From Prochlorococcus sp. AG-363-B04 (GTDB lineage Bacteria > Cyanobacteriota > Cyanobacteriia > PCC-6307 > Cyanobiaceae), in assembly GCA_003278465.1 (NCBI GenBank), contig QCFC01000003.1, forward strand, positions 1 through 64,000: DNA of 64,000 nucleotides. The letters run 5' to 3'. Positions within the stretch are counted from its first letter, which is position 1; the number at the start of each line of letters is the position of its first letter. The position numbers were made by a program, and so were the translations under genes. The notes beneath the pieces are model-generated. The model worked only from the letters and a program-made list of their open reading frames with translations. It was not told the origin of the DNA and did no database searches. Positions 1 through 64,000 of the stretch are shown in pieces.

Positions 1-660
1 TCTGACAGCTTGCCTAAAAGGGTACCTAATTCTTTTCAAAAGCTACGCCCATGGATCAATCATGGATGGGAGATGGTCCTTTTAGCAGCAGAACTACTAC
101 GCCCAGAGAGCCCATTAACTCAAGAAGGAACTCAGTCATATGAAACAAACTTTTCCCAGCAATCCGTAGCAGCATTAAAAGCATGGAATTGGCAATCAAA
201 TCAACTACAAACTGCCTTAGACAAAGTTCGTAAACGTGCTTTAACTATCGATAAAGAAACCTGGATTCAAAGACATCAACCATTCCCAGGAGTAGCAGAA
301 CGTCTTAGATCTATTGAAGAAGAAGGGGTTGAGCTAGTTGTACTAACTACAAAAGGTGCCGAATTCACTTCAGAGCTTCTGCATTCGATAAACCTCAAGT
401 CAAGCAAAGTTTTCGGACATGAATCTGGTAGCAAGCCTGAAATACTTTTGCAATTATCCAAACAAAGGCCCCTCAGTGGCTTCATCGAAGATCGCAGAGC
501 TACTCTCGAGACAGTAATCAAAACCCCTGGCTTAAAAGCTTTACCTTGCTATTTAGCTAGCTGGGGCTATCTCAAGCCCAACGACAAGCAAGCATTGCCC
601 GAGGGGATATATCTACTCAATTCAGATACCCTGGCGACCCCCTTGGCGAGCTGGCATTAG
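1..660 (+). CDS. HAD-superfamily hydrolase, 5' end missing
   Basis: The reading frame is open to the first base of the window, so the true start and the N-terminal DxD nucleophile motif of a HAD phosphatase lie upstream. What remains (about 219 residues) shows the later HAD motifs: VVLTTKGAEF (motif II, Thr), a Lys in the ESGSKPEIL segment (motif III) and GFIEDRRATLE (motif IV acidic residues). HAD proteins hydrolyse phosphate esters; the substrate cannot be told. A TTG at 10 is a possible start but would remove the catalytic Asp. It is followed by a 143-bp gap containing the recA control region. Confidence 0.7.
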   Translation, partial: SDSLPKRVPNSFQKLRPWINHGWEMVLLAAELLRPESPLTQEGTQSYETNFSQQSVAALKAWNWQSNQLQTALDKVRKRALTIDKETWIQRHQPFPGVAERLRSIEEEGVELVVLTTKGAEFTSELLHSINLKSSKVFGHESGSKPEILLQLSKQRPLSGFIEDRRATLETVIKTPGLKALPCYLASWGYLKPNDKQALPEGIYLLNSDTLATPLASWH

Positions 661-668
661 TTAGCTAG

Positions 669-682
669 GGTACGTGTGTACT
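669..682 (+). promoter_or_regulatory. LexA (SOS) box upstream of recA
   Basis: The 14-mer GGTACGTGTGTACT matches at every position the cyanobacterial LexA consensus RGTACNNNDGTWCB. It lies 122 bp before the recA ATG, and AT-rich -10-like sequence (GATAAT) follows at about 688-693. Known: LexA represses recA through such boxes in many cyanobacteria. Inferred: recA here is DNA-damage regulated. No lexA gene is in the window. Confidence 0.65.
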
Positions 683-803
683 ATACAGATAATTATGGCT
701 TAGAGGCCTTGAGTTATTCCTCTCTAAGAGTTCCCAAGCACTTTCAAGATCATTCAGGTCAACAATTGAAGGCACCTATTCACCCTTTAGCGAATTATTC
801 ACC

Positions 804-1940
804 ATGTCAACTGACGTAAAAGCAAATTCCACCTCCAATCCTGAAAAACGGAATACTGAAAATCGTCATGGGGAGCGCGATAAAGCACTAAGTCTTGTCC
901 TTGGTCAAATTGAACGTAATTTCGGCAAGGGCTCAATTATGCGCCTAGGGGATGCATCCAGAATGCGTGTGGAAACGATCTCGACAGGAGCACTCACCCT
1001 CGACCTTGCACTAGGTGGTGGCTACCCAAAAGGAAGAGTTGTGGAGGTATATGGACCAGAAAGTTCTGGTAAGACCACCCTCACATTGCATGCAATTGCA
1101 GAAGTTCAACGCAATGGAGGTGTCGCGGCTTTTGTTGATGCCGAACACGCTTTAGATCCTGTGTATGCCGCTTCTCTAGGGGTTGACATAGAGAACCTAC
1201 TGGTTTCTCAACCAGATACAGGAGAAATGGCACTAGAAATCGTAGATCAACTCGTACGCTCCGCTGCGGTGGACATAGTTGTAGTGGACTCCGTTGCTGC
1301 CCTAACTCCCCGCTCAGAAATCGAAGGAGAGATGGGAGATTTAGCTGTCGGAAGCCAGGCTCGACTAATGAGCCAAGCAATGCGCAAAATCACAGGCAAC
1401 ATAGGTAAATCAGGTTGTACAGTCATTTTTCTGAACCAGCTACGTCTAAAAATCGGGATTACATATGGCAATCCCGAAACCACAACAGGAGGCAATGCTT
1501 TGAAGTTTTACGCCTCTGTCAGACTAGATATACGGCGCATTCAAACTCTCAAGCGAGGTACTGAAGAATATGGAATTCGAGCAAAAGTCAAAGTCGCAAA
1601 AAATAAAGTGGCTCCGCCATTCCGTATTGCCGAATTCGACATCCTCTTTGGGCGTGGTATCAGTACATTGGGCTGTCTACTGGATCTAGCAGAAGAAACT
1701 GGCGTCGTCACCCGCAAAGGGGCCTGGTATAGCTATGAAGGTGACAATATCGGCCAAGGACGTGACAACACAATTTCTTGGCTTGAACAAAACCCTGAAG
1801 CCAGTAATCAGATTGAAACACTAGTTCGTCAAAAATTAACAGAAGGTTCTGAGGTCACAGCAAATTCCATGCGCCCCTTAGCCGCAGCAGCACGAACAGC
1901 GAACAAAGGAGCTAATCATGAAACGCCTAAAGCAGCCTAA
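804..1940 (+). CDS. recA: Recombinase A
   Basis: RecA forms the ATP-dependent filament on single-stranded DNA for homologous recombination and triggers LexA self-cleavage. The 378-residue protein has Walker A GPESSGKT at residues 84-91, Walker [13 protein letters not shown] near 155 and the conserved NQLRLKIG (L2 region) near 214. The full-length match supports the ATG at 804. The C-terminal tail is longer than in E. coli and Ala/Asn-rich. It stands as a single unit, with a LexA box upstream and a strong terminator downstream. Confidence 0.98.
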
Positions 1941-1969
1941 AAAATAATTTCTCAAGTCTAAAAACAAAA

Positions 1970-2007
1970 AAACCCTTACTTCATTGATAGATGAACAAGG
2001 GTTTTTT
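1970..2007 (+). terminator. Rho-independent terminator of recA
   Basis: AACCCTT and AAGGGTT, with inner TTCAT/ATGAA pairing, form a long hairpin followed by seven T residues, about 30 bp after the recA stop. The next gene faces recA and ends at 2032, so a poly-A on the left arm could also serve the opposite strand. Confidence 0.85.
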
Positions 2008-2031
2008 TGCTGTGCAATTGCGAGATTTAAA

Positions 2032-2271
2032 TCATCGGGCATCTGCAGGAATCCACCAACCAACTGCAGGTCCAACAAAACGAACTACAAGCCACAAAAC
2101 CACTAAAAGAGCTATTCCAATCCATGCACCTCGGGTTGTGACCGAATAAAATCTATCCTTTTGTTTCTGAGTAATTGGAAGCCAAGAAACGATCCTAGGG
2201 GAATCATCCTTTGCAGAAATCTTCTTTCTTGGGGGCAACCCCTGGTTAGCTCGGCGACGGGCTTCTCCCAT
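2032..2271 (-). CDS. DUF2839 membrane protein
   Basis: A 79-residue protein typical in length and layout of the cyanobacterial DUF2839 family: N-terminal MGEARRRANQGLPPRK, a basic/polar linker, then one hydrophobic segment (about residues 48-68) and a short tail. Function is unknown in all members I know of; it should sit in the thylakoid or plasma membrane with a single span. It is convergent with recA. Confidence 0.85.
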   Translation of the reverse strand: MGEARRRANQGLPPRKKISAKDDSPRIVSWLPITQKQKDRFYSVTTRGAWIGIALLVVLWLVVRFVGPAVGWWIPADAR

Positions 2272-2309
2272 GACCTTATAAATAGATTTGATTAAAGATT
2301 AAAGCTTTT

Positions 2310-3755
2310 TTAATTTGGTAAAAGACGATGTAAAGGAGTCCAAGGTTCTAAGACTTGAAGTATCTTATCTCCCCAACTTCGCCTACGCAGGCGACCATCA
2401 AGAATCGCAAGGCGTCCAGAGTTGCTTCTCAGTGAAGCTACTGCAGGAGGAATGAGACTCAAAGCTTTTGGCAAAAGAAAATCACGGAACCAATCTTGTC
2501 CATTCCTTTTCATTGCCTCAACTCGTGCTGCAATTAATGGAGATTCCAAGCTCGCTAAAGGGATCAACCCGATTATCAACTGATCTGGGCAAGGGAGGCT
2601 ATCTAATGAATTAAGCCACCAAGACCAACAACAGCAAATAACACCATTTGATTCTTCTACTTGAGTTTGATGTACAACTCTTTTCCCAAACTCAGAAGCC
2701 AATTGACTAGTTAATTTTAAACGTAATTGAGAGTCATCTAACAAAATCACAGTTAATCCTTGTCGACCAAAAATCAGGCGCCTACTCTGATCAAGAAGAT
2801 ACTCTGCATAGATTTCTGTATTTGGAAGCGGTTGACGAAGTGGTGCAAACAAAGAAATGGGTTCTTTTGAATCTCGATTACTTAAATTGACTAGAACAGT
2901 GGGCTGGAAATCATCATCATTCAAATCAACAGGCACAATTCCATGCTTACCACTTTCTGTCATCAATAAAGTCGACTGGTTAGTTAATAGACCTGGCAAC
3001 AATTTAAGGGGTTCTAATGGCTGATAATGCCAATCCCAAGACAACATGCTTGAATCTAATTCCGCCCAACCAGCCCATTCATTAGGATCATGCTTCAAGA
3101 AGCTAGACCATGGATTTAGTAGCAGAGCCGATAAACTTAGAAGACTCTTAAGCTCAACCATATCATCATTATAAATTCGTACTAATTTATGGAAACGACT
3201 TTTCTTAGTAAACAATCTCCTAGTCAATTCCTCGTAGAATTGCAATAAGGAACCATCTAAAGCAGGTTCTGATTTACGAAGTTTTTCCCAATCTTCTGGC
3301 TTGACATGTATAGCCATTGCTTTTCGCAATAAATCAGTTAGTCTCTCTGCTTCTGGAATAATTAATTTTTTAGTTTTCAAATATCCTTGTTTATATGCTT
3401 TTAATAAGCCAGAATAATCTAATAGCCAAAGTCTTTCATCTAGAGGCGGATCTTCTCCTTCCCAATATCCCACTTTAACCCCTACTTGCTGCAACCTTGG
3501 AAACTCAATGTCAAACAACCTGCGACGTTGACTGGGGGTAAGAACTAAAATATTTCCTCGACTCTCCAAACACAGAGGAACCAACAAACCTAACCACCAC
3601 TCGTTTTTACTACCAGGTTCCATGTGAAGCAAAGTATGATCACTTCGCCTAAGACTTCGGGCTATTAATCGACATAAAGTGAGGTGATTAGGCCATGAAG
3701 ATGAAGTGTGATGCAAAATCTCCTTCAATCGTCTATGGGCAAGAGCTTCGAGCAT
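2310..3755 (-). CDS. Helicase-like conserved protein
   Basis: A 481-residue protein that I recall as a picocyanobacterial protein often labelled a superfamily II helicase. There is no clear Walker A (GKT/S): the N-terminal LLHMEPGSKNEW occupies the place where one would expect it, followed by NILVLTPSQRRR, which resembles motif Ia. The C-terminal part (GKRVVHQTQV, DQLIIGLIPLASL) looks like a second RecA-like half. I read it as a helicase fold that may have lost ATPase motifs; the name is tentative. It is divergent from tyrA with about 90 bp or less between starts. Confidence 0.55.
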   Translation of the reverse strand: MLEALAHRRLKEILHHTSSSWPNHLTLCRLIARSLRRSDHTLLHMEPGSKNEWWLGLLVPLCLESRGNILVLTPSQRRRLFDIEFPRLQQVGVKVGYWEGEDPPLDERLWLLDYSGLLKAYKQGYLKTKKLIIPEAERLTDLLRKAMAIHVKPEDWEKLRKSEPALDGSLLQFYEELTRRLFTKKSRFHKLVRIYNDDMVELKSLLSLSALLLNPWSSFLKHDPNEWAGWAELDSSMLSWDWHYQPLEPLKLLPGLLTNQSTLLMTESGKHGIVPVDLNDDDFQPTVLVNLSNRDSKEPISLFAPLRQPLPNTEIYAEYLLDQSRRLIFGRQGLTVILLDDSQLRLKLTSQLASEFGKRVVHQTQVEESNGVICCCWSWWLNSLDSLPCPDQLIIGLIPLASLESPLIAARVEAMKRNGQDWFRDFLLPKALSLIPPAVASLRSNSGRLAILDGRLRRRSWGDKILQVLEPWTPLHRLLPN

Positions 3756-3841
3756 TCAATTAACTTAAGAATGAAAAACTTGTGGCAGTTCTAAAGTCAC
3801 TCAATAATCAACATGAGGAAAACCTTCGAAGAAAAAACGTG

Positions 3842-4720
3842 ATGGGACAAGAAAAAAAAGCTGCTCGCATCGCAGGAGTAGTGGGTCTAGGGCTCATAGG
3901 TGGATCCATAGCCCTTGATTTGAAAACTCTGGGATGGGAAGTCCGTGGTTTAACAAATCGACCAATCACAGTTGAAATAGCAAAAAGGAAAGGACTTGCG
4001 ACTCAAGTCAGTACAGATCCAGAAATCATCAGTGAATGTGAGCTTGTCATTCTTGCAATGCCGTTAGAGCAATTACTCCAACCAGATAAGGCAATTATCA
4101 ATGCATTATCAATTGAAACTGTAGTCACTGATGTTGGCTCTGTAAAAGAACCTGTTCTCAAATTATGGGAAAAACTACATCCACGTTTTGTAGGTAGTCA
4201 TCCCATGGCAGGCACCAATCAATCTGGTGTTGAATCAGGCCAAACAGGGCTTTTTCAACACCGTCCATGGGTGTCTACACCTAATCAACATACCGATCCA
4301 GAGGCACTAGAAAGTGTAAAAAAATTAGCACTCTCTTTAGGCAGTAATTGGATAACAGCAGATGCCTCAAGTCATGATCAAGCAGTAGCTCTTATTTCAC
4401 ACTTACCAGTTCTTATAAGTGCCGCTTTACTTAGGACACTTGAAAAAGAAGATAATGCACAAATTCTCAAATTGGCTAGGCAGTTATCATCAAGTGGCTT
4501 TGCTGATACCACACGAGTAGGTGGAGGTAATCCACAACTCGGGACTGCCATGGCAGTTAACAATACAAATGCAATTATTGAAGGATTAGCTTCTTATAAA
4601 AGCTGCTTAGTAAAAATTGAAGAAACCATTCTTAAAGGGAAATGGAATGATCTAAATCAAGAACTAGAACGAGCAAAGGCTCTTAGGCCCAGCTTTATCA
4701 ATTCCAATCCTGTCATCTAA
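3842..4720 (+). CDS. tyrA: Prephenate/arogenate dehydrogenase
   Basis: Catalyses the NAD(P)-dependent oxidative decarboxylation leading to tyrosine; cyanobacterial enzymes usually use arogenate. The Rossmann motif GVVGLGLIGGS is near the N-terminus, followed by VTDVGSVK and the HPMAGTNQSG active-site segment, then the conserved ISHLPVLISAAL. I chose the ATG at 3842, giving about 292 residues; a GTG at 3782 would add a 20-residue charged extension without family support. The 3' end overlaps the convergent crtD-like gene by 4 bp. Confidence 0.92.
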   Translation: MGQEKKAARIAGVVGLGLIGGSIALDLKTLGWEVRGLTNRPITVEIAKRKGLATQVSTDPEIISECELVILAMPLEQLLQPDKAIINALSIETVVTDVGSVKEPVLKLWEKLHPRFVGSHPMAGTNQSGVESGQTGLFQHRPWVSTPNQHTDPEALESVKKLALSLGSNWITADASSHDQAVALISHLPVLISAALLRTLEKEDNAQILKLARQLSSSGFADTTRVGGGNPQLGTAMAVNNTNAIIEGLASYKSCLVKIEETILKGKWNDLNQELERAKALRPSFINSNPVI

Positions 4721-6234
4721 AAAGGTAAAACAAATTCCAACCCCTTCAGTGCCATTAGCTGACGACATACCATCAACGCAGACATACTGACTCCAGCAGT
4801 TCCCTCACCAGGATAAATGGAATCTCCACACAACCAAAGCCCTTTTATTGGGGTTCTACTAGGTAAGCCATAAGGTCCAAATTGAGATGGATGCTGACCT
4901 AAACCACCAACAATTCCTTGAGGTCGAAGGGTCCATTTAGCAAAACTTTTGGGCGTAGCAAGTTCTTGATGGAGCCAATGATTTGAGGTTAATCCAAACC
5001 AATTTTCTAATATTCCACAAATTTTCAAAAGAGTTTTAGCTTTTCGCTCCTTATACAGCATTTCAGGAATTCCATTCCACAAAGAAGTTTCTGTAAAAAC
5101 ACTTGCAATCACCGTTGCCTTCCCAGCAGGAGCACGTCCATCATCTTCTCGACTAATAGAAACAAATAAAGAACCAGGTTCTTTAGCTGCTATTTGTATA
5201 TGAGAAGGACATTCATGAGGAAGCACTGTTCGATCAACAACACCATAAAAAACTAATGCTCCACTTGGCTTAGGTAATTTTTTTAGTGAGTCAAAATATT
5301 CGTCAAAATCTCCTGATCGATTTACAATCAACTTAGGAAGACACTGAGGCGGTAAAGTAAAAACAACATCAGAAGAGAATAATTGCAATTGCTTCCCAGT
5401 ACGATTTCTTACCAAGATTTTCCAAGAATTACCAAATTTTTCTACCTCTAACCCAGTGACCTGATGACTAAGTAATAACTGAACATTCTCTACTCTTAAA
5501 GCACTTATCAAATGATCACTTAGCTTTTGCATCGATCCTTGCAAATGCCATAGACCAAGTGGAGCCTGAGCCATCTGAAGCACCGTTGCCCCGTAAAGCG
5601 CAGCAGTACGATCAGCCGGTTGTTGAGAATAAAGTTTTAGTTGCAAATCAAGAAAATCTCGTAAGCGCTTATCTTTATGGCAACCACAGAGCTTAAGTAA
5701 GTCTGTTATACAGAGTTGACTCAACAGACCTGAAAAGACAAGTTCTGGTCTGATCGCTTTTATAAGGTGTAAATAATCCCAAGCATTCCTTGCAGGTAAC
5801 ACAGGGTTTCTCAAAGAAAAAGCCCAATTTATCTTGTGTAAAACTGAGCACAACTGCCAAAAAAGCTGAGAGTTCGGAAAATGTTTTTTCGTTTCATCTG
5901 CCCATTTTCTAGGATCATGCCATAGCTTTATCGGTTCATATCCATCCACAAGATCAACAACACATCCTGGATCCAATATCTCTGCTTTTGGTAAAGGAAC
6001 TTGCAAATAATTAAAAATACGTTGATGTATTCCGCCTTGTTCAAAACCAGCTACTTGCGTAGCTCCAACATCAAATACAAATGGTCCTCTTTGAAAGGTT
6101 CCTGCACAACCCCCAGGTTGTGAATGCGCCTCAATCAAAGTAACTTGAGCACCCTCTTTTGCAAGAACCGCTGCCGCAGTTAGGCCAGCAATGCCCGCTC
6201 CTACAACAGTGACAGAATCCTTAATCATGAACAC
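4717..6234 (-). CDS. crtD: CrtD-like carotenoid desaturase / FAD amine-oxidase-fold protein
   Basis: An FAD-dependent oxidoreductase of the phytoene desaturase family, 505 residues. The dinucleotide motif VVGAGIAGLTAAAVLA is at the N-terminus and the C-terminal FAD motif GLWLCGDSIYPGEG near residue 470. By length and overall pattern it matches the cyanobacterial C-3',4'-desaturase (CrtD) group, which acts in myxol-type carotenoid synthesis. The real substrate in Prochlorococcus is not known to me, so crtD is a family-level name. A second ATG 6 bp inside (6228) is an equally good start. Convergent with tyrA. Confidence 0.75.
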   Translation of the reverse strand: MFMIKDSVTVVGAGIAGLTAAAVLAKEGAQVTLIEAHSQPGGCAGTFQRGPFVFDVGATQVAGFEQGGIHQRIFNYLQVPLPKAEILDPGCVVDLVDGYEPIKLWHDPRKWADETKKHFPNSQLFWQLCSVLHKINWAFSLRNPVLPARNAWDYLHLIKAIRPELVFSGLLSQLCITDLLKLCGCHKDKRLRDFLDLQLKLYSQQPADRTAALYGATVLQMAQAPLGLWHLQGSMQKLSDHLISALRVENVQLLLSHQVTGLEVEKFGNSWKILVRNRTGKQLQLFSSDVVFTLPPQCLPKLIVNRSGDFDEYFDSLKKLPKPSGALVFYGVVDRTVLPHECPSHIQIAAKEPGSLFVSISREDDGRAPAGKATVIASVFTETSLWNGIPEMLYKERKAKTLLKICGILENWFGLTSNHWLHQELATPKSFAKWTLRPQGIVGGLGQHPSQFGPYGLPSRTPIKGLWLCGDSIYPGEGTAGVSMSALMVCRQLMALKGLEFVLPF

Positions 6235-6260
6235 ATTCTAAAAACTTCTATCATTCTTCG

Positions 6261-7151
6261 ATGGACAAGACACTTTTAAGACAACTAATAGACCTTGATA
6301 GCCCACTTTCTGGCGAGATCATTGAAGGTTTTTCTCATATTGCAAGTGGATCCATTCATGACACATGGCAATTAAGATTAGCTAGTGGTAGAAAAATATT
6401 TATCAAAAGTGTCACAGCTAAAGATCTCCCAATGCTGGAAATAGAGGCAAAAGGACTAGAAACCCTCAAAACACTTTCCAACTCTGAATTTTTAGAGATA
6501 CCTGAACCTATATTAACTAAAAAGTTAGGAAATTCAGCATTACTTTTATTGCCTTGGTTAGATCTTCAAATAGGTAATCAGGAGAATCTAGGAAAAGGAC
6601 TTGCGCTACTTCACCAAACCTCAGCAAAAAAAAATCCGGGAAAGTTTGGATGGGAAAATGATGGCTATATAGGGAGAGGTCCCCAACCAAAGGGATGGGA
6701 TAAAAATTGGGGAGATTGCTTTGTAAAATTCAGATTAAGGCCGCAATTAAAACTAGCTAATAAATGGGGATTTCATAATGAAAATCTTGAATCAATTCTC
6801 TTATCAATTAGTAATTATTTAAATTCACATAATCCAATCCCTTCTATCGTTCACGGTGATCTATGGAGTGGAAATGCAAGTTCCTTAAAAGATGGCCGAG
6901 GTGCATTAATTGACCCAGCCATCTGGTGGGCTGACAGGGAAGTTGATATAGCTATGACAAAACTATTTGGTGGTTTCTCAAATAATTTTTATGATTCATA
7001 CAATGAAATTTGGGAACTTTCAACAACTCTGGATAGGAGAATTGATATTTACAATTTCTATCATTTACTTAATCATGCAAACCTCTTCGGAGGTTCATAT
7101 AAAAATAATTGTCTTTCTACTTTAAAGAAAATAGAAAGACAATTTAATTAA
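6261..7151 (+). CDS. Fructosamine kinase family protein
   Basis: A 296-residue protein kinase-fold enzyme of the fructosamine-3-kinase group, which phosphorylates sugars attached to protein amines and so helps deglycation. Visible motifs are GSIHDTWQL (nucleotide loop), FIKSV (Lys), IVHGDLWSGNAS (catalytic loop HGDLW..N) and ALIDPAIWW (DPA metal motif), with YNEIWEL further on. Full family length. It is divergent from the crtD-like gene by 26 bp. The in vivo substrate is inferred, not shown. Confidence 0.88.
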   Translation: MDKTLLRQLIDLDSPLSGEIIEGFSHIASGSIHDTWQLRLASGRKIFIKSVTAKDLPMLEIEAKGLETLKTLSNSEFLEIPEPILTKKLGNSALLLLPWLDLQIGNQENLGKGLALLHQTSAKKNPGKFGWENDGYIGRGPQPKGWDKNWGDCFVKFRLRPQLKLANKWGFHNENLESILLSISNYLNSHNPIPSIVHGDLWSGNASSLKDGRGALIDPAIWWADREVDIAMTKLFGGFSNNFYDSYNEIWELSTTLDRRIDIYNFYHLLNHANLFGGSYKNNCLSTLKKIERQFN

Positions 7152-7172
7152 ATACAAAACATCTAAGCAGAA

Positions 7173-7556
7173 TTAGCCAAAATATTCCTTACGGAGTGTT
7201 TGAACTCTTTCAACAACAGCTGTACGCTTATCACTAGTAGTTAAATTTTGCCAACTCCACTGTCCCACAACAACTACTCCTAAAAGCTCTAACAATCCTG
7301 GGATAACAGGAATCAAATTAATAGTGTCAAGTACACCTTTGATCATGACTTGAGCAACGATCACCAAAGCAATGATTCCGGCAGCCTTGCCATATTTACC
7401 CATTTGTCCCCAATCAATCTTGTCAAGTCTTTCATTGACCTGACCCATTACATCGGTGTAACGCTCTGAGAAATTGTTCTCTTGGGCTTGGCTGACAGCG
7501 TTACCCTCGGGGGCAGTGTCATTGCTTGCCTCAGGACTTACGTCGGCCATGAACAC
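7173..7556 (-). CDS. CAAD-domain membrane protein (CURT1-like)
   Basis: A 127-residue protein with an acidic, disordered N-terminus (first 45 residues), an amphipathic segment, then two close hydrophobic spans (about 58-75 and 82-100) and a C-terminal amphipathic helix. This is the CAAD domain layout shared by cyanobacterial aminoacyl-tRNA synthetase appendages and plant CURT1, which bends thylakoid membranes. Here the domain stands alone, as in CurT. The role in thylakoid curvature is inferred from the family. An internal ATG at 7550 is an alternative start. Confidence 0.82.
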   Translation of the reverse strand: MFMADVSPEASNDTAPEGNAVSQAQENNFSERYTDVMGQVNERLDKIDWGQMGKYGKAAGIIALVIVAQVMIKGVLDTINLIPVIPGLLELLGVVVVGQWSWQNLTTSDKRTAVVERVQTLRKEYFG

Positions 7557-7603
7557 AACACTTAATGCAAATATGTGTAAATAGTATCGAATGCATCTAT
7601 CTG

Positions 7604-8125
7604 ATGCCAGGGGTAATTACTTTCGATGGCGATTGCCTGATAGTTCTCCGGAGAAGCTTGGCCAAAGTAGCTCCTGAAGAAGGGTGTGCATTGTTAATAG
7701 GTCACCCACCAAAATCACTCGATTTCCGCAAACAAAACGTATGGCTAATAAAGCGAATATGGCCGTGTTGCAATGTATGGGCGCCAGAAATGCTACAAGA
7801 GGAAAGATCAGGAGAGCTGGAAAATATTTTAAGCGATCAAAACGAGGCCACTAGAGTACATTTGTCGAAATTAAACCGATTTGCACTTGACCCAAAAGAA
7901 CAATTAAAAGCACAAAAATGGGCAAGAGCTAATTATTTACAAGTATTAGGTGTGGCTCATTCACACCCCGACGGAGATGCCGTTCCTTCACTAATTGATC
8001 TTAAATGGGGACTTTCTCCTGGATTAATGCTAATTCTAGATAAATATGGAACGATGGGTGCGTGGTGGAAAAGCGATGAGAAAAGATTAAGAGCAGTATC
8101 TATATCAGGTCTAGACAAAAAATAA
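7604..8125 (+). CDS. JAMM/MPN-family metalloprotease
   Basis: A Mov34/MPN/PAD-1 family protein. The JAMM zinc signature is intact: a Glu in PEEGCALLIGH and HSHPDGDAVPSLID, which is HxHP-x6-S-x2-D. Bacterial members cut isopeptide or C-terminal bonds of ubiquitin-like sulfur carriers. An upstream ATG at 7565 is in frame but leaves only 8 bp to the divergent CAAD start, so I prefer 7604. It is followed 29 bp later by a ThiF/MoeB-rhodanese gene, a pairing typical of sulfur-carrier systems; no carrier gene is seen beside them. Confidence 0.85.
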   Translation: MPGVITFDGDCLIVLRRSLAKVAPEEGCALLIGHPPKSLDFRKQNVWLIKRIWPCCNVWAPEMLQEERSGELENILSDQNEATRVHLSKLNRFALDPKEQLKAQKWARANYLQVLGVAHSHPDGDAVPSLIDLKWGLSPGLMLILDKYGTMGAWWKSDEKRLRAVSISGLDKK

Positions 8126-8154
8126 ACCGATGTTTTTCACTCTTCTCCTGACTC

Positions 8155-9309
8155 ATGTCTAAAAAGCAAAGCCAAAAGACTCAATTAGATTCGAACGAGA
8201 TGGAGCGCTATAGCAGACATCTTATACTCAAAGAAATTGGAACTCAAGGACAAAAGAAACTTAAATCCGCTTCTGTACTTTGTGTGGGGAGCGGAGGACT
8301 CGGATCTCCAGTCTTAGTTTATTTAGCTGCTGCAGGCATAGGAAAGATTGGAATCATAGATTTTGATTTGGTAGAAAGTTCTAATCTCAATAGACAAATA
8401 ATTCATAGCACAAGTTCTATAGGTTGTGAAAAGGCTATCTCTGCACAGTTAAGAGTTCTAGATATCAACCCTAATTGCCAAGTAGATGTTTTTACCGAAA
8501 AACTCACTCGCAAAAATGCTTTAAATATCATGGAAGCTTATGACATTATTTGCGATGGAACGGATAATTTCCCCAGTAGATATCTTATTAATGATGCTTG
8601 TTTACTCCTAAACAAACCAAATATCTATGGCTCAGTGCATCAGTTTGAAGGCCAAGCAACAGTTTTCAATCTAACCAAATCAAGTCCAAATTATAGAGAT
8701 TTAATACCCATTCCACCTCCTCCAGGGCAAATACCTTCGTGTGCCGAAGCTGGAGTTATGGGAGTAGTTCCTGGCATAATAGGCTTAATTCAGGCCACCG
8801 AAATCATAAAAATAATTACCGGAACTGGAGAACCTCTTGACGGGAGATTATTAGTATTTGATGCTTTAAAAATGAGATTCCGTGAATTAAAACTTTTAGC
8901 TAGCGAAGATAAATATATAGCCAAAGACTTAATTGACTACGAGGAATTTTGTGGATTAAATGTTCACAAGAGAGAGCCTTCACCAGAAAATATTAAAAAT
9001 ATATCAATTAAAGAACTGATAAATATAATGAATAGTAATTCAAAAGAAATTTCACTTATAGATGTTAGGGAGCATCATGAAGCACAAATAACATCAATTC
9101 CTGGCTCTAAATTAGTCCCTCTAGACAGCATTAGAAACGGTTCAGCTATTAATTTAATTAGAAACTTAGAAGCTAAATCACAACTTTATTTCCACTGCAA
9201 AAGCGGTAAACGTTCAATTAAGGCACTAGAAATACTAAAAGGATACGGGATCACAGGGACAAACATTATTGGTGGTATAGATGCCTGGAATAAGGTGCAT
9301 AATTCCTGA
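8155..9309 (+). CDS. moeB: ThiF/MoeB adenylyltransferase with rhodanese domain
   Basis: An E1-like enzyme that adenylates the C-terminus of sulfur carriers such as MoaD or ThiS, with a rhodanese domain that can pass on sulfur. Residues 15-260 are the E1 domain (VGSGGLGSP nucleotide loop, DGTDNFPSRYL, PSCAEAGVMGV); residues about 285-380 are rhodanese with catalytic Cys in YFHCKSGKRS. The CxxC pair that binds zinc in E. coli MoeB is replaced by PNYRDLIP. I believe that is usual in cyanobacteria. Probably in one operon with the JAMM protease. Confidence 0.9.
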   Translation: MSKKQSQKTQLDSNEMERYSRHLILKEIGTQGQKKLKSASVLCVGSGGLGSPVLVYLAAAGIGKIGIIDFDLVESSNLNRQIIHSTSSIGCEKAISAQLRVLDINPNCQVDVFTEKLTRKNALNIMEAYDIICDGTDNFPSRYLINDACLLLNKPNIYGSVHQFEGQATVFNLTKSSPNYRDLIPIPPPPGQIPSCAEAGVMGVVPGIIGLIQATEIIKIITGTGEPLDGRLLVFDALKMRFRELKLLASEDKYIAKDLIDYEEFCGLNVHKREPSPENIKNISIKELINIMNSNSKEISLIDVREHHEAQITSIPGSKLVPLDSIRNGSAINLIRNLEAKSQLYFHCKSGKRSIKALEILKGYGITGTNIIGGIDAWNKVHNS

Positions 9310-9314
9310 TAATA

Positions 9315-10529
9315 TTAATAATCTACTCCTCTCTTTAAATCTACTCCTTGATGCGCATAATGCTTATGGCAAACCATTTCAGAATGAATACTTGCTAAAT
9401 CAAAATAAATAGGTTGATTCCTACATCTTCCAGTAATGATAACCTCTGTTTCTGCTGGTTTTCGGAGCAAAGTCTGAACAATTGGTTCTACAGGTAACAA
9501 CTCAAGATCAACACTAGGATTTAACTCATCAAGGATTACTGTCTTATAAAGTCCACTTGAAATAGCTGCTCTCGCAATTTCCCAAGCACGCTCAGCTTCA
9601 ACATAATCTATAGGTTGCTGCTGCCCTCTCCATACGATTGCATCTCTTCCAGATCGAAGATGGTCTACTAAGTGAGGATAGCTATCCCTAAGTGCCGCAA
9701 TAGCCGCATCCTCGGTATAACCACTTCCCCCCTTAAGCCATTGAAGAATTAATACCCTATGACTCTTGTCTTGACTAATCCCACGACCAATTGCCTGCAA
9801 AGCCTTTCCTAAAGCACTTGTAGATTTCCCCTTTCCTTCTCCGGTATAAATTTCTATCCCTCCAATCGGATTTGAAGAAATAGATGTATCAGTTAAATGC
9901 TCTGGACGACGATGGGCTCGCATTTCTGAATGCAAATCTGCTATTTGCACAAGCGCAGATGGAGCAGCTCGACCAGTGACAATAACTTCCATACCTTCAG
10001 ATCTACTAGCAAGTGTGCTCACAACTTCTTCCACAGGTAAAAGGCCTAAATCAAGGACAGGGTTCAATTCATCAAGAACAACTACTGAATAAAGAGCACT
10101 GGCAATAGCTCCTTTAGCAATATCCCAGCCTCTTTGAGCTTCTTGATAATCAAACTTTGTTGATTCTTCTGAATTAAAAAATTCTGCTCTGCCAGTACGT
10201 ACTTGATCTATTAAATGAGGAAAACCTTGTTGAAGTGCCTCAATAGCAGCATCTTCATCGTAAGCACGCCCTGGTCCTTTCAAAAAACGGAGTAGAAGTA
10301 CTCGAGTGCGACGCTGTTCGCAAATCCCTAATCCAATTGTGCGAAGAACAACTCCTAATGCTGCCTGACTTTTTCCTTTCCCCTCTCCGTCATAAATATG
10401 TAATTGACCATTACTACGTTCCTTGCAACCCGAAGCAGTAACAATGCCAACCCCTGGTCCAGGACTCTTACGCGGACCATCACTCTCACTAATTCGCTTG
10501 GCAGCATTAGCCTTTGACGACATTGACAA
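9315..10529 (-). CDS. Tandem CobO/CobA-like P-loop protein (two fused copies)
   Basis: A 404-residue protein built of two similar halves, each like the P-loop corrinoid adenosyltransferase CobO/BtuR (normally about 200 residues). The nucleotide loop GEGKGKS occurs at residues 48-54 and again at about 230-236; each is followed by an RVLLLRFLKG / RVLILQWLKG strand, a VVLDELNP / VILDELNP Walker B-like segment and a VTGR / ITGR turn. Known: CobO transfers adenosyl to cob(I)alamin. Whether both halves are active is unknown. It is divergent from larE and ends 6 bp from the convergent moeB. Confidence 0.8.
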   Translation of the reverse strand: MSMSSKANAAKRISESDGPRKSPGPGVGIVTASGCKERSNGQLHIYDGEGKGKSQAALGVVLRTIGLGICEQRRTRVLLLRFLKGPGRAYDEDAAIEALQQGFPHLIDQVRTGRAEFFNSEESTKFDYQEAQRGWDIAKGAIASALYSVVVLDELNPVLDLGLLPVEEVVSTLASRSEGMEVIVTGRAAPSALVQIADLHSEMRAHRRPEHLTDTSISSNPIGGIEIYTGEGKGKSTSALGKALQAIGRGISQDKSHRVLILQWLKGGSGYTEDAAIAALRDSYPHLVDHLRSGRDAIVWRGQQQPIDYVEAERAWEIARAAISSGLYKTVILDELNPSVDLELLPVEPIVQTLLRKPAETEVIITGRCRNQPIYFDLASIHSEMVCHKHYAHQGVDLKRGVDY

Positions 10530-10600
10530 ATCTATCTACGTTTGGAGCCTAACTAAATTCTCAAGAGTGAACTCTATTCACAAAATCAATTGACCTTGCG

Positions 10601-11440
10601 ATGTATCAACAACTAGAGCCTCTCACGCCATTAGAGCAGGACCAATTGAAACTACTACGGAAATCTATAAAGGAAATGGACAAAGTGCTTATAGCTTATT
10701 CAGGTGGAGTTGATAGTTCACTTGTAGCCGCAATTGCAAATGAACAACTGGGATCACAATCTATTGCTGTAACAGGAGTTTCCCCTGCACTTGCAACTGA
10801 TCTTCTTTATGAGGCACGTCTGCAAGCAGATTGGATGGGTATAGAACATCAAGAATGCAAAACAAATGAATTAAACGATCCTGCTTACTACAAAAACCCT
10901 AATGATCGTTGTTTTGCCTGCAAAAAAGAATTACATCAACATCTCATATCAATCTCAAAAACAAAAAAATCCAAAGGAATACAAGTAGTAGATGGAATAA
11001 ATCATGATGACCTCAAAGACCATAGGCCAGGGATTGAAGCCGCTAAACAAGCTGGGGTTAGGTCTCCTCTGGCAGAATTAATGATTAATAAAAATTCTAT
11101 TCGTCATATTTCAAAAGCTTTGGGATTCCCTTGGTGGGACAAACCTGCCCAACCATGTCTAGCATCAAGATTTCCATATGGAGAAACAATTACTGCTAAG
11201 CGATTAATTCGAGTGAATCAAGCGGAAAAGTTCTTAAAGGAACTTGGGCTATCAAAAGTTAGAGTTAGGAGTCAAGGTCTAGCAGCAAGAATTGAAATCG
11301 AATCAAATCAACTTCAAGATTTCATGTCTAAATTTGACCGAGATAAAATCGTTGATTACCTTACTTCAATTGGTTTTACATCTGTCAGCCTTGACCTTGA
11401 AGGGCTCATTAGTGGAAAATTAAATAGAGACATAAAATAA
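10601..11440 (+). CDS. larE: LarE-type ATP-dependent sacrificial sulfur transferase
   Basis: A 279-residue PP-loop ATP pyrophosphatase: YSGGVDSS at residues 33-40 binds ATP, and PCLASRFPYGE near residue 187 carries the Cys that is sacrificed as sulfur donor in Lactobacillus LarE. LarE builds the nickel-pincer cofactor of lactate racemase, but neither larA, larB nor larC is visible nearby, so this protein may serve another thiolation pathway. The additional FACKKE (Cys) segment near residue 106 is also seen. Single gene between the CobO-like gene and speD. Confidence 0.85.
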   Translation: MYQQLEPLTPLEQDQLKLLRKSIKEMDKVLIAYSGGVDSSLVAAIANEQLGSQSIAVTGVSPALATDLLYEARLQADWMGIEHQECKTNELNDPAYYKNPNDRCFACKKELHQHLISISKTKKSKGIQVVDGINHDDLKDHRPGIEAAKQAGVRSPLAELMINKNSIRHISKALGFPWWDKPAQPCLASRFPYGETITAKRLIRVNQAEKFLKELGLSKVRVRSQGLAARIEIESNQLQDFMSKFDRDKIVDYLTSIGFTSVSLDLEGLISGKLNRDIK

Positions 11441-11502
11441 AGCTCTTAAGCAATCATTTGGATAACAAATTAAAAGATAAATAAATTCAAAATAATTAAT
11501 AA

Positions 11503-11991
11503 TTATGTTAATATAGGTTTTCTATTGGAAGTTATTACTTCTACAGGTATTTCCCTATTAAAGCTTTTCAAAGAATAGCTTTCTGCCAATAATTCATTAC
11601 GTAAAAGCTCACAAGCTTTTTCAGGCATAGTATGGTCTCCACATGTGAAAACATCTACAGCCGCATAACCAGTTTCAGGCCAAGTATGAATTGAAATATG
11701 AGACTCTGCAAGAAGTGCTAAACCTGTCACACCTTGTGGATGAAAACGATGAGTAATTAAATTCAAAAGCTGGGCTCCAGCAATCTTGGCTGCTGCTTCC
11801 AAAGAAGTTCTCAAGAAAGATTCATCATTTAGCTTTAACTTGTCACAACTATAGAGCTCAAGAATGCAATGCTTTCCCACTAAGTCAGTAGCTGGCGAAA
11901 TATGCTTAGTGTTATAAAAATTCTGTTTTGATTTGCCCCATCCAGGATTGGGATGCAAATGAGAAAAATTCTGATCCATCACCATAAACAA
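11503..11991 (-). CDS. speD: S-adenosylmethionine decarboxylase proenzyme
   Basis: Makes decarboxylated SAM for spermidine synthesis. The proenzyme self-cleaves before Ser in [13 protein letters not shown], giving the pyruvoyl cofactor; DVFTCGDH, with the conserved catalytic Cys, follows. At 162 residues it is longer than the minimal prokaryotic form because of an N-terminal arm. Several starts are close together (MFMVMDQ); the third Met, at about 11979, is also plausible. It is followed by recF on the same strand. Confidence 0.93.
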
Positions 11992-12008
11992 AAAAATAGC
12001 TGCCTAGA

Positions 12009-13106
12009 CTAACTGACGCCAGAATTATCAAAGAGAAGCTCCGCTTCTAAAATTTGTGCATTCCTTGTCCAGCTTCCTTCAAAAGCCTCGACATGCGTAG
12101 CACTAACAAGGCACTGATGCCTCTCTCCAGCAGCCTCAAGCAGTAATAATTGTCTCGCTGGATCCAATTCAGCCAAAACGTCATCCAAAAGCAACAGAGG
12201 AGATTCACCAAAAAGGCCCCCAATTAAATCCAACTCGGCCAATTTCAAAGCCAAAACCAAAGTTCTCTGCTGACCAGCTGAACCAAATCGTCTAGCTCCG
12301 ACTCCATTCAACAAAAATTCAACATCATCTCTATGTGGGCCAACCTTACATATCCCAATCCGTTTTTCCTGACTCCTCTGAGCAAAAAGTTGTCGTTCAA
12401 TATCTAATCTCCATGGCTCTTCAGCCTCTTCTCCATTTAATTCACTCCCAGGCACATAAGTTAATTGTAAATCTTCAATACCTTTGCTCAATCTCTTTTG
12501 CCATTTATTAGCAAGTGGCTGAAGGTGAGCCAAGGCTCGGCTTCGCCTGCGATGGATCCTTGTACTTACAAGAGCCATTTGAGCATCAAAAGCATCTAAC
12601 AGAGCCCCAATCTCTTCATCAGAGGAATTAATAAATTTTTTCCATAAGAAGCTTCTTTGTCGCAACAACTTGCTGTAACGACTAATCAAATCATTGTAAA
12701 TTGGTTCTAATTGCTGAACAACATGGTCTAACCAATTTCGTCTTAATGCAGGTTCCCCTCTAACCAAATCAAGATCTAATGCACTAAATCCAACACATCT
12801 CAAAGGACCAATAAAATCAGCATGACGCAATAAAAGCTTTTCATTTCTTCTCACTTTTCGTCCACCATGACGACGCAATTCCAATTCCAGTTGTTCACTA
12901 TCACTTGTAGTAGCCCGCAATAATGCACTATTTTCATTCCAATTAATAAGGTCCTGATCACGACTGGATCTATGAGAACGGAGTCTGCATAACAGTTCTA
13001 CCGCCTCAAGCAGATTCGACTTACCTATCCCATTAGGCCCAAGTATGAGCAAGCGACTTTCAATCAATTCCAGCTTCAGATGGCTGTAATTACGGAAACC
13101 TCTCAA
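12009..13106 (-). CDS. recF: DNA recombination/repair protein RecF
   Basis: SMC-like ATPase that loads RecA at gaps. Walker [10 protein letters not shown] is near residue 29, the signature-like [19 protein letters not shown] near 290, and Walker [14 protein letters not shown] near 315. The 365-residue length is normal. No ATG or GTG is in frame before the conserved GFRNY segment; the TTG at 13106 is the only ordinary start codon, so initiation at TTG, or an unusual start a few codons upstream, is likely. Confidence 0.94.
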
Positions 13107-13211
13107 TTCAAGTGTATTCAGCCGAATAGATCCAATGCAACTTGTGGCTAAAATAACTTGCTTAAGGCATCGATTGAAAATTTATCTTCAAGCCACATTC
13201 AATCGATAGTT

Positions 13212-13285
13212 GGGCATGTAGCTCAGTTGGATAGAGCATCAGATTCCGGTTCTGAGGGTCGGGGGTTCGAGTCCCTCCATGCTCG
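13212..13285 (+). tRNA. tRNA-Arg (anticodon CCG)
   Basis: A complete cloverleaf of 74 nt. The acceptor stem GGGCATG pairs with CATGCTC (one G-U), the D arm is GCTCAGTTGGATAGAGC, the anticodon stem CAGA/TCTG encloses TTCCGGT, and GGTTCGAGTCC is the T arm. CCA is not encoded. It reads CGG codons, rare in such AT-rich genomes. Confidence 0.96.
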
Positions 13286-13305
13286 TGATTTACAAACAAA
13301 CAATT

Positions 13306-13758
13306 TCAAAGTCTCAAACCCATAGCTCTAATGCCACCAGGATCTATTAGGAATCCCTTATGCTCTAACGCCTTAAGGCTAACTGAAGCCGCTGATACTG
13401 AGACACTACATCCAGGCATTTCTCTCCTAATAATTGTTAGTGCATGATGAACCAAAACTGCTAAAAATTGTTCCTGTAGATCACCTGGTTGTGCAACTAA
13501 ATTCCATAGATTTGCATTCAAGCCATGATCACTAGTTGCTCGAACAAAACCAACAAGTTTTCCACTCTCTTCTTCAAAAATACTCAAATTACAAAGACTT
13601 CGCTTAAAAGCTATGGCTAACTTTTGTGGAGGATGGGTTGATTCTCTACATTTAGATAGTAATCGATTTAAAGCTTGAGGCGTAGGAAGTTGATCTCTTC
13701 GAAGCACAAAACCGCTAGGAAGTTTATAGGATAGATTATTGTTAATAAAAGAAAGCAA
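13306..13758 (-). CDS. GNAT-family N-acetyltransferase
   Basis: A 150-residue GCN5-related acetyltransferase. Strand LVGFVRATSDHG corresponds to beta-4, and LQEQFLAVLVHHALTII covers the region of the acetyl-CoA loop; the loop itself is atypical (no clear Q/RxxGxG/A). The C-terminal LEHKGFLIDPGGIRAMGL matches the usual GNAT end. This group is conserved in picocyanobacteria and plants (NSI-like). The substrate is unknown. It lies 6 bp downstream of ppc on the same strand and may be cotranscribed. Confidence 0.7.
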   Translation of the reverse strand: MLSFINNNLSYKLPSGFVLRRDQLPTPQALNRLLSKCRESTHPPQKLAIAFKRSLCNLSIFEEESGKLVGFVRATSDHGLNANLWNLVAQPGDLQEQFLAVLVHHALTIIRREMPGCSVSVSAASVSLKALEHKGFLIDPGGIRAMGLRL

Positions 13759-13764
13759 AATAAT

Positions 13765-16700
13765 TCAACCTGTATTGCGCATTCCAGCAGCAATTCCATT
13801 AATTGTTAATAATGCACCTCTCAAAAGTTCACTGCGACTATATGTCCTTCCGTCTCCTTCCATACCAGGAGATTCACTCATCGGTGGCTGACGATTTTGA
13901 TCTCGAAGCCTTCTAAGCAGTGCCGCCTGCAAAAAACCAAGCGGAACAATCGTCCGATTCCTCAAGTCAACAGAAAGTTGTAATGCAGGATCAGCTCCAA
14001 GTAGCTTTTCATGTCCGGTGATATTCATTACTAATTCTTTTGTACGTGAATATTCCATAGATATCACTTCGAAAATTCGATCAAATGCTTCTCTATGAGA
14101 TGAACTTCCTAAAGTTGTCATGTAGTGATGAGCCAAATCTAAATCAACTTTAGAAAGAGTCATTTCAACCTTAGAAATCAACATCCTGAAAAATGGCCAG
14201 CTTTGATGCAATCTCTTAAGCAAGTCAAGCTGTCCTAAATCAGCATCAACTTCTGCTGCCAATGCAGTACCAACACCAAACCAACTAGGCAAAAGAAATC
14301 TACTCTGAGTCCAACCAAATACCCATGGTATTGCTCTCAAACTCGAAAGATCTTTAGCTCCACTCTTACGGCGAGCGGGTCTACTAGAAATTTGTAATTT
14401 ACTAATTTCTTCAATAGGAGTGACTTGCTGAAAAAATGCAACCAAGTCAGGATTGTCATGAACAAGAGCTCGATAATGTTCCCGCGAACGAGCAGCAAGC
14501 CTTGTCATTAGTTTGTTCCAGCTAGGAGTGGCATCAAGCTGATTTGTGACAAGACTATTCTGAAGAACAGCCGTAGTTACAGTTTCTAAGTTATAGAGAG
14601 CCAACTCCGGCAAACTGTATTTTGAAGCCAAAACCTCACCTTGCTCAGTGATCTTAATTCGACCTTGAAGGGTTCCACTGGGCTGAGCAAGTATTGCTTG
14701 ATAAGCAGGACCCCCTCCTCTTCCAACTGATCCCCCTCGTCCATGAAAAAGACGTAAAGCTATTTCATGACGACTTGCCAAATTCTGGAGAGCAATTTGA
14801 GCCTGATGAATCTCCCAATTACTTGATAAGAAACCTGAATCTTTATTACTATCAGAATATCCAAGCATCAACTCCTGAAGATGTTGAGAATTTTCTCCAA
14901 CCCTAGGTAACAAATTCCGATACACAGGTAACTTAAAAAGTTCTTCCATTACAGCCGGAGCTCGTTGCAAATCCTCAACAGTCTCAAAAAGAGGAACCAC
15001 GAGTAAATCAGCATAATTAGAATTTGTATCAACCAAACCTGCTTCTTTTGCCAGTAATAAAACCTCAAGCAAATCTGACACCGTATGACTCATAGAAATG
15101 ACATAAGTGCGACAAATTCGACTGCCAAATTCCTCTTGCAATCTATGGAGCATGCGAAATACTGCAAAGGTTTCTGCTGTACTTGGGGACCATGCCACAG
15201 CTGAAGGAATTAAGGGGCGTCTTGTCTGAAGTTCTTCAATAAGCCATTGAGATCTTTCTTCCTCATCCATTTGTTCATATGATCTAGGAAGATTTAAATG
15301 ACGAGAAAGTTCATCCAACGCATCACTATGACGTGTACTCTCTTGACGAATATCTAAACTGGCAAGAGAAAATCCAAAAATATGTACTTGTGAAAGTAAA
15401 GTGTCTAATGGCTCACAAGTTAAGTCAGTACTAACCAAACTATTTCGAACGAGTTCTAAATCACTTCGAAACTCGGCAACCGATTCGTAATGAAGAGATT
15501 CCCCTGGATTGGTCGTTAAATCATTTTGACTTATTCCTTCTGTAGGTGTTTGCCATCCAGCTTCAGCAAGCTGACGATTTCGGTGTTGTGTAAGTCTTAG
15601 TCGTTCAAGGGTATAACTCAATTTCAAGCGATAGGGCTCTAATCTATACCTCGCAGCCCTTTCCTCGTAAACCTTAGGGAATCGAAGTCTATCCATTTCA
15701 AGCGACTCCAAAAGAGGAGTACTGACCTGACTCCATTGCATAGAAATACTTAACTGATCTCGCAAATCTTGTACTGCGGTGATATATCTTTCGAGCATTA
15801 ACTGGCGCTGATAACAAGCTGTGCGCCAAGTAATTTCGGGAGTCACAGAAGGATTTCCATCACGATCAGATCCAACCCATGATCCAAAAGTACATAAAGC
15901 AGACTGAGGTACATGAACATCTGGATAACTAACCCCTAACGCTGAGGTAATGCGACGCCTCAATTGAGGCATCGCATCAAAAAGTACCTGCTGGAAATAA
16001 TGAAGGGCATAATCCACCTCATCCAAAACTGAAGGCTTGAACTGATGAAGCTCATCAGTTCTCCACCAAAGCCGTATCTCCTCTTCTAGTTGCAATCTTA
16101 AAATCTCTTTTTCTGATGCTGACCTATCAAAATCAGACTGTAATTGCTGTAAAAGGCTTGCAACTCTGCGCTGTTTATGTCGAACCGTATGGCGAACAAT
16201 TTCAGTTGGATGAGCAGTAAATACCAAACGAATATCAAGTTCCTGAAGCAAAGTCTCTACTTGTCCAGGAGGAACGTTTAACTGTCGCAAACGTTCAAAT
16301 AGCTCACTAAATGTTGCAGGGTCTGTCTGACTTGCCAGAGGAGGGGCAAAAGGATCAAAAGACTCAGAACCTTCATTCCCTTGACTTCTCATCATGCTTG
16401 CTAAATAACTATCTTCCTCAATCCTCTGCTCCAGAATATTAACAAGTTGAAAATATAAGGAAAAGGCTCTTGCTGCAGCAATCGCTTCAGCCAAATCCAT
16501 CTCACGAATTAACAGAACAATTGCAGTACTTGTACTTTTTTCATGCGCTCCCAAAAGAGCCATTGGATCACTCAGCTGCTTGAGGCGAAGAAGTCTCTCT
16601 GCTTGCTCAGGGGGACATTCACTACGAAGAACTGTCTGCCATAGATCTTCAACTAGTTCTAGACGTTGCTTAAGCAAACGACTGGTATCGCCACCTAAAT

Positions 16701-16788
16701 TGTTAGATCTCTGCTGATCACAAGCAAAAACCTTTTCAGATGATTGCATCTTTGAGGTATTTAAGGGCTCAGATTTGGGCATATTCAT
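13765..16788 (-). CDS. ppc: Phosphoenolpyruvate carboxylase
   Basis: Carboxylates PEP to oxaloacetate to refill the TCA branch. The 1007-residue protein has the catalytic [13 protein letters not shown] (His near 195), [12 protein letters not shown], and the second active-site stretch [14 protein letters not shown] near 675, and ends in the conserved MRNTG. The start could also be the third codon (MPKSEP). It overlaps gshA by 4 bp (ATGA), which implies translational coupling of these unrelated enzymes. Confidence 0.98.
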
Positions 16789-17927
16789 CCCAAAATGACC
16801 CCAGGTTTACTAACTGACGATTCTTCAGCATTCATACAAACAATGCCTTCTTGAAGAATTTCAGACACTGGCATTCCCGACGAGAAAGCCTTAAGCCAGT
16901 GCATAGCTTGATTACCTTTAATTAAAACATCCTGAAGAGGCGCAAGCCTTTCTAAAAGACCTAATTCCATAGCTAATGGGCGCACCTCATCCAACAACTC
17001 TTCTATCCAAGTCCGACACAAAATAGGTCTTCCATCACGCCAATGTTGCAGGTTAGCGTCAAAACTCTTTTTAGCTGCATTTGCATCATTGGTATCACTA
17101 AGAACTGACAGCTCATGAGGTGTCAGAGTACTAACCCTTAGAGGGTCCAATTGATCTGGATTATGCAAAAGACTAAGAACTCTCACTTCTAAAAAAGCGG
17201 TAACAGCAAGCAATATTTCCGGATTAGTAATCAGATCGCAAATGCGCAGCTCTAATCGATTGAGCTCATAAGGGCGTCGTGGACCATTTGGTCGGACGGA
17301 AGTCCAAAGATGACGCTCATTAAGCATATGTCCACTCTCTAAATGTCTTTCAACCCATTCAACGTAATGATCGTGATTAACAAAAAGAGGTACATTTTCT
17401 GGAGTCAGAGGAAATTGAAGCCATCTTTGAGAATGAGCACCTGTAGCAATGCCATCTAGAAATGGAGAGCTAGCACTCATTGCAAGAAAAAGGGCAGCCT
17501 CGCATCTCACTAAACGAATAGCCGCAAACAACAAAGACAAATCTTTAATACCAAGATTGATATGAATGCTGGCTGTAACAACTCTTGTGCCGTAATTAGC
17601 TTCAATAAAATCGTGATAAGGATTTAGCAAATCAGAACGTTCAAAGCACTTACTATTCCCAAGACTGAGAGTGCTACCTGGTAACAAAGTTAGATTCTTT
17701 TCTAAAAGCCATTTACGTAATCTTCTACGAGGGGCTAAAAGTGCTTCCTTTAAAGGCAGGTAAGAGAATTCAGGAACTGTGATGTATTCAAGATTTCGAT
17801 GATCCGGCTCAATTACAAATTCTGGTAAATCCCTTTTCACTCCGGCAGACACTCCAACATGTTCTCCACTAGGAAGGCCAGTAAATAATTCAACTTCAAA
17901 TCCCTTACTGAGCAATTTTTTTTTCAT
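16785..17927 (-). CDS. gshA: Glutamate-cysteine ligase, cyanobacterial type
   Basis: First step of glutathione synthesis. The 380-residue protein fits the cyanobacterial/proteobacterial gamma-glutamylcysteine synthetase family: N-terminal [19 protein letters not shown] near 140, and [10 protein letters not shown] near 243 carrying the conserved metal and substrate residues. It begins two bases after the trpE stop and overlaps ppc by 4 bp, so trpE-gshA-ppc look like one transcript. Confidence 0.9.
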
Positions 17928-17929
17928 AA

Positions 17930-19450
17930 TTATGATTTAGATGGCTCTAAACAGGCCAGAGCTTTCAGCATGCCCATTGCCTTATTCAACGTCTCTTGAT
18001 ATTCAGAGGCAGGATTGGAATCTGCGACCACCCCTGCACCTGCTTGAACTTGCACACGCAACACACCATCTTTATCTGGTTTAACAATCATTGTGCGAAT
18101 AGTTATTGCTGTATTAAGAGCTCCTCCTAAATCAATAGAACCATAAACACCCGAATAAGGTCCTCGCGAATGGGGTTCTAATTGATTAATTAACTGCATT
18201 GCCCTGATTTTAGGAGCTCCGCTAACAGTTCCTGCAGGGAAAGATGACATTAAAAGATCCCAAACATCCATCTCCGGAGCAAGTATCCCCTCAACTTCAC
18301 TGACTATGTGCATTACATGTGAATACTTTTCAATCACCATCAAGTCCTTCACTCTGACAGAGCCAGGGTTACAAACCCTGCCTAAATCATTACGACCAAG
18401 ATCTACAAGCATCACATGCTCGGCTCGCTCCTTAGGGTCTACCAACAATTCATTCTCTAGAGCTTGATCTTCTACTGCCGTCCTGCCTCTGGGTCTAGTT
18501 CCCGCAATTGGTCGAAGACTTGCACGAATTCCATCATCTAGAGGTTCTGCTTTGACCATCACTTCAGGACTGGAACCAATCAAATGCCAATCACCAAAAT
18601 CAAAGTAAGCCATATATGGAGAAGGGTTGACCATTCTCAAGCTTCTATAAAGCTCAATAGGTTTCTTTTGTACTTGAGCTTCTAATTGCTGACTTAAAAC
18701 CAACTGAAATACCTCACCGGCAGCTATATATTCTTTGGCCTGTAAAACAGCATCTTCAAAACCATTCTTTGTGAAGTTACTCCGAGTTGTTGGTATTGAG
18801 TCCACATTTTCTTGCCATCTCAGCGGATCAATGGACTCCAATGGAGCTGCCATACGTTTTTCAAGGGTTTGAATACGTAATTGCGCCTTTTCAAAAGCAA
18901 TTTCAGGAGAATCTTCACCGCTTAAATCTCCATAAGCAACAGCAGTAATAAGACGCTTAACTTGATCAATAATAAGGATGCTATCCATAAACATCCAAAC
19001 ACCATCAGGAGGACCATCATCCGAAGAAGAATGAACAGGTACCTTCGGTTCTATCCATCTAATAAGCTCAAAACCCCACATTCCATACAACTGACCTAAT
19101 GGAGGGAGGTCAGGCAAAGAAGAAATTTGATATTTAGAAAGCCAAGTTCTTAGACCTTCAAATGGATTACCTTCAAACTCTTCCACAGTGCCATCGCGCC
19201 ACTCACGTTTCAAACGTTCGCCACGTGAGGTAGCAGTCCAAAGAGGATTAGATGCAATAACACTCCATCTACCAAGCGTTTCGCCTCCCTCAACGGATTC
19301 CAGCAAAACACCTGGAGGATTATCTAATCCAACCTTTAACCAAGTACTAAGAGGTGTCTCCAAATCCGCTGGCCAACTATGGGTCAGCGGAATGAAGTTT
19401 GCACCACTGGAAGATGCCTCTAAAAATGAGGCTCGATCAGAACTGAGCAT
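17930..19450 (-). CDS. trpE: Anthranilate synthase component I
   Basis: Converts chorismate to anthranilate for tryptophan. The 506-residue chorismate-binding protein shows the LLESVEGGE feedback-site segment near the N-terminus, IAGTRPRGRT, DLGRNDLGRVC and SSFPAGTVSGAPKIRAM. All signature regions of TrpE rather than PabB or isochorismate synthase are present. No leader peptide or trpG lies beside it. It sits directly upstream of gshA and downstream of psaD in the same direction. Confidence 0.96.
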   Translation of the reverse strand: MLSSDRASFLEASSSGANFIPLTHSWPADLETPLSTWLKVGLDNPPGVLLESVEGGETLGRWSVIASNPLWTATSRGERLKREWRDGTVEEFEGNPFEGLRTWLSKYQISSLPDLPPLGQLYGMWGFELIRWIEPKVPVHSSSDDGPPDGVWMFMDSILIIDQVKRLITAVAYGDLSGEDSPEIAFEKAQLRIQTLEKRMAAPLESIDPLRWQENVDSIPTTRSNFTKNGFEDAVLQAKEYIAAGEVFQLVLSQQLEAQVQKKPIELYRSLRMVNPSPYMAYFDFGDWHLIGSSPEVMVKAEPLDDGIRASLRPIAGTRPRGRTAVEDQALENELLVDPKERAEHVMLVDLGRNDLGRVCNPGSVRVKDLMVIEKYSHVMHIVSEVEGILAPEMDVWDLLMSSFPAGTVSGAPKIRAMQLINQLEPHSRGPYSGVYGSIDLGGALNTAITIRTMIVKPDKDGVLRVQVQAGAGVVADSNPASEYQETLNKAMGMLKALACLEPSKS

Positions 19451-19513
19451 TATGGGATCTTCGCAGCTAAAGCTTTGAATTTAATGATCCCGGAAAAATC
19501 AAGTAAAAGTTGC

Positions 19514-19942
19514 TCAGGTATCGAAAGTTTGACGTCCAGTGAACTTAAGACTTGATGGATTTGGATTTTCTCCAATGCGACGAGGGTTGTGGTTCACAAC
19601 TGGCCTCCCCTCATTCACTTTCTCAGGGAAAACACCATCCTTTGGATGAAGAAATTCAGTATCGCCACCTGGAAAGATGCGATAAATCTTGTAATCCTCA
19701 ATCCTTGGCTTAAAGGTACGCAATTGTGTCCCCAAAGCCAAGCACTGCTCTTTGCGAGCAAAGTACATGATGTTGTCTCCCTCATTCATGAGGGCTGCAC
19801 CTCCAGTAGGCAACTCAAAAGCCTGAGCTTTTGAGCTGGACCAAGTGATGGCGTACTTTTCTTCAGTCTCAGCTGAATTTAAAAGTCCACCGGTACTGGC
19901 TATGCACTGTGGAAGGTTGCCTTTCAGTGCCTGTTCTGTCAT
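19514..19942 (-). CDS. psaD: Photosystem I subunit II (PsaD)
   Basis: Stromal-side PSI subunit that docks ferredoxin. With the ATG at 19942 the protein has 142 residues, the usual PsaD length, beginning [11 protein letters not shown]. The conserved block [16 protein letters not shown] and the basic [20 protein letters not shown] are present, as is the C-terminal [10 protein letters not shown]. The frame stays open further upstream, but that extension has no family support. The 115-bp region before the start should hold its promoter. Confidence 0.97.
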
Positions 19943-20057
19943 GGCTGTCCTCGAAAATCGGCATGCCGTTACTAGTGAAAAGTAGCACCGGGATTTGTGC
20001 CCTATGGCACTTATTAGGTACAACCTTCACACCCGTCAACATTGTAAGCAAAAAAAA

Positions 20058-21437
20058 CTAGTCCTCAGAAGCTCCAGCTATGGGGAAAAAGATAGTTAAT
20101 CCGCTATCTCGTCGATGAGTTAGCCATCCTCCCAAGCTCGCAAGAAGTCTCTGTGTGGCTGCTTGGCTGAGCTGCAAACTTCCGGTACTGGGATTCCAAC
20201 TCAGAACAGGTCCTAAATGAGAATTAAATTCAACTGAGGAAGATCGTTTGCCATGATCAGATTCAAGAGTAAGAATCTGAAGCTTTAAACGTAAGCCTGC
20301 AGGACGCAGGCTTAAAGAGATACTGGCTCCAGGAGCGAGGTCACGGCTACTCCTATCAATCAAGCCTCCTAACATAGGTTCAAGACGCTCCGCATCACTA
20401 AGAACCTTTGGTAAATCAGGAGTAATGTCCAGATGTAGCTGCAAACCTCGTCTTTCTAATTGCTGACTCCAGCCTGGATGGAGAATTTTCAACATATTTC
20501 CGAGATCTGTACTTGCCAACATCGAAGTTTCAATAGGCTGCCTTTGTAATTCAGCTGCATTAAAAATCAAGCCAAATCGATCAATTTGCTCAGTGCACTG
20601 CACATCAATTTGCTCTAAGCGACTCACTACAACATGCGGTAAATCCTTACGTCGCAAAATCGAACGAATAAGTGTCCTAATAGTGGCTAAAGGAGTACGG
20701 ACTTCATGAGTCAAAGCCTCCAAAAGCGTTATCTCTTCAGAGTTCTCTTGTACAGGATGAACAAAATCTGATGGATTTGGTAGCGCCTGAAGTGTAAGAC
20801 TTGTTGCCATCCCAGCCAATCTTTCAGAAAGTCTGGGCCAAAAAAGTTTCTCTAAGCGCGTATTGCTACTTAATTGGCCAAGTTCTGCAAGAGACTTACG
20901 AAGTTCTTGAGCTTGCTCTGGGTTCTCATGATTCAATCTAATATCTAACATTCGCAATAAATCACTCAAAGTTTCTGGATCACTCCGCATTATCAAATGC
21001 CGTCTTGTTGGCCCTCCTTGTAATGCAAGTGCTATTTGAACCTGAGGTGTAATAAGGATTAAAAGAGGATCATGTCCATCATCCTTTTGCAAAGGTAACC
21101 GCCTAAATAGAGAAACTTTTGATTTTCTTTGATCTTTAATAGAATCAACTCTGCCAGGCGGAAGAAAGCTACCCTGAAGTCTATGAAGGCTCTCTAATTC
21201 ATCAGGAGCCCAAACCCATCCTTGTAAACAATTAAGCAACCTTGGCTCATACAATGCGGGTAATGGAGATGCAAGCCAAATACCCTTAAGTGACTGAATT
21301 GGCAACAGAACATCATCTTGCAATACATCCAAAGCAGCCCACCACATTCTCCGTACAGCATTTTCATCTAGTCGGCCAGGCAAGACTCCTTCAGCCATCC
21401 TTTGTTGAATATCTATATGTGTTATTACTTCAGTCAC
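20058..21437 (-). CDS. Sensor histidine kinase with degenerate ATPase domain
   Basis: A 459-residue kinase-like protein. The H box HEVRTPLATIRT (His about 244) is intact and a dimerisation helix follows. The ATP-binding half is poor: LIDRSSRDL stands where the N box (NLxxNA) belongs, the DxGxG motif is absent, and LQLSQAATQRLLASLGG replaces GLGLA. The N-terminal 200 residues resemble no sensor I recognise. It lacks transmembrane segments, so it should be cytosolic. It overlaps rodA by 4 bp and lies near psaD. It may signal without kinase activity. Confidence 0.7.
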   Translation of the reverse strand: MTEVITHIDIQQRMAEGVLPGRLDENAVRRMWWAALDVLQDDVLLPIQSLKGIWLASPLPALYEPRLLNCLQGWVWAPDELESLHRLQGSFLPPGRVDSIKDQRKSKVSLFRRLPLQKDDGHDPLLILITPQVQIALALQGGPTRRHLIMRSDPETLSDLLRMLDIRLNHENPEQAQELRKSLAELGQLSSNTRLEKLFWPRLSERLAGMATSLTLQALPNPSDFVHPVQENSEEITLLEALTHEVRTPLATIRTLIRSILRRKDLPHVVVSRLEQIDVQCTEQIDRFGLIFNAAELQRQPIETSMLASTDLGNMLKILHPGWSQQLERRGLQLHLDITPDLPKVLSDAERLEPMLGGLIDRSSRDLAPGASISLSLRPAGLRLKLQILTLESDHGKRSSSVEFNSHLGPVLSWNPSTGSLQLSQAATQRLLASLGGWLTHRRDSGLTIFFPIAGASED

Positions 21438-22711
21438 CAGTTTCTGCGCTTAGTAAAACTTCTACGAGCTACTGAAAGGCATAGGCCTAACCCCATAAAA
21501 TTCATTAATAAAGCAGTTCGTCCATAACTCATAAAAGGTAAAGGAATGCCAGTCACTGGTCCTAAACCAATAGTCATGAAAATATTCACAACCACCTGAA
21601 ACATCACCATGGTGCCAAACCCAACAACCACAAGAGATTCGAAATCAGTAGGAGCTTGTCTTGCAATAGAAAGTAGGCGAAGCATAAATAAAACGAATCC
21701 AAAAACGACTAATAAACTGCCTATAAAACCTGTTTCTTCACCTAATGCACTAAAAATAAAATCTGTATGCTGCTCCGGAATGAAGCGCAATTTAGTTAAG
21801 TTCCCCTGCATAAGTCCTGCACCTAATAGGCCACCTGAACCTATTCCAATAGTGCTTTGTAAAAGATGATATCCACCACCTAAAGGATCCTGAGTTGGAT
21901 CAAGAAAAAGAACTAAACGATCTCTCTGATAATCCTTTAATCCATATTCCCAAATCAAAGGTGTCAAAAAAGCTATAAGAATTTGCACGCCCATAATTAA
22001 TGGAACTACAACTTTTTTCAATGGCAAAGATCTATAAGCCAAAAAACCCATTAACGGGATCCAAAATGCTAAAGCCCATGGCAAAAGACTTACAATTAAA
22101 GAAGTCAAAAAAGCAGAAATAACTAATAGCAACCATTCCAAAGGCACCCCCGACCAATAAATCATCGTTAGAAGCAATACACCGAAAACTAATGATGTAC
22201 CAAGGTCTGGCTGTATAAAAACCAATACCCAAGGTAAGAAAATAACAGCTAGTGGTCTAAATAAATCACTCAATCTATCCACGGGATGTTTATCTAAAAT
22301 AGCTGCCAAAACAAGAATCATTACCAACTTCGAAAACTCTGATGGTTGTAAATTAATTCCACCAATACTCAACCAACGCTGTGCCCCGAGAGCAGAAGTA
22401 CCTACAAAACGGACCGCAACCAAACTGGAAATTGATAGAAAATAAAAAGGAATCAATAGAGGTCTCAACTTCTGAATAGGAATCCTTGCTAAAGCAAAGG
22501 CAATCACAATTCCAATTCCTGCTGTTATCCAATGGTGATACCAATCTGCATAATTCGCTTGTCGCTGGGTACTAGCAATCAGAATTCCAGATAACAGAAC
22601 CATCAAGGAAGGGATGGCCCACAAAATCAGATGAGCATAAAATCTTTTGCTAAGAGACCATGGGAAACGAGAAATAATTCCAGTACGCCTTAGAACTGGA
22701 CTTGATTTCAT
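21434..22711 (-). CDS. rodA: Rod-shape/peptidoglycan polymerase RodA
   Basis: SEDS-family glycosyltransferase that polymerises lipid II at the lateral wall. The 425 residues contain about ten membrane spans and the family motifs QPDLGTSLVF, FIPEQHTDFIFSALGEE and GIPLPFMSYGRTALLMNF. RodA versus FtsW is judged from general pattern and gene context. It starts right after mrp (3 bp) and overlaps the kinase gene by 4 bp. Confidence 0.92.
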   Translation of the reverse strand: MKSSPVLRRTGIISRFPWSLSKRFYAHLILWAIPSLMVLLSGILIASTQRQANYADWYHHWITAGIGIVIAFALARIPIQKLRPLLIPFYFLSISSLVAVRFVGTSALGAQRWLSIGGINLQPSEFSKLVMILVLAAILDKHPVDRLSDLFRPLAVIFLPWVLVFIQPDLGTSLVFGVLLLTMIYWSGVPLEWLLLVISAFLTSLIVSLLPWALAFWIPLMGFLAYRSLPLKKVVVPLIMGVQILIAFLTPLIWEYGLKDYQRDRLVLFLDPTQDPLGGGYHLLQSTIGIGSGGLLGAGLMQGNLTKLRFIPEQHTDFIFSALGEETGFIGSLLVVFGFVLFMLRLLSIARQAPTDFESLVVVGFGTMVMFQVVVNIFMTIGLGPVTGIPLPFMSYGRTALLMNFMGLGLCLSVARRSFTKRRNW

Positions 22712-22713
22712 TA

Positions 22714-23790
22714 CTAATTAATCACTGAAATATATTCCTGAACTTGACTTGCCAGGTCAAAAAAAGCCTTAGCACTAAAGGAATCTGGCCGACTAAGAAC
22801 AATGGGTTTCCCTTCATTTCCACCTTCTTGAACTGGCATTTCCATTGGAACCTTAACCAGTAGCCTTACGTTATTTTCCAACGCTAGCTGCTCTCCACCA
22901 CCCTCACCAAAAATTGCATAACTTTTTTCTGGTAAATCAGGTGGGATAAAAGAACTCATATTTTCTACAACACCTATGACAGGTACGTCCATCTGCAAAA
23001 ACATTGCAAGACCTCTTTGAGCATCTTGAAGTGAAACCATCTGGGGTGTAGTTACGATGAGAGCACCAGCCATTGGCACTGACTGAGCAAGGGATAATTG
23101 AGCGTCTCCAGTTCCTGGTGGGAGATCAACAACAAGAACATCTCGTTCTCCCCAAGCTGCTTGATAAAGGAATTGTCGAATAATGCCATTCAGCATTGGG
23201 CCGCGCCAAACAACAGGTTGTTTTTCCTCAATTAGCAACCCCATAGAAACCATGCCAATCCCACAAGTTTCGATAGGGATAATGACTTGTTCATTCCCAG
23301 TTCCACTCACCTCTGGAAGACAATTCACCACTCCAAGCATTGTTGGTGTATTCGGGCCATAGATATCTGCATCCAATAAACCAACCTTGAGTCCTTCTTG
23401 AGCAAGAGCACATGCCAAGTTGACAGCAACTGTGCTCTTACCTACGCCACCTTTGCCACTACTTACTGCGATCACGTGCTTTACACCTTCAATAAGCTGA
23501 CGCTGTGGAAGCGATCCATGACCTGCCTGTCCTATTGGTGCTTGAGAATTAGAATTACCAATCTCAATCTGTACATCTCTAATGCCAGGAAGACCTTGAA
23601 GAGATTGAGTAATTTCTTGAGCGATACGATCTCTCTGATTATTTGCAAAAGCAGGAACGCTTAAACGAACAATCACTCTCGGCAATTCAATACGAATTCG
23701 ATCAATCCATCCAATTTCCAAAGCTGAACGACCACTCCCAGAGTCTGTAATACCCTTCAGTGCTTCTTTTGCCTCTTGGGCGGTTACCAT
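22714..23790 (-). CDS. mrp: Mrp/ApbC iron-sulfur cluster carrier
   Basis: P-loop ATPase that carries and transfers Fe-S clusters. N-terminal DUF59 (MIP18-like) domain in residues 1-80, then the deviant Walker A SGKGGVGKST near 111-120, switch DLPPGTGDAQ and VVENMS. The usual C-terminal CxxC cluster ligands are not obvious: the corresponding stretch reads NMSSFIPPDLPEKSYAIFG, with no Cys, as in many cyanobacterial copies. Length 358. It is first of a run with rodA and the histidine kinase, divergent from hemF. Confidence 0.93.
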   Translation of the reverse strand: MVTAQEAKEALKGITDSGSGRSALEIGWIDRIRIELPRVIVRLSVPAFANNQRDRIAQEITQSLQGLPGIRDVQIEIGNSNSQAPIGQAGHGSLPQRQLIEGVKHVIAVSSGKGGVGKSTVAVNLACALAQEGLKVGLLDADIYGPNTPTMLGVVNCLPEVSGTGNEQVIIPIETCGIGMVSMGLLIEEKQPVVWRGPMLNGIIRQFLYQAAWGERDVLVVDLPPGTGDAQLSLAQSVPMAGALIVTTPQMVSLQDAQRGLAMFLQMDVPVIGVVENMSSFIPPDLPEKSYAIFGEGGGEQLALENNVRLLVKVPMEMPVQEGGNEGKPIVLSRPDSFSAKAFFDLASQVQEYISVIN

Positions 23791-23905
23791 GCCTAATCGT
23801 GAAATTCCTTAGATCCTAAACAGATGACCTAGTGGCCTACGCTGAAGAATGAAGTGAAGTGACCACTTAAGAAAAAGTTCAAAACAATTCTCTACCTATT
23901 CAGTC

Positions 23906-25009
23906 ATGATCCGTTCATTTTTTCAAAAAGCCATAAATTCAAATAAAACGCTGAACAAAGAATCCGAGAAAGCTCAACTTAATTATTCACTCCCCCCAAA
24001 AGATTCACGCTCAAAGGCACGAGAATTAGTTCTTAATCTTCAAGATGAAATATGTACTGGACTTGAAAATATAGATGGCAAAGGACGTTTTCATGAAGAG
24101 AGCTGGGAGCGCCCTGAAGGAGGCGGCGGAAGATCTCGTGTCATGCGTGAAGGCAATATTTTTGAACAAGGTGGTGTCAATTTCTCAGAAGTACATGGAA
24201 GGGAATTACCTCCTTCAATTCTTAATCAACGACCAGAAGCAAAAGGACATCCTTGGTTTGCCACAGGTACCTCCATGGTGCTACATCCACACAACCCTTA
24301 TATCCCAACTGTTCATCTCAATTATCGTTACTTCGAAGCTGGACCAGTTTGGTGGTTTGGGGGTGGAGCTGATTTAACCCCTTTCTACCCATATTTAGAG
24401 GATGCAAGACATTTCCATAAAACTCATAAGCAAGCCTGTGACTCAGTAAGCCCTGAATTTCACAAAGTTTTTAAGCCTTGGTGTGACGAATATTTCTTCC
24501 TAAAACATCGAGGAGAAACCCGAGGAATTGGTGGGATCTTTTATGACTATCAAGATGGTTCAGGAGTTTTATATAAAGGTCCAGATCCAAATGGACCTGC
24601 TGCAAAAATCTCTAACGAAATAGGGAAAAGTACCAAAAACTGGGAGCAACTTTTTAATTTAGCCAATGCCTGTGGCAATGCTTTCCTTCCTTCTTACTGT
24701 CCAATTATTGAAAAGCGGAAAAATCAAAATTATGGAGCAAAAGAAAGAGAATTTCAACTTTATCGTCGGGGACGTTATGTCGAGTTCAATTTGGTTTGGG
24801 ACAGAGGAACTATTTTCGGACTACAAACCAATGGCCGCACTGAATCAATCCTAATGTCATTGCCGCCTCTCGCGCGATGGGAATATGGATATATTGCCAA
24901 CCCTGGTTCCCGAGAAGCTTTGCTAACAGAAGTCTTTACTAAACCGCAAAATTGGTTTGATGATGTCAGTCTCGAAGAAAAATGTCGAGAATATCAAGCC
25001 TTTAATTAA
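23906..25009 (+). CDS. hemF: Oxygen-dependent coproporphyrinogen III oxidase
   Basis: Aerobic oxidative decarboxylation of coproporphyrinogen III in heme/chlorophyll synthesis. The 367-residue protein has [34 protein letters not shown], the GIGGIFYDY motif and [16 protein letters not shown], all diagnostic. Typical length. It ends 4 bp into the convergent amidase-like gene. Confidence 0.98.
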
Positions 25010-25782
25010 GAAAAATTTTCATTCGAAAAAGCTACTAAAAATGCATCAATAATCTTCTGAGAAATCAACTTAACCGTAGACTTTCTAGATAGTGAATTAC
25101 GAAGTTTACGCTCTAAGTCTCCCTCCAACTTCCCAATTTCAAGAATTCTAATTCCTCTTCGAGGTGCTCCAAGACCACCTCTAAATAATAATGGATATCT
25201 TCCAAAGCTAATAGCTAAACTCTCATCCAAAGTATTTAGTTTAGTAGAGACAGCTGGAATTAAACCTGATCCAAATCCATATTTTCCATAAGCATCAAAA
25301 TGTATCTCAAGGGTATAACCACCCTTACTGGCGTGTTGAGATCCAACTGACCAATTTGTTCTGGGATCCTTCTCATTAATAATTTTTCTAATACCTGGGT
25401 CATATGAAGAGATATTGAAACCATATTTCCTCCCAAGCTTTACAACCTCATCACAAATCCAAAGATTCCAAAACAGTTCATCTCGCATAGTTGGATCCAT
25501 TGGACTGGCCCCCATCAAATCAACTGCTTCTCCAGCAGTACCAGCTCCATTCATATTTTGCGAATCAGCATGACCTGCCATCAGAAGAATTGGTATCGAC
25601 GATTTCACTTTTAAATACCCTCCCCAATATGCAGGAAGTTCAACCCGGCGACCAGTTAAGGAATCTTGATTATCAAGACCAATACGCTGTTTTAAATGAG
25701 ATGAATTAAATAAACCAAAGAGTAAACCTATTGGTATGAGAATAAAAGTAACCTTTTTGAGTAAACTCAGAGAAACAAACAT
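25006..25782 (-). CDS. Putative N-acetylmuramoyl-L-alanine amidase
   Basis: A 258-residue exported or membrane-anchored protein: one hydrophobic segment near the N-terminus (about residues 7-23), then a domain with [11 protein letters not shown], a Glu in the GEAVDLMG region, LEIHFDAYG and [10 protein letters not shown]. The His / Glu / His / Glu series resembles the zinc ligands and catalytic Glu of Amidase_3, which removes stem peptides from peptidoglycan. This is pattern matching; overall similarity to characterised amidases is not obvious. Confidence 0.55.
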
Positions 25783-25785
25783 TAA

Positions 25786-26340
25786 TCAAATCGGAGACGA
25801 AACAAGAGATCCATTACTTACCAAATTAAGACTACTAGATAATTCTGATTCAAGTGCAATGAGCTCATCTCGATGAGCTCTCAATCGAAGCATGCTCCCC
25901 TCTCCTTCTTTAATACTCATTAAACGTAGTTCCACAAATTCCTCTCTTTTAGCTCTACGGTGATACACAAATCCGGCAAAAGGTCCAAAACAAATAAGCA
26001 ACAATGGCCACCATTCCAAAACTGGATACAACTGCTTAATAACTAAACCAAGGCAACCAGCTCCCAGGCCACCGAGCATTGATAAAAATATTGCTAACGG
26101 TCTACTAGACTCAACTTCCCCAATAAACCTTAAAGTTTGCCTTTCCGCATTACCTCCATCACGTTTCCAGCCTCTTGCTTCCAGCCAAAGAGTTAATCCA
26201 TTCAAAATTTCTAATGGAGGCCGAGGGGACTGTATATCAATTACAGTAGTTCTATCTTTGGATGCAGCCCTGAGGAAAAATACCAATCCAATGGTCAGAA
26301 GTAATGTAAGCAATAACGTAGAAGAAAGGACCGATTGCAT
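25786..26340 (-). CDS. Complex C (cyt b6f heme c) assembly factor, CCB2/CCB4-like
   Basis: About 184 residues with a hydrophobic N-terminal span (residues 5-22), the segment FFLRAASKDRT, two further spans (about 85-125) and a C-terminal soluble helix. This layout fits the DUF2930 / cofactor-assembly-of-complex-C subunit B family, which helps attach heme ci to cytochrome b6. An upstream ATG at 26358 adds six residues; I prefer the inner one, which starts at the hydrophobic segment. Family assignment is from memory of the motif. Confidence 0.65.
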   Translation of the reverse strand: MQSVLSSTLLLTLLLTIGLVFFLRAASKDRTTVIDIQSPRPPLEILNGLTLWLEARGWKRDGGNAERQTLRFIGEVESSRPLAIFLSMLGGLGAGCLGLVIKQLYPVLEWWPLLLICFGPFAGFVYHRRAKREEFVELRLMSIKEGEGSMLRLRAHRDELIALESELSSSLNLVSNGSLVSSPI

Positions 26341-26608
26341 ATACAACTCTAATGGCAATATAATTGTTCATTATAATCGCTAGCAAGATAGAGACTGATT
26401 AATTTATTAAGAAAAAAGATTTTAAAGATAGTAATTAAAAATAGGCCAGCTCCTACCTCAAAAAGTCAAAACATGTATTAAGCATCCTAGGTAGTTATGT
26501 AATTTAATTGACTCGTGAAATGCTTAAATAAAATCTTTTTCTACTGACTCTGCACATTGCAGATTAGATATTCTAAAATTGAGTTACTTCAAAGAAAGCG
26601 TTCCAATC

Positions 26609-27253
26609 ATGACTAGCTTCCCAGAAAAACCTAAAAACTTTTTTGCACTAGAGCGTGATCTGAATGAAGAGTGGTACAGAAAATATAGTACGTCAAAGGC
26701 ATTAGCTATTGATACTGAAACCATGGGTCTAGTTCATGGTCGAGACCGTCTTTGTTTAATACAAATATGCGATGAATCAGACAATGTTATATGTATCAAG
26801 ATAGCCAAAGGCCAAACTGAATCTCCTTACATAAAAGATCTACTAGAAAATAATGCAATCGAAAAAGTCTTTCATTTTGCCAGGTTTGATGTGGCTGCTC
26901 TCTCAAGTGGTCTAAATATTTCTGTTCAAAATATCTTCTGCACTAAAATCGCAAGTAAAATTGCCAGAACCTACACTCCAAGACATGGATTAAAAGACCT
27001 TGTAATGGATTTGGTTGGAATCGAGCTTGATAAGAAATCACAATGCAGTGACTGGGGCCGTGTCGATGAATTAACAGACTGTCAACTGGCTTATGCAGGG
27101 AATGATGTTCGTTTTCTTCTAAGTGCAAAAAATCGCTTAAAGAAAATGCTCGCCAGAGAAGAGCGTTTAGAATTAGCCAATAGGTGTTTTAAATGTATTC
27201 CAGTATTAGCAGATCTAGATAGGCTTAAATTTAATCAGATTTTTGAACACTAA
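26609..27253 (+). CDS. rnd: Ribonuclease D-type 3'-5' exonuclease
   Basis: DEDD-family exonuclease that trims RNA 3' ends. With the ATG at 26609, the ALAIDTETMGL motif (Asp35, Glu37) is near the N-terminus, followed by VFHFARFDVAAL and CQLAYAGNDVRFL, the DEDDy third motif with Tyr and Asp. At 214 residues it contains only the catalytic domain; the HRDC domains of E. coli RNase D are missing, as usual for cyanobacterial copies. A TTG at 26579 is in frame but less likely. Confidence 0.9.
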   Translation: MTSFPEKPKNFFALERDLNEEWYRKYSTSKALAIDTETMGLVHGRDRLCLIQICDESDNVICIKIAKGQTESPYIKDLLENNAIEKVFHFARFDVAALSSGLNISVQNIFCTKIASKIARTYTPRHGLKDLVMDLVGIELDKKSQCSDWGRVDELTDCQLAYAGNDVRFLLSAKNRLKKMLAREERLELANRCFKCIPVLADLDRLKFNQIFEH

Positions 27254-27268
27254 GGTAACAAAATACAT

Positions 27269-27538
27269 TTAATCTTCAACCATAAAATTCTCATCCTCAG
27301 CCAGGGCAGTTAAAAGCTTATCCAACTCACTAGCTGGCGTATTTTCAGTATCCTGAATAGAAGAATGAGCAGCCTTTAAAAGACCTTCTGCAATATTTTT
27401 CCTTGAAGAAAGATCATTTATACCTTTCTTTGCAGCCGCGATCTCAACTTTTTTTCTAGCTGAAGCCAAGCTGATACTTAAACAACTTGCCAACTCTGCG
27501 CAAAGTTTCAAATAAGCCTGATCATGCATTGTTGCCAT
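27269..27538 (-). CDS. Conserved small cyanobacterial protein
   Basis: An 89-residue soluble protein, mostly helical, with a basic helix ASARKKVEIAAAKKG and an acidic C-terminus (ALAEDENFMVED). I do not recognise a named domain. The inner Met (MHDQ, 27529) is also a good start. It is convergent with rnd and reads in the same direction as the LpxB-related gene upstream. Confidence 0.65.
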   Translation of the reverse strand: MATMHDQAYLKLCAELASCLSISLASARKKVEIAAAKKGINDLSSRKNIAEGLLKAAHSSIQDTENTPASELDKLLTALAEDENFMVED

Positions 27539-27588
27539 AAATCTTTAAAATTTAGATAAAGTCTAAGCCTAAGGAATATTCAACATCC

Positions 27589-28869
27589 TTAAGATATAGC
27601 TACCCCAATCAAAAGTTGCGAAATCATTTCAGCTAACGCAATACTTCCGCCAGCTGAACCCATACGACCAAATCCCACAGAACCCAAGTGTTCACAAAAC
27701 TTCCTTTCTTTGAGAAGTAATTGCAGTCGCTGAACCATGATCTCTTGTGTTCGACATGGAATTACTGCTCCACCTAATAGACGACTTTGCCTTAAAGCAA
27801 AGCTCTCCTTAAATTGAGGTCCCGAACCTGGAAAAGAAAGAGCAGGAATACCAAGTCCCACTAGTTGCTCAGTAGCAGTTCCTGCCGTAGTAAGCCCCAC
27901 TTCAGTCCATCTCGCCCAACGAGAAAATTGCCCAGATCCAATCAACAACAAATTAGATCCCTTCTGCCAACTAGCCTGCACACCAACAGCCTCACAAGGA
28001 GAAGAACAAGGCATATATCCAGCTTCTCTTACTAATTGTTCAATCTGGCTCAAAGTAGGTTCTGAACTAAGCGCAACCAGTACAGCCAATGAAGAATCAA
28101 CATTCAAATTATCTACTACATTAAGTAAGCGGCTGAAATTAATGCCTGCTTCTGGCATTCGACTACCACAAAGTAATAAAAGGCGACGATAAGCATATAA
28201 AGAATGAGGCAAGTCTTCTTTCAGGAGACCATCCATCATCGGATTGCCTGGAGCATAAGCTTTAATTCCATAACGTTTTAATCCTCTTGCTGTTAAGCGA
28301 TCACGCATTGCAACTAATTGACAGCGTGGAGAACGCATCAAACCACATTCCCATAATTCCCACTCTGTACCTTTCAAGCAGTGATAATGATCGCTGAGAG
28401 AAGTTCCAGGTCCACTTCTCCAGGTGTAATCGCTTTTAGGAGTACCGATGAAGCCATAAATAGCCCCACTACTCCATGCCAAAAACAAGGGAAACAAATC
28501 TCCCACTGCAAGAACATATTGGCCTTTACGAGCTGCATCTCGTACACAACGCCACTGCTTCCATGTGTTTTCAAAGAGTCCAGATGCTATGTCTGCAACT
28601 AATGCCTGAAAACTTTGATTACTAAAGCCTCCACTTGGTAAGCGAGAACGAGGACCATTTCGCTTAAGCCAACCTGCAGAAATGGCCAAATCAAATACTT
28701 TCCCCTCTCCTACAAGGGGTAACACTTCAAGAATGAGATCAGGACATAGCTGATGTAATGCTTCTAGCACTCTCATTGCTATCACATCCTCACCGTGTCC
28801 ATTTGAAAGCACCAACAAAGAGTTATCAAGGTCGCTGATACGATCCAGTTGATGGAATTCACTTTTCAT
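27589..28869 (-). CDS. Lipid-A-disaccharide synthase-related protein
   Basis: A GT-B-like protein of the cyanobacterial family related to LpxB (about 420 residues), with LLVLSNGHGEDVIAM at the N-terminus and GTATEQLVGLGIPALSFPG in the C-terminal donor half. Its acceptor is unknown. The reading frame stays open upstream through the antisense strand of tRNA-Cys to 29025, but ATG 28869, just before NSLLVLSNG, fits the family start. The upstream extension is partly element DNA (see the peptide entry at 28924-29025). Confidence 0.82.
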   Translation of the reverse strand: MKSEFHQLDRISDLDNSLLVLSNGHGEDVIAMRVLEALHQLCPDLILEVLPLVGEGKVFDLAISAGWLKRNGPRSRLPSGGFSNQSFQALVADIASGLFENTWKQWRCVRDAARKGQYVLAVGDLFPLFLAWSSGAIYGFIGTPKSDYTWRSGPGTSLSDHYHCLKGTEWELWECGLMRSPRCQLVAMRDRLTARGLKRYGIKAYAPGNPMMDGLLKEDLPHSLYAYRRLLLLCGSRMPEAGINFSRLLNVVDNLNVDSSLAVLVALSSEPTLSQIEQLVREAGYMPCSSPCEAVGVQASWQKGSNLLLIGSGQFSRWARWTEVGLTTAGTATEQLVGLGIPALSFPGSGPQFKESFALRQSRLLGGAVIPCRTQEIMVQRLQLLLKERKFCEHLGSVGFGRMGSAGGSIALAEMISQLLIGVAIS

Positions 28870-28872
28870 CGT

Positions 28873-28943
28873 GGCGGCATGGCCAAGTGGTAAGGCAGAG
28901 GATTGCAAATCCTTTATCCCCAGTTCGAATCTGGGTGCCGCCT
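28873..28943 (+). tRNA. tRNA-Cys (anticodon GCA), integration target
   Basis: Acceptor GGCGGCA pairs with TGCCGCC, the anticodon loop is TTGCAAA within AGGAT/ATCCT, the T arm is CCCAGTTCGAATCTGGG. The last 20 bases of the tRNA plus 11 bases beyond are repeated exactly 6.58 kb away at 35506-35536, so this gene is the integration site of the element to its right and its 3' end is element-supplied. The tRNA lies antisense to the 5' extension of the LpxB-related frame. Confidence 0.97.
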
Positions 28944-28954
28944 TCTTACCTTTC
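28924..28954. repeat. attL: 31-bp direct repeat at tRNA-Cys 3' end
   Basis: Begins in the T loop (TTCGAATCTGGG), runs through the acceptor 3' strand and ends CTTACCTTTC. It is identical to 35506-35536; sequences diverge immediately outside, except for weaker similarity on the right side of each copy. Confidence 0.93.
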
Positions 28955-29025
28955 TTCACTCCAATTCCTGTAATCAGTTGCAGGAACTCAATTATTAGGT
29001 CTCGCTTTCTTATTCTTTTCGCCAT
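28924..29025 (-). CDS. Basic att-overlapping peptide, element left end
   Basis: From ATG 29025 the frame encodes MAKRIRKRDLIIEFLQ, then a basic stretch ending KKGKKAAPRFE inside the att core. In the integrated state it continues antisense through tRNA-Cys into the LpxB-related frame; in the excised circle the right arm would supply GGIKE and a stop (39 residues). A homologous copy at 35488-35595 differs almost only synonymously, which argues for real coding. No Shine-Dalgarno is visible; the tandem 11-bp repeats lie just upstream. Coordinates give the element-encoded part only. Confidence 0.45.
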
Positions 29026-29031
29026 CTAAAA

Positions 29032-29100
29032 CGGTAGGAAAGCGGTAGGAAAGTTTTATATCTGATTCGACCTGCCCAGATATAACTTCATTTTCCTACC
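29032..29100. repeat. Left-arm recombinase sites: 11-bp tandem pair plus inverted copy
   Basis: CGGTAGGAAAG occurs twice without gap (29032-29042, 29043-29053), and the inverted form TTTTCCTACC at 29091-29100. The word GGTAGGAAA recurs at the right end with the same two-plus-one design. The position between att core and element genes fits arm-type sites of a lambda-like integrase; binding is inferred. Confidence 0.7.
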
Positions 29101-29150
29101 TCCAAGGCAATAAAGCAAAAAAAATACCTTCCCTCAACACAAGCGTCCAT

Positions 29151-29279
29151 TTACTTGCTCTGATAGTCAGCAGCAATTAAATCTGCCAAATGGTTTTCTG
29201 GTTTCTTCCCTGCTTTCTTTGATCTCTCTAAAAGCATCTGGTAATAAACAGGATTCACTTTTACTTGTTTCATACTCAT
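29151..29279 (-). CDS. Small ribbon-helix-helix-like protein
   Basis: A 42-residue protein beginning MSMKQVKVNPVYYQMLLERS. An N-terminal beta-strand-like KQVKVNP followed by two predicted helices (YYQMLLERSKKAG; PENHLADLIAADYQ) matches the CopG/Arc ribbon-helix-helix plan, a DNA-binding fold often used by small plasmid and phage regulators. Its ATG overlaps the stop of the upstream gene (ATGA), so the pair is translationally coupled. It could regulate the recombinases or act as a directionality factor; that is inference. Confidence 0.5.
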   Translation of the reverse strand: MSMKQVKVNPVYYQMLLERSKKAGKKPENHLADLIAADYQSK

Positions 29280-29461
29280 ACCAATTGAAGTTTTGATTGT
29301 TGTCTGTGGTTGTACCAATGTCTAACTGCTGCTTTGTGGACCTCTGACCGCGAGAGTCCAGTCTCTTCCATCAACTTGTATTCAAGAGGAATGATCTTTG
29401 GTACTTCTGCTCGTCTATAACTCATACAGAACTGTTGCTTTTGTGGAAAGAAATTTGCCAT
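29276..29461 (-). CDS. Small RHH-like putative DNA-binding protein
   Basis: A 61-residue basic protein. The segment EVPKIIPLEYKLMEETGLSR followed by SEVHKAAVRHWYNHRQQ reads as strand-helix-turn-helix of the ribbon-helix-helix type. Start may be internal (MSYRRAEVPK, 29425). It is first of a two-gene operon with the 42-residue gene, transcribed towards attL. The operon faces away from the ArdC-N-like gene, with a 477-bp gap between. Confidence 0.5.
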   Translation of the reverse strand: MANFFPQKQQFCMSYRRAEVPKIIPLEYKLMEETGLSRSEVHKAAVRHWYNHRQQSKLQLV

Positions 29462-29938
29462 AGGAATACAAGATTGAATTTATATAGGTGTCTACTATTT
29501 AGTTTTAGTTGAGATCACAAGGGTCCTTTGTTCACGCTGTCTTACATCCAGAGAAACAAAAGACACAGGTATATTTATTTGACCATTCTTTAATAGAAAC
29601 CCTTCGGGTTTGCTCACTTCGTTCGCCTTATCTGGTTTGATTTAATTGATGGTAGAAAAAATTAAATATAAGAACCCTCGCTAACTCACAGAGTTATTTA
29701 GGTCTGACAATATTTACAGTATATGGAATTTATATATAGTAATAGGTTCCCTTTCACCCCTGACAGAGTTAATTTTACAGACAATTTAATATTCTGTCAA
29801 GCAGGATTGCATTTGACAGAATATTAAATTCATAATAAAATAGCAATATGATTAGTTAAAAGAATCACTTTACTAATTACCTGCAAAGGGGGACGAATAA
29901 AGTGTCCTAATAACATTACCTATAAGGAGAATAGAATC
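29462..29938. other. Gene-free control region with palindromes
   Basis: Divergent intergenic region between the RHH-like pair and the ArdC-N-like gene. It holds a perfect hairpin AAACCCTTCGGGTTT at 29597-29611, scattered TGACA words (29704, 29761, 29814) and the large inverted repeat listed separately. It is AT-rich. The best place in the element for a replication origin or main operator, but neither is shown. Confidence 0.5.
29783..29830. repeat. Perfect 18-bp inverted repeat, 12-nt loop
   Basis: The left arm AATTTAATATTCTGTCAA (29783-29800) and right arm TTGACAGAATATTAAATT (29813-29830) are exact complements. There is no T-run typical of a terminator and the next gene starts 109 bp away. 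Likely an operator or origin structure. Confidence 0.85.
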
Positions 29939-30307
29939 ATGTATTACGGTAGTACTGTGTCTCATGAAGACCAAGATGAGTATTTCAATGATCTAAAAGA
30001 AAGAGGGTTACCTATTACTCAATACCAAATATTTAAGGTAGAGAACTTTGATAGAATTGAGGAAGAATTTAAGAAGAAAGGTAAGAATATAAGTAACCTT
30101 TTTGAGATAGAAACTTATAAAGGGTGGGAGAAGAAAGGAAGAAAAGTTATGACTGGGAGCAAAGGAACAAAAGTAACCTCACCAATACCTTATGCACATC
30201 CAATCTATGGGAAAGATGGAAAAGTGCTGCACGACAAGCATGGAGGAGTCATGATTAGAAGTGTTATTAAAACATATTCATTCTTTGATGTTAAACAGAC
30301 TAAATGA
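29939..30307 (+). CDS. ArdC-N-like (single-strand DNA-binding) protein
   Basis: A 122-residue soluble protein. The C-terminal two thirds follow the ArdC N-terminal domain pattern: ETYKGWEKKGRKVMTGSKGT, then a basic strand TSPIPY and a final VIKTYSFFDVKQT. ArdC-N domains bind single-stranded DNA and occur in antirestriction and phage/plasmid replication proteins. A good Shine-Dalgarno (AAGGAG) stands 9-10 nt before the ATG. It overlaps the next gene by 4 bp (ATGA). The family call is by motif only. Confidence 0.5.
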   Translation: MYYGSTVSHEDQDEYFNDLKERGLPITQYQIFKVENFDRIEEEFKKKGKNISNLFEIETYKGWEKKGRKVMTGSKGTKVTSPIPYAHPIYGKDGKVLHDKHGGVMIRSVIKTYSFFDVKQTK

Positions 30308-30645
30308 CCATCACAGAAAAATATATAAAGAAGATCATTCCCTATCTCTGTGCTGGTGAAAATGAAGAAGTGGAGACTGTTCTAGTTAATGGTCTCCTCT
30401 CCTATAAATTCCCTTGTCCTTTCTGTTCCTACTTTGTTAATAATCCAGAATGCAGAAACAGGCAACTTGCGTCTCTAGTACCTATTGAAGGGAGTTATGA
30501 CTATAAGTTTATTTGTAAGCGTAGTGGGTCACCAGAGTGCCGCAGGATCCACGGAGGGAGGTCTTTTTACAACTTCCTGGCAATGTATAACCCTGATCTC
30601 TTTAGACAGTATCAACTCGACCTTATACGCGAGAAAAAATCCTAG
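30304..30645 (+). CDS. Cys-rich zinc-finger-like element protein
   Basis: A 113-residue protein. Four Cys arranged as CPFC and FICKRSGSPEC, with another Cys between, suggest a zinc ribbon; the C-terminal GRSFYNFLAMYNPDLFRQ is helical. The layout recalls the N-terminal zinc domain of phage primases, but there is no primase catalytic part. Translation is probably coupled to the ArdC-N-like gene. Together they may form the DNA-handling unit of the element. Function unproven. Confidence 0.5.
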   Translation: MTITEKYIKKIIPYLCAGENEEVETVLVNGLLSYKFPCPFCSYFVNNPECRNRQLASLVPIEGSYDYKFICKRSGSPECRRIHGGRSFYNFLAMYNPDLFRQYQLDLIREKKS

Positions 30646-30690
30646 AAAAAAATTTCTATAAAAAAGGATTTCTCTCTCGCTTTTGGTTCG

Positions 30691-30711
30691 TTGTAGGTTT
30701 ATGGAACCTAC
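30691..30711. terminator. Hairpin between convergent element operons
   Basis: TGTAGGTT and AACCTACA form an 8-bp stem with a 5-nt loop just after the 30304-30645 gene. Flanking A/T runs are weak, so it may terminate either strand inefficiently. Confidence 0.45.
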
Positions 30712-30739
30712 AAAATTAAATATACGAATTAACTGTTAC

Positions 30740-30829
30740 TTAACGAATAAAACCCACGATTGTTTTGCCTACCAGAACCACAAATATTCCTTCTCCGAAG
30801 AGTAACCAAGCAATCGTGGAGTTATTCAT
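30740..30829 (-). CDS. 29-residue membrane peptide
   Basis: Reads MNNSTIAWLLFGEGIFVVLV followed by GKTIVGFIR: one hydrophobic span with a basic tail. It lies last in the leftward operon that starts with the serine recombinase, 60 bp after the previous gene, with a weak AGG before the ATG. The DNA contains an internal inverted repeat (CCACGATTG/CAATCGTGG), so the conserved feature could be structural rather than coding. Low confidence. Confidence 0.35.
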   Translation of the reverse strand: MNNSTIAWLLFGEGIFVVLVGKTIVGFIR

Positions 30830-30889
30830 ACCTAATCTTCTATACCTATCAATCGTTGAGTCGTGTACCCGTCGGATGGTGGCAAGCAT

Positions 30890-31222
30890 TTAGTTTGCTC
30901 CCATTACTTTGATTTGATTTCCAGCATCACTTAATTTCATCCATCTCTTTTTATCCTCATCAGTGAAGGTCTCTACGCGTCTTGCATAAACGGCATCTGC
31001 ATTTAAGTCTTCGATCATTTCATAACCAAAGAAGTCCAATAACTCTTCCTGACTGTTAAAGCAGCGATCACTCCACTCATAATTTTTATTCCCCTTCGCA
31101 TTTTCATACTCATAGCACTCATAGAAATAATCAGTCCTATAACGCTCTACTAACGCAAACTCCTTTTGCTCTTCATCTGGGAGTTTGTCGTACACGCTCC
31201 AACCAATTATCAAGACTGGCAT
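30890..31222 (-). CDS. Element hypothetical protein, acidic
   Basis: A 110-residue soluble, acidic protein (MPVLIIGWSVYDKLPDEEQK, later EELLDFFGYEMIEDLNADA). No domain recognised. Its ATG overlaps the stop of the 30-residue gene upstream by one base, part of a compact operon downstream of the serine recombinase. It could be an inhibitor or anti-defence protein given size and charge, but nothing in the sequence proves that. Confidence 0.55.
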   Translation of the reverse strand: MPVLIIGWSVYDKLPDEEQKEFALVERYRTDYFYECYEYENAKGNKNYEWSDRCFNSQEELLDFFGYEMIEDLNADAVYARRVETFTDEDKKRWMKLSDAGNQIKVMGAN

Positions 31223-31314
31223 TACTTCTTACTTCTGCTCTTGTAGACAAGGAATCCCACAATCCCAGTAACTAGAACTGCATCAACTACCAAGTGCCAG
31301 GCAAAGAAATCCAT
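31222..31314 (-). CDS. 30-residue single-span membrane peptide
   Basis: Encodes MDFFAWHLVVDAVLVTGIVG then FLVYKSRSKK: one span and a basic tail that would stay in the cytoplasm. Stop and the next start share a base (TAATG), and only 2 bp separate it from the gene upstream, which supports it being real. Function unknown. Confidence 0.5.
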   Translation of the reverse strand: MDFFAWHLVVDAVLVTGIVGFLVYKSRSKK

Positions 31315-31316
31315 AG

Positions 31317-31457
31317 TTAAAACACCGGATTTTGAGCGATCACCTTTGCCGTTGGATTGCGGGCAAGGGCAGTCTTCTTGGCATCCTCAAATTTAGAGAC
31401 CACTACAACCTCCTTAAAAGTGTGACCGCCTTGATAGAGGGTGACTTCAACTTTCAT
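31317..31457 (-). CDS. 46-residue element protein
   Basis: A small soluble protein with MKVEVTLYQGGHTFKEVVVV then SKFEDAKKTALARNP, a strand-strand-helix pattern. Its ATG overlaps the stop of the frameshifted gene upstream (TGATG type). No known family. Its place in a chain of overlapping frames supports coding. Confidence 0.5.
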   Translation of the reverse strand: MKVEVTLYQGGHTFKEVVVVSKFEDAKKTALARNPTAKVIAQNPVF

Positions 31458-31655
31458 CACACCTGCCCTCGATATTTCTTGAACTCATCTAAATCACTTA
31501 TGACGATGCTCTGGTAATCCTCCGGGAAACGCTGCTTCATGATTGCTGGAATTTCCAAGCAATCCGGATAGGGATTATGCAGATAAAAAATAACTTCTTT
31601 CTTCTCCTTCAAAACAATGTAATCAGATAGTCCCCCCTATATTTTTTTCAGTCAT
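31457..31655 (-). pseudogene. Small gene interrupted by a G6-run frameshift
   Basis: An ATG overlapping the serine recombinase stop (ATGA) opens MTEKNIGGTI and then stops. Removing one G from the six-G run (31632-31637) joins it to a second frame ending KYRGQV that overlaps the next gene's start, giving about 65 residues that fit the operon exactly. The second frame has no start codon of its own near its beginning. It may be a mutation, a sequencing error in a homopolymer, or slippage-regulated expression. Confidence 0.6.
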
Positions 31656-32227
31656 GCTGCTGCCTCCCGCTGAACAATCATCTGGACGGTGGATTTATTC
31701 ATACCTAATGCCTTTGCTATAGACCCATAACCAAGACCCTGATCCCTCTTATCCATAATTTCTGCAATCTGGAACTTATCAAATTTCCTCTTCGCACCAA
31801 ACTTCACACCTCTGTTCTTGGCGACTGCCCGACCTTCTGCAGTCCTTGATTTCAGTTGTGCAATTTCTTGTGAGGCGGCGTATCCAAGTATTGAGACCAG
31901 CAGCATTGTGATCTCTTTAGGCATGGTTCTGGTGTCCAATCTCTTATCAAGGGTGACTATCTGAATATTCCTCTCCAGCAACTTGCTTACTTCATTCACC
32001 ATGCCGATAAAACTGCGGTGAAGTCTTGAGAGTTCGGAAATGATGAGGGTGTCACCAGACTTCATCTCCTCAAGACACTTGGTTAGTTCTGGTCTTGCAG
32101 AGAAATCTGATTTACCCGTTATGTGATCACCTCTTATGACATCACACCCTGCTTCCTTAAGAGCAAGGACCTGCCTCTCTTGGTCTTGAGCATCTGTACT
32201 GCAACGCCAAACCCCATAAACAGTCAT
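31652..32227 (-). CDS. Serine recombinase (resolvase/invertase family)
   Basis: A 191-residue site-specific recombinase. The catalytic Ser is at about residue 10 in GVWRCSTDAQDQ, followed by the conserved arginine regions (FSARPEL; LIISELSRLHRS) and a C-terminal helix-turn-helix (GYGSIAKALGMNKSTVQMI). Length is that of a resolvase or DNA invertase rather than a large integrase. A GTG one codon upstream is possible. It may resolve element dimers or invert a segment; no matching site was identified. First gene of the leftward operon. Confidence 0.9.
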   Translation of the reverse strand: MTVYGVWRCSTDAQDQERQVLALKEAGCDVIRGDHITGKSDFSARPELTKCLEEMKSGDTLIISELSRLHRSFIGMVNEVSKLLERNIQIVTLDKRLDTRTMPKEITMLLVSILGYAASQEIAQLKSRTAEGRAVAKNRGVKFGAKRKFDKFQIAEIMDKRDQGLGYGSIAKALGMNKSTVQMIVQREAAA

Positions 32228-32361
32228 CACTCCACCTCAAATCCATGACCGTACAATACCGCATTTTTGTACTGTAATTTTGTACCTAGAGAACCCTGTA
32301 ATCGTGGTTAATACAGAGGGGTACAAAGTTTCTTGATTTTTTATACACCCTATTTGTTGAC

Positions 32362-32451
32362 GATGGGTTCACTCCAGGAGTAGACCGGAACTACGACACT
32401 CCTCACACAAGTTTGTCGGTATGGGCACTGCTCGATGAGGGTGCCCTTTTT
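32362..32451 (+). ncRNA. yfr1-like: Yfr1-like small RNA carried by the element
   Basis: Three parts in the known Yfr1 order: a 5' hairpin (GGTT-ACTC...GAGT-GACC, 32366-32386), the single-stranded hallmark ACTCCTCACAC at 32398-32408, and a terminator hairpin GGGCAC...GTGCCC with five T (32423-32451). It shares GACACTCCTCACACAAG and CTCGATGAGGG with the copy at 39255-39334. Yfr1 base-pairs with mRNAs through this motif. Transcript ends are estimated. Confidence 0.75.
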
Positions 32452-32638
32452 CATGCCAGTTCGTCAATTTATCTAGATGATTTAGATTTGTTTGCTTTAG
32501 CGATAGAAAAGTATCAGACTATAAGTCTATTGAAATCTATCGAGAGGATTATCTTGATAAGAAAGTTATGTCTAAAGAGCGTAAGGATGGGGTACTTATT
32601 AGAGGCAGTGGACAGACCCTTCTGATGCTGTATTTATT

Positions 32639-33100
32639 CTATTTTTTTCTTTTTCTTGCTAATACTTCTCGGGAAGGGGAACTATTTCCACAATCAACAG
32701 CATTGGCAAATATACATGAATATTTGACAAGTTCATCGCCCTCAATTTCAAATTGAGTTTGATTCCAATTAGTGCTCCTTTTGCTATCAAACCATCCTTC
32801 TGAAGCACCTATAAAACCTTTTAACGTCGCCCACCTTCCATGCCCTCCATACATTGTTCCATCAGAATTCATTCTAAATTCAACAACTCTTTTGTCTCCA
32901 GTAATGCAATATCTTTTGAGTACTTTATTACCATTTTCGTTGGAAACTAAACCTTTCGATTGATATTGAGCAGTTTTCCATGAACACCCAAGTCTTTGAT
33001 TATAAAGATCTTTAATAGAAGCATTTGCATCTTGAAAAATACTTAAACTACAGAAAGATGCAGAAGCAATGAGAAATGGTAAAAATATTTTGAATTTCAT
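32639..33100 (-). CDS. Secreted protein of unknown function
   Basis: With the ATG at 33100 the 153-residue protein starts with a clear signal peptide (MKFKIFLPFLIASASFCSLS, cut likely after DANA). The mature part has two or more Cys (LGCSWK; YCITGDKR; CIFANAVDCGN) and Trp/Gly-rich strands (GGHGRWATLKGFIGASEGW), suggesting a small disulfide-bonded beta-domain in the periplasm. No family recognised. The frame is open further upstream without support. It seems to be cargo of the element. Confidence 0.65.
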   Translation of the reverse strand: MKFKIFLPFLIASASFCSLSIFQDANASIKDLYNQRLGCSWKTAQYQSKGLVSNENGNKVLKRYCITGDKRVVEFRMNSDGTMYGGHGRWATLKGFIGASEGWFDSKRSTNWNQTQFEIEGDELVKYSCIFANAVDCGNSSPSREVLARKRKK

Positions 33101-33209
33101 TCTATTTTTTGGTTTTATACTTCTACACTTAATTTTAATCAAATAACTAACTTATCTACATTAACTAGTCTTTGAGATACAATTTTTAATGTATGAAAAG
33201 TTCCTTTTC

Positions 33210-33407
33210 TCAAGTGGGATGAGATGGTATTTCAAAAATTTTATAAATTATTTGCTTGAAAATAACTTTTTGAAAAGTAGCAAAATATCTTTTACCCATT
33301 TGCTGCGACTTTAATTTTGCAACTCGGTAAGCATCATTTTCATTGTGCTTTGTTTGGTAGTGAATCCAATTATCAGATTGCTGTTGATAGTAAAGATAGG
33401 TTTTCAT
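33210..33407 (-). CDS. Small basic element protein
   Basis: A 65-residue basic protein beginning MKTYLYYQQQSDNWIHYQTK, with a helical lysine-rich middle (DAYRVAKLKSQQMGKRY). No domain recognised. Its ATG overlaps the stop of the 61-residue gene upstream by 4 bp, so the two are coupled. Confidence 0.5.
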   Translation of the reverse strand: MKTYLYYQQQSDNWIHYQTKHNENDAYRVAKLKSQQMGKRYFATFQKVIFKQIIYKIFEIPSHPT

Positions 33408-33589
33408 TCTTCAGTACCTACAACAGAAGGAACAATTAGTTCATCATCCAAATCAATTTCAGAAACAATCCACTCCCCAAACTCAAGAAGTAATTGTGAT
33501 CGTGATTCAGGGTCAAGTGTTTTTATTCTTTCCAGAGCATTAACAACAGAATCGTTAATGGTTGCTTTCATGCATTCTTCGAAGTTCAT
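33404..33589 (-). CDS. Small acidic element protein
   Basis: A 61-residue acidic helical protein (NALERIKTLDPESRSQLLLE; later SEIDLDDELIVPS). A strong Shine-Dalgarno (AAGGAGGTT) lies 5-7 nt before the ATG. Paired with a basic partner gene 4 bp overlapped, in a layout reminiscent of toxin-antitoxin or regulator pairs, but no family is recognised. Confidence 0.55.
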   Translation of the reverse strand: MNFEECMKATINDSVVNALERIKTLDPESRSQLLLEFGEWIVSEIDLDDELIVPSVVGTEE

Positions 33590-33738
33590 TTTTTAACCTC
33601 CTTCAGAAGTTAAGGCAAGATTGGTCTAAAAAATAAGTGCCTGACTCAAAGGGTGTGACCGAAATCTCACCCCCTTCTTAATGCCTTACTGAAATCAAAG
33701 AAATCCTCTAAAAAGGAAGGGCAACAAAGTCCCAACCC

Positions 33739-33918
33739 ATGTCTCTGATCCCTCGGTGGAAATACATGACTGATGATGCGAAGGCAATGACCAAAAGGGT
33801 TGTGCTTTCTGCGTTAGTTCTTCTCCTTTCCCTTTGGGTCATCAGAGCACTCATCCCTTGGGTAATCGTTGCTTTGTTGGGTTACTGGGTATTCAAGTGG
33901 TTGTCGAAGGGCAGTTGA
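33739..33918 (+). CDS. 59-residue membrane protein
   Basis: Begins MSLIPRWKYMTDDAKAMTKR and contains a long hydrophobic stretch (VVLSALVLLLSLWVIRALIP, then WVIVALLGYWVFKW), enough for two short spans, ending KWLSKGS. No close Shine-Dalgarno; an inner ATG (33766) is possible. It lies between two leftward units. Function unknown. Confidence 0.4.
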   Translation: MSLIPRWKYMTDDAKAMTKRVVLSALVLLLSLWVIRALIPWVIVALLGYWVFKWLSKGS

Positions 33919-33940
33919 GTGGTTGGTGTCCTGACGTTGC

Positions 33941-35362
33941 CTAGTCGTCGTCTTTTACATCCTTCATCGATTTGATCTTGCCTCCAAACCTGATATTCGG
34001 AGTTGGTTTGATTGTGCGTCTTGCTCTCGCAGCAGTCTTCTCTGCATCGATATATCGCAGATACGTGTCTCTTAACTGCATTGGACTGGTGTGACCATTG
34101 TCTGCAAAAGCATTGATGTCAGGAGCAACTCCTAGTTCAGGCATCTCTTCAAGAGTTAGACGGAAAGCGGTATGTCTGATGGTTGTCCATTTCCTTTCTT
34201 TCACTGGGAAATCAGGAAGGCACTCTTCTATTGCTGCCTTCAACAAGAAATTGAGACTCCCTAGGACACCACTCTCTGCCTCATTCCCTATTGGTCTATC
34301 CATATGGGGGAAGATCAAATACCCCTCTGGTTTGCGTCCAATAATCCTTTTCAGATAGGAATCAGCATCCCTTCGATAGTGAGATGTTCTATGCAGATCC
34401 CTATCTTTTTTTGCCGTCTCCAAAAAACAAGTCCAACTCCCTGAATCATTCCTCTTAAACCATTCACTCCTCAAACGGCACATATCCTCCGCTCGCAGAT
34501 AGAAGAACCACTCCAGTGCCATTGCGTCATATAGATCAACCCAGTTCCTTATGCACTTGCGGTTATAGGGATTGAAAGGCAACGCCTCATATTGCTTTTT
34601 AGTTCTCGCTTTTCCTTCTTTCCCCTCACCAAGTTCAAAAATGGTCTGCATCAACAATTGCCATTGTTCAAGCGTCAGATGTTGAACCTGTTTCTTTTGC
34701 TTGGAAATAGGTGGAAACGAAGGAAATCTGTGTCCAGCAAAATCATTTTCAGCACGAACTAAAAGTTTGTTGATCAGAGTTTTCATCTCTCCTTTACTTC
34801 CACTCCCATTTCCTTTCCCATTTGCTCTTGCTCTTTTTTCAAGTAGAGCAAAATAGTCCTCATAGTCAGAACGGGTGATTAGATCAACGCTCTTTCTTGC
34901 CCAAGGTTGATTAGAAATTCCATAGTCATCAGCACTCCACATCCGAAGGGTTTCTCTTCGCCACTTCTTGAAGTTCCTCCTCGTTTCCATGACCTTGCTT
35001 TCACTCCTGAAATAGGGATCCCAATAATCCAGCAAGGAGTTTGTTGTTTTCCCTTCCTGCTGATCCTTGATCTCTCTCATTGCCTGCTGCTTGCTCTGAA
35101 CCCACTTGACTGCTCTCTTCGCTGCTTCGAGAGCGTCATCAGTATTCAGTGATTCCTGTATGACCAATCGCTTCCCTTTGCCGCCCTTATTCCTTCCCTG
35201 ATGTTCTCTGCTGTCTTCTTCTATCGAAGGCAACCACTGGGCGTAAATGTTTTTGCTGTTGTAGATCCGCTTAATCCTTAAATCCTGCGGATAAGACCCT
35301 CTTATGCCGAATGCCTTCGACACATTCAAGGTTGTCCAATTTTCAGGGACTTGTGCAGGCAA
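33941..35362 (-). CDS. int: Tyrosine recombinase (integrase) of the element
   Basis: A 473-residue site-specific recombinase. In the C-terminal catalytic domain I see Arg290 (FFYLRAEDMCRLR), Lys318/319, Arg396 in TTIRHTAFR (the usual HxxR His is Thr), His424 in NGHTS and the Tyr nucleophile in DTYLRY (434 or 437). The N-terminal 120 residues look like an arm-binding domain. No ATG fits: an in-frame TAG lies just upstream of TTG 35362, the likely start. Arm-type repeats overlap its promoter region, suggesting self-repression. Confidence 0.9.
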   Translation of the reverse strand: MPAQVPENWTTLNVSKAFGIRGSYPQDLRIKRIYNSKNIYAQWLPSIEEDSREHQGRNKGGKGKRLVIQESLNTDDALEAAKRAVKWVQSKQQAMREIKDQQEGKTTNSLLDYWDPYFRSESKVMETRRNFKKWRRETLRMWSADDYGISNQPWARKSVDLITRSDYEDYFALLEKRARANGKGNGSGSKGEMKTLINKLLVRAENDFAGHRFPSFPPISKQKKQVQHLTLEQWQLLMQTIFELGEGKEGKARTKKQYEALPFNPYNRKCIRNWVDLYDAMALEWFFYLRAEDMCRLRSEWFKRNDSGSWTCFLETAKKDRDLHRTSHYRRDADSYLKRIIGRKPEGYLIFPHMDRPIGNEAESGVLGSLNFLLKAAIEECLPDFPVKERKWTTIRHTAFRLTLEEMPELGVAPDINAFADNGHTSPMQLRDTYLRYIDAEKTAARARRTIKPTPNIRFGGKIKSMKDVKDDD

Positions 35363-35366
35363 TTGA

Positions 35367-35445
35367 CTTTCCTACCAAGAATCCACTCAAAAGAGAGCGA
35401 TTTGGGTGCATTTATAAGTCCTATGGTAGGAAAATGGTAGGAAAA
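35367..35445. repeat. Right-arm recombinase sites: inverted copy plus 11-bp tandem pair
   Basis: CTTTCCTACC (35367-35376) is the inverted word; TGGTAGGAAAA occurs twice without gap (35424-35434, 35435-35445). This mirrors the left end. It lies between the integrase start and attR, and AGATATAACT (35472-35481) also repeats a left-end word (29079-29088). Confidence 0.7.
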
Positions 35446-35487
35446 TTGGCAACCTCTAGGCACTTATATCAAGATATAACTAGGATT

Positions 35488-35595
35488 TTACTCCTTAATA
35501 CCCCCTTCGAATCTGGGTGCCGCCTTCTTACCTTTCCTGAAGATCGGTTGCAGGAACTCAATTATTAGGTCTCTCTTCCTAATCCTTTTTGGCAT
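35488..35595 (-). CDS. Att-overlapping basic peptide, second copy
   Basis: 35 residues, MPKRIRKRDLIIEFLQ, then PIFRKGKKAAPRFEGGIKE and a stop in the element's right arm. It starts in the flanking DNA right of attR and crosses the core. Against the copy at 29025, codons 4, 5, 6 and 8 differ only synonymously and there is a 12-bp in-frame gap. No Shine-Dalgarno is visible. Coding is supported by the substitution pattern only. Confidence 0.45.
   Translation of the reverse strand: MPKRIRKRDLIIEFLQPIFRKGKKAAPRFEGGIKE
35506..35536. repeat. attR: 31-bp direct repeat of tRNA-Cys 3' end
   Basis: Exact copy of 28924-28954; the rest of the tRNA is absent on its left, so this is a duplicated attachment site rather than a tRNA gene. 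Confidence 0.93.
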
Positions 35596-35681
35596 GCAAA
35601 CCGGAATGTGAGTGGAATGTGCGTTGGGTTACTGATGGACCAAACTTCTAACCATTTCCTAGTTTCCCAGACCTCACATTC
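35537..35681. mobile_element. Left end of an older, related element (remnant)
   Basis: To the right of attR the DNA repeats the design of the element's left end: the basic peptide frame, then a tandem 11-bp pair (GGAATGTGAGT 35603-35613, GGAATGTGCGT 35614-35624), then an inverted copy CTCACATTC (35673-35681). The 11-bp word differs from GGTAGGAAA of the intact element. Inferred: an earlier element with another integrase specificity occupied this tRNA. Its far end was not found. Confidence 0.6.
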
Positions 35682-35977
35682 TGTGCCATAGAAACAGTGG
35701 ATCACTCTTTTGACCTGTCCGATGCACCAACGTCTCCCTCAGCAAGAAGAACATCTGACCAAGCGTTGCAGGAAATGGCAGAAGAAACGAGTACTGGAGA
35801 TTGGTTGGTGCCCTGAAGTTGCTTAAAAACAGGTGTTTATCACCATTGAATCTTTCACCCAGCGATCTAGGAATTAATCAGGAGTCAGAGTACGAATGGT
35901 CTACAAAATAAGTACTTGACTCCTAAGCTCTTTCCAATTAACAGAAAAGTAAAAGTCAGTAGGCAAAATCCCTCTAC
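35682..35977. other. Non-coding remnant with short matches to the element
   Basis: No convincing gene. Two pieces echo the intact element: 35798-35826 resembles 33917-33944 (GGTTGGTGCCCTGA versus GGTTGGTGTCCTGA), and 35895-35922 resembles 33621-33647 (ATGGTCTACAAAATAAGT versus TTGGTCTAAAAAATAAGT). Their order is swapped. Confidence 0.45.
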
Positions 35978-36214
35978 TTAACCTCCGTTGCAAAAACGCA
36001 CTGCATCAGATGCATTCTTACCACTTTCTCTGATTTCCTCGACACAGTCATTGAAAACCCTTGCTTCCTTTTGAATCGAGCAGAAACCAAAGGCAATTGC
36101 CGCAAGGGAAAATGCTGAAATAACTCTTGTGCCGAGTGTGGTTAGCCCAAAAGCAAGCATTACTGATTTCTTAGTGCCGCAATTCTTCTTACCTTTTTTG
36201 TGTTCTTTACTCAT
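35978..36214 (-). CDS. Small membrane protein, picocyanobacterial family
   Basis: A 78-residue protein with a Lys-rich N-terminus, one span (about residues 28-46) and a C-terminal part with DCVEEIRESG and VRFCNGG. I recall the Cys...CNGG ending from a small-protein family repeated in Prochlorococcus and Synechococcus islands; function unknown. Isolated, in the low-GC island right of the element. Confidence 0.6.
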   Translation of the reverse strand: MSKEHKKGKKNCGTKKSVMLAFGLTTLGTRVISAFSLAAIAFGFCSIQKEARVFNDCVEEIRESGKNASDAVRFCNGG

Positions 36215-36881
36215 TGTACTTTTAAGAGATTAAGAATAAAGCATATTGAATACGAGCTTATTGTGCAGAACAGCGAAGGCAGAGAAAACCGTAAGAGGAT
36301 TGTTTTTTAGACAGTTTCTCCTTTAAAGATGTTTTGAACATGTTTAAAACCAATCCCTGACACTTAAAAATTGCTCTCTCATCTTCCTGATATATAGCAA
36401 CATGAGTTAATAAAATCCTAATAGATTATGAGAGAAAACTAAAAAAGGGCATCTAAAACAACTTACAGGACCATAGCAACCTTGCAGCAAAGATCTAATT
36501 AAGTTTTGGAAAATTTCCCTAAAATCAGTATTCCTCGAAAAGAAAGCTTAAATACAAAAACTATTAAAAGCAATCTACTAGCAATTAGAAGCTCTTCATC
36601 GAAATAGATTCTCGCAAATTAAAAAGATTAAATCCCTAGAAAAGCTTCCTAAAATAGGATTAATGAGAGCGTATAACTCCTGCCAATTGGACGATGATAT
36701 TACAATTAATCATTTGCCTTTAATCTCACTATTAACATTTTAATTTATTAGGACACGAATATAAAAAAGATATTACTTACTTGGCATAAATCTATGAAAA
36801 TATTGTATTTAATATTTAAATTCCAGGTAAAATCCAAGCTTAACCTAAGATTTAAATCATAATTTAATCAACTTTATGAAT
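36215..36881. other. AT-rich stretch without convincing genes
   Basis: Only short open frames lacking ribosome sites. A near palindrome GTTTTGAACATGTTTAAAAC lies at about 36333-36352. Typical decayed island DNA. Confidence 0.5.
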
Positions 36882-37112
36882 TCATTCTGCATTATCACTA
36901 ATTGTCTCAGCATAAAACATATATCCATCTGGAGTCATCATCATTTTGTTCCAAGCACCATCATCTGTTTTGGCAGCAACCTCTAAAACCCGTTCCTGGC
37001 CTTGATTAGTCGTCCATTCACGGACCCACCACTGGTTCTCCTTGTCAAACTGATACCCTTTAGATCTGAGAAGAGCACGAATTGCAACTTCCCTTGAAAA
37101 AGAATCATTCAT
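36882..37112 (-). CDS. Hypothetical island protein
   Basis: With ATG 37112 the protein has 76 residues, starting MNDSFSREVAIRALLRSKGY. It contains the Trp-rich QWWVREWTTNQGQ and a C-terminal MMMTPDGYMFYAETIS. It looks soluble and compact (alpha then beta). No family recognised. An upstream ATG (37157) would add a hydrophobic stretch of doubtful reality. Confidence 0.55.
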   Translation of the reverse strand: MNDSFSREVAIRALLRSKGYQFDKENQWWVREWTTNQGQERVLEVAAKTDDGAWNKMMMTPDGYMFYAETISDNAE

Positions 37113-37157
37113 TAACCCTCTACTCACTAATAGAAAGAACTTCTCAAGTACTAGCAA

Positions 37158-37653
37158 GAATTCATAAAAAGAACAGTCAAATCTCTTTTTTTAGTTGGAG
37201 ACAATCCTAAATGCCTTATCTTTTCCGTCTAATGCAATTCACAAAAACTAATAAGAGGGCAAACAACACAGCCAGAAGATCATTAAAATCGGAAGAAAGT
37301 AGTGCTCTAGAAGTCTGCATATGAAAGGATAAGATGTTCCTAATCAAACATCTACTTTAAGCAAAATTGATCACAAATGGTAGCGACCAAACCTTAATTC
37401 ATGTAAAGAATAAAACTGATCAAGAAAAGGAAATCTTTTTTCTTTAAATTTAATAGAATTAGATTTTTAGTATCTACCAATGGCCTGCTTCTTTACCTTG
37501 GTATTTAGGATATAAAGAACTTCTTCAATCAACTTCTAACATGCATTTAGAGCTATAATTTATATTCATAGATATTCAATAATAAGCTATCTTTAAGTTG
37601 TTATAATTACTCTATATATTAGAATTTATATGAATCCTCCAAGGGAACCCTTA
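37158..37653. other. AT-rich gap with one possible peptide gene
   Basis: On the minus strand 37216-37320 could encode 34 residues (MQTSRALLSSDFNDLLAVLF, then a span ending in CIRRKR), a membrane peptide of a kind common in picocyanobacteria, but there is no independent support. Nothing else is seen. Confidence 0.35.
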
Positions 37654-37842
37654 CTATTTATTCTCATCAACATAAAAAGGATTAGGTATTCGTATATGTC
37701 TTGAATTGTAATTTTGTTTGGCATCATCAAATTGCTCAATCCAGCTTGCAGTAAATCTCAGCGCATTGACAATGGCAATACGAACACCTGGAGATGACCA
37801 TGCCCCAAGCAAAAGCAAAAGAAGAAGAAGGGTTCTAATCAA
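37654..37842 (-). CDS. Small membrane-anchored island protein
   Basis: 62 residues: a Leu-rich N-terminal span (MIRTLLLLLLLLGAW) and a polar tail with RHIRIPNPFYVDE. The start overlaps the stop of the gene upstream by 4 bp. The tail motif RIPNPF echoes RIPTPL in its partner, perhaps duplicated. Function unknown. Confidence 0.5.
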   Translation of the reverse strand: MIRTLLLLLLLLGAWSSPGVRIAIVNALRFTASWIEQFDDAKQNYNSRHIRIPNPFYVDENK

Positions 37843-38066
37843 TGCAAAAAAAGCCTCTCAAGAATGAATGTGATTAATACACCTGCTATGAAAGATAGCC
37901 AATATAAACCATAATCTGTAATACCAGTTTGTCTACGAAACCAGTCTATAGATCTCTTGTGCAATTTGATAAGGTTTAATTGCTTATATGAATATGCATT
38001 CGATTCTCTTTTTAGAGGCGTTGGTATCCGGACATATCGATGTTTCTGGTCATTCAGGAAACTCAT
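37839..38066 (-). CDS. Small tail-anchored island protein
   Basis: 75 residues with a basic N-terminal half (KHRYVRIPTPLKRES) and one C-terminal span (GLYWLSFIAGVLITFILERL). Coupled by a 4-bp overlap to the 62-residue membrane protein downstream; together they may form a small membrane complex. No family recognised. Confidence 0.5.
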   Translation of the reverse strand: MSFLNDQKHRYVRIPTPLKRESNAYSYKQLNLIKLHKRSIDWFRRQTGITDYGLYWLSFIAGVLITFILERLFLH

Positions 38067-38156
38067 ACTATAACTGTTTAGTATGATCTCATAATCCTGT
38101 AAATATTAAAAAATGCAAGACCTTAGCTTTAATGTAATCAATTCACAAAAAGGCTC

Positions 38157-38369
38157 TTGGTTGCCTTCAAAAATCATCCAGAGCCTCTGCAAGTCATAGA
38201 TGATCAATTAAAAATCAAGCTATTTATTATGATTAATATAATCACTTTTACCTACATCTGGACATACCAGAAAAAGTTCAATCTAATCCTAGAGCAACAA
38301 GATCGGAAAGAACTCAGTAAAGTCTTATCTGCATACAATCCCAATGTTTTTTATCACCAATCTCTATAG
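38157..38369 (+). CDS. Doubtful small membrane protein
   Basis: An open frame of 70 residues from TTG 38157, or 46 from ATG 38229 (MINIITFTYIWTYQKKFNLI). One hydrophobic segment. No good ribosome site. Kept only because it fills a gap and has a sensible composition. Confidence 0.25.
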   Translation: MVAFKNHPEPLQVIDDQLKIKLFIMINIITFTYIWTYQKKFNLILEQQDRKELSKVLSAYNPNVFYHQSL

Positions 38370-38594
38370 GTCATTCATTTGATTAACAACTCATTCTACA
38401 CATCCTATATTTAATTTGATCTGAAAAAATCTATAGAAAAATTAATCAAGTCGATATTAAACTACCAAACAAAAAAATAGGATTAATCCTACGCTTGCTT
38501 GAATCTAGCTAACAGCATCTCCGCCAAATGAAACTTTCTATCAATTGCAGACCTCTGATGTGCTAGACCAGTAATAGGGTGTAAGAACACAAAA

Positions 38595-38789
38595 ATGCCC
38601 TTCAATAAATCACGTTGTGCAAACTGCCGAAATTTTGGAGGCTGCCCCTTATCAGGTGGCTTCTGCAGAGTTTGGAACGTCCCAATTTCATCTCATGCCA
38701 TCAAAAGATATAGTTGCCAATACTGGTCACTTCAAGAAAAACGAAAACCAGCAGTTCTTTCAAATGAAGATCTGTTAGCACCCATTTAG
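38595..38789 (+). CDS. Cys-rich small protein, possible zinc-binding
   Basis: 64 residues, MPFNKSRCANCRNFGGCPLS then GGFCRVWNVP and YSCQYW. Six Cys in the first 45 residues (CANC, GGC, FC, SC) suggest metal binding or a redox role. The ATG follows an A-rich leader. A hairpin with a T run sits 64 bp after the stop (38853-38879). No known family. Confidence 0.5.
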   Translation: MPFNKSRCANCRNFGGCPLSGGFCRVWNVPISSHAIKRYSCQYWSLQEKRKPAVLSNEDLLAPI

Positions 38790-38852
38790 ATAAAAAAGGC
38801 GTCCTAATAGCAGTAAAAACTCCTAACTCACAAGCAATAAGCTTCCTTAATC

Positions 38853-38879
38853 AATAGTAGTTAATTACTATTAGTTTTT
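38853..38879 (+). terminator. Possible terminator after the Cys-rich gene
   Basis: AATAGTA and TACTATT form a 7-bp stem with a 6-nt loop, followed by AGTTTTTA. The stem is AT-rich, so weak. Confidence 0.4.
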
Positions 38880-39254
38880 ATCGGGCACAATAAAGATTGT
38901 CAATTTGGCCTCAATATTTCTTGATCTTTTCAAAGTAAATACCCTTGAAAAGGATACATCATAACCTCAATTTGAGTGAAAGCTTTACAGAGCTAAAGAG
39001 TCGAGCAAAGATGTTAGAAGGCCCTTTAATAAGGATCTAAGATAAATAATTCCGGTCCGAAATTTGATCCATATTGGACGTAATGAGTTGTTAATTCCTA
39101 CCAGATTTTATCAATTCCATTTTCAGAGAATTAATTCCTAAACTTAAAAACGATCAAACTCCAAATCTATTTCGAGACTTAGCCTTAACCATTACTTTTC
39201 GAAATGATAGCAATATGTAATTATCAGGCTAACTAGTTTCGCTAAGACCCTAAT

Positions 39255-39334
39255 AAAAAAAAGGCGCCCTCATCGAGTAGCGCCTATCAGGACATCTTGT
39301 GTGAGGAGTGTCCATAACAGTTCTAATCAGAACA
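39255..39334 (-). ncRNA. yfr1: Yfr1 small RNA homologue
   Basis: On the minus strand: 5' hairpin GTTCTGATTAGAAC (39320-39333), the hallmark ACTCCTCACAC (39299-39309) in an unpaired stretch, then terminator hairpin AGGCGC...GCGCCT (39262-39285) and eight T. This is the Yfr1 layout. In other picocyanobacteria yfr1 lies near guaB-trxA; here neither gene is near. The 465 bp to its left holds no gene. Confidence 0.82.
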
Positions 39335-39576
39335 ACTCACAATTTCTAATGCATCTGCAAAAAGTACACAATACTTAGTCATTTTTACTGAAAAACTATC
39401 AGTATTTCTTAAGTCTTCAAAAGCTAACCTAAAAAAGACAGTCTCTCCCTATTAATGACTTCCAAAAAAAGAGCTATAACTGCTAATCAATGCAAACATC
39501 AATTAGTCCTTTAACCCTTCTTGTTGTAGGAACATCTTTATGTTCTAAGAACTATTGCTTGCAAATAACTAATTGG

Positions 39577-40224
39577 TTACGCGCTACTTGAATCTTCAAG
39601 ATTCGGATCAGGACTGACCACAACTGGCATTGAGCTAGTGGATGAACGCAACTGAACAACCTTCACAGGAGGTTCTGGAGGAACATGAGGTTCTGCAGGA
39701 ACATTGGGGGCTGGTTCCTCTTCTTTAGAGCATGCAGCCAAGGCCTCTCGCAACAAAGAGTCAAACGTTGCTCCTGGCAAACGATGCCTTGCAACTTCTA
39801 GAAAAGTACGCGGTAAAGATTCAGATGCCGCTCTGCGGAGGGCAGGATTATTGCGACGATGTTCCTGTTCATCTTGGATGGCACGAATAAACCTTCGAGT
39901 TACATCTCTCTTTGTTGATGCCTTGATGAAAGTATCACTATCACCAAGGCCATTGCCAACCTCACGCTCTAAGTCAGTTATACGTCTATCAAGACTTTCC
40001 AAGACCTCTTCAGCTTCTTTGCCTATATGAGCCAACTGACCATCAGAAAGATTAGGCATATCAGCCACATAAACCTTTCCATGGTCTCGGAGAGTCAAGA
40101 ATGTAGGTCGTTGCCCTTGACGAGCTCCATGACCTTCATGACCACTATGGATTGGACGTTTTGGAGGAACTGGGCCTGCCGAACTACGCCTACGCGTTGT
40201 GCGTTGGGGACTATCGAAAGTCAT
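39577..40224 (-). CDS. Conserved picocyanobacterial protein, disordered ends
   Basis: 215 residues. The N-terminus is basic (RRRSSAGPVPPKRP), the middle helical with likely coiled coil (EAEEVLESLDRRITDLEREV), and the C-terminus Pro/Glu-rich then Ser-rich. No catalytic motif. Composition and GC resemble core genes rather than the island; with purM it marks the right edge of the island. It reads in the same direction as purM, 148 bp after it. Confidence 0.7.
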   Translation of the reverse strand: MTFDSPQRTTRRRSSAGPVPPKRPIHSGHEGHGARQGQRPTFLTLRDHGKVYVADMPNLSDGQLAHIGKEAEEVLESLDRRITDLEREVGNGLGDSDTFIKASTKRDVTRRFIRAIQDEQEHRRNNPALRRAASESLPRTFLEVARHRLPGATFDSLLREALAACSKEEEPAPNVPAEPHVPPEPPVKVVQLRSSTSSMPVVVSPDPNLEDSSSA

Positions 40225-40372
40225 CGAAGTTAAAATAGATTTAACAACACCGCCACCGAAAATTAATTCGGATTGCTTAATAAGACTTTAATCCCCATCG
40301 ATAAGGAATGTGAGCCAAATCCAAGGCTCGTAGAACTCCGAAGCAATCAGAAAACAATTTCTAGTCGAAGTC

Positions 40373-41410
40373 TCAATCTGGAAGGCCAGCCACACCTACC
40401 TTATGAGTTGAAGATGACTCTTCAACCTCTCCCATTGTCCATGCTTCCAATCCCTCATGAATACACACCTGTAGTGCATCTTCAACGCATTCCCTTGGTA
40501 GAACGACACAAAAACCAACTCCAAGATTGAAGGTATGCCACAAATCACGTTCTGAAATATCTCCCGCATCTTTCAGCCACTGAAAAATCTCAGGTCTGGT
40601 CCAACTTAATGAGTCAACTCTGGCCTGAAAACCCTTCGGCAAACAACGAGGCAAATTCTCTGGCAAACCACCACCAGTGATATGTGCCATTCCATGCAAA
40701 GGAATATTTGACTGTGAAAGTGATTGAACAACTTTCTGGTAAAGAGTTGTTGGAGTCAATAATTCATCAATTAATGGAAGATTGTTTGACCCAAAACAAC
40801 TCAGATGATCAGCTTTATTCATGTCCAAGATCTTGCGAACCAAGCTAAATCCATTGCTATGTAATCCACTACTAGACAAACCAATTATTTGGTCTCCTAC
40901 CCTGATCAAACTTTTATCTATAAGATCAGCCTCCTCAACCACACCAACACAAAATCCCGCAATGTCATATCTACCTGGGGAATAAAAACCAGGCATTTCA
41001 GCAGTTTCCCCACCTAACAGTGCACATCCAGTAGAACTACATCCATGGGCAATTCCTGCTACAACCTCAGCCATAGCCTCAGGTTGTAGCACTCCAGTAG
41101 CAATATAATCAAGAAAAAAGAGTGGATTTGCTCCGCTAGTTATTACATCATTCACACACATAGCTACTAGATCAACACCTACTCCAAAATGAGCCTGATA
41201 TTGCTGCGCTAGTTCAAGCTTTGTGCCCACTCCATCTGTACCTGAAACCAAAACAGGTTGGGAGAATCCAGAAGGTATACGAAAACATCCACCAAAACCA
41301 CCTAGGCCACCTATTACTTCAGATCGATGCGTTGATTCAACACTGGCTCTAATCCTGTCTATAAAAGCCCTCCCACCCTCAACATCGACACCTGCCGTCT
41401 TGTAATCCAT
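40373..41410 (-). CDS. purM: Phosphoribosylformylglycinamidine cyclo-ligase (AIR synthetase)
   Basis: Fifth step of purine synthesis. The 345-residue protein has [49 protein letters not shown] and [16 protein letters not shown], all diagnostic of PurM. Length is normal. It stands alone, divergent from panC/cmk by about 125 bp. Confidence 0.98.
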
Positions 41411-41536
41411 CGTTTTTAAGCTCTTAATAACATGATCTTCCTCCGTAATTGCCCATTAATCCAATAAACATTTAATTCTGCTGTTCTTCAAAGCAGGCTG
41501 TATAAAAACAGTTATGGAAATAATGAGACTGTAGTT

Positions 41537-43084
41537 GTGCCCCAAATTCCGATCCTCAAAACTCTGGCTGATCTACGACTCTGGAGAAATCAACAGGAAT
41601 CTCCTCTTCATTTTGTTCCAACAATGGGTGGACTTCATCGAGGTCATAGTCAGCTCATCACAAATGGTAAAAAATTAGACTCAATTAATTCTTCAAAGGT
41701 ATTGGTCAGCATTTTTGTTAATCCTCTGCAATTTGGAGCAAACGAAGATTTCAATAGTTACCCACGAGATCTTGAAAGCGATTATAAAAAATCAGAAGAG
41801 GCAGGAGCTTCTGCTGTTTGGGCTCCATCCATTGAAGAAATTTTTCCAGGAGGAGCTGATACTCATTTTCAATTAAAAGTGCCTCAACAATTACAACAAT
41901 ATTTATGTGGCGCCAATCGACCTGGACATTTTGATGGAGTGGCATCTGTAATGGTCCAATTATTAAAGCTAGTTCGTCCACAAGTACTAATACTTGGCGA
42001 AAAGGATTGGCAACAACTAGTGATTCTGCGCCATTTAATCAATGATCTTGGACTTCCAATAAGAATTCATGGAGTTGCCACTGTAAGAGATCAAGATGGG
42101 ATGGCTTATAGCTCTCGAAACTGCTATTTATCTCATTCCGAGAGAAGTCAAGCCATTAACTTGCCTCATGAGTTACAAAAAGCTTCCCAAAAAGCCCAAG
42201 CCAGACAAATTATCAATACAACAAAAATTCAAAAGAAATTGGAAAAAAGTGGATTAAAAGTGGAATATTTAGAAACCGTCGATCCTGAACTTCTTCAACC
42301 AGTAAGAGCCGATCAAAATCTTTGTCTTCTTGCAGCAGCTGTGCGCTGTGGCAAAACTCGTCTCATCGATCACACCTTTCTTATGAATCGCAAACCAATT
42401 GTTGCCATTGATGGGCCTGCAGGAGCAGGGAAAAGTACGGTTACTAAAGCCTTTGCAGAGAAGATGAATTTAACTTACCTAGATACAGGGGCAATGTATC
42501 GGGCCGTAACATGGTTAATTCAACAGAAAAATATTGACCCTAGTAAGCATTCCAAAGTTAAAGAAACTTTAAAGGATCTAAGGCTGGACTTAAAACCTTC
42601 ATCTTCAGGAGTACAAAGAATAATAATTAACTCTCAGGACGTTACTGAAATTATTCGTTCACCAGAAGTAACATCATTTGTATCAACAGTAGCTGCTCAA
42701 GCACCAGTTAGAGAAACACTAACTAATCTCCAAAAAGATTTTGGAAAACAAGGAGGCTTAGTTGCAGAAGGAAGAGATATAGGCACAGCTGTCTTTCCTC
42801 ATGCAGATTTAAAGATATTTCTTACGGCAAGTATTAAAGAACGTGCCCGAAGGAGAGTAATTGATTTAAAAGAGAAAAATTTTAAAATTCCGAATATAAG
42901 TGAGCTTGAAAATCAGATCATGACACGTGATAACTTGGATAGTACACGAGAGATATCTCCATTAGTCAAAGCAGAAGATGCCATTGAGCTTATAACTGAT
43001 GGAATGGATATAGATGAAGTCATAAATAACTTGATAGATATGTTTCGAGTTAAAGTCCCAACAGAAGTCTGGCCCTATTCTTAA
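41537..43084 (+). CDS. panC/cmk: Bifunctional pantoate-beta-alanine ligase / cytidylate kinase
   Basis: Two enzymes in one chain, a fusion typical of cyanobacteria. Residues 1-280 are PanC (PTMGGLHRGHSQL with HxGH, NPLQFGANEDF, GEKDWQQL), making pantothenate; residues about 283-515 are Cmk (IDGPAGAGKST near 292-301, LDTGAMYRAVTW, GRDIGTAVFPHADLK), phosphorylating CMP/dCMP. Start is GTG 41537. The last bases overlap the convergent phosphatase gene by 4 bp. Confidence 0.96.
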   Translation: MPQIPILKTLADLRLWRNQQESPLHFVPTMGGLHRGHSQLITNGKKLDSINSSKVLVSIFVNPLQFGANEDFNSYPRDLESDYKKSEEAGASAVWAPSIEEIFPGGADTHFQLKVPQQLQQYLCGANRPGHFDGVASVMVQLLKLVRPQVLILGEKDWQQLVILRHLINDLGLPIRIHGVATVRDQDGMAYSSRNCYLSHSERSQAINLPHELQKASQKAQARQIINTTKIQKKLEKSGLKVEYLETVDPELLQPVRADQNLCLLAAAVRCGKTRLIDHTFLMNRKPIVAIDGPAGAGKSTVTKAFAEKMNLTYLDTGAMYRAVTWLIQQKNIDPSKHSKVKETLKDLRLDLKPSSSGVQRIIINSQDVTEIIRSPEVTSFVSTVAAQAPVRETLTNLQKDFGKQGGLVAEGRDIGTAVFPHADLKIFLTASIKERARRRVIDLKEKNFKIPNISELENQIMTRDNLDSTREISPLVKAEDAIELITDGMDIDEVINNLIDMFRVKVPTEVWPYS

Positions 43085-43542
43085 CAACCAAGATCTTCTA
43101 TCAATCCTTCACAGGCTTCGTCAAGCAAGTTAAGTACATCTTCGAATCCAGACTCACCCCCGTAATATGGATCAGGAACATCAACAATACCATCTGATTT
43201 AGCATATGAAAGCATAGGCTTTATATTTACTTTAGTCTGCTTAGCTAGCCGGCTTACATCTTTAAAATTATCAGAATCCATTGTAAGTATTAGATCAAAA
43301 TTCTCGAAATCTTGCAAATCAATTTGTCTAGCAATGCTTGAAATCACTATCCCTCTTCTTTTAGCAGCTGCTCTCATCCTAGAATCCGCAGGTCTCCCGA
43401 CATGCCAGCCTCCTGTGCCTGCAGAATCAACAAAATATTTATCTGCAATACCTCTATGATGTATTTTATGTAAAAAGATTGCCTCAGCTGCAGGTGATCT
43501 ACAAATATTACCAAGACAGACAAACAACAATCTCATAGCCAT
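43081..43542 (-). CDS. Low-molecular-weight protein tyrosine phosphatase
   Basis: 153 residues. The P-loop VCLGNICRSP (CX5R) near the N-terminus holds the nucleophilic Cys, and VPDPYYGGESGFE carries the general-acid Asp. Bacterial members often act on polysaccharide-export kinases, but no such kinase is adjacent. ATG 43536 (MRLLFVC) is the likelier start. Confidence 0.93.
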   Translation of the reverse strand: MAMRLLFVCLGNICRSPAAEAIFLHKIHHRGIADKYFVDSAGTGGWHVGRPADSRMRAAAKRRGIVISSIARQIDLQDFENFDLILTMDSDNFKDVSRLAKQTKVNIKPMLSYAKSDGIVDVPDPYYGGESGFEDVLNLLDEACEGLIEDLGC

Positions 43543-43592
43543 TTAAGATAATTCGAATTGTGATTTAAGTAGTTTTATTATTCCACAAAGAA

Positions 43593-44369
43593 TCATAGAT
43601 CAAATAGGACATTATTGATATACAACTCGGTCCATTCATGACCAAAGAAACGACTCAACATTCCCCTTGCGGGATCCTTAGAAGATCTATAACTCATGTA
43701 ACGTCTCTGACCTGAAAGGAGTTCAACTGATCGCTCTTTAGAGACTTCTTGAGCTGAACGAACAAAATCCAAATAAAGATGAAGGTATTCTCTAAAAACA
43801 CAACTAATTACATTATTAATCAACTTATCTCCTTCACTATCCAAAGGTAAGCGAGTCCAAAGGAAACCTGGAGAAAAATAAGGTTGTGCATCTACTGGGA
43901 TAGGACCACCTCCAGGCAAAAAACTTTTCCAATAATCATGCAAAGGAATCAGTCGTTCCCAAACATGATCCGTATGCCTTTGATCAGCTTTCATTACAGG
44001 TTGGAAGTCAAGTGCTAAAAGATGCCCGGAAGGAAGTGTCACAAAATCAGCACCAAAAAATGGGAGATCATAATGGTGACTAGGACTAATCACAAAGTTA
44101 AGCACTGAGGCAGACCTTCCAGCTTCAATACAAGCTGCTCTAATTTGTCTAATTTTGTTTGTTTTACATGCCCAGGTACTAGCTGTAGCCTTCTCAGGTC
44201 TAGATCTCGAGCCAAATTTTCCTTCCTTATCAAGGAATTCAGAGGAAATAGGATATGACTCAAGAGACAATGGTTCTAATTCATTAATAGCATCATCTAG
44301 AAAAGATGACCATCTCCAACCTGGTATCTTAATTGGATCAAGGCTTGTTAGTCTATAAGGAGTCATCAA
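43593..44369 (-). CDS. pebB: Phycoerythrobilin:ferredoxin oxidoreductase
   Basis: Ferredoxin-dependent bilin reductase that converts 15,16-dihydrobiliverdin to phycoerythrobilin. 258 residues with the family segments [20 protein letters not shown] (conserved Asp), [12 protein letters not shown] and the C-terminal [17 protein letters not shown]. It follows pebA by 38 bp; ho1-pebA-pebB form the full route from heme to phycoerythrobilin, used in Prochlorococcus for its residual phycoerythrin. Confidence 0.93.
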
Positions 44370-44407
44370 ATTAATTTATCGATAAGAGTAAATAAATTTA
44401 ATTTATT

Positions 44408-45109
44408 CTAAACTCCTGGGAATAGAAAGTTTCTTAAAAAATGTTCTGTCCAAGTGTGGCCAAAATAACTGCAAAATAACCCATGTGCTGGATCCCTTTC
44501 CGCACTATATATATCATAATTATTTTGGAGGCGTTTCACATCTGGAACAGAAATTTTGGAAGAGTTTTGAGTAAAAGATTCATTTAAATTCCAATAACAG
44601 GAAAGAAAAGCAGTAAATACAACTGGCAAAGTCACTTTCGCTTCATCGATCCCACCCCTACAAAACAACAACCAAGGAGAAAAATATTGATCAGGATCAA
44701 AAGAACGCATTTTCGCCTCTTCACAGAATTCAGGAAACCGACTTCTTAAAACCTGAAGCTCAGTAAAATGTCTATCAAAATAGCCTTGATCTTGATGCAG
44801 AGGCTGGAAATCTAAAATCGCTACTAACTTACAACTCGTACCAAACCACAGTAAATCAATCCCCATCAAAGGTTGATCATTTACATAGTCAGGGTAAGCG
44901 ACTGAATTAAGAACTTGCAATTTATTTCCTGCATCTAACCTTGTAACCCTCCATCTACGAAACCCTGGAACCTTCCAAAGCCAATTTCTAATAAGGCTTT
45001 TACCATTGGCAGATTGGTATTCTTTCAGATCCTGAGGCACAGAAATAGATTCCCCACCTCTAACCTCGATACTTTTATGCAATTCCTCGAGCAAAGGATC
45101 AAACATCAC
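44408..45109 (-). CDS. pebA: 15,16-dihydrobiliverdin:ferredoxin oxidoreductase
   Basis: First reductase of phycoerythrobilin synthesis. 233 residues; the conserved MGIDLLWFG (Asp), [21 protein letters not shown] and [19 protein letters not shown] mark the ferredoxin-dependent bilin reductase family, and the order beside pebB identifies PebA. ATG 45106 (second Met) is equally good. The 172 bp to ho1 allow a separate promoter. Confidence 0.92.
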
Positions 45110-45281
45110 ACATCTCCTAAAAACCTCTAAACCATCTGAACAACCAACAGAAGATTAATGGTGAAACAAGCAAATGATCAGATTTCAATACTCCAAGCAA
45201 CAATGAGGAAACAAAATCCAACAATCAATACATAACAATTGAATAGATTAGATTAATATTCATAGATTCACTTTTCACTAA

Positions 45282-45989
45282 TCATTCGGTACTTCCTACT
45301 CGCTTATTTCTGGTTAAAAATCCGAAAAGCACCTTGCCAATTGCAGCAATTAAATTACCCTCTAGTTCTTTAAACATATCCATATTAAACTTAAAAGCCT
45401 GATTAGCCTCTTCAATAATCAAATCCACAGTTGCCTGATCTAATGGTAAAGAATCTAAAGTTTGACTATAATCAAGCTTAAATTCTTTCTGATCTTTGAT
45501 TAAATCAAATTCATAAAAACGTACTCCATCATGACCATTCAGATTCATAGCTTTCTGTGCAATATTTTTTAAGATCTGCCCACCAGATAAATCACCTATA
45601 TAACGTGTGTAATGATGACCAACGAGTAACTCAGGAAAATCCTGTGCAACTTCATGTATGCGGGCCACATAAGCCTTCGCAGAGCGGGTAGGAGTTACCT
45701 GATTTAACCAATCTTCTCCAAAGTAATACGACAAATCCTTTTCAAGAGTTTCGCGACGATTTAATTCAGGATATCCAATTGGGCCAATAACAGGGTGACC
45801 ATTTTCCCTTAGTTTTCCAATTTCGTCTTCCATCGCTGAGTAAACAAAATACAAATCTGCTATGAGTTTTCGATAGCTTGACTTATCTACTACACCTTTA
45901 AGAAAACAAGTCACAAAGCCTGTATTTTCAGCCATTGTGTGGGATTTCTTAGTTCCTTCTCTTAACTGACTAGCTAATGCTACTGACAT
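45282..45989 (-). CDS. ho1: Heme oxygenase
   Basis: Opens heme to biliverdin with ferredoxin and oxygen. 235 residues; the heme ligand His is in REGTKKSHTMAEN, and the distal helix YIGDLSGGQILK is intact. It is upstream of pebA and pebB on the same strand, making a complete bilin pathway. Start ATG at 45989 agrees with family length. Confidence 0.96.
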   Translation of the reverse strand: MSVALASQLREGTKKSHTMAENTGFVTCFLKGVVDKSSYRKLIADLYFVYSAMEDEIGKLRENGHPVIGPIGYPELNRRETLEKDLSYYFGEDWLNQVTPTRSAKAYVARIHEVAQDFPELLVGHHYTRYIGDLSGGQILKNIAQKAMNLNGHDGVRFYEFDLIKDQKEFKLDYSQTLDSLPLDQATVDLIIEEANQAFKFNMDMFKELEGNLIAAIGKVLFGFLTRNKRVGSTE

Positions 45990-46080
45990 TGCAAAACATT
46001 GAAAAACGAAATTCTTAAAGATTTAGATTCAATTCTGATCATAAAGGAGTATTCAATTGGAAAGGTTAAGAAATTTCACC

Positions 46081-46545
46081 TTAACTAATAGCAAGCGGAA
46101 ATAAAGTAAACATGTCGCGACATATTTCATTCAATTTAGCTATTTGATCTGGCTGAGGCAAATAAGTACCAGTTATCTGCCAATCTCCAATTGTGGCTAA
46201 ACGCCATCTCTCGCCTTCATAAGTCATTCCTCTCATAACCACTCCAAGCAGATGAGGTTTTTTTGTGTTTTGTTCATCACTTAACCTCAATTGAATGAGC
46301 AAGCTTCGACACTGCAGCTTAGGGCTCCAACCTGGGAAATGGAAGGCAAGATCTAATGTTTCCTTCTCGCACCACCTTCGTGTCTCAGCATCGTCCCTCC
46401 AGGGAGCGAGGTTTGCCGACGCTGCAGGAAAATGCTTTCTAACAAGGGTTACTGCCGAAGCTAATGAATATGCCGAATCCAAACTGTTTACCTGGTCTGC
46501 TGCATTCATCCAAATCTCCCTAGATCTTGGATTATTCATGACCAT
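46081..46545 (-). CDS. Conserved picocyanobacterial protein
   Basis: 154 residues, soluble, with SLASAVTLVRKHFPAAS, then WCEKETLDLAFHFPGWSP and GERWRLATIGDWQITGTYLP. No domain recognised; the last part looks like beta-strands. The first Met may be 46545 or 46539. Located between ho1 and the divergent GtrA fusion. Confidence 0.65.
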   Translation of the reverse strand: MVMNNPRSREIWMNAADQVNSLDSAYSLASAVTLVRKHFPAASANLAPWRDDAETRRWCEKETLDLAFHFPGWSPKLQCRSLLIQLRLSDEQNTKKPHLLGVVMRGMTYEGERWRLATIGDWQITGTYLPQPDQIAKLNEICRDMFTLFPLAIS

Positions 46546-46646
46546 GCCATGGGATCACGATTGAAGCACGATTACAACCACATGTTAAGGGTAATTTTCT
46601 ATAGGCATCTTCTAAGTACAAACACCTTCACCTAAAAACGAAGAAA

Positions 46647-47936
46647 ATGAAATTTCAAAATTTATTAGCTCGTTTTGCTCGGTATGCCCTAATTGGGATT
46701 GGAGCAGCAGCAACTCATGGAATTGTTCTCGTTGTGCTGGGCAATATTGCACCACTTTGGCTAAGTAATCTCTGTGGATTCCTATCTGGTTCTCTTATCA
46801 GTTATCTAGGCCATGCTCTTTACACATTCAAAAAAGAAACATTTGGAAAGCCATTTGCACGTCGCTGGCTAATAATACAATTTATTATTAATTTAAGTAT
46901 TAGCGCTCTATTACCAGTTCTTTTAAATTCATGGTCTGAATTTATAATAACGAAATTAGTTTTTATTTTTACGCCAACATTTATAAATATAATCATATGG
47001 TCAAAAGCTGCTAAATTTAGCCTTAAAAGAAACATTCAACCCCAGACAGTTCCCAACCTTCATGTAGATGACTTAGGGCTCACTCGAACAACCAACGAAG
47101 CCATAAAAACTCTTTCCGAAGCAAATATAATAAATAGTACTAGTCTTCTAATAAATGGCAATGATGTGCAAACAGGTCTCCAAATCTGGAGAAATAGTCA
47201 AAGACTTGATCTTAATCTCCATCTATGTCTGACTGAAGGTCCATCAATTGCCTCCAAAGAAAAAGTACAAAATCTAATCAACGAAAAAGGGCTACTTTCT
47301 CAATCTTTTAGTCAATTACTTGCATATTCTTTCCTCCCAAAATATTCTACCAAAAGACAACAAATAGAGGCAGAACTACACCATGAAATAGTAGGACAAA
47401 TTAATCTATTTAAAATACTTACTGGCCTAAAATCAATTTCTATTGATGGACATCAACATATTCACCTTGTGCCAATCGTATTAGATATACTCTTAGATGT
47501 CTCACATGAGCTAAATATCACTTGGATTCGAACAACTTCGGAGAAGATTCCAACTAACTTACCACTAAAATTTTGGAAATTATCTCTATTGAATGGAGGT
47601 ACAGTCAAGTGGGCAGTACTTCAGGCTCTAACCTTTTTTGCTGAACCAAAAATAAAACATGCAAAAATATCAACAAATGCTGGTTTTGCAGGTGTTTTGT
47701 TTACTGGTCATATGATTGAGAAAGTCTTAAAAGAAAGCTGGAAAGAGTTAGAAAGAAGCTTAGTTAAGAATCTAAAGACAAGACCTATTATTCTTAGTCA
47801 TCCAGCAACATATAACAAAGAAAAAGCAATAGATCCAGCTCTTAATCAATTTCCTTTGTCCTCAAAATTTGCAAGGTCTCCGTGGAGACAGAAAGAATTA
47901 GAAGCATTAATAAATTTAGCAAATAAATCTAATTAG
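46647..47936 (+). CDS. GtrA-like membrane domain fused to YdjC/ChbG deacetylase
   Basis: 429 residues, two domains. Residues 1-130 hold four membrane spans of the GtrA type (RYALIGIGAAATHGIVLVVL at the start), thought to flip lipid-linked sugars. Residues about 140-425 are YdjC/ChbG-like: LHVDDLGLTRTTNEA gives the two Asp metal ligands, and IDGHQHIHLVP further His ligands; such enzymes deacetylate N-acetyl sugars. It is convergent, 8-bp overlapped, with a dolichol-phosphate-type glycosyltransferase, its natural partner in sugar decoration. Confidence 0.8.
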   Translation: MKFQNLLARFARYALIGIGAAATHGIVLVVLGNIAPLWLSNLCGFLSGSLISYLGHALYTFKKETFGKPFARRWLIIQFIINLSISALLPVLLNSWSEFIITKLVFIFTPTFINIIIWSKAAKFSLKRNIQPQTVPNLHVDDLGLTRTTNEAIKTLSEANIINSTSLLINGNDVQTGLQIWRNSQRLDLNLHLCLTEGPSIASKEKVQNLINEKGLLSQSFSQLLAYSFLPKYSTKRQQIEAELHHEIVGQINLFKILTGLKSISIDGHQHIHLVPIVLDILLDVSHELNITWIRTTSEKIPTNLPLKFWKLSLLNGGTVKWAVLQALTFFAEPKIKHAKISTNAGFAGVLFTGHMIEKVLKESWKELERSLVKNLKTRPIILSHPATYNKEKAIDPALNQFPLSSKFARSPWRQKELEALINLANKSN

Positions 47937-48906
47937 TCGTATAAATTCTTCGGATGAAATAATGAGGTCTAGCTTTCGTATCAACATAAATCCTGCCGAT
48001 ATAATCTCCCAGTACACCAATACCTATCAACTGAATACCTCCCAGAAACAAAATAGCGACAATTAATGATGCATAGCCTGGTACATCTACTCCATTAAAA
48101 AAGGTACGTAAAATAATAATTAAAGCATAGACTAAACTGATAATGGAAACAGATAGTCCTAGTAAGCTCCATATTCTCAAAGGCAAGACAGAAAATGAAA
48201 ATATTCCATCTAAAGCATATCCCCACAACTTGAGAGGACTCCAAGAAGTAATTCCTGCCAAACGAGATTCTCGCTTATAACTTAATTCAAAACTCCGAAA
48301 ACCAGTCCAAGGAACTAAACCTTTTGAGAAACGACTAAATTCTCTCATCTCAGTAAGTGCTGTAACGACAGGCGCAGTAAGTAAACGATAATCCCCAGCA
48401 CCTTCAACAAGTTGGATGGAATCTACAAGCTGGTTAAAAACCTTGTAGAACCATGAGGCAGTTGCGACTTTTAAACGAGACTCCTGATCCTGCCCATCTC
48501 TTACTGCGGTAACTATCTCTGCGCCAGAGAGCCAAATCTTTACCATCTGAGGAATTAACTCTGGAGGATGTTGCAAGTCGGAATCAATAAGAACAACTGC
48601 ATCACATTTCCCGTTTACATAATCCAAACCAGCAAGCATTGCAGCCTCTTTGCCAAAATTCCTTGTCAACTCAAGTAAAGTCAAACTATTAACACTGCCA
48701 TTGTCGTCAAATTGTGTCTTCCAAGAAAGGATCTGATCAACAGTGTCATCCGTCGATCCGTCATCAATCAGCACTAAACGACTAACTTCATCAATATGAA
48801 CTACTCGCTCAATGAACTGGCATATCAAAGCTGACTCATTGAAACAAGCCGCTACAACCCAAATTCTGGGATCTTTAGAAGAAAAGTTACCTAATGCTTG
48901 AGTCAT
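47929..48906 (-). CDS. Polyprenyl-phosphate glycosyltransferase (GT2, GtrB/DPM1-like)
   Basis: 325 residues. GT-A fold with VLIDDGSTDDT (nucleotide) and AVVLIDSDLQHPPELI (DxD-like), then two C-terminal membrane spans (about 235-260 and 270-300). Such enzymes move a sugar from UDP or GDP to undecaprenyl phosphate; GtrA-type proteins then flip it. Overlaps the GtrA-YdjC gene by 8 bp. The sugar is unknown. Confidence 0.88.
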   Translation of the reverse strand: MTQALGNFSSKDPRIWVVAACFNESALICQFIERVVHIDEVSRLVLIDDGSTDDTVDQILSWKTQFDDNGSVNSLTLLELTRNFGKEAAMLAGLDYVNGKCDAVVLIDSDLQHPPELIPQMVKIWLSGAEIVTAVRDGQDQESRLKVATASWFYKVFNQLVDSIQLVEGAGDYRLLTAPVVTALTEMREFSRFSKGLVPWTGFRSFELSYKRESRLAGITSWSPLKLWGYALDGIFSFSVLPLRIWSLLGLSVSIISLVYALIIILRTFFNGVDVPGYASLIVAILFLGGIQLIGIGVLGDYIGRIYVDTKARPHYFIRRIYTTN

Positions 48907-49042
48907 GAAAGTGATCAGAAATTAAAGGCTGACTAAATTTGAAGGCCCTTGGATTTCAAAGCTAGATCGGAAATGACTAACTAGAAAGCAACCTCTAAGT
49001 CATAAGCTCACAGTCAGCTTCAATAGCAGCAGTAGAGTTTTT

Positions 49043-50467
49043 ATGGCTCATTTCCAAAAATTAACGAACCCAAGCAATGGGAACCGAATTGAATTCGTCA
49101 ACGGGCAACCAGTAGTACCAGATGATCCAATCATCCCATTCATCAGAGGTGATGGAACAGGCGTAGACATATGGCCTGCTACACAGAAAGTATTAGATGC
49201 TGCAATAACAAGAGCTTACGGAAATAAACGCAAAATCGAATGGTTCAAAATTTACGCTGGAGATGAAGCCTGCGATTTATACGGAACCTATCAATACTTA
49301 CCTGAAGACACCCTTAAGGCAATTAGCACATATGGAATTGCTATTAAAGGCCCTTTGACAACACCTGTAGGGGGTGGAATTCGTTCACTCAATGTCGCCC
49401 TTCGACAAATCTTTGATCTGTATTCATGTGTCAGGCCATGCAGGTATTACAAGGGAACCCCTAGCCCTCACAAACGCCCTGAGGATCTCGATGTCATTGT
49501 GTACAGAGAGAATACAGAAGACATATATATGGGAATTGAATGGGAGGCAAATGACCCAGTCTGCGAGGAATTACGCAAACATTTGAACTCTGTTGTTATT
49601 CCTGCTAATAAAAAATTAGGTGATCGCCAAATCCCCGAATCTTCAGGGATAGGAATAAAACCTGTTAGCAAAACGGGAAGTCAACGGCATATTCGCAAAG
49701 CCATCCAACATGCTCTTCGACTGGAAGGGAAAAAACGACATGTAACTCTCGTTCACAAAGGCAACATAATGAAATTCACCGAAGGAGCCTTCCGTGACTG
49801 GGGCTATGAATTGGCTACCAAGGAATTTAGAGAACAATGCATTACTGAAAGGGAAAGTTGGATTCTTGAGAATGATGAGAAAAATCCTGGTCTTAGCTTC
49901 GAAGACAACGCAAAAATGATTGATCCAGGCTTTAACTCCCTTACACCAGAAAAAAAAGAAGGAATATGTGAAGAAGTAAAAAGGGTTTTATCTTCTATTG
50001 GGAGTAGTCACGGCAAAGGGAAATGGAAACAAATGGTTTTAGTAGATGACAGAATTGCAGATAGTATTTTCCAACAAATTCAAACAAGACCTCAGGAATA
50101 TTCAATTCTTGCGACACTCAATCTCAATGGGGATTACATCTCAGATGCAGCTGCAGCAATCGTCGGAGGTCTTGGAATGGCTCCAGGTGCAAATATTGGT
50201 GACAATGCAGCCATTTTTGAAGCTACCCATGGAACAGCTCCAAAACATGCTGGCCTAGATCGAATCAATCCTGGTTCTGTAATTCTTAGTGGGGTAATGA
50301 TGCTGGAATTTCTTGGCTGGCATGAAGCAGCACAACTAGTCACTAATGGACTTAGTCAATCAATATCCGATCAAAAAGTTACTTATGATCTAGCTAGACT
50401 AATGGAACCAGCGGTTGAACCTTTGAGTTGTAGTGGTTTTGCGAATGCAATTATCGAAAGATTTTAA
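49043..50467 (+). CDS. icd: NADP-dependent isocitrate dehydrogenase
   Basis: Oxidises isocitrate to 2-oxoglutarate, the carbon skeleton for ammonium assimilation. 474 residues with FIRGDGTGVDIWPA, VYRENTEDIYMGIEW, VHKGNIMKFTEGAF and the C-terminal NIGDNAAIFEATHGTAPKHA. The insert between residues 260 and 310 is as in cyanobacterial enzymes. Full length, single gene. Confidence 0.97.
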   Translation: MAHFQKLTNPSNGNRIEFVNGQPVVPDDPIIPFIRGDGTGVDIWPATQKVLDAAITRAYGNKRKIEWFKIYAGDEACDLYGTYQYLPEDTLKAISTYGIAIKGPLTTPVGGGIRSLNVALRQIFDLYSCVRPCRYYKGTPSPHKRPEDLDVIVYRENTEDIYMGIEWEANDPVCEELRKHLNSVVIPANKKLGDRQIPESSGIGIKPVSKTGSQRHIRKAIQHALRLEGKKRHVTLVHKGNIMKFTEGAFRDWGYELATKEFREQCITERESWILENDEKNPGLSFEDNAKMIDPGFNSLTPEKKEGICEEVKRVLSSIGSSHGKGKWKQMVLVDDRIADSIFQQIQTRPQEYSILATLNLNGDYISDAAAAIVGGLGMAPGANIGDNAAIFEATHGTAPKHAGLDRINPGSVILSGVMMLEFLGWHEAAQLVTNGLSQSISDQKVTYDLARLMEPAVEPLSCSGFANAIIERF

Positions 50468-50595
50468 TTGGTTGAATATCTCAAAAGTTCAACTATTTAT
50501 TATCTATCGGCTAATTCTGAGTAAATTATATATTGTAAGAGGCTATTCATTATAGAGAAAATCCATTCCCTAAGGTTCCTAAGTCTCCTAGCCTT

Positions 50596-51969
50596 ATGAC
50601 TTCGATAAAAAACATACAAAACCAAGCAAAAAATTCACTTCCAAAAATTCCACAAGAAGTCACAGATCCTTGCATGCACTGCGGTTTCTGCTTAGACACA
50701 TGTGCAAGCTATAAAGTTCTAGGTACTGAAATGGATTCACCAAGAGGTCGGATCCATACCTTAAAGGCAATTCAAGCTCAAGAATTAAAACTTGATAGAA
50801 CAATTACTACTCATTTTGATACCTGTTTAGGTTGTTATGCTTGTGTAACAGCTTGTCCATCTGGGGTAAGATACGATCAACTTATAGAAGCAATAAGACC
50901 CGAATTAAACAATCAAGATCTAAGAAGTCCATGCGAAAACCTATTCAGAAAATTTCTTCTTCAAATACTTCCATACCCAAAAAGACTTAGAGCACTCCTT
51001 CAAGTCTTACACCCTTATGAAGGAACATTATTGCAAGATTTTTCGCGTCGCAGTGGACTAACTCGTCTAATGGGACCTCATTTAGAAGCAATGGAATCAC
51101 TTTTACCAAAGTTATCTTCAGCGAGTTTTGAAGATAACTTCAAAACAGTCAATAATGCCGAGGGAGTAACAAGAGGAAGCGTAGGGCTCCTATTAGGTTG
51201 CGTACAACGCTGCTTCGATCCAGACGTATCTAAAGCAACATTAGCTGTTTTAAAAGCTAACGGTTTCAATGTATTAATTCCAAATGATCAAGGCTGCTGT
51301 GGTGCTGTAGCTCACCATCAAGGTCAACTTGAACAAACCAAAGAATTAGCTACGGCGCTGATTCAAAGTTTTAAAAATCTAAATGAACATGAAGCAACCA
51401 ATCAGCATGAGAATTTACAAGCAATTTTGGTTACAGCATCAGGTTGCGGTCATACCATGAAAGCATACAAAGAGCTATTAAATAATAAATTAAATTTCGA
51501 TGTTCCTGTTCTTGATATTCATGAGTTTCTAATTCAGCGTGGCCTTTCAGAAAATTTCAAAAAGACTCTTAAGCCACTTGTTTTTTCTGATGGTAAATCC
51601 TCTAATGCTCAGAAAACATTTGGAGTAGCTTATCATGATGCTTGTCATATGATCCACGGTCAAGGTATTTCAAAAGAACCAAGAGACATACTAATGTCTA
51701 TTCCTAATCTTGAACTTTTAGATGTTACGGAAGCAGGTATATGTTGTGGAAGTGCAGGAATTTATAACTTAGTAAAGCCAAAAGAAGCTAATGAGCTTGG
51801 CAGAAATAAAGTTATTGAACTAAAGAAAACAAAAGCAAAACTTATTGCAAGTAGCAATATTGGATGTACCTTACAACTTAGGAAGCATCTTAATCAAGAA
51901 TTATCTGTCATACATCCAATGCAGTTACTTGCTTATTCAGCAGGAATCCATGAGCTTCCATGCCTTTAA
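50596..51969 (+). CDS. glcF: Glycolate dehydrogenase Fe-S subunit
   Basis: Photorespiratory glycolate oxidation. 457 residues with two [4Fe-4S] sites (CMHCGFCLDTC near 27-37, CLGCYACVTACP near 77-88) and two CCG-type heterodisulfide-reductase motifs (GCCGAVAHH, GICCGSAGIYN). Its partner glcE lies 1.3 kb downstream in the same direction, with a DUF1537 gene inserted on the other strand; glcD is not in the window. The 3' end overlaps the DUF1537 gene by 33 bp. Confidence 0.93.
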   Translation: MTSIKNIQNQAKNSLPKIPQEVTDPCMHCGFCLDTCASYKVLGTEMDSPRGRIHTLKAIQAQELKLDRTITTHFDTCLGCYACVTACPSGVRYDQLIEAIRPELNNQDLRSPCENLFRKFLLQILPYPKRLRALLQVLHPYEGTLLQDFSRRSGLTRLMGPHLEAMESLLPKLSSASFEDNFKTVNNAEGVTRGSVGLLLGCVQRCFDPDVSKATLAVLKANGFNVLIPNDQGCCGAVAHHQGQLEQTKELATALIQSFKNLNEHEATNQHENLQAILVTASGCGHTMKAYKELLNNKLNFDVPVLDIHEFLIQRGLSENFKKTLKPLVFSDGKSSNAQKTFGVAYHDACHMIHGQGISKEPRDILMSIPNLELLDVTEAGICCGSAGIYNLVKPKEANELGRNKVIELKKTKAKLIASSNIGCTLQLRKHLNQELSVIHPMQLLAYSAGIHELPCL

Positions 51970-53301
51970 TAGTGTCCCAGCATCACCGAGATTTCCTGGA
52001 AATGTAATTATAGGTAAATTCCTTACGGCTTGATCAGTAGAAGTAGGACGAACTAAAGACAAACCTGGCAATAATTGTCCCTCTAACTGCATCATTTTTA
52101 GAGACAATCCGAACGACATAATAGTTTGGGTTGTTATACCTCCCTTACTTATTAAATATCCCAATCTAGAAGTTATATTCCTAACTAATCGACTCATAAA
52201 GATTGCTATCTCTTTCCCAAAATAAAGTTGTTTTTCTATATCTGATAAATGAAATTCTCCTCGACTTGTATAAACCACTGGGGTCTTCCCTTGATCAAGA
52301 ACTGTACAGATTCTCCTGGAATACTCTCTTTCGAAACTCAATAACAAAGATTCGACAGCTTGGCCCTCTATTAAATCTGCAAAGATTTGAACTGGAATTT
52401 CAACTCCCACACAAGAAGACTCTTGGAGCAAATTGACTAGTTGTGCATCAGCAAGTGGCACATAAGATCCCACCATCACAATCCCTGGCAAAGGCTTCCC
52501 TAGATGATCCAATCTGCGCATGCTTACCAAATTATCTACAGAACAAGGCTGAGGGCCTATTTGAGAAAGACTATTGAGGAAACTTGCCGCAGAGCGAAAC
52601 AAAAACCTCTTTACTCCTATTAATTGCCTAACGGCTTCTCCTAAAGCAACTAACTGTTGTGAACATTCAGCATCTACTACTACAACTTGATTACCTGTTA
52701 GGGCACTCAACCAATCTTGAAGCTCTTTCATCCCAGACTCACTGTTAGCCGCTGCATCAAGTTGAGCCAAAGTGATTCGAAGAACTGTTTCCGCCTTAAT
52801 CACTCCATCACTCTTTTGCTCTAACCAAATCGCCAACTCGCTTGTTTGATATCCAAAGATTCGATCCTGCGCAAAAGCAGTCTGATGAACTGGCATTCCA
52901 TTCAACATATGAACTCCATTAACGGTGATTCGACCACCTTCAAAAAATGCAGGAACATGAAATGTTGCAGCGAAAGGACCAAATTCGTTACTAATTACCT
53001 GAGGTTCAACTACACCATGGCCACGCAAAGTGGAATCACCTCTGCTAACAAGAAGAACATCTTGAAGATTAATTTGCTCAATCGCAATCGCTTTTTTCAA
53101 TGCCAGACAAATTTCACGGTTACGTTGGGCAGCCTCTCCAGGAGTCAAGGATCTTGTATCTGCAAGCACAAAAAAAATTGGCGAGGCATGGCACAAACCT
53201 TGCCTCAGCACATCAATATCCCAACTCAGCAACAATGGACAACTGTGAACAGTTTGCGAACCAGTGGGATCATCATCAAGAACAACAATTTTCATAATCA
53301 C
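51937..53301 (-). CDS. DUF1537 four-carbon acid sugar kinase family protein
   Basis: 454 residues. The N-terminal VVLDDDPTGSQTVH and RGDSTLRGHG are the substrate-binding motifs of the D-threonate/erythronate kinase family; the C-terminal KGGITTQTI and GNLGDAGTLLKAW form the nucleotide site. The family phosphorylates four-carbon acid sugars. It is wedged between glcF and glcE on the opposite strand, 8 bp from the glcE start, so a link with acid-sugar or photorespiratory clean-up is possible. ATG 53295 is an alternative start. Confidence 0.85.
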   Translation of the reverse strand: MIMKIVVLDDDPTGSQTVHSCPLLLSWDIDVLRQGLCHASPIFFVLADTRSLTPGEAAQRNREICLALKKAIAIEQINLQDVLLVSRGDSTLRGHGVVEPQVISNEFGPFAATFHVPAFFEGGRITVNGVHMLNGMPVHQTAFAQDRIFGYQTSELAIWLEQKSDGVIKAETVLRITLAQLDAAANSESGMKELQDWLSALTGNQVVVVDAECSQQLVALGEAVRQLIGVKRFLFRSAASFLNSLSQIGPQPCSVDNLVSMRRLDHLGKPLPGIVMVGSYVPLADAQLVNLLQESSCVGVEIPVQIFADLIEGQAVESLLLSFEREYSRRICTVLDQGKTPVVYTSRGEFHLSDIEKQLYFGKEIAIFMSRLVRNITSRLGYLISKGGITTQTIMSFGLSLKMMQLEGQLLPGLSLVRPTSTDQAVRNLPIITFPGNLGDAGTLLKAWKLMDSC

Positions 53302-53309
53302 ATAATTTC

Positions 53310-54536
53310 GTGACTAAATCTCATAAAAAAGCTTCTCAGGTAATTGAGCCTGCTTCAACAAAAGAATTAGCTGAACTTGTATCGGAACTACATTCCCAAG
53401 GTAGTCCCTGGGTCCCTTGTGGTCTCAAATCAAGAATAAACTGGGGAGCACCATTATTAGACAACAATCAATATGTAAGCGTGAAAAGATTAAATGGAAT
53501 TATTCATCATTCTATTGATGACTTAACAATTACAGTGAGCGCTGGCCTCCCCTTAAAATATTTGCAAGATACTCTTGCTAAGCATAATCAATGGCTCCCA
53601 ATTGATTGGCCCTGGGGTAGTCAACCATCTACACAATTTAAAAGTGCAGGAAGCACTGGCGGCTTAATTGCTCGAGGGCTCTCAGGGAGACTAAGTCAAA
53701 GATATTTAAGTGTTAGAGATCAATTGATCGGTATTAGCTTTCTGAGGTGTGATGGTATTGCCGCTAAAGCAGGCGGAAAAGTTGTCAAAAATGTTGCTGG
53801 CTATGACTTAATGAGATTGTTATGTGGGAGTTGGGGAAGTCTCGCTCTTATAACAGAACTTACACTTCGAACCCAACCCATTCGGCCATCTAATGCAAAG
53901 CTTGTAATTCAAGGATCACTTGCATCTTTAGAAAAATTAAGAGCTGAACTAATGTATATGAACTTCACACCAGACTATTTCGACTGGAGAGGAGACAATA
54001 CAAAAGATTGGAATTTAGAACTTGGTTTTTCAAGCGTAAGTTCTGAAGCAATTGAAGATCAAATAAATAATATTCAAAATCTTGCTAGCCAATATCAACT
54101 AAGTCACAAAAAACCTAAATGGGAAAGGTCAATTCTTAAATCTGACTTTCCACCAAACATGCTAGAAACCAATCAATGGCTATTACGTATTTGTTTGCCA
54201 CCATCAAAAATTCATTTAATGCTAAATAGCAAAGAACTGAATTCATTAAATCTATGGCACTGGCGTTTCTCTGCGGGGAAAGGGGTTGGAGATGGTTGGC
54301 AAAACCTTGAATCAAAGGATAAAAATATAAGTTCCTCCTCTAAGGTCAATGAAATTCGCCACTTAATCACATCTTTTGGTGGTCAAGTTAGTATTATCAA
54401 TCAACCATATTTCTTATCAGCGAAATTACCAACTTGGCTAGATTCAAATTCAGCTCCTCTAATCAAAGAAATCAAACGTCAATTTGATCCGAAGAATCAA
54501 CTAGCCGTTGGAAGGCTTCCTGGAGTGTCACAATAA
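53310..54536 (+). CDS. glcE: Glycolate dehydrogenase FAD-binding subunit
   Basis: 408 residues of the FAD_binding_4/PCMH type, with LKSRINWGAP, AGSTGGLIARGLSG and AGGKVVKNVAGYDLMRLLCG, the conserved GlcE block. It works with GlcD and GlcF to oxidise glycolate. Start is GTG 53310. The 3' end overlaps the convergent epimerase-like gene by 40 bp. Confidence 0.9.
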   Translation: MTKSHKKASQVIEPASTKELAELVSELHSQGSPWVPCGLKSRINWGAPLLDNNQYVSVKRLNGIIHHSIDDLTITVSAGLPLKYLQDTLAKHNQWLPIDWPWGSQPSTQFKSAGSTGGLIARGLSGRLSQRYLSVRDQLIGISFLRCDGIAAKAGGKVVKNVAGYDLMRLLCGSWGSLALITELTLRTQPIRPSNAKLVIQGSLASLEKLRAELMYMNFTPDYFDWRGDNTKDWNLELGFSSVSSEAIEDQINNIQNLASQYQLSHKKPKWERSILKSDFPPNMLETNQWLLRICLPPSKIHLMLNSKELNSLNLWHWRFSAGKGVGDGWQNLESKDKNISSSSKVNEIRHLITSFGGQVSIINQPYFLSAKLPTWLDSNSAPLIKEIKRQFDPKNQLAVGRLPGVSQ

Positions 54537-55408
54537 TCTACTAATTTATACATACATCGTAATTTCTGATTAGAACCAGGAGCCAGTTCTAATTTCCTAT
54601 CATTAGTAATTAATGCTTGCCTAGGACTAGTCCAGGGCTCAACACAGACTGTTGGCCTAGGAGGATCAGTCCAAACTACTGCAAGATCCAAAGGGGAAAA
54701 ATAATGTAATTCCAATTTATAGCCAGCAACCCTATCAATTAGAGCTATCGGAAACGAACTAGGAGCAGTTAGGAAGTCGACACCTTTAACAAGATATTGG
54801 AGCTGAGTTAATGTCTCAGATTCAACCATACCTTTCTGGTCAATACATGTCTCAGGTAGGCCCTCAATAAATACATCCTCTAGATTCATAACCTTGAAAT
54901 AAGGGTGTAATCCAAAAGAAAATGGCATAATTATTTTATCTAGGTTATAAATACTAATTTGACATTCTAAAGAATTTACCTGCAATCTTAAAACCATTTC
55001 CAGTCTAAAGGAAAAAGGATAAATAGAGCGAGTAAATGCATTAGATTCAAAAGACATTAATATTCCACTTTGGTCTTCCAAAAGATTAAGGTCCCATTCT
55101 AGATCTCTTGCAAATCCATGTTGACTTAATTCGTAATTCTTGCCCTCAATAACTAATAAATCACCTGGCAAGTTACCGCAAATCGGGAAAAGAACTGGCA
55201 TCCCTCCGCGAATACTTTTGGCTGGGTCAAGATAACGATCATGATCAAAATAAAGTAAATTCCTGCCATTGCAAAACCATTCGGTTATCAAGCCTCCTCT
55301 TTCTGGAACAATGCTCAAACTATCTCCACTATCATCTTTAATAAATTGCCAATGAGGATAAGGAGCTTCATTCCAGATTAAACTCATAATTTCTACGAAA
55401 ATCCGCAA
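54497..55408 (-). CDS. Aldose 1-epimerase-like protein
   Basis: About 296-303 residues, galactose-mutarotase fold. RGGMPVLFPICGNLP, SQHGFARDLEW and PFSFGLHPYFKV give the His pair; VCVEPWTSPRQAL gives the catalytic Glu region. The family includes hexose-6-phosphate epimerases. The exact sugar is unknown. ATG 55387 (MSLIWNEAPY) is the likely start. Confidence 0.87.
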   Translation of the reverse strand: MRIFVEIMSLIWNEAPYPHWQFIKDDSGDSLSIVPERGGLITEWFCNGRNLLYFDHDRYLDPAKSIRGGMPVLFPICGNLPGDLLVIEGKNYELSQHGFARDLEWDLNLLEDQSGILMSFESNAFTRSIYPFSFRLEMVLRLQVNSLECQISIYNLDKIIMPFSFGLHPYFKVMNLEDVFIEGLPETCIDQKGMVESETLTQLQYLVKGVDFLTAPSSFPIALIDRVAGYKLELHYFSPLDLAVVWTDPPRPTVCVEPWTSPRQALITNDRKLELAPGSNQKLRCMYKLVDYCDTPGSLPTAS

Positions 55409-55444
55409 TGAGTCTAAATAATATATTCAAAAACTATATTAGTT

Positions 55445-56335
55445 TCATTTAGCAATTAACCACTCCAACAAAGCTGCATTAACCTTATCAGGCACTTCAT
55501 CATGAGGGCAGTGGCCTGCATCTAAAACTACCTCTGTAGTTGCTGATGGAGCATATTTTAAAAAAGTTGCACGTTTGCCAACAGCATTCATCCAAGGATC
55601 TCGATTACCCCATAGCAGTAACAATGGAGCTTTCAATTCAGCAAACAATTCATCTAGAGGTTGCCCCTGCGGACCACGAGTATCAAAAACACTGCGAAAA
55701 ACCTTAAAAGCACCTGGCTCAAGAGATGGGCGGCGAATTGCCTCAACCAAATAATCATCAACATTAGTTCGGTCTATATAAACCTGATTCAAGGTTCTTC
55801 TAATAGTTGAAGGCTGTCTTAGGTTCTCAAAAATCAATCTCTGCACTAGTGGATCCTTCAACAGCCCACTAGCAAATGACTGACGAAGCTTGCTTACCCA
55901 TGACTTGGCAGCTCGTTTCTCATCACTGAAATACCCAGCAGCATTCAGAAGAACTACGCCAGCCGCGTCAGAACCCAATGTTGATCCTGCAGCTAAAGCT
56001 GCATAACCGCCAAGAGAATTACCCACCAAAACAGTTGGTCGGCCAATTATTTCCCTTACATATGCAACAACCTGTTCGCGCCACAATGAACCTCCATAGT
56101 TAAGTTCTGGAGGCTTAGCACTTCGGCCAAATCCAAGTAAATCTATTGCATGGACCTCATGTGAACGAGAAAGGACTGGAATGTTATGCCTCCAATGATC
56201 AGTTGATGCTCCAAAGCCATGTACCAATAAAATTGCTGGACCTTGAAGATCTATAGGTCTACTACTCAAAGAATAAACATCATGTCCTCGAAAGTTCCAT
56301 ACAGCTTTTTCCGAGGCAGCAGAAGTAGAGCTCAC
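55445..56335 (-). CDS. Alpha/beta-hydrolase
   Basis: 296 residues. HGFGAS oxyanion loop, GNSLGGY nucleophile elbow (Ser), LLWGNRDPW acid (Asp) and AGHCPHDEVP (His) complete the triad. It resembles the cyanobacterial and plastid hydrolases related to pheophytinase and haloperoxidases; substrate not known. Stands alone between the epimerase-like gene and the antiporter, all leftward. Confidence 0.88.
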   Translation of the reverse strand: MSSTSAASEKAVWNFRGHDVYSLSSRPIDLQGPAILLVHGFGASTDHWRHNIPVLSRSHEVHAIDLLGFGRSAKPPELNYGGSLWREQVVAYVREIIGRPTVLVGNSLGGYAALAAGSTLGSDAAGVVLLNAAGYFSDEKRAAKSWVSKLRQSFASGLLKDPLVQRLIFENLRQPSTIRRTLNQVYIDRTNVDDYLVEAIRRPSLEPGAFKVFRSVFDTRGPQGQPLDELFAELKAPLLLLWGNRDPWMNAVGKRATFLKYAPSATTEVVLDAGHCPHDEVPDKVNAALLEWLIAK

Positions 56336-56455
56336 AACAAGGATAAATATTTAGAGGAAAATGGTAGGCATATTCGATAAAGCCTGTCCTCTTTAATTTG
56401 AGAATTGAATAATTCCATCACTAAATTAATGGATTTTTGGGATCAACCTATGAGG

Positions 56456-57829
56456 TTAAACAAGTCCAACTGGATTGGCTGCTACTTCATCAGGTATTGA
56501 ATTTCCTCCACCAGGAGTTTTGTCTTTTAGGACAAGACGTAAAAGGACAGGGGCTAAGAAGGTAGTACCAATTACCATTAACAAAATTGCTGCTTCCAAA
56601 GAAGGAGTTAGCAATCCAGCACTTGTACCTAACCCAAGAAAAATTAGGCCAACTTCACCACGAGGCATCATTCCTAAACCTACAACAAGTCGATTAGTTG
56701 GCTTATCAATCAAGAAAGACCATCCGGCAGCAATCTTTCCAATGATGGCAACTATTAATAAGAATCCCGCCACAACAAGCGCAGCACGACTTGAAGGATC
56801 TAACGGGTTGATAACAGAAAGATCCATGCCAGCACCAACCAAAACAAAAAAGATGGTCGCAAACAAAGAAACTAAAGGCAAAACTGACTGTTGAATAGCA
56901 TGGTTATTTTTAGAACTACTTAGGATTAAACCTGCTGCAAATGCACCCAAGGCAGCCTCCAGTCCAATTGCAGTTGCTACAAAACAACTCAATACCAATA
57001 TCACAAAAGATGCCACAACCACTGCCCCAGGCGCCTTCAGCCTCTCCAACAACCAATCAAAGGCTGGAGCAGCAGTTCTACTAAGGGCAATAGCTCCAAC
57101 CACAAATACTGTCGCTGCTACAACCAGTTTGACAATTGGAGCTATCTCTAATGACCCCCCTGTAGCTAAAGCAACTACTACTGCAAGAATCACAATGCCA
57201 AGAATGTCATCTAAAACTGCTGCACCAATAACAATCTGACCTTCTCTAGTTTTTAGATATCCAAGTTCACCAAAAACACTGGCCGTAATTCCAATGCTCG
57301 TAGCAGTCATTGAAGCACCAGCAAAAATTGCAGGTACAAGATCAACCTGAAAAATAAACATCAAACCAGCAGTTCCTAATGCAAAAGGCAACACAACCCC
57401 AGCCATAGCAACGGTAAAAGCCTGAGCTCCTACTGCAACCAACTCTTCTAACTCACTTTCTAAACCTGTAAGGAAAAGCAATGCGTACAAACCAAGTGTC
57501 GCTACTGCCTGCAACGAAGGAAATGTCTCAAAATACAAATCCGGTACAGCCTCTGGAGGCACTGAAGCCAATGAACTAATTACACGCACGAAACCTTCAT
57601 TCAGATGCGCACTCGTAGTTGGAGGCATTAAAAGATGTAGTCCTGAAGCACCGATAAGAACACCAGCTAAAAGCTCTCCAACGATCGTTGGCAATTGAAG
57701 TCGAACAAGAACCTCTGCCAAGGTCCTAGCAGCGACAAAGATCAAAAGAAAATTGATTACACCTATAAGTGTTTCAGCGACCTCAATGTCATGGGTACTA
57801 AGAACAGCCAGTATCTGAGGCATGAGCAT
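56456..57829 (-). CDS. CPA2 family Na+/H+ antiporter
   Basis: 457 residues with about 12 spans. Motifs of the KefB/NapA group are present: LAGVLIGASGLHLL, ATSIGITASVFGELG, AAVLDDILGIVIL (paired Asp at the ion site) and GMMPRGEVGLIFLG. It lacks a C-terminal TrkA domain. Cyanobacterial relatives (NhaS3 type) keep sodium low, some at the thylakoid. Divergent from glgP across a 312-bp gap. Confidence 0.88.
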   Translation of the reverse strand: MLMPQILAVLSTHDIEVAETLIGVINFLLIFVAARTLAEVLVRLQLPTIVGELLAGVLIGASGLHLLMPPTTSAHLNEGFVRVISSLASVPPEAVPDLYFETFPSLQAVATLGLYALLFLTGLESELEELVAVGAQAFTVAMAGVVLPFALGTAGLMFIFQVDLVPAIFAGASMTATSIGITASVFGELGYLKTREGQIVIGAAVLDDILGIVILAVVVALATGGSLEIAPIVKLVVAATVFVVGAIALSRTAAPAFDWLLERLKAPGAVVVASFVILVLSCFVATAIGLEAALGAFAAGLILSSSKNNHAIQQSVLPLVSLFATIFFVLVGAGMDLSVINPLDPSSRAALVVAGFLLIVAIIGKIAAGWSFLIDKPTNRLVVGLGMMPRGEVGLIFLGLGTSAGLLTPSLEAAILLMVIGTTFLAPVLLRLVLKDKTPGGGNSIPDEVAANPVGLV

Positions 57830-58141
57830 AAAAACAGATTGTTTACTTCTTTCTTTTGAAACATAAATGACCGACAGGCTGAATTGCTAACAGTTCATCA
57901 ACAAGACCACAACAAGTAAAGACGGTGTTGATCTGAAAGTAAGACACAACAGAAGGTCAAACCGGGGCTAGCGTCCTTAAAAAAAGTCCTTAAGAACTCT
58001 GCTCTTGAGCATTTGCAACGGGAATGTTCAAGAGCAGAGTTCTTAAAGCGGTTTAACTCCCAAAACTAATCATGACAATTGCTCAATAACTTCTCTGCCT
58101 TTAATTCCACGACTTAGCTATCAAAAAATTTTCAAAGAACC
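57830..58141. promoter_or_regulatory. Divergent control region with long inverted repeat
   Basis: Between the antiporter and glgP. It contains a perfect 19-bp inverted repeat, TTAAGAACTCTGCTCTTGA (57990-58008) and its complement (58028-58046), with a 19-nt loop, 96 bp before glgP. There is no long T run, so an operator or leader RNA structure is likelier than a terminator. Confidence 0.7.
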
Positions 58142-60679
58142 ATGAGCAGCTCAAAGCCCCTAGATCTTCGCCTACCAACCCCTGGCTGCTATGCGGATCC
58201 AGAACGAATCGGCATAACCGCTGATGCAGTTTTCGATGGGATGACTGAGCACCTGTTCTTCACACTTGGGAAGCTCGCCCCCACTGCAAGTCTTCATGAT
58301 CTCTACATGGCACTTAGCTATGCAGTCAGAGATCGGCTCATGACACGTTACCTCGCGAGTCTTGAAGCTATAAGAGCTCGCCCTCAGAAACAAGTTGCTT
58401 ATCTGTCCGCCGAATTTTTAATTGGACCCCAATTAAATAGCAACCTCTTAAACCTTGGTATCCAAAAAGAAGCTGAAGAAGCATTGAAAAGATTTGGAAT
58501 AGAAAATCTCAGCGATATTCTTGAAGTAGAAGAAGAGCCTGGCTTAGGGAATGGAGGTTTAGGACGGTTAGCAGCTTGCTACATGGAATCTCTAGCAAGT
58601 CTTCAAGTACCAGCAACTGGTTATGGCATCAGATATGAATTTGGAATTTTTAATCAGTTAATTAGAGATGGATGGCAAGTTGAAGTTACTGATAAATGGC
58701 TTAAAGGAGGATGGCCTTGGGAATTACCACAGCCAGACGAAGCATGCTTCGTAGGTTTTGGGGGACGAACAGAGTCTTATATAGACGATAAAGGTCACTA
58801 CCGTTCACGATGGATTCCCGGAGAACATGCAATAGGAATTCCTCATGATGTTCCAGTGCTGGGCTATCGAGTTAATACATGTGATCGTTTAAGACTATGG
58901 AGAGCAGATGCAACAGAAAGTTTTGATTTCTATGCCTTCAATATTGGAGACTATTACGGAGCAGTTGAAGAAAAAGTAGGTTCAGAAACATTATCCAAGG
59001 TTCTTTATCCAAATGATGGAACAGATGAAGGAAGAAGACTCCGGCTTAAACAACAACATTTCTTTGTTAGCTGTTCATTACAGGACATGTTGCGAAGCTT
59101 AGAAAAACGAGGGATATCTGCAGAAGACTTTCCAAATCATTGGACAGTTCAACTCAATGACACACATCCATCTATTGCAGTTGCAGAACTTATGCGACTA
59201 CTAATAGATGATCGTCATTATCCATGGGAAAAAGCTTGGGAAATAACAACAAAATCTGTTGCTTATACAAATCACACTCTTTTACCAGAAGCCCTTGAAA
59301 AATGGGACTTATCTCTTTTTTCAAGCATTCTTCCACGCCATCTAGAACTAATTTATGAGATTAATCGTAGATTCTTACAACAAGTACGTTTGCGATACCC
59401 AGGTAATGATTCAATTCTTAGAAAATTATCGATAATTGATGAAGAAGGTGGAAAAGCAGTAAGAATGGCACATCTAGCAACTATTGGTGCACATCATGTA
59501 AATGGCGTGGCTGCACTACATTCTGATTTAATTAAACGAGAATTATTACCTGAATTTGCTGAACTTTGGCCAGAGAAATTCACTAATGTGACCAATGGTG
59601 TCACACCCAGACGTTGGGTTGCACTAGCTAATCCTGAACTATCGGCACTTCTAAATCAAGAAATAGGTCCAAACTGGATTACAAATATGGATTTATTAAC
59701 ACAATTAGAAGGGAAAGAAGATGATGAGAATTTCTTAGAGCATTTAGGAGCTACAAAGCTATCTAGCAAAAGAAAGCTCGCTGGTTACATACATCGCCAA
59801 ACAGGAATATTGGTAGATCCATCAAGCATGTTTGACGTGCAAGTTAAGCGAATACATCAATACAAACGCCAACATCTGAATGCACTTCAAGTCATAGCTC
59901 AATATCTACGAATTAAAAATGGACAAGGTCAAGGAATAGCCCCAAGAACTGTAATTTTTGGAGGCAAGGCAGCCCCTGGGTATTACATGGCAAAACTTAT
60001 GATTAGATTTATAAATGGCATTGCAGAAATCATTAATGCAGATCCAGATATGGAGGGTCGTTTACGTGTAATCTTCCTACCTGACTACAACGTCAAATTA
60101 GGCGAACAAGTTTATCCTGCAACAGATCTTTCTGAACAAATTTCAACCGCAGGAATGGAAGCGTCAGGGACAGGAAATATGAAGTTTGCAATGAATGGAG
60201 CTCTAACAATAGGTACTCTTGACGGAGCAAATGTAGAAATACGTGAACGTGTTGGTGCTGAAAACTTCTTCTTATTTGGAAAAACTGAATCTGAAATTAT
60301 GAAACTCAATCAAAGTGGTTACAGACCAAAAGAAATAATCCAATCACTTCCCGAGCTATCAGAAACACTTAGATTGATAGAAATTGGTCACTTTAGTAAT
60401 GGAGATAGTGAACTATTTAAGCCATTACTTAATAGTCTAATGGGTACAGATCCGTTTTTTGTAATGGCTGATTTTGCAGATTACCTACGTGCACAAGATA
60501 GTGTAAGTAGAGCATGGACTAATCGCAATCACTGGAATCGCATGTCATTACTAAATACAGCTAGATCAGGTTTCTTCTCATCAGATCGTTCAATACAAGA
60601 ATATTGTAAAACAATTTGGAATGTAGAACCATTCCCAGTTGAAATTAGTTGTGAATCAAGTCAGTTAAAAGTCCAATGA
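58142..60679 (+). CDS. glgP: Glycogen phosphorylase
   Basis: Releases glucose-1-phosphate from glycogen, fuelling night metabolism. 845 residues; EPGLGNGGLGRLAACYMESL, VQLNDTHPSIAVAELMRLL, VKRIHQYKRQHLN and the pyridoxal-phosphate Lys in EASGTGNMKFAMNG are all intact. The start is set by full-length agreement. A long inverted repeat lies upstream. Confidence 0.98.
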   Translation: MSSSKPLDLRLPTPGCYADPERIGITADAVFDGMTEHLFFTLGKLAPTASLHDLYMALSYAVRDRLMTRYLASLEAIRARPQKQVAYLSAEFLIGPQLNSNLLNLGIQKEAEEALKRFGIENLSDILEVEEEPGLGNGGLGRLAACYMESLASLQVPATGYGIRYEFGIFNQLIRDGWQVEVTDKWLKGGWPWELPQPDEACFVGFGGRTESYIDDKGHYRSRWIPGEHAIGIPHDVPVLGYRVNTCDRLRLWRADATESFDFYAFNIGDYYGAVEEKVGSETLSKVLYPNDGTDEGRRLRLKQQHFFVSCSLQDMLRSLEKRGISAEDFPNHWTVQLNDTHPSIAVAELMRLLIDDRHYPWEKAWEITTKSVAYTNHTLLPEALEKWDLSLFSSILPRHLELIYEINRRFLQQVRLRYPGNDSILRKLSIIDEEGGKAVRMAHLATIGAHHVNGVAALHSDLIKRELLPEFAELWPEKFTNVTNGVTPRRWVALANPELSALLNQEIGPNWITNMDLLTQLEGKEDDENFLEHLGATKLSSKRKLAGYIHRQTGILVDPSSMFDVQVKRIHQYKRQHLNALQVIAQYLRIKNGQGQGIAPRTVIFGGKAAPGYYMAKLMIRFINGIAEIINADPDMEGRLRVIFLPDYNVKLGEQVYPATDLSEQISTAGMEASGTGNMKFAMNGALTIGTLDGANVEIRERVGAENFFLFGKTESEIMKLNQSGYRPKEIIQSLPELSETLRLIEIGHFSNGDSELFKPLLNSLMGTDPFFVMADFADYLRAQDSVSRAWTNRNHWNRMSLLNTARSGFFSSDRSIQEYCKTIWNVEPFPVEISCESSQLKVQ

Positions 60680-60719
60680 TAATTTCATATTTTTAATGCA
60701 AAGTATCAACAAGGATTTG

Positions 60720-61187
60720 TTAACCTCTATCTGGTAAATCAGGAGTTTGATGTAATAAGCGATTTAATCGCAATCGATCTGCATTAAGAGGATCAGGTGC
60801 TAATTCACCAGCCAATTCTCTAAATTTTTGTTCTACAGATTCTGGTACTTTTACATCAAATACCCGCTCCATTAACGCTTCAATAGAGAAAAGATGCGCA
60901 TTAATGTTTTCTAGATCTGCAATAGCCTGTTGTATTAAATCAACTTGATCCTCAACTCCTGGTTGAGAAGCTGTTGGAGTGACAGGCGTCGATTCTGAAT
61001 CAGAAGTTTTTGAACCTTGATGCCTTTGCAAATCCTCAATTACTCGACCAGAAAGAGTTCTAAAAGCCTGCAAAGCAGCCCAATTTAATTCTTGCTGATG
61101 TCTCAGGGTGGGAAACTCTCGAATTAATCGATCATGCTCCCTGTAGAACCTTTGGCAATCAGGACATTGACAGGGCTCGTCTGGCAC
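60720..61187 (-). CDS. Conserved picocyanobacterial protein, Cys-rich N-terminus
   Basis: 155 residues beginning MPDEPCQCPDCQRFYREHD, where three Cys may bind a metal, then a helical region and a Ser/Thr/Pro linker (about 79-95), then a helical C-terminal domain (FSIEALMERVFDVKVPESVE). No known domain. Convergent with glgP. Confidence 0.65.
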   Translation of the reverse strand: MPDEPCQCPDCQRFYREHDRLIREFPTLRHQQELNWAALQAFRTLSGRVIEDLQRHQGSKTSDSESTPVTPTASQPGVEDQVDLIQQAIADLENINAHLFSIEALMERVFDVKVPESVEQKFRELAGELAPDPLNADRLRLNRLLHQTPDLPDRG

Positions 61188-61224
61188 CGCAGTCCCTCCA
61201 GATCTTCCTCCATCATGCCATCCG

Positions 61225-61554
61225 CTAGGCCGCTAAGGATGATTCCCCTGAGAATTGATCATCATCTGCTTCTGAATCAACAGAAGACGGCAATGGAATC
61301 TCAATAGTAGAAACAACCTGAATCACGTCTCTAAGGCGCATAGAATCTGCAAACCAACCCATTGCTTGCTCAGTATCCCCTCGACGTTCAGCATCACTAG
61401 CTTGATCTTCATGAGCCTCTGCTAAAAGAGCCAACCAACACAAACATCGAGCCTGTACTACAGAGAGGTCTAGATCATTTGGATGAGAGCTAGCAATATT
61501 CTCACTTTCCTGCTGAACAAGAAGGCGAAGCCGCAGATCGTGAAGCTGGGTCAT
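61225..61554 (-). CDS. Conserved small picocyanobacterial protein
   Basis: 109 residues, acidic, mostly helical: LRLRLLVQQESENIASSHPN, then CLCWLALLAEAHEDQASDAE and a Ser/Asp-rich tail. It resembles a single TPR-like hairpin but I do not recognise a family. Upstream of the Cys-rich gene on the same strand, 37 bp apart. Confidence 0.6.
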   Translation of the reverse strand: MTQLHDLRLRLLVQQESENIASSHPNDLDLSVVQARCLCWLALLAEAHEDQASDAERRGDTEQAMGWFADSMRLRDVIQVVSTIEIPLPSSVDSEADDDQFSGESSLAA

Positions 61555-61647
61555 AGAGACTGTTTCACTAAATACACGCTAGCGACAGTGTCCAGTTTTT
61601 ACAGCCTACTAAATATGGTACTTATAAGTTTTTCTCATAAAAGAACA

Positions 61648-61721
61648 CGGGGCTGGCGGGACTCGAACCCACGGCCTACGGTTTAGGAAACCGTCGCTCT
61701 ATCCAGCTGAGCTACAGCCCC
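61648..61721 (-). tRNA. tRNA-Arg (anticodon CCT)
   Basis: 74 nt. GGGGCTG pairs with CAGCCCC, D arm GCTCAGCTGGATAGAGC, anticodon stem ACGGT/ACCGT around TTCCTAA, and T arm GGGTTCGAGTCCC. It reads AGG. No duplicated 3' end or integrase is near this one. Confidence 0.96.
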
Positions 61722-61761
61722 AGTAATCTCCCAAGTTATGCCTAACAGGCATTATGGACAA

Positions 61762-62166
61762 TGAAAGCAGGAGAGGTGATCGCAATTAAGACTGATCCGC
61801 CAAATCGCAGAATAGTCTTAATTGAGGAAAGTCCGGGCTCCCCGATGGCCAAGCTTGCTGGGTAATGCCCAGTGCGGGCGACCGTGAGGATAGTGCCACA
61901 GAAACACACCGCCAATGACCAGAGGAATTAATTCCTCTGGAACAGGCAAGGGTGCAAAGGTGCGGTAAGAGCGCACCAGCAGTACCGAGAGGTACTGGCT
62001 AGGTAAACCCCGGCCAGGAGCAAGGCCAAGGAACCAAGGCTGGCCATCACGTCTAGTTCCAAAAAACGCGCCGCTAGAGGTTGTCGGTAACGACAATCCC
62101 AGATAGATGATCACCCACCATTTTTTGTAGATGGTGAACAGAACCCGGCTTATGACCTGCTTTCAC
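61762..62166 (+). ncRNA. rnpB: RNase P RNA
   Basis: Bacterial type A RNase P RNA. The ends pair (GAAAGCAG at 61763, CTGCTTTC at 62157). The conserved core GAGGAAAGTCCGGGCTCC is at 61825-61842, the J11/12-type GGTAAACCCC near 62002, and the AGATAGATGATCACCCACC-type 3' core near 62101, with CAGAACCCGGCTTATGA near 62139. Ends are estimated to within a few bases. Confidence 0.95.
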
Positions 62167-62229
62167 TAACAATTCAAATTAAGATTGCTATTAAAATAGT
62201 TTTTCCCTACCCAATTTTTTTGAAGACTG

Positions 62230-62991
62230 ATGGAATCACGGGAAAACCGAACCATCTCTAAACAACGAAAAAAACAATTAGAAGAGTTAATAGATAGTCT
62301 TGTGATTCATTCTGAATCTGCACCCAAGTATATTAAAAGCAAATCTCAATTAAAAAATCTTGAGCTAATTGATGAAGCCTTAACACATACTTCGGCTCGC
62401 AAAAGAATTAATCACGAAAGACTTGAATTCTTAGGAGATGCAGTCTTAAGGCTTGCAGCATCAGAGTTTATAGACCGAAATTTCCCACAAATGAATGTAG
62501 GTGAAAGATCAGCATTAAGAGCTCATCTTGTTAGCGATAGATGGCTAGCTGAAGTTGGAAAAAAAATTAAGATTAGCGATAAATTATTAATTGGGCCAAA
62601 AGCATTAGGTGATATTTCAGCAAGAGAAACATTAGAAGCTGAGGCCACCGAAGCTTTAATTGGAGCATTATATGAATATTGGCAAAGCCTAAATCAAATT
62701 CACCAATGGCTTAATCCTTACTGGCATGAAACCAGTAAGGCTGTATTAGCAGACCCTCATAGGCGAAATTATAAATCTGCTTTACAGGAATGGAGTCAAG
62801 GAAGAGGTCTCAAAAGACCAAACTATGAAATAACTGAATTAAGTAAAAAGCATGGGGATCCTCAAAGGTTCTTCTGCAAAGTAAGAATTAAAGATGATTA
62901 TCTAGGAGAAGGCTGGGGAGGCTCAAGACGAGATGCAGAACAAAAAGCCGCCAAGAAAGCTCTTTTAAAGATCCAAAGCTCAAAAAACTAA
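62230..62991 (+). CDS. rnc: Ribonuclease III
   Basis: Cuts double-stranded RNA in rRNA and mRNA maturation. 253 residues; catalytic signature HERLEFLGDAVL near residue 63 and EATEALIGALYEYW near 140, then a double-stranded RNA-binding domain (KSALQEWSQGRGLKRPNYE to the C-terminus AEQKAAKKALLKI). It follows rnpB, so two RNA-processing activities sit together. Confidence 0.96.
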   Translation: MESRENRTISKQRKKQLEELIDSLVIHSESAPKYIKSKSQLKNLELIDEALTHTSARKRINHERLEFLGDAVLRLAASEFIDRNFPQMNVGERSALRAHLVSDRWLAEVGKKIKISDKLLIGPKALGDISARETLEAEATEALIGALYEYWQSLNQIHQWLNPYWHETSKAVLADPHRRNYKSALQEWSQGRGLKRPNYEITELSKKHGDPQRFFCKVRIKDDYLGEGWGGSRRDAEQKAAKKALLKIQSSKN

Positions 62992-63016
62992 CTTTATAAA
63001 AAAACTCAATCAAATT

Positions 63017-63202
63017 TTAAGCAGGTTTGAGGTCTTGGATAGGAATAGTAACCAACTTATCCCAATTACCTCCTTCAAAGAGAACTGCAGCACTTTGCCC
63101 ACTAATTCTTTGAACAAAACCTTTGTATCCATTATAAATTGAACTTTTTTTGTTTACGACTACCGTCGAACCAGGCAGGATCGGTTCATTAGTTTGAGAC
63201 AT
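63017..63202 (-). CDS. DUF3252 protein, NAD(P)H dehydrogenase assembly type
   Basis: 61 residues, an SH3-like beta barrel: STVVVNKKSSIYNGYKGFVQ then AAVLFEGGNWDKLVTIP. This matches the small cyanobacterial family DUF3252, named after a plant NDH-assembly homologue. Its start overlaps that of rimM by 2 bp on the opposite strand (CATG). Confidence 0.8.
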   Translation of the reverse strand: MSQTNEPILPGSTVVVNKKSSIYNGYKGFVQRISGQSAAVLFEGGNWDKLVTIPIQDLKPA

Positions 63203-63776
63203 GGCAAAAAAGCAATCTTTAGAGATGGGTCAATCCACTCAAAGCAAACCAAGACTTAATGAATGGATACGAATAGGAAAAATTGTTGCCGCAAAAGGCT
63301 TACAAGGTCAACTAAAGGTAAATCCCAGTAGTGACTTTCCAGAACGCTTTACCAAAGCTGGCACACGTTGGTTACAAGCAAAAAATAGCAAGCCACGCAA
63401 AATTCAACTCATCTCAGGTCATCAACTACCAGGGAAATCACTTTATATAGTTCGTTTCAAAGGCATAGAAACCCGTTCAGAAGCAGAAGCTCTCATTGGT
63501 GAAACTCTTTTAGTACCATCAAATCATCGGCCAAATCTGGAAGAAGGCGAGTTTCACCTGCTTGACCTTATAGATCTTGAAGTGAGGTTAGAACCAGAAA
63601 GAAATGCTGTAGGACATGTCCGAGATCTAATCACCTCAGGTAACGACCTGCTAACTATTGAATTTTTTAATGGCAAAAAAATACTAGTTCCATTTGTCCA
63701 GGAGATTGTCCCAGAAATCAATCTCAAGGAAGGCTGGCTTTTAATTACACCCCCACCTGGCCTTTTAGACCTTTGA
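63201..63776 (+). CDS. rimM: 16S rRNA processing protein RimM
   Basis: Assists 30S head assembly. 191 residues; N-terminal RimM domain IGKIVAAKGLQGQLKV, GIETRSEAEALIGETLLVP, and a PRC-barrel domain (GEFHLLDLIDLEVR to KILVPFVQEIVPEIN). A second Met at 63225 (MGQSTQ) could be the start; starting at 63201 forces overlap with the divergent DUF3252 start. Confidence 0.93.
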   Translation: MAKKQSLEMGQSTQSKPRLNEWIRIGKIVAAKGLQGQLKVNPSSDFPERFTKAGTRWLQAKNSKPRKIQLISGHQLPGKSLYIVRFKGIETRSEAEALIGETLLVPSNHRPNLEEGEFHLLDLIDLEVRLEPERNAVGHVRDLITSGNDLLTIEFFNGKKILVPFVQEIVPEINLKEGWLLITPPPGLLDL

Positions 63777-63832
63777 ATAATCGACAAGAGCAGGGCTATT
63801 GAGCGATTCTTAGAAGATTAAAACTAGAAATC

Positions 63833-64000
63833 GTGACCTTTACTCCAATAATTCCTGTGATTTTATGTGGCGGATCAGGAAGCCGCCTATGGCCCCTATC
63901 AAGGGCCAGTTACCCAAAACAATATTGGTCACTTGATGGACAGAGTAAAAATACTTTGCTTCAGCAAACTCAACTAAGACTGAATAATTTAACTGGAATC
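63833..64000 (+). CDS. manC: Mannose-1-phosphate guanylyltransferase, 3' end cut off
   Basis: From GTG 63833 the frame runs to the window end (56 residues). [18 protein letters not shown] and SYPKQYWSL are the nucleotidyltransferase signature and substrate loop typical of GDP-mannose pyrophosphorylases. They feed GDP-mannose/GDP-fucose to surface polysaccharides. Whether a C-terminal isomerase domain follows cannot be seen. Confidence 0.88.

Follow-up and report, generated by a model that had tools for sequence, protein, structure and literature searches.

A Yfr10-type small RNA gene on an integrative element at tRNA-Cys in low-light Prochlorococcus, with predicted action on porins and Yfr2

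A small integrative element of 6.6 kb, inserted at a tRNA-Cys gene of a deep-dwelling (low-light) Prochlorococcus, holds its own Yfr10-type small RNA gene (Table 1). The locus was analyzed within a stretch of 64,000 nucleotides, hereafter called the window. The boundaries of the element, the maintenance of the RNA structure by compensatory changes, the spread in multiple copies, the association with recombinase genes, and the seed complementarity to the host Yfr2 and to the start regions of both porin genes found can be read directly from the sequences. The RNA is probably an element-borne paralogue of Yfr10 that behaves as an independent unit, represses porins, and titrates Yfr2.

Table 1. 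Features of the tRNA-Cys locus (positions refer to the window)
Feature	Position	Strand	Basis or remark
tRNA-Cys(GCA), integration site	28873..28943	+	ARAGORN and Rfam
Left att repeat, 31 bp, spans tRNA-Cys 3' end	28924..28954	+	exact repeat
110-aa protein, recurs beside RNA/recombinase modules in other islands	30890..31222	-	87-98% identical homologues in L034, L119, L128
Serine recombinase (resolvase/invertase N-terminal domain), divergent, 160 bp from RNA	31652..32230	-	PF00239, E 1.8e-23; phrog_125 DNA invertase, 5.4e-45
Putative promoter	32357..32386	+	TTGACG (32357-32362), 18-nt spacer, TAGACC (32381-32386); read from sequence
Element-borne Yfr10-type small RNA gene	32391..32450 (ends ~32451)	+	covariance model R1, 90.2 bits, E 8.7e-21 in own genome; pair counts
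5' hairpin of element RNA	stem 32394-32398 / 32414-32418		ACTCCTCACAC (32398-32408) opens its loop
Terminator hairpin of element RNA	32423-32446		then T-run to ~32451
Probable integrase (473 aa), read as a divergent tyrosine recombinase with tRNA-Cys specificity	33941..35362	-	homologues and att adjacency
Right att repeat, 31 bp, identical	35506..35536	+	exact repeat
Native chromosomal Yfr10-type RNA gene, outside element	39258..39316	-	model R1, 76 bits; shared context
215-aa gene of native yfr10 context	39577..40224	-	homologues beside native RNA in L124, L125, L128, L151-L155 and others
AIR synthase-related protein, native yfr10 context	40373..41410	-	PF02769 / PF00586; synteny

The RNA gene is flanked by a perfect repeat of the tRNA-Cys 3' end, TTCGAATCTGGGTGCCGCCTTCTTACCTTTC, which bears out the claim of an earlier, sequence-only reading that it lies inside an integrated element; duplication of the tRNA 3' end around an insert marks tRNA-integrated, tycheposon-like elements. 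Relatives without an insert at tRNA-Cys carry the native RNA 102–397 bp from the tRNA gene (L151, L152, L153, L175, L178, L186). The 473-aa protein, encoded at the right end of the element, gave no match to Pfam, NCBIfam, or PDB profiles, and a single-sequence structure prediction was uninformative (pLDDT 36.7). Eight full-length homologues are 37–58% identical to it, the residues R290, K318, R396, H397, and Y434 are invariant (8–9 homologues), and the gene of each homologue has a tRNA-Cys-like 3' end ~130–200 bp away. The protein is probably a divergent tyrosine recombinase, an assignment we treat as putative. Of 151 family genomes, 17 contain homologues, whole or in fragments, and a search of viral contigs revealed no relatives. 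For the 110-aa protein, profile searches gave no family match. The element resembles the Prochlorococcus tycheposons in its insertion at a tRNA gene with a repeat of the tRNA end, its integrase-like gene, and its small cargo. Tycheposons are not known to carry small RNAs, and a search of the open-access literature yielded no report of Yfr10 on integrative elements.

The sequences just to the right of each att repeat are alike, and the region from 35.5 to 39 kb also contains island-type fragments, so that the site seems to hold stacked elements, the second of them decayed. Positions 35537–39250 hold fragments akin to those of other islands, with a second att-arm-like stretch at 35537–35690, and appear to be the decayed remains of an earlier element stacked at this tRNA-Cys. 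Short blocks at 33603–33944 and 35692–35922 recur in many low-light islands; the former seems to encode a small membrane-type peptide.

In the fold of the RNA locus, CTACGACACTCCTCACACAAGTTTGTCGGTATGGGCACTGCTCGATGAGGGTGCCCTTTTT, the motif lies in a loop closed by a 5-bp stem (CGACA/TGTCG); a terminator hairpin with an inner CTC-GAT-GAG and a T-run follow. The terminator had been anticipated from the letters. The motif, however, does not lie between the 5' hairpin and the terminator, as had been supposed, but within the loop of that hairpin, and the proposed start at 32362 belongs to the promoter region, with the RNA itself running from ~32391 to 32451. The block GGAGTAGAACAGAACTAC immediately 5' of the RNA is kept in 50 intact non-native copies, and the unit conserved in blastn comparisons begins at 32376 in most loci. 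Within the window, for which shuffles predict 0.02 matches, the motif occurs exactly twice, the second time at 39299–39309 (−); two matches were found in none of 100 shuffles. Both copies contain the 17-nt block GACACTCCTCACACAAG and the 11-nt block CTCGATGAGGG, as reported earlier, and their altered stems still pair, with CGACA/TGTCG versus GGACA/TGTCC in the 5' hairpin and GGGCAC/GTGCCC versus GGCGC/GCGCC in the terminator (copies at 32391 and 39258, respectively). The single window copy folds moderately better than its shuffles (z −1.83), and a generic promoter and terminator scan made no call in the RNA region of the window. The case for the RNA therefore rests on comparative evidence.

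When genome contigs were scanned with the 17-mer, 39 stretches matched, nearly all from Prochlorococcus; the few other matches, for example in Vibrio and Alphaproteobacteria, have no hairpin and terminator. Thirty-four distinct copies aligned readily. In this alignment, 99.4% of the cells formed standard pairs (shuffled, 93.4) and seven pairs carried double changes (shuffled, 2.9). The covariation score exceeded that of all 500 shuffles (0/500), and slid controls were 42–63% paired. Among the 21 non-native copies alone, pairing was 100%, with 21 double-change cells versus 7.0 in shuffled alignments (0/500). Compensatory changes are present in both stems, also when non-native copies are considered by themselves. 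The motif is part of a structurally conserved RNA gene and occurs beyond chance, which supports the sequence-only reading.

In the own genome, model R1 matched at C3:32391, C6:410, and C3:39258, three copies in all; among 400 family genomes, 60 had the RNA, in one to seven copies each, the seven in one incomplete genome. These counts are probably low, because several copies sit at contig ends; the source assembly itself is 78% complete. Many copies lie 10–20 kb or less apart on one contig, often clustered in islands, and the RNA is present in many islands besides that of the window. Known phages, plasmids, and viral contigs gave no related RNA; two 17-mer matches in viral contigs were discounted, as they have no hairpin and terminator. 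Copies with a mutated motif, broken stems, or a lost terminator were found at L110, L112, L113, L114, L115, and L118. We conclude that copies are subject to turnover.

With its motif held in the 5' hairpin loop, the RNA corresponds to Yfr10 and not to Yfr1, to which it had originally been likened. In Yfr1, the motif is required to be single-stranded between two stem-loops, which rules out membership; the Rfam search of the window gave no match to the Yfr1 model. Both RNAs share the same 11-nt seed, to which the porin ribosome-binding sites are complementary. A separate Yfr1-like copy of the host, with the motif single-stranded between two hairpins, lies at G000:C2:78888. Yfr10 is defined by the Yfr1 motif in a stem loop, and its homologues are alike in little else, be it sequence or synteny (PMC6778093). 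Judged by this literature definition, the element RNA is Yfr10-type. The sole related family reported by Rfam was Yfr10 (RF02362), at 18.6 and 17.6 bits and far below the gathering score of 43. As the homologues share little beyond the motif, this shortfall bears on the curated model and not on the family as published. Yfr103 was ruled out as the same RNA by its length of 290–328 nt.

The closest known RNAs are Yfr10 (with Yfr12 and Yfr18) of Prochlorococcus MED4, Yfr10 of SS120, and Yfr104 of MIT9313, which likewise are short and expose the Yfr1 motif in a 5' stem loop; in MED4, RNAs of the Yfr10 group adjoin Yfr2-family genes, and Yfr10 lies in a genomic island (PMC2518516, PMC6778093). The window RNA differs from these in its stems and terminator, as reflected in 18.6 versus 43 bits for RF02362, and in its extended loop CACACAAGTT. 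It further differs in being carried by an integrative element, next to a serine recombinase gene, in having several copies per genome, and in lacking a Yfr2 partner in the window.

The second copy noted earlier at 39255–39334 does share the described blocks, but it is a native chromosomal gene outside the element. In about 20 low-light genomes, the AIR-synthase-like gene, the 215-aa gene, the RNA, and tRNA-Cys(GCA) follow each other in fixed order, and the gap between native RNA and tRNA-Cys is often 100–1,400 bp. The R1 match at G010:C1:1596007 is the sole hairpin-borne motif copy of that genome and has the same context as the native window copy; the other exact motif match in G010 lies in apparent coding sequence. 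G010 is probably SS120, and since Yfr10 is known from that strain, the native window copy would likely be its orthologue. Yfr10 has been detected experimentally in SS120 (PMC6778093). The element RNA most likely originated when the native gene next to the tRNA-Cys integration site was captured. Loop variants of the AATT type were found in 11 native and 7 non-native copies of one clade, and variants of the AAG type in 4 native and 41 non-native copies elsewhere. As the non-native variants follow the host clade, exchange seems to occur mostly within clades. The promoter block GGAGTAGAACAGAAC is common to non-native copies and missing from native ones, which indicates that most non-native copies probably descend from an earlier non-native lineage and not from repeated fresh capture.

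The RNA gene was confirmed to lie upstream of and divergent from the serine recombinase gene. To assess this association, 44 related recombinase matches and 78 RNA matches from two independent searches were compared in the genomes carrying the RNA. A divergent RNA was present within 500 bp at 16 of the 44 recombinase genes; uniform placement predicts 0.017, a value that flatters the association because both kinds of gene concentrate in islands. The fixed orientation of the 16 pairs and their spacing of 135–402 bp are nevertheless specific. At other loci, the divergent gene is of the AlpA type (PF05930). At ~31455–31660 (−), the window contains a seemingly frameshifted homologue of a 65-aa protein that is conserved after the recombinase of other islands; the frameshift lies within a G run and reflects either real decay or an assembly error.

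On the 3' side, the partner RNA Yfr2 (Cyano-1, RF01701), the 5' end of which complements the loop, is encoded downstream on the same strand of 24 of 51 intact non-native copies, about half, and of none of 19 native ones. These matches scored above gathering and lay just downstream of the respective copies. The window itself contains no Yfr2-family RNA (RF01701), and its element copy has no Yfr2 partner; by eye, its 3' side holds the start of a decayed TPR-repeat gene. A Yfr2-family neighbor of Yfr10 has been published for high-light strains, not for all members, and tandem yfr10-yfr2 pairs are known from MED4 (PMC2518516). Tandem island cassettes were seen at L140, L157, L132, L163, and L119, and in the own genome at G000:C6:246-312 beside C6:410-469. 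Their Yfr2 core lies 66–70 or 121–130 nt past the yfr10 terminator and is often followed by a gene for a 259-aa ion-channel protein (PF00520).

Instead of an independent unit, the RNA might be a passenger that the element took from the neighboring native yfr10 by imprecise excision, an occasional cargo under weak or no selection that spreads by homologous recombination between islands. The proximity of native yfr10 to the att site when nothing is inserted, the existence of decayed copies, which shows that copies can be neutral, and the match between non-native loop variants and the native variant of the host clade all agree with such an origin. Yet double compensatory changes have accumulated among the non-native copies, the motif is invariant, the promoter block is retained among them while native copies have none, and the pairing with recombinase genes is strongly non-random. 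These features argue for selection and for a separate non-native lineage, and we consider the passenger explanation rather unlikely.

Predicted pairing of the loop with gene starts was compared with a background of 906 ORF starts, taken mechanically, with a 1st percentile of −14.5 kcal/mol. The loop CACUCCUCACACAAGUU can form 17 bp with the 5' part of the core Yfr2 of the host at C1 (−28.7 kcal/mol). When folding costs are included, the element RNA gains −16.7 from pairing with Yfr2, compared with −14.1 for its native counterpart and −11.2 for Yfr1. In other genomes, the Yfr2 match spans 8–16 bp, so the long match is not universal. In both OprB-type porin genes found in the genome, 9–12 nt of the ribosome-binding region are complementary to the motif, and their starts GTGTGAGGA and TTGTGTGAGGA, just before the ATG, yielded −16.7 and −18.9 kcal/mol with the loop. 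Outside Yfr2 and the RNA genes, the sequence GTGTGRGGRG matches only two sites in the genome, of which the window holds one (8282), within an ORF. Strong pairing with AlpA starts (−33 and −25 kcal/mol) proved to be an artifact, as the longest ORF runs antisense through the RNA gene. PMM1119 and PMM1121 of MED4 are porin-type genes. Both are validated Yfr1 targets in MED4; Yfr1 represses PMM1121, Yfr2 relieves this repression, and Yfr10 pairs with Yfr2 (PMC6778093). The suggestion that the RNA changes porin expression or titrates a host regulator is consistent with the 9–12 nt porin complements and the 17-nt Yfr2 pairing, and it stands as a prediction. The label of a mimic fits less well, as the RNA is a paralogue of the host's own Yfr10.

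The start of the window recombinase, GATTTGAGGTGGAGTGATG, also pairs with the loop (−14.9 kcal/mol), ranking second of the 54 window genes and within 0.8% of the 906 background starts. Together with the divergent position in 16 loci, this could mean that the RNA mainly regulates the element itself by pairing with the start of the divergent recombinase mRNA and holding recombination down. The complementarity is not conserved, however; 11 of 14 recombinase starts pair within the ordinary background range, so that the recombinase mRNA was rejected as a conserved target and such self-control appears very improbable. An intergenic hairpin that merely happens to contain the 11-mer, as the weak z-score of the single copy and the empty generic scan might suggest, is excluded in practice by the motif statistics, the covariation, also among non-native copies, and the recurrence in 60 of 400 genomes.

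In the preferred reading, an independent, element-borne Yfr10 paralogue, the incoming element would bring its own promoter, ~60-nt RNA, and terminator. The RNA would be transcribed, as is the low-light Yfr10 of SS120 according to its published detection, and its hairpin loop would expose the Yfr1/Yfr10 seed. It could then pair with the ribosome-binding site of porin mRNA and block translation, comparable to the published action of Yfr1 on PMM1121, and would also occupy Yfr2, the normal sequestrator of Yfr1 and Yfr10. Once the element has arrived, the Yfr1/Yfr10 side of the circuit would be present at a higher dose. Modules with their own downstream Yfr2 would partly balance this effect; the window element is without one. 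The added effect may be small, because the porin and Yfr2 seeds are equally open to the host's Yfr1 and native Yfr10. As the RNA gene recurs beside recombinase genes, mobile elements may add parts to the porin/Yfr2 circuit of their hosts. Prophage anti-sRNAs such as AgvB of E. coli likewise represent a small RNA on a mobile element that may capture a host small RNA (PMC4104026). The element RNA is unrelated to them in sequence, is a paralogue of a host RNA and not a target mimic, and would not be expected to depend on Hfq; MED4 is without Hfq (PMC2518516).

Dispersed Yfr10 and Yfr10-Yfr2 cassettes of low-light islands, accompanied by serine recombinase or AlpA-type genes, might form a common control layer that sets the dose of the Yfr1/Yfr2 network (porins, carbon and energy metabolism), with the elements possibly sensing or silencing one another; we offer this idea tentatively. 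Few small-RNA circuits of cyanobacteria are as conserved as that of Yfr1, Yfr10, and Yfr2, and MED4 pull-downs link these RNAs to hundreds of mRNAs. If elements routinely bring one arm of this circuit, with or without its antagonist, horizontal transfer would alter the dose of core-regulator wiring, beyond gene content. This might be a reason why small RNAs of Prochlorococcus concentrate in genomic islands, and for tests of the Yfr1/Yfr2 titration model, the element copies would serve as naturally occurring dose variants. At one locus (L014 / L110-L111, G078:C2), a stretch of 8 kb holds three intact RNA copies that point the same way and are separated by TPR-repeat genes; this array is a possible substrate for recombination between copies.
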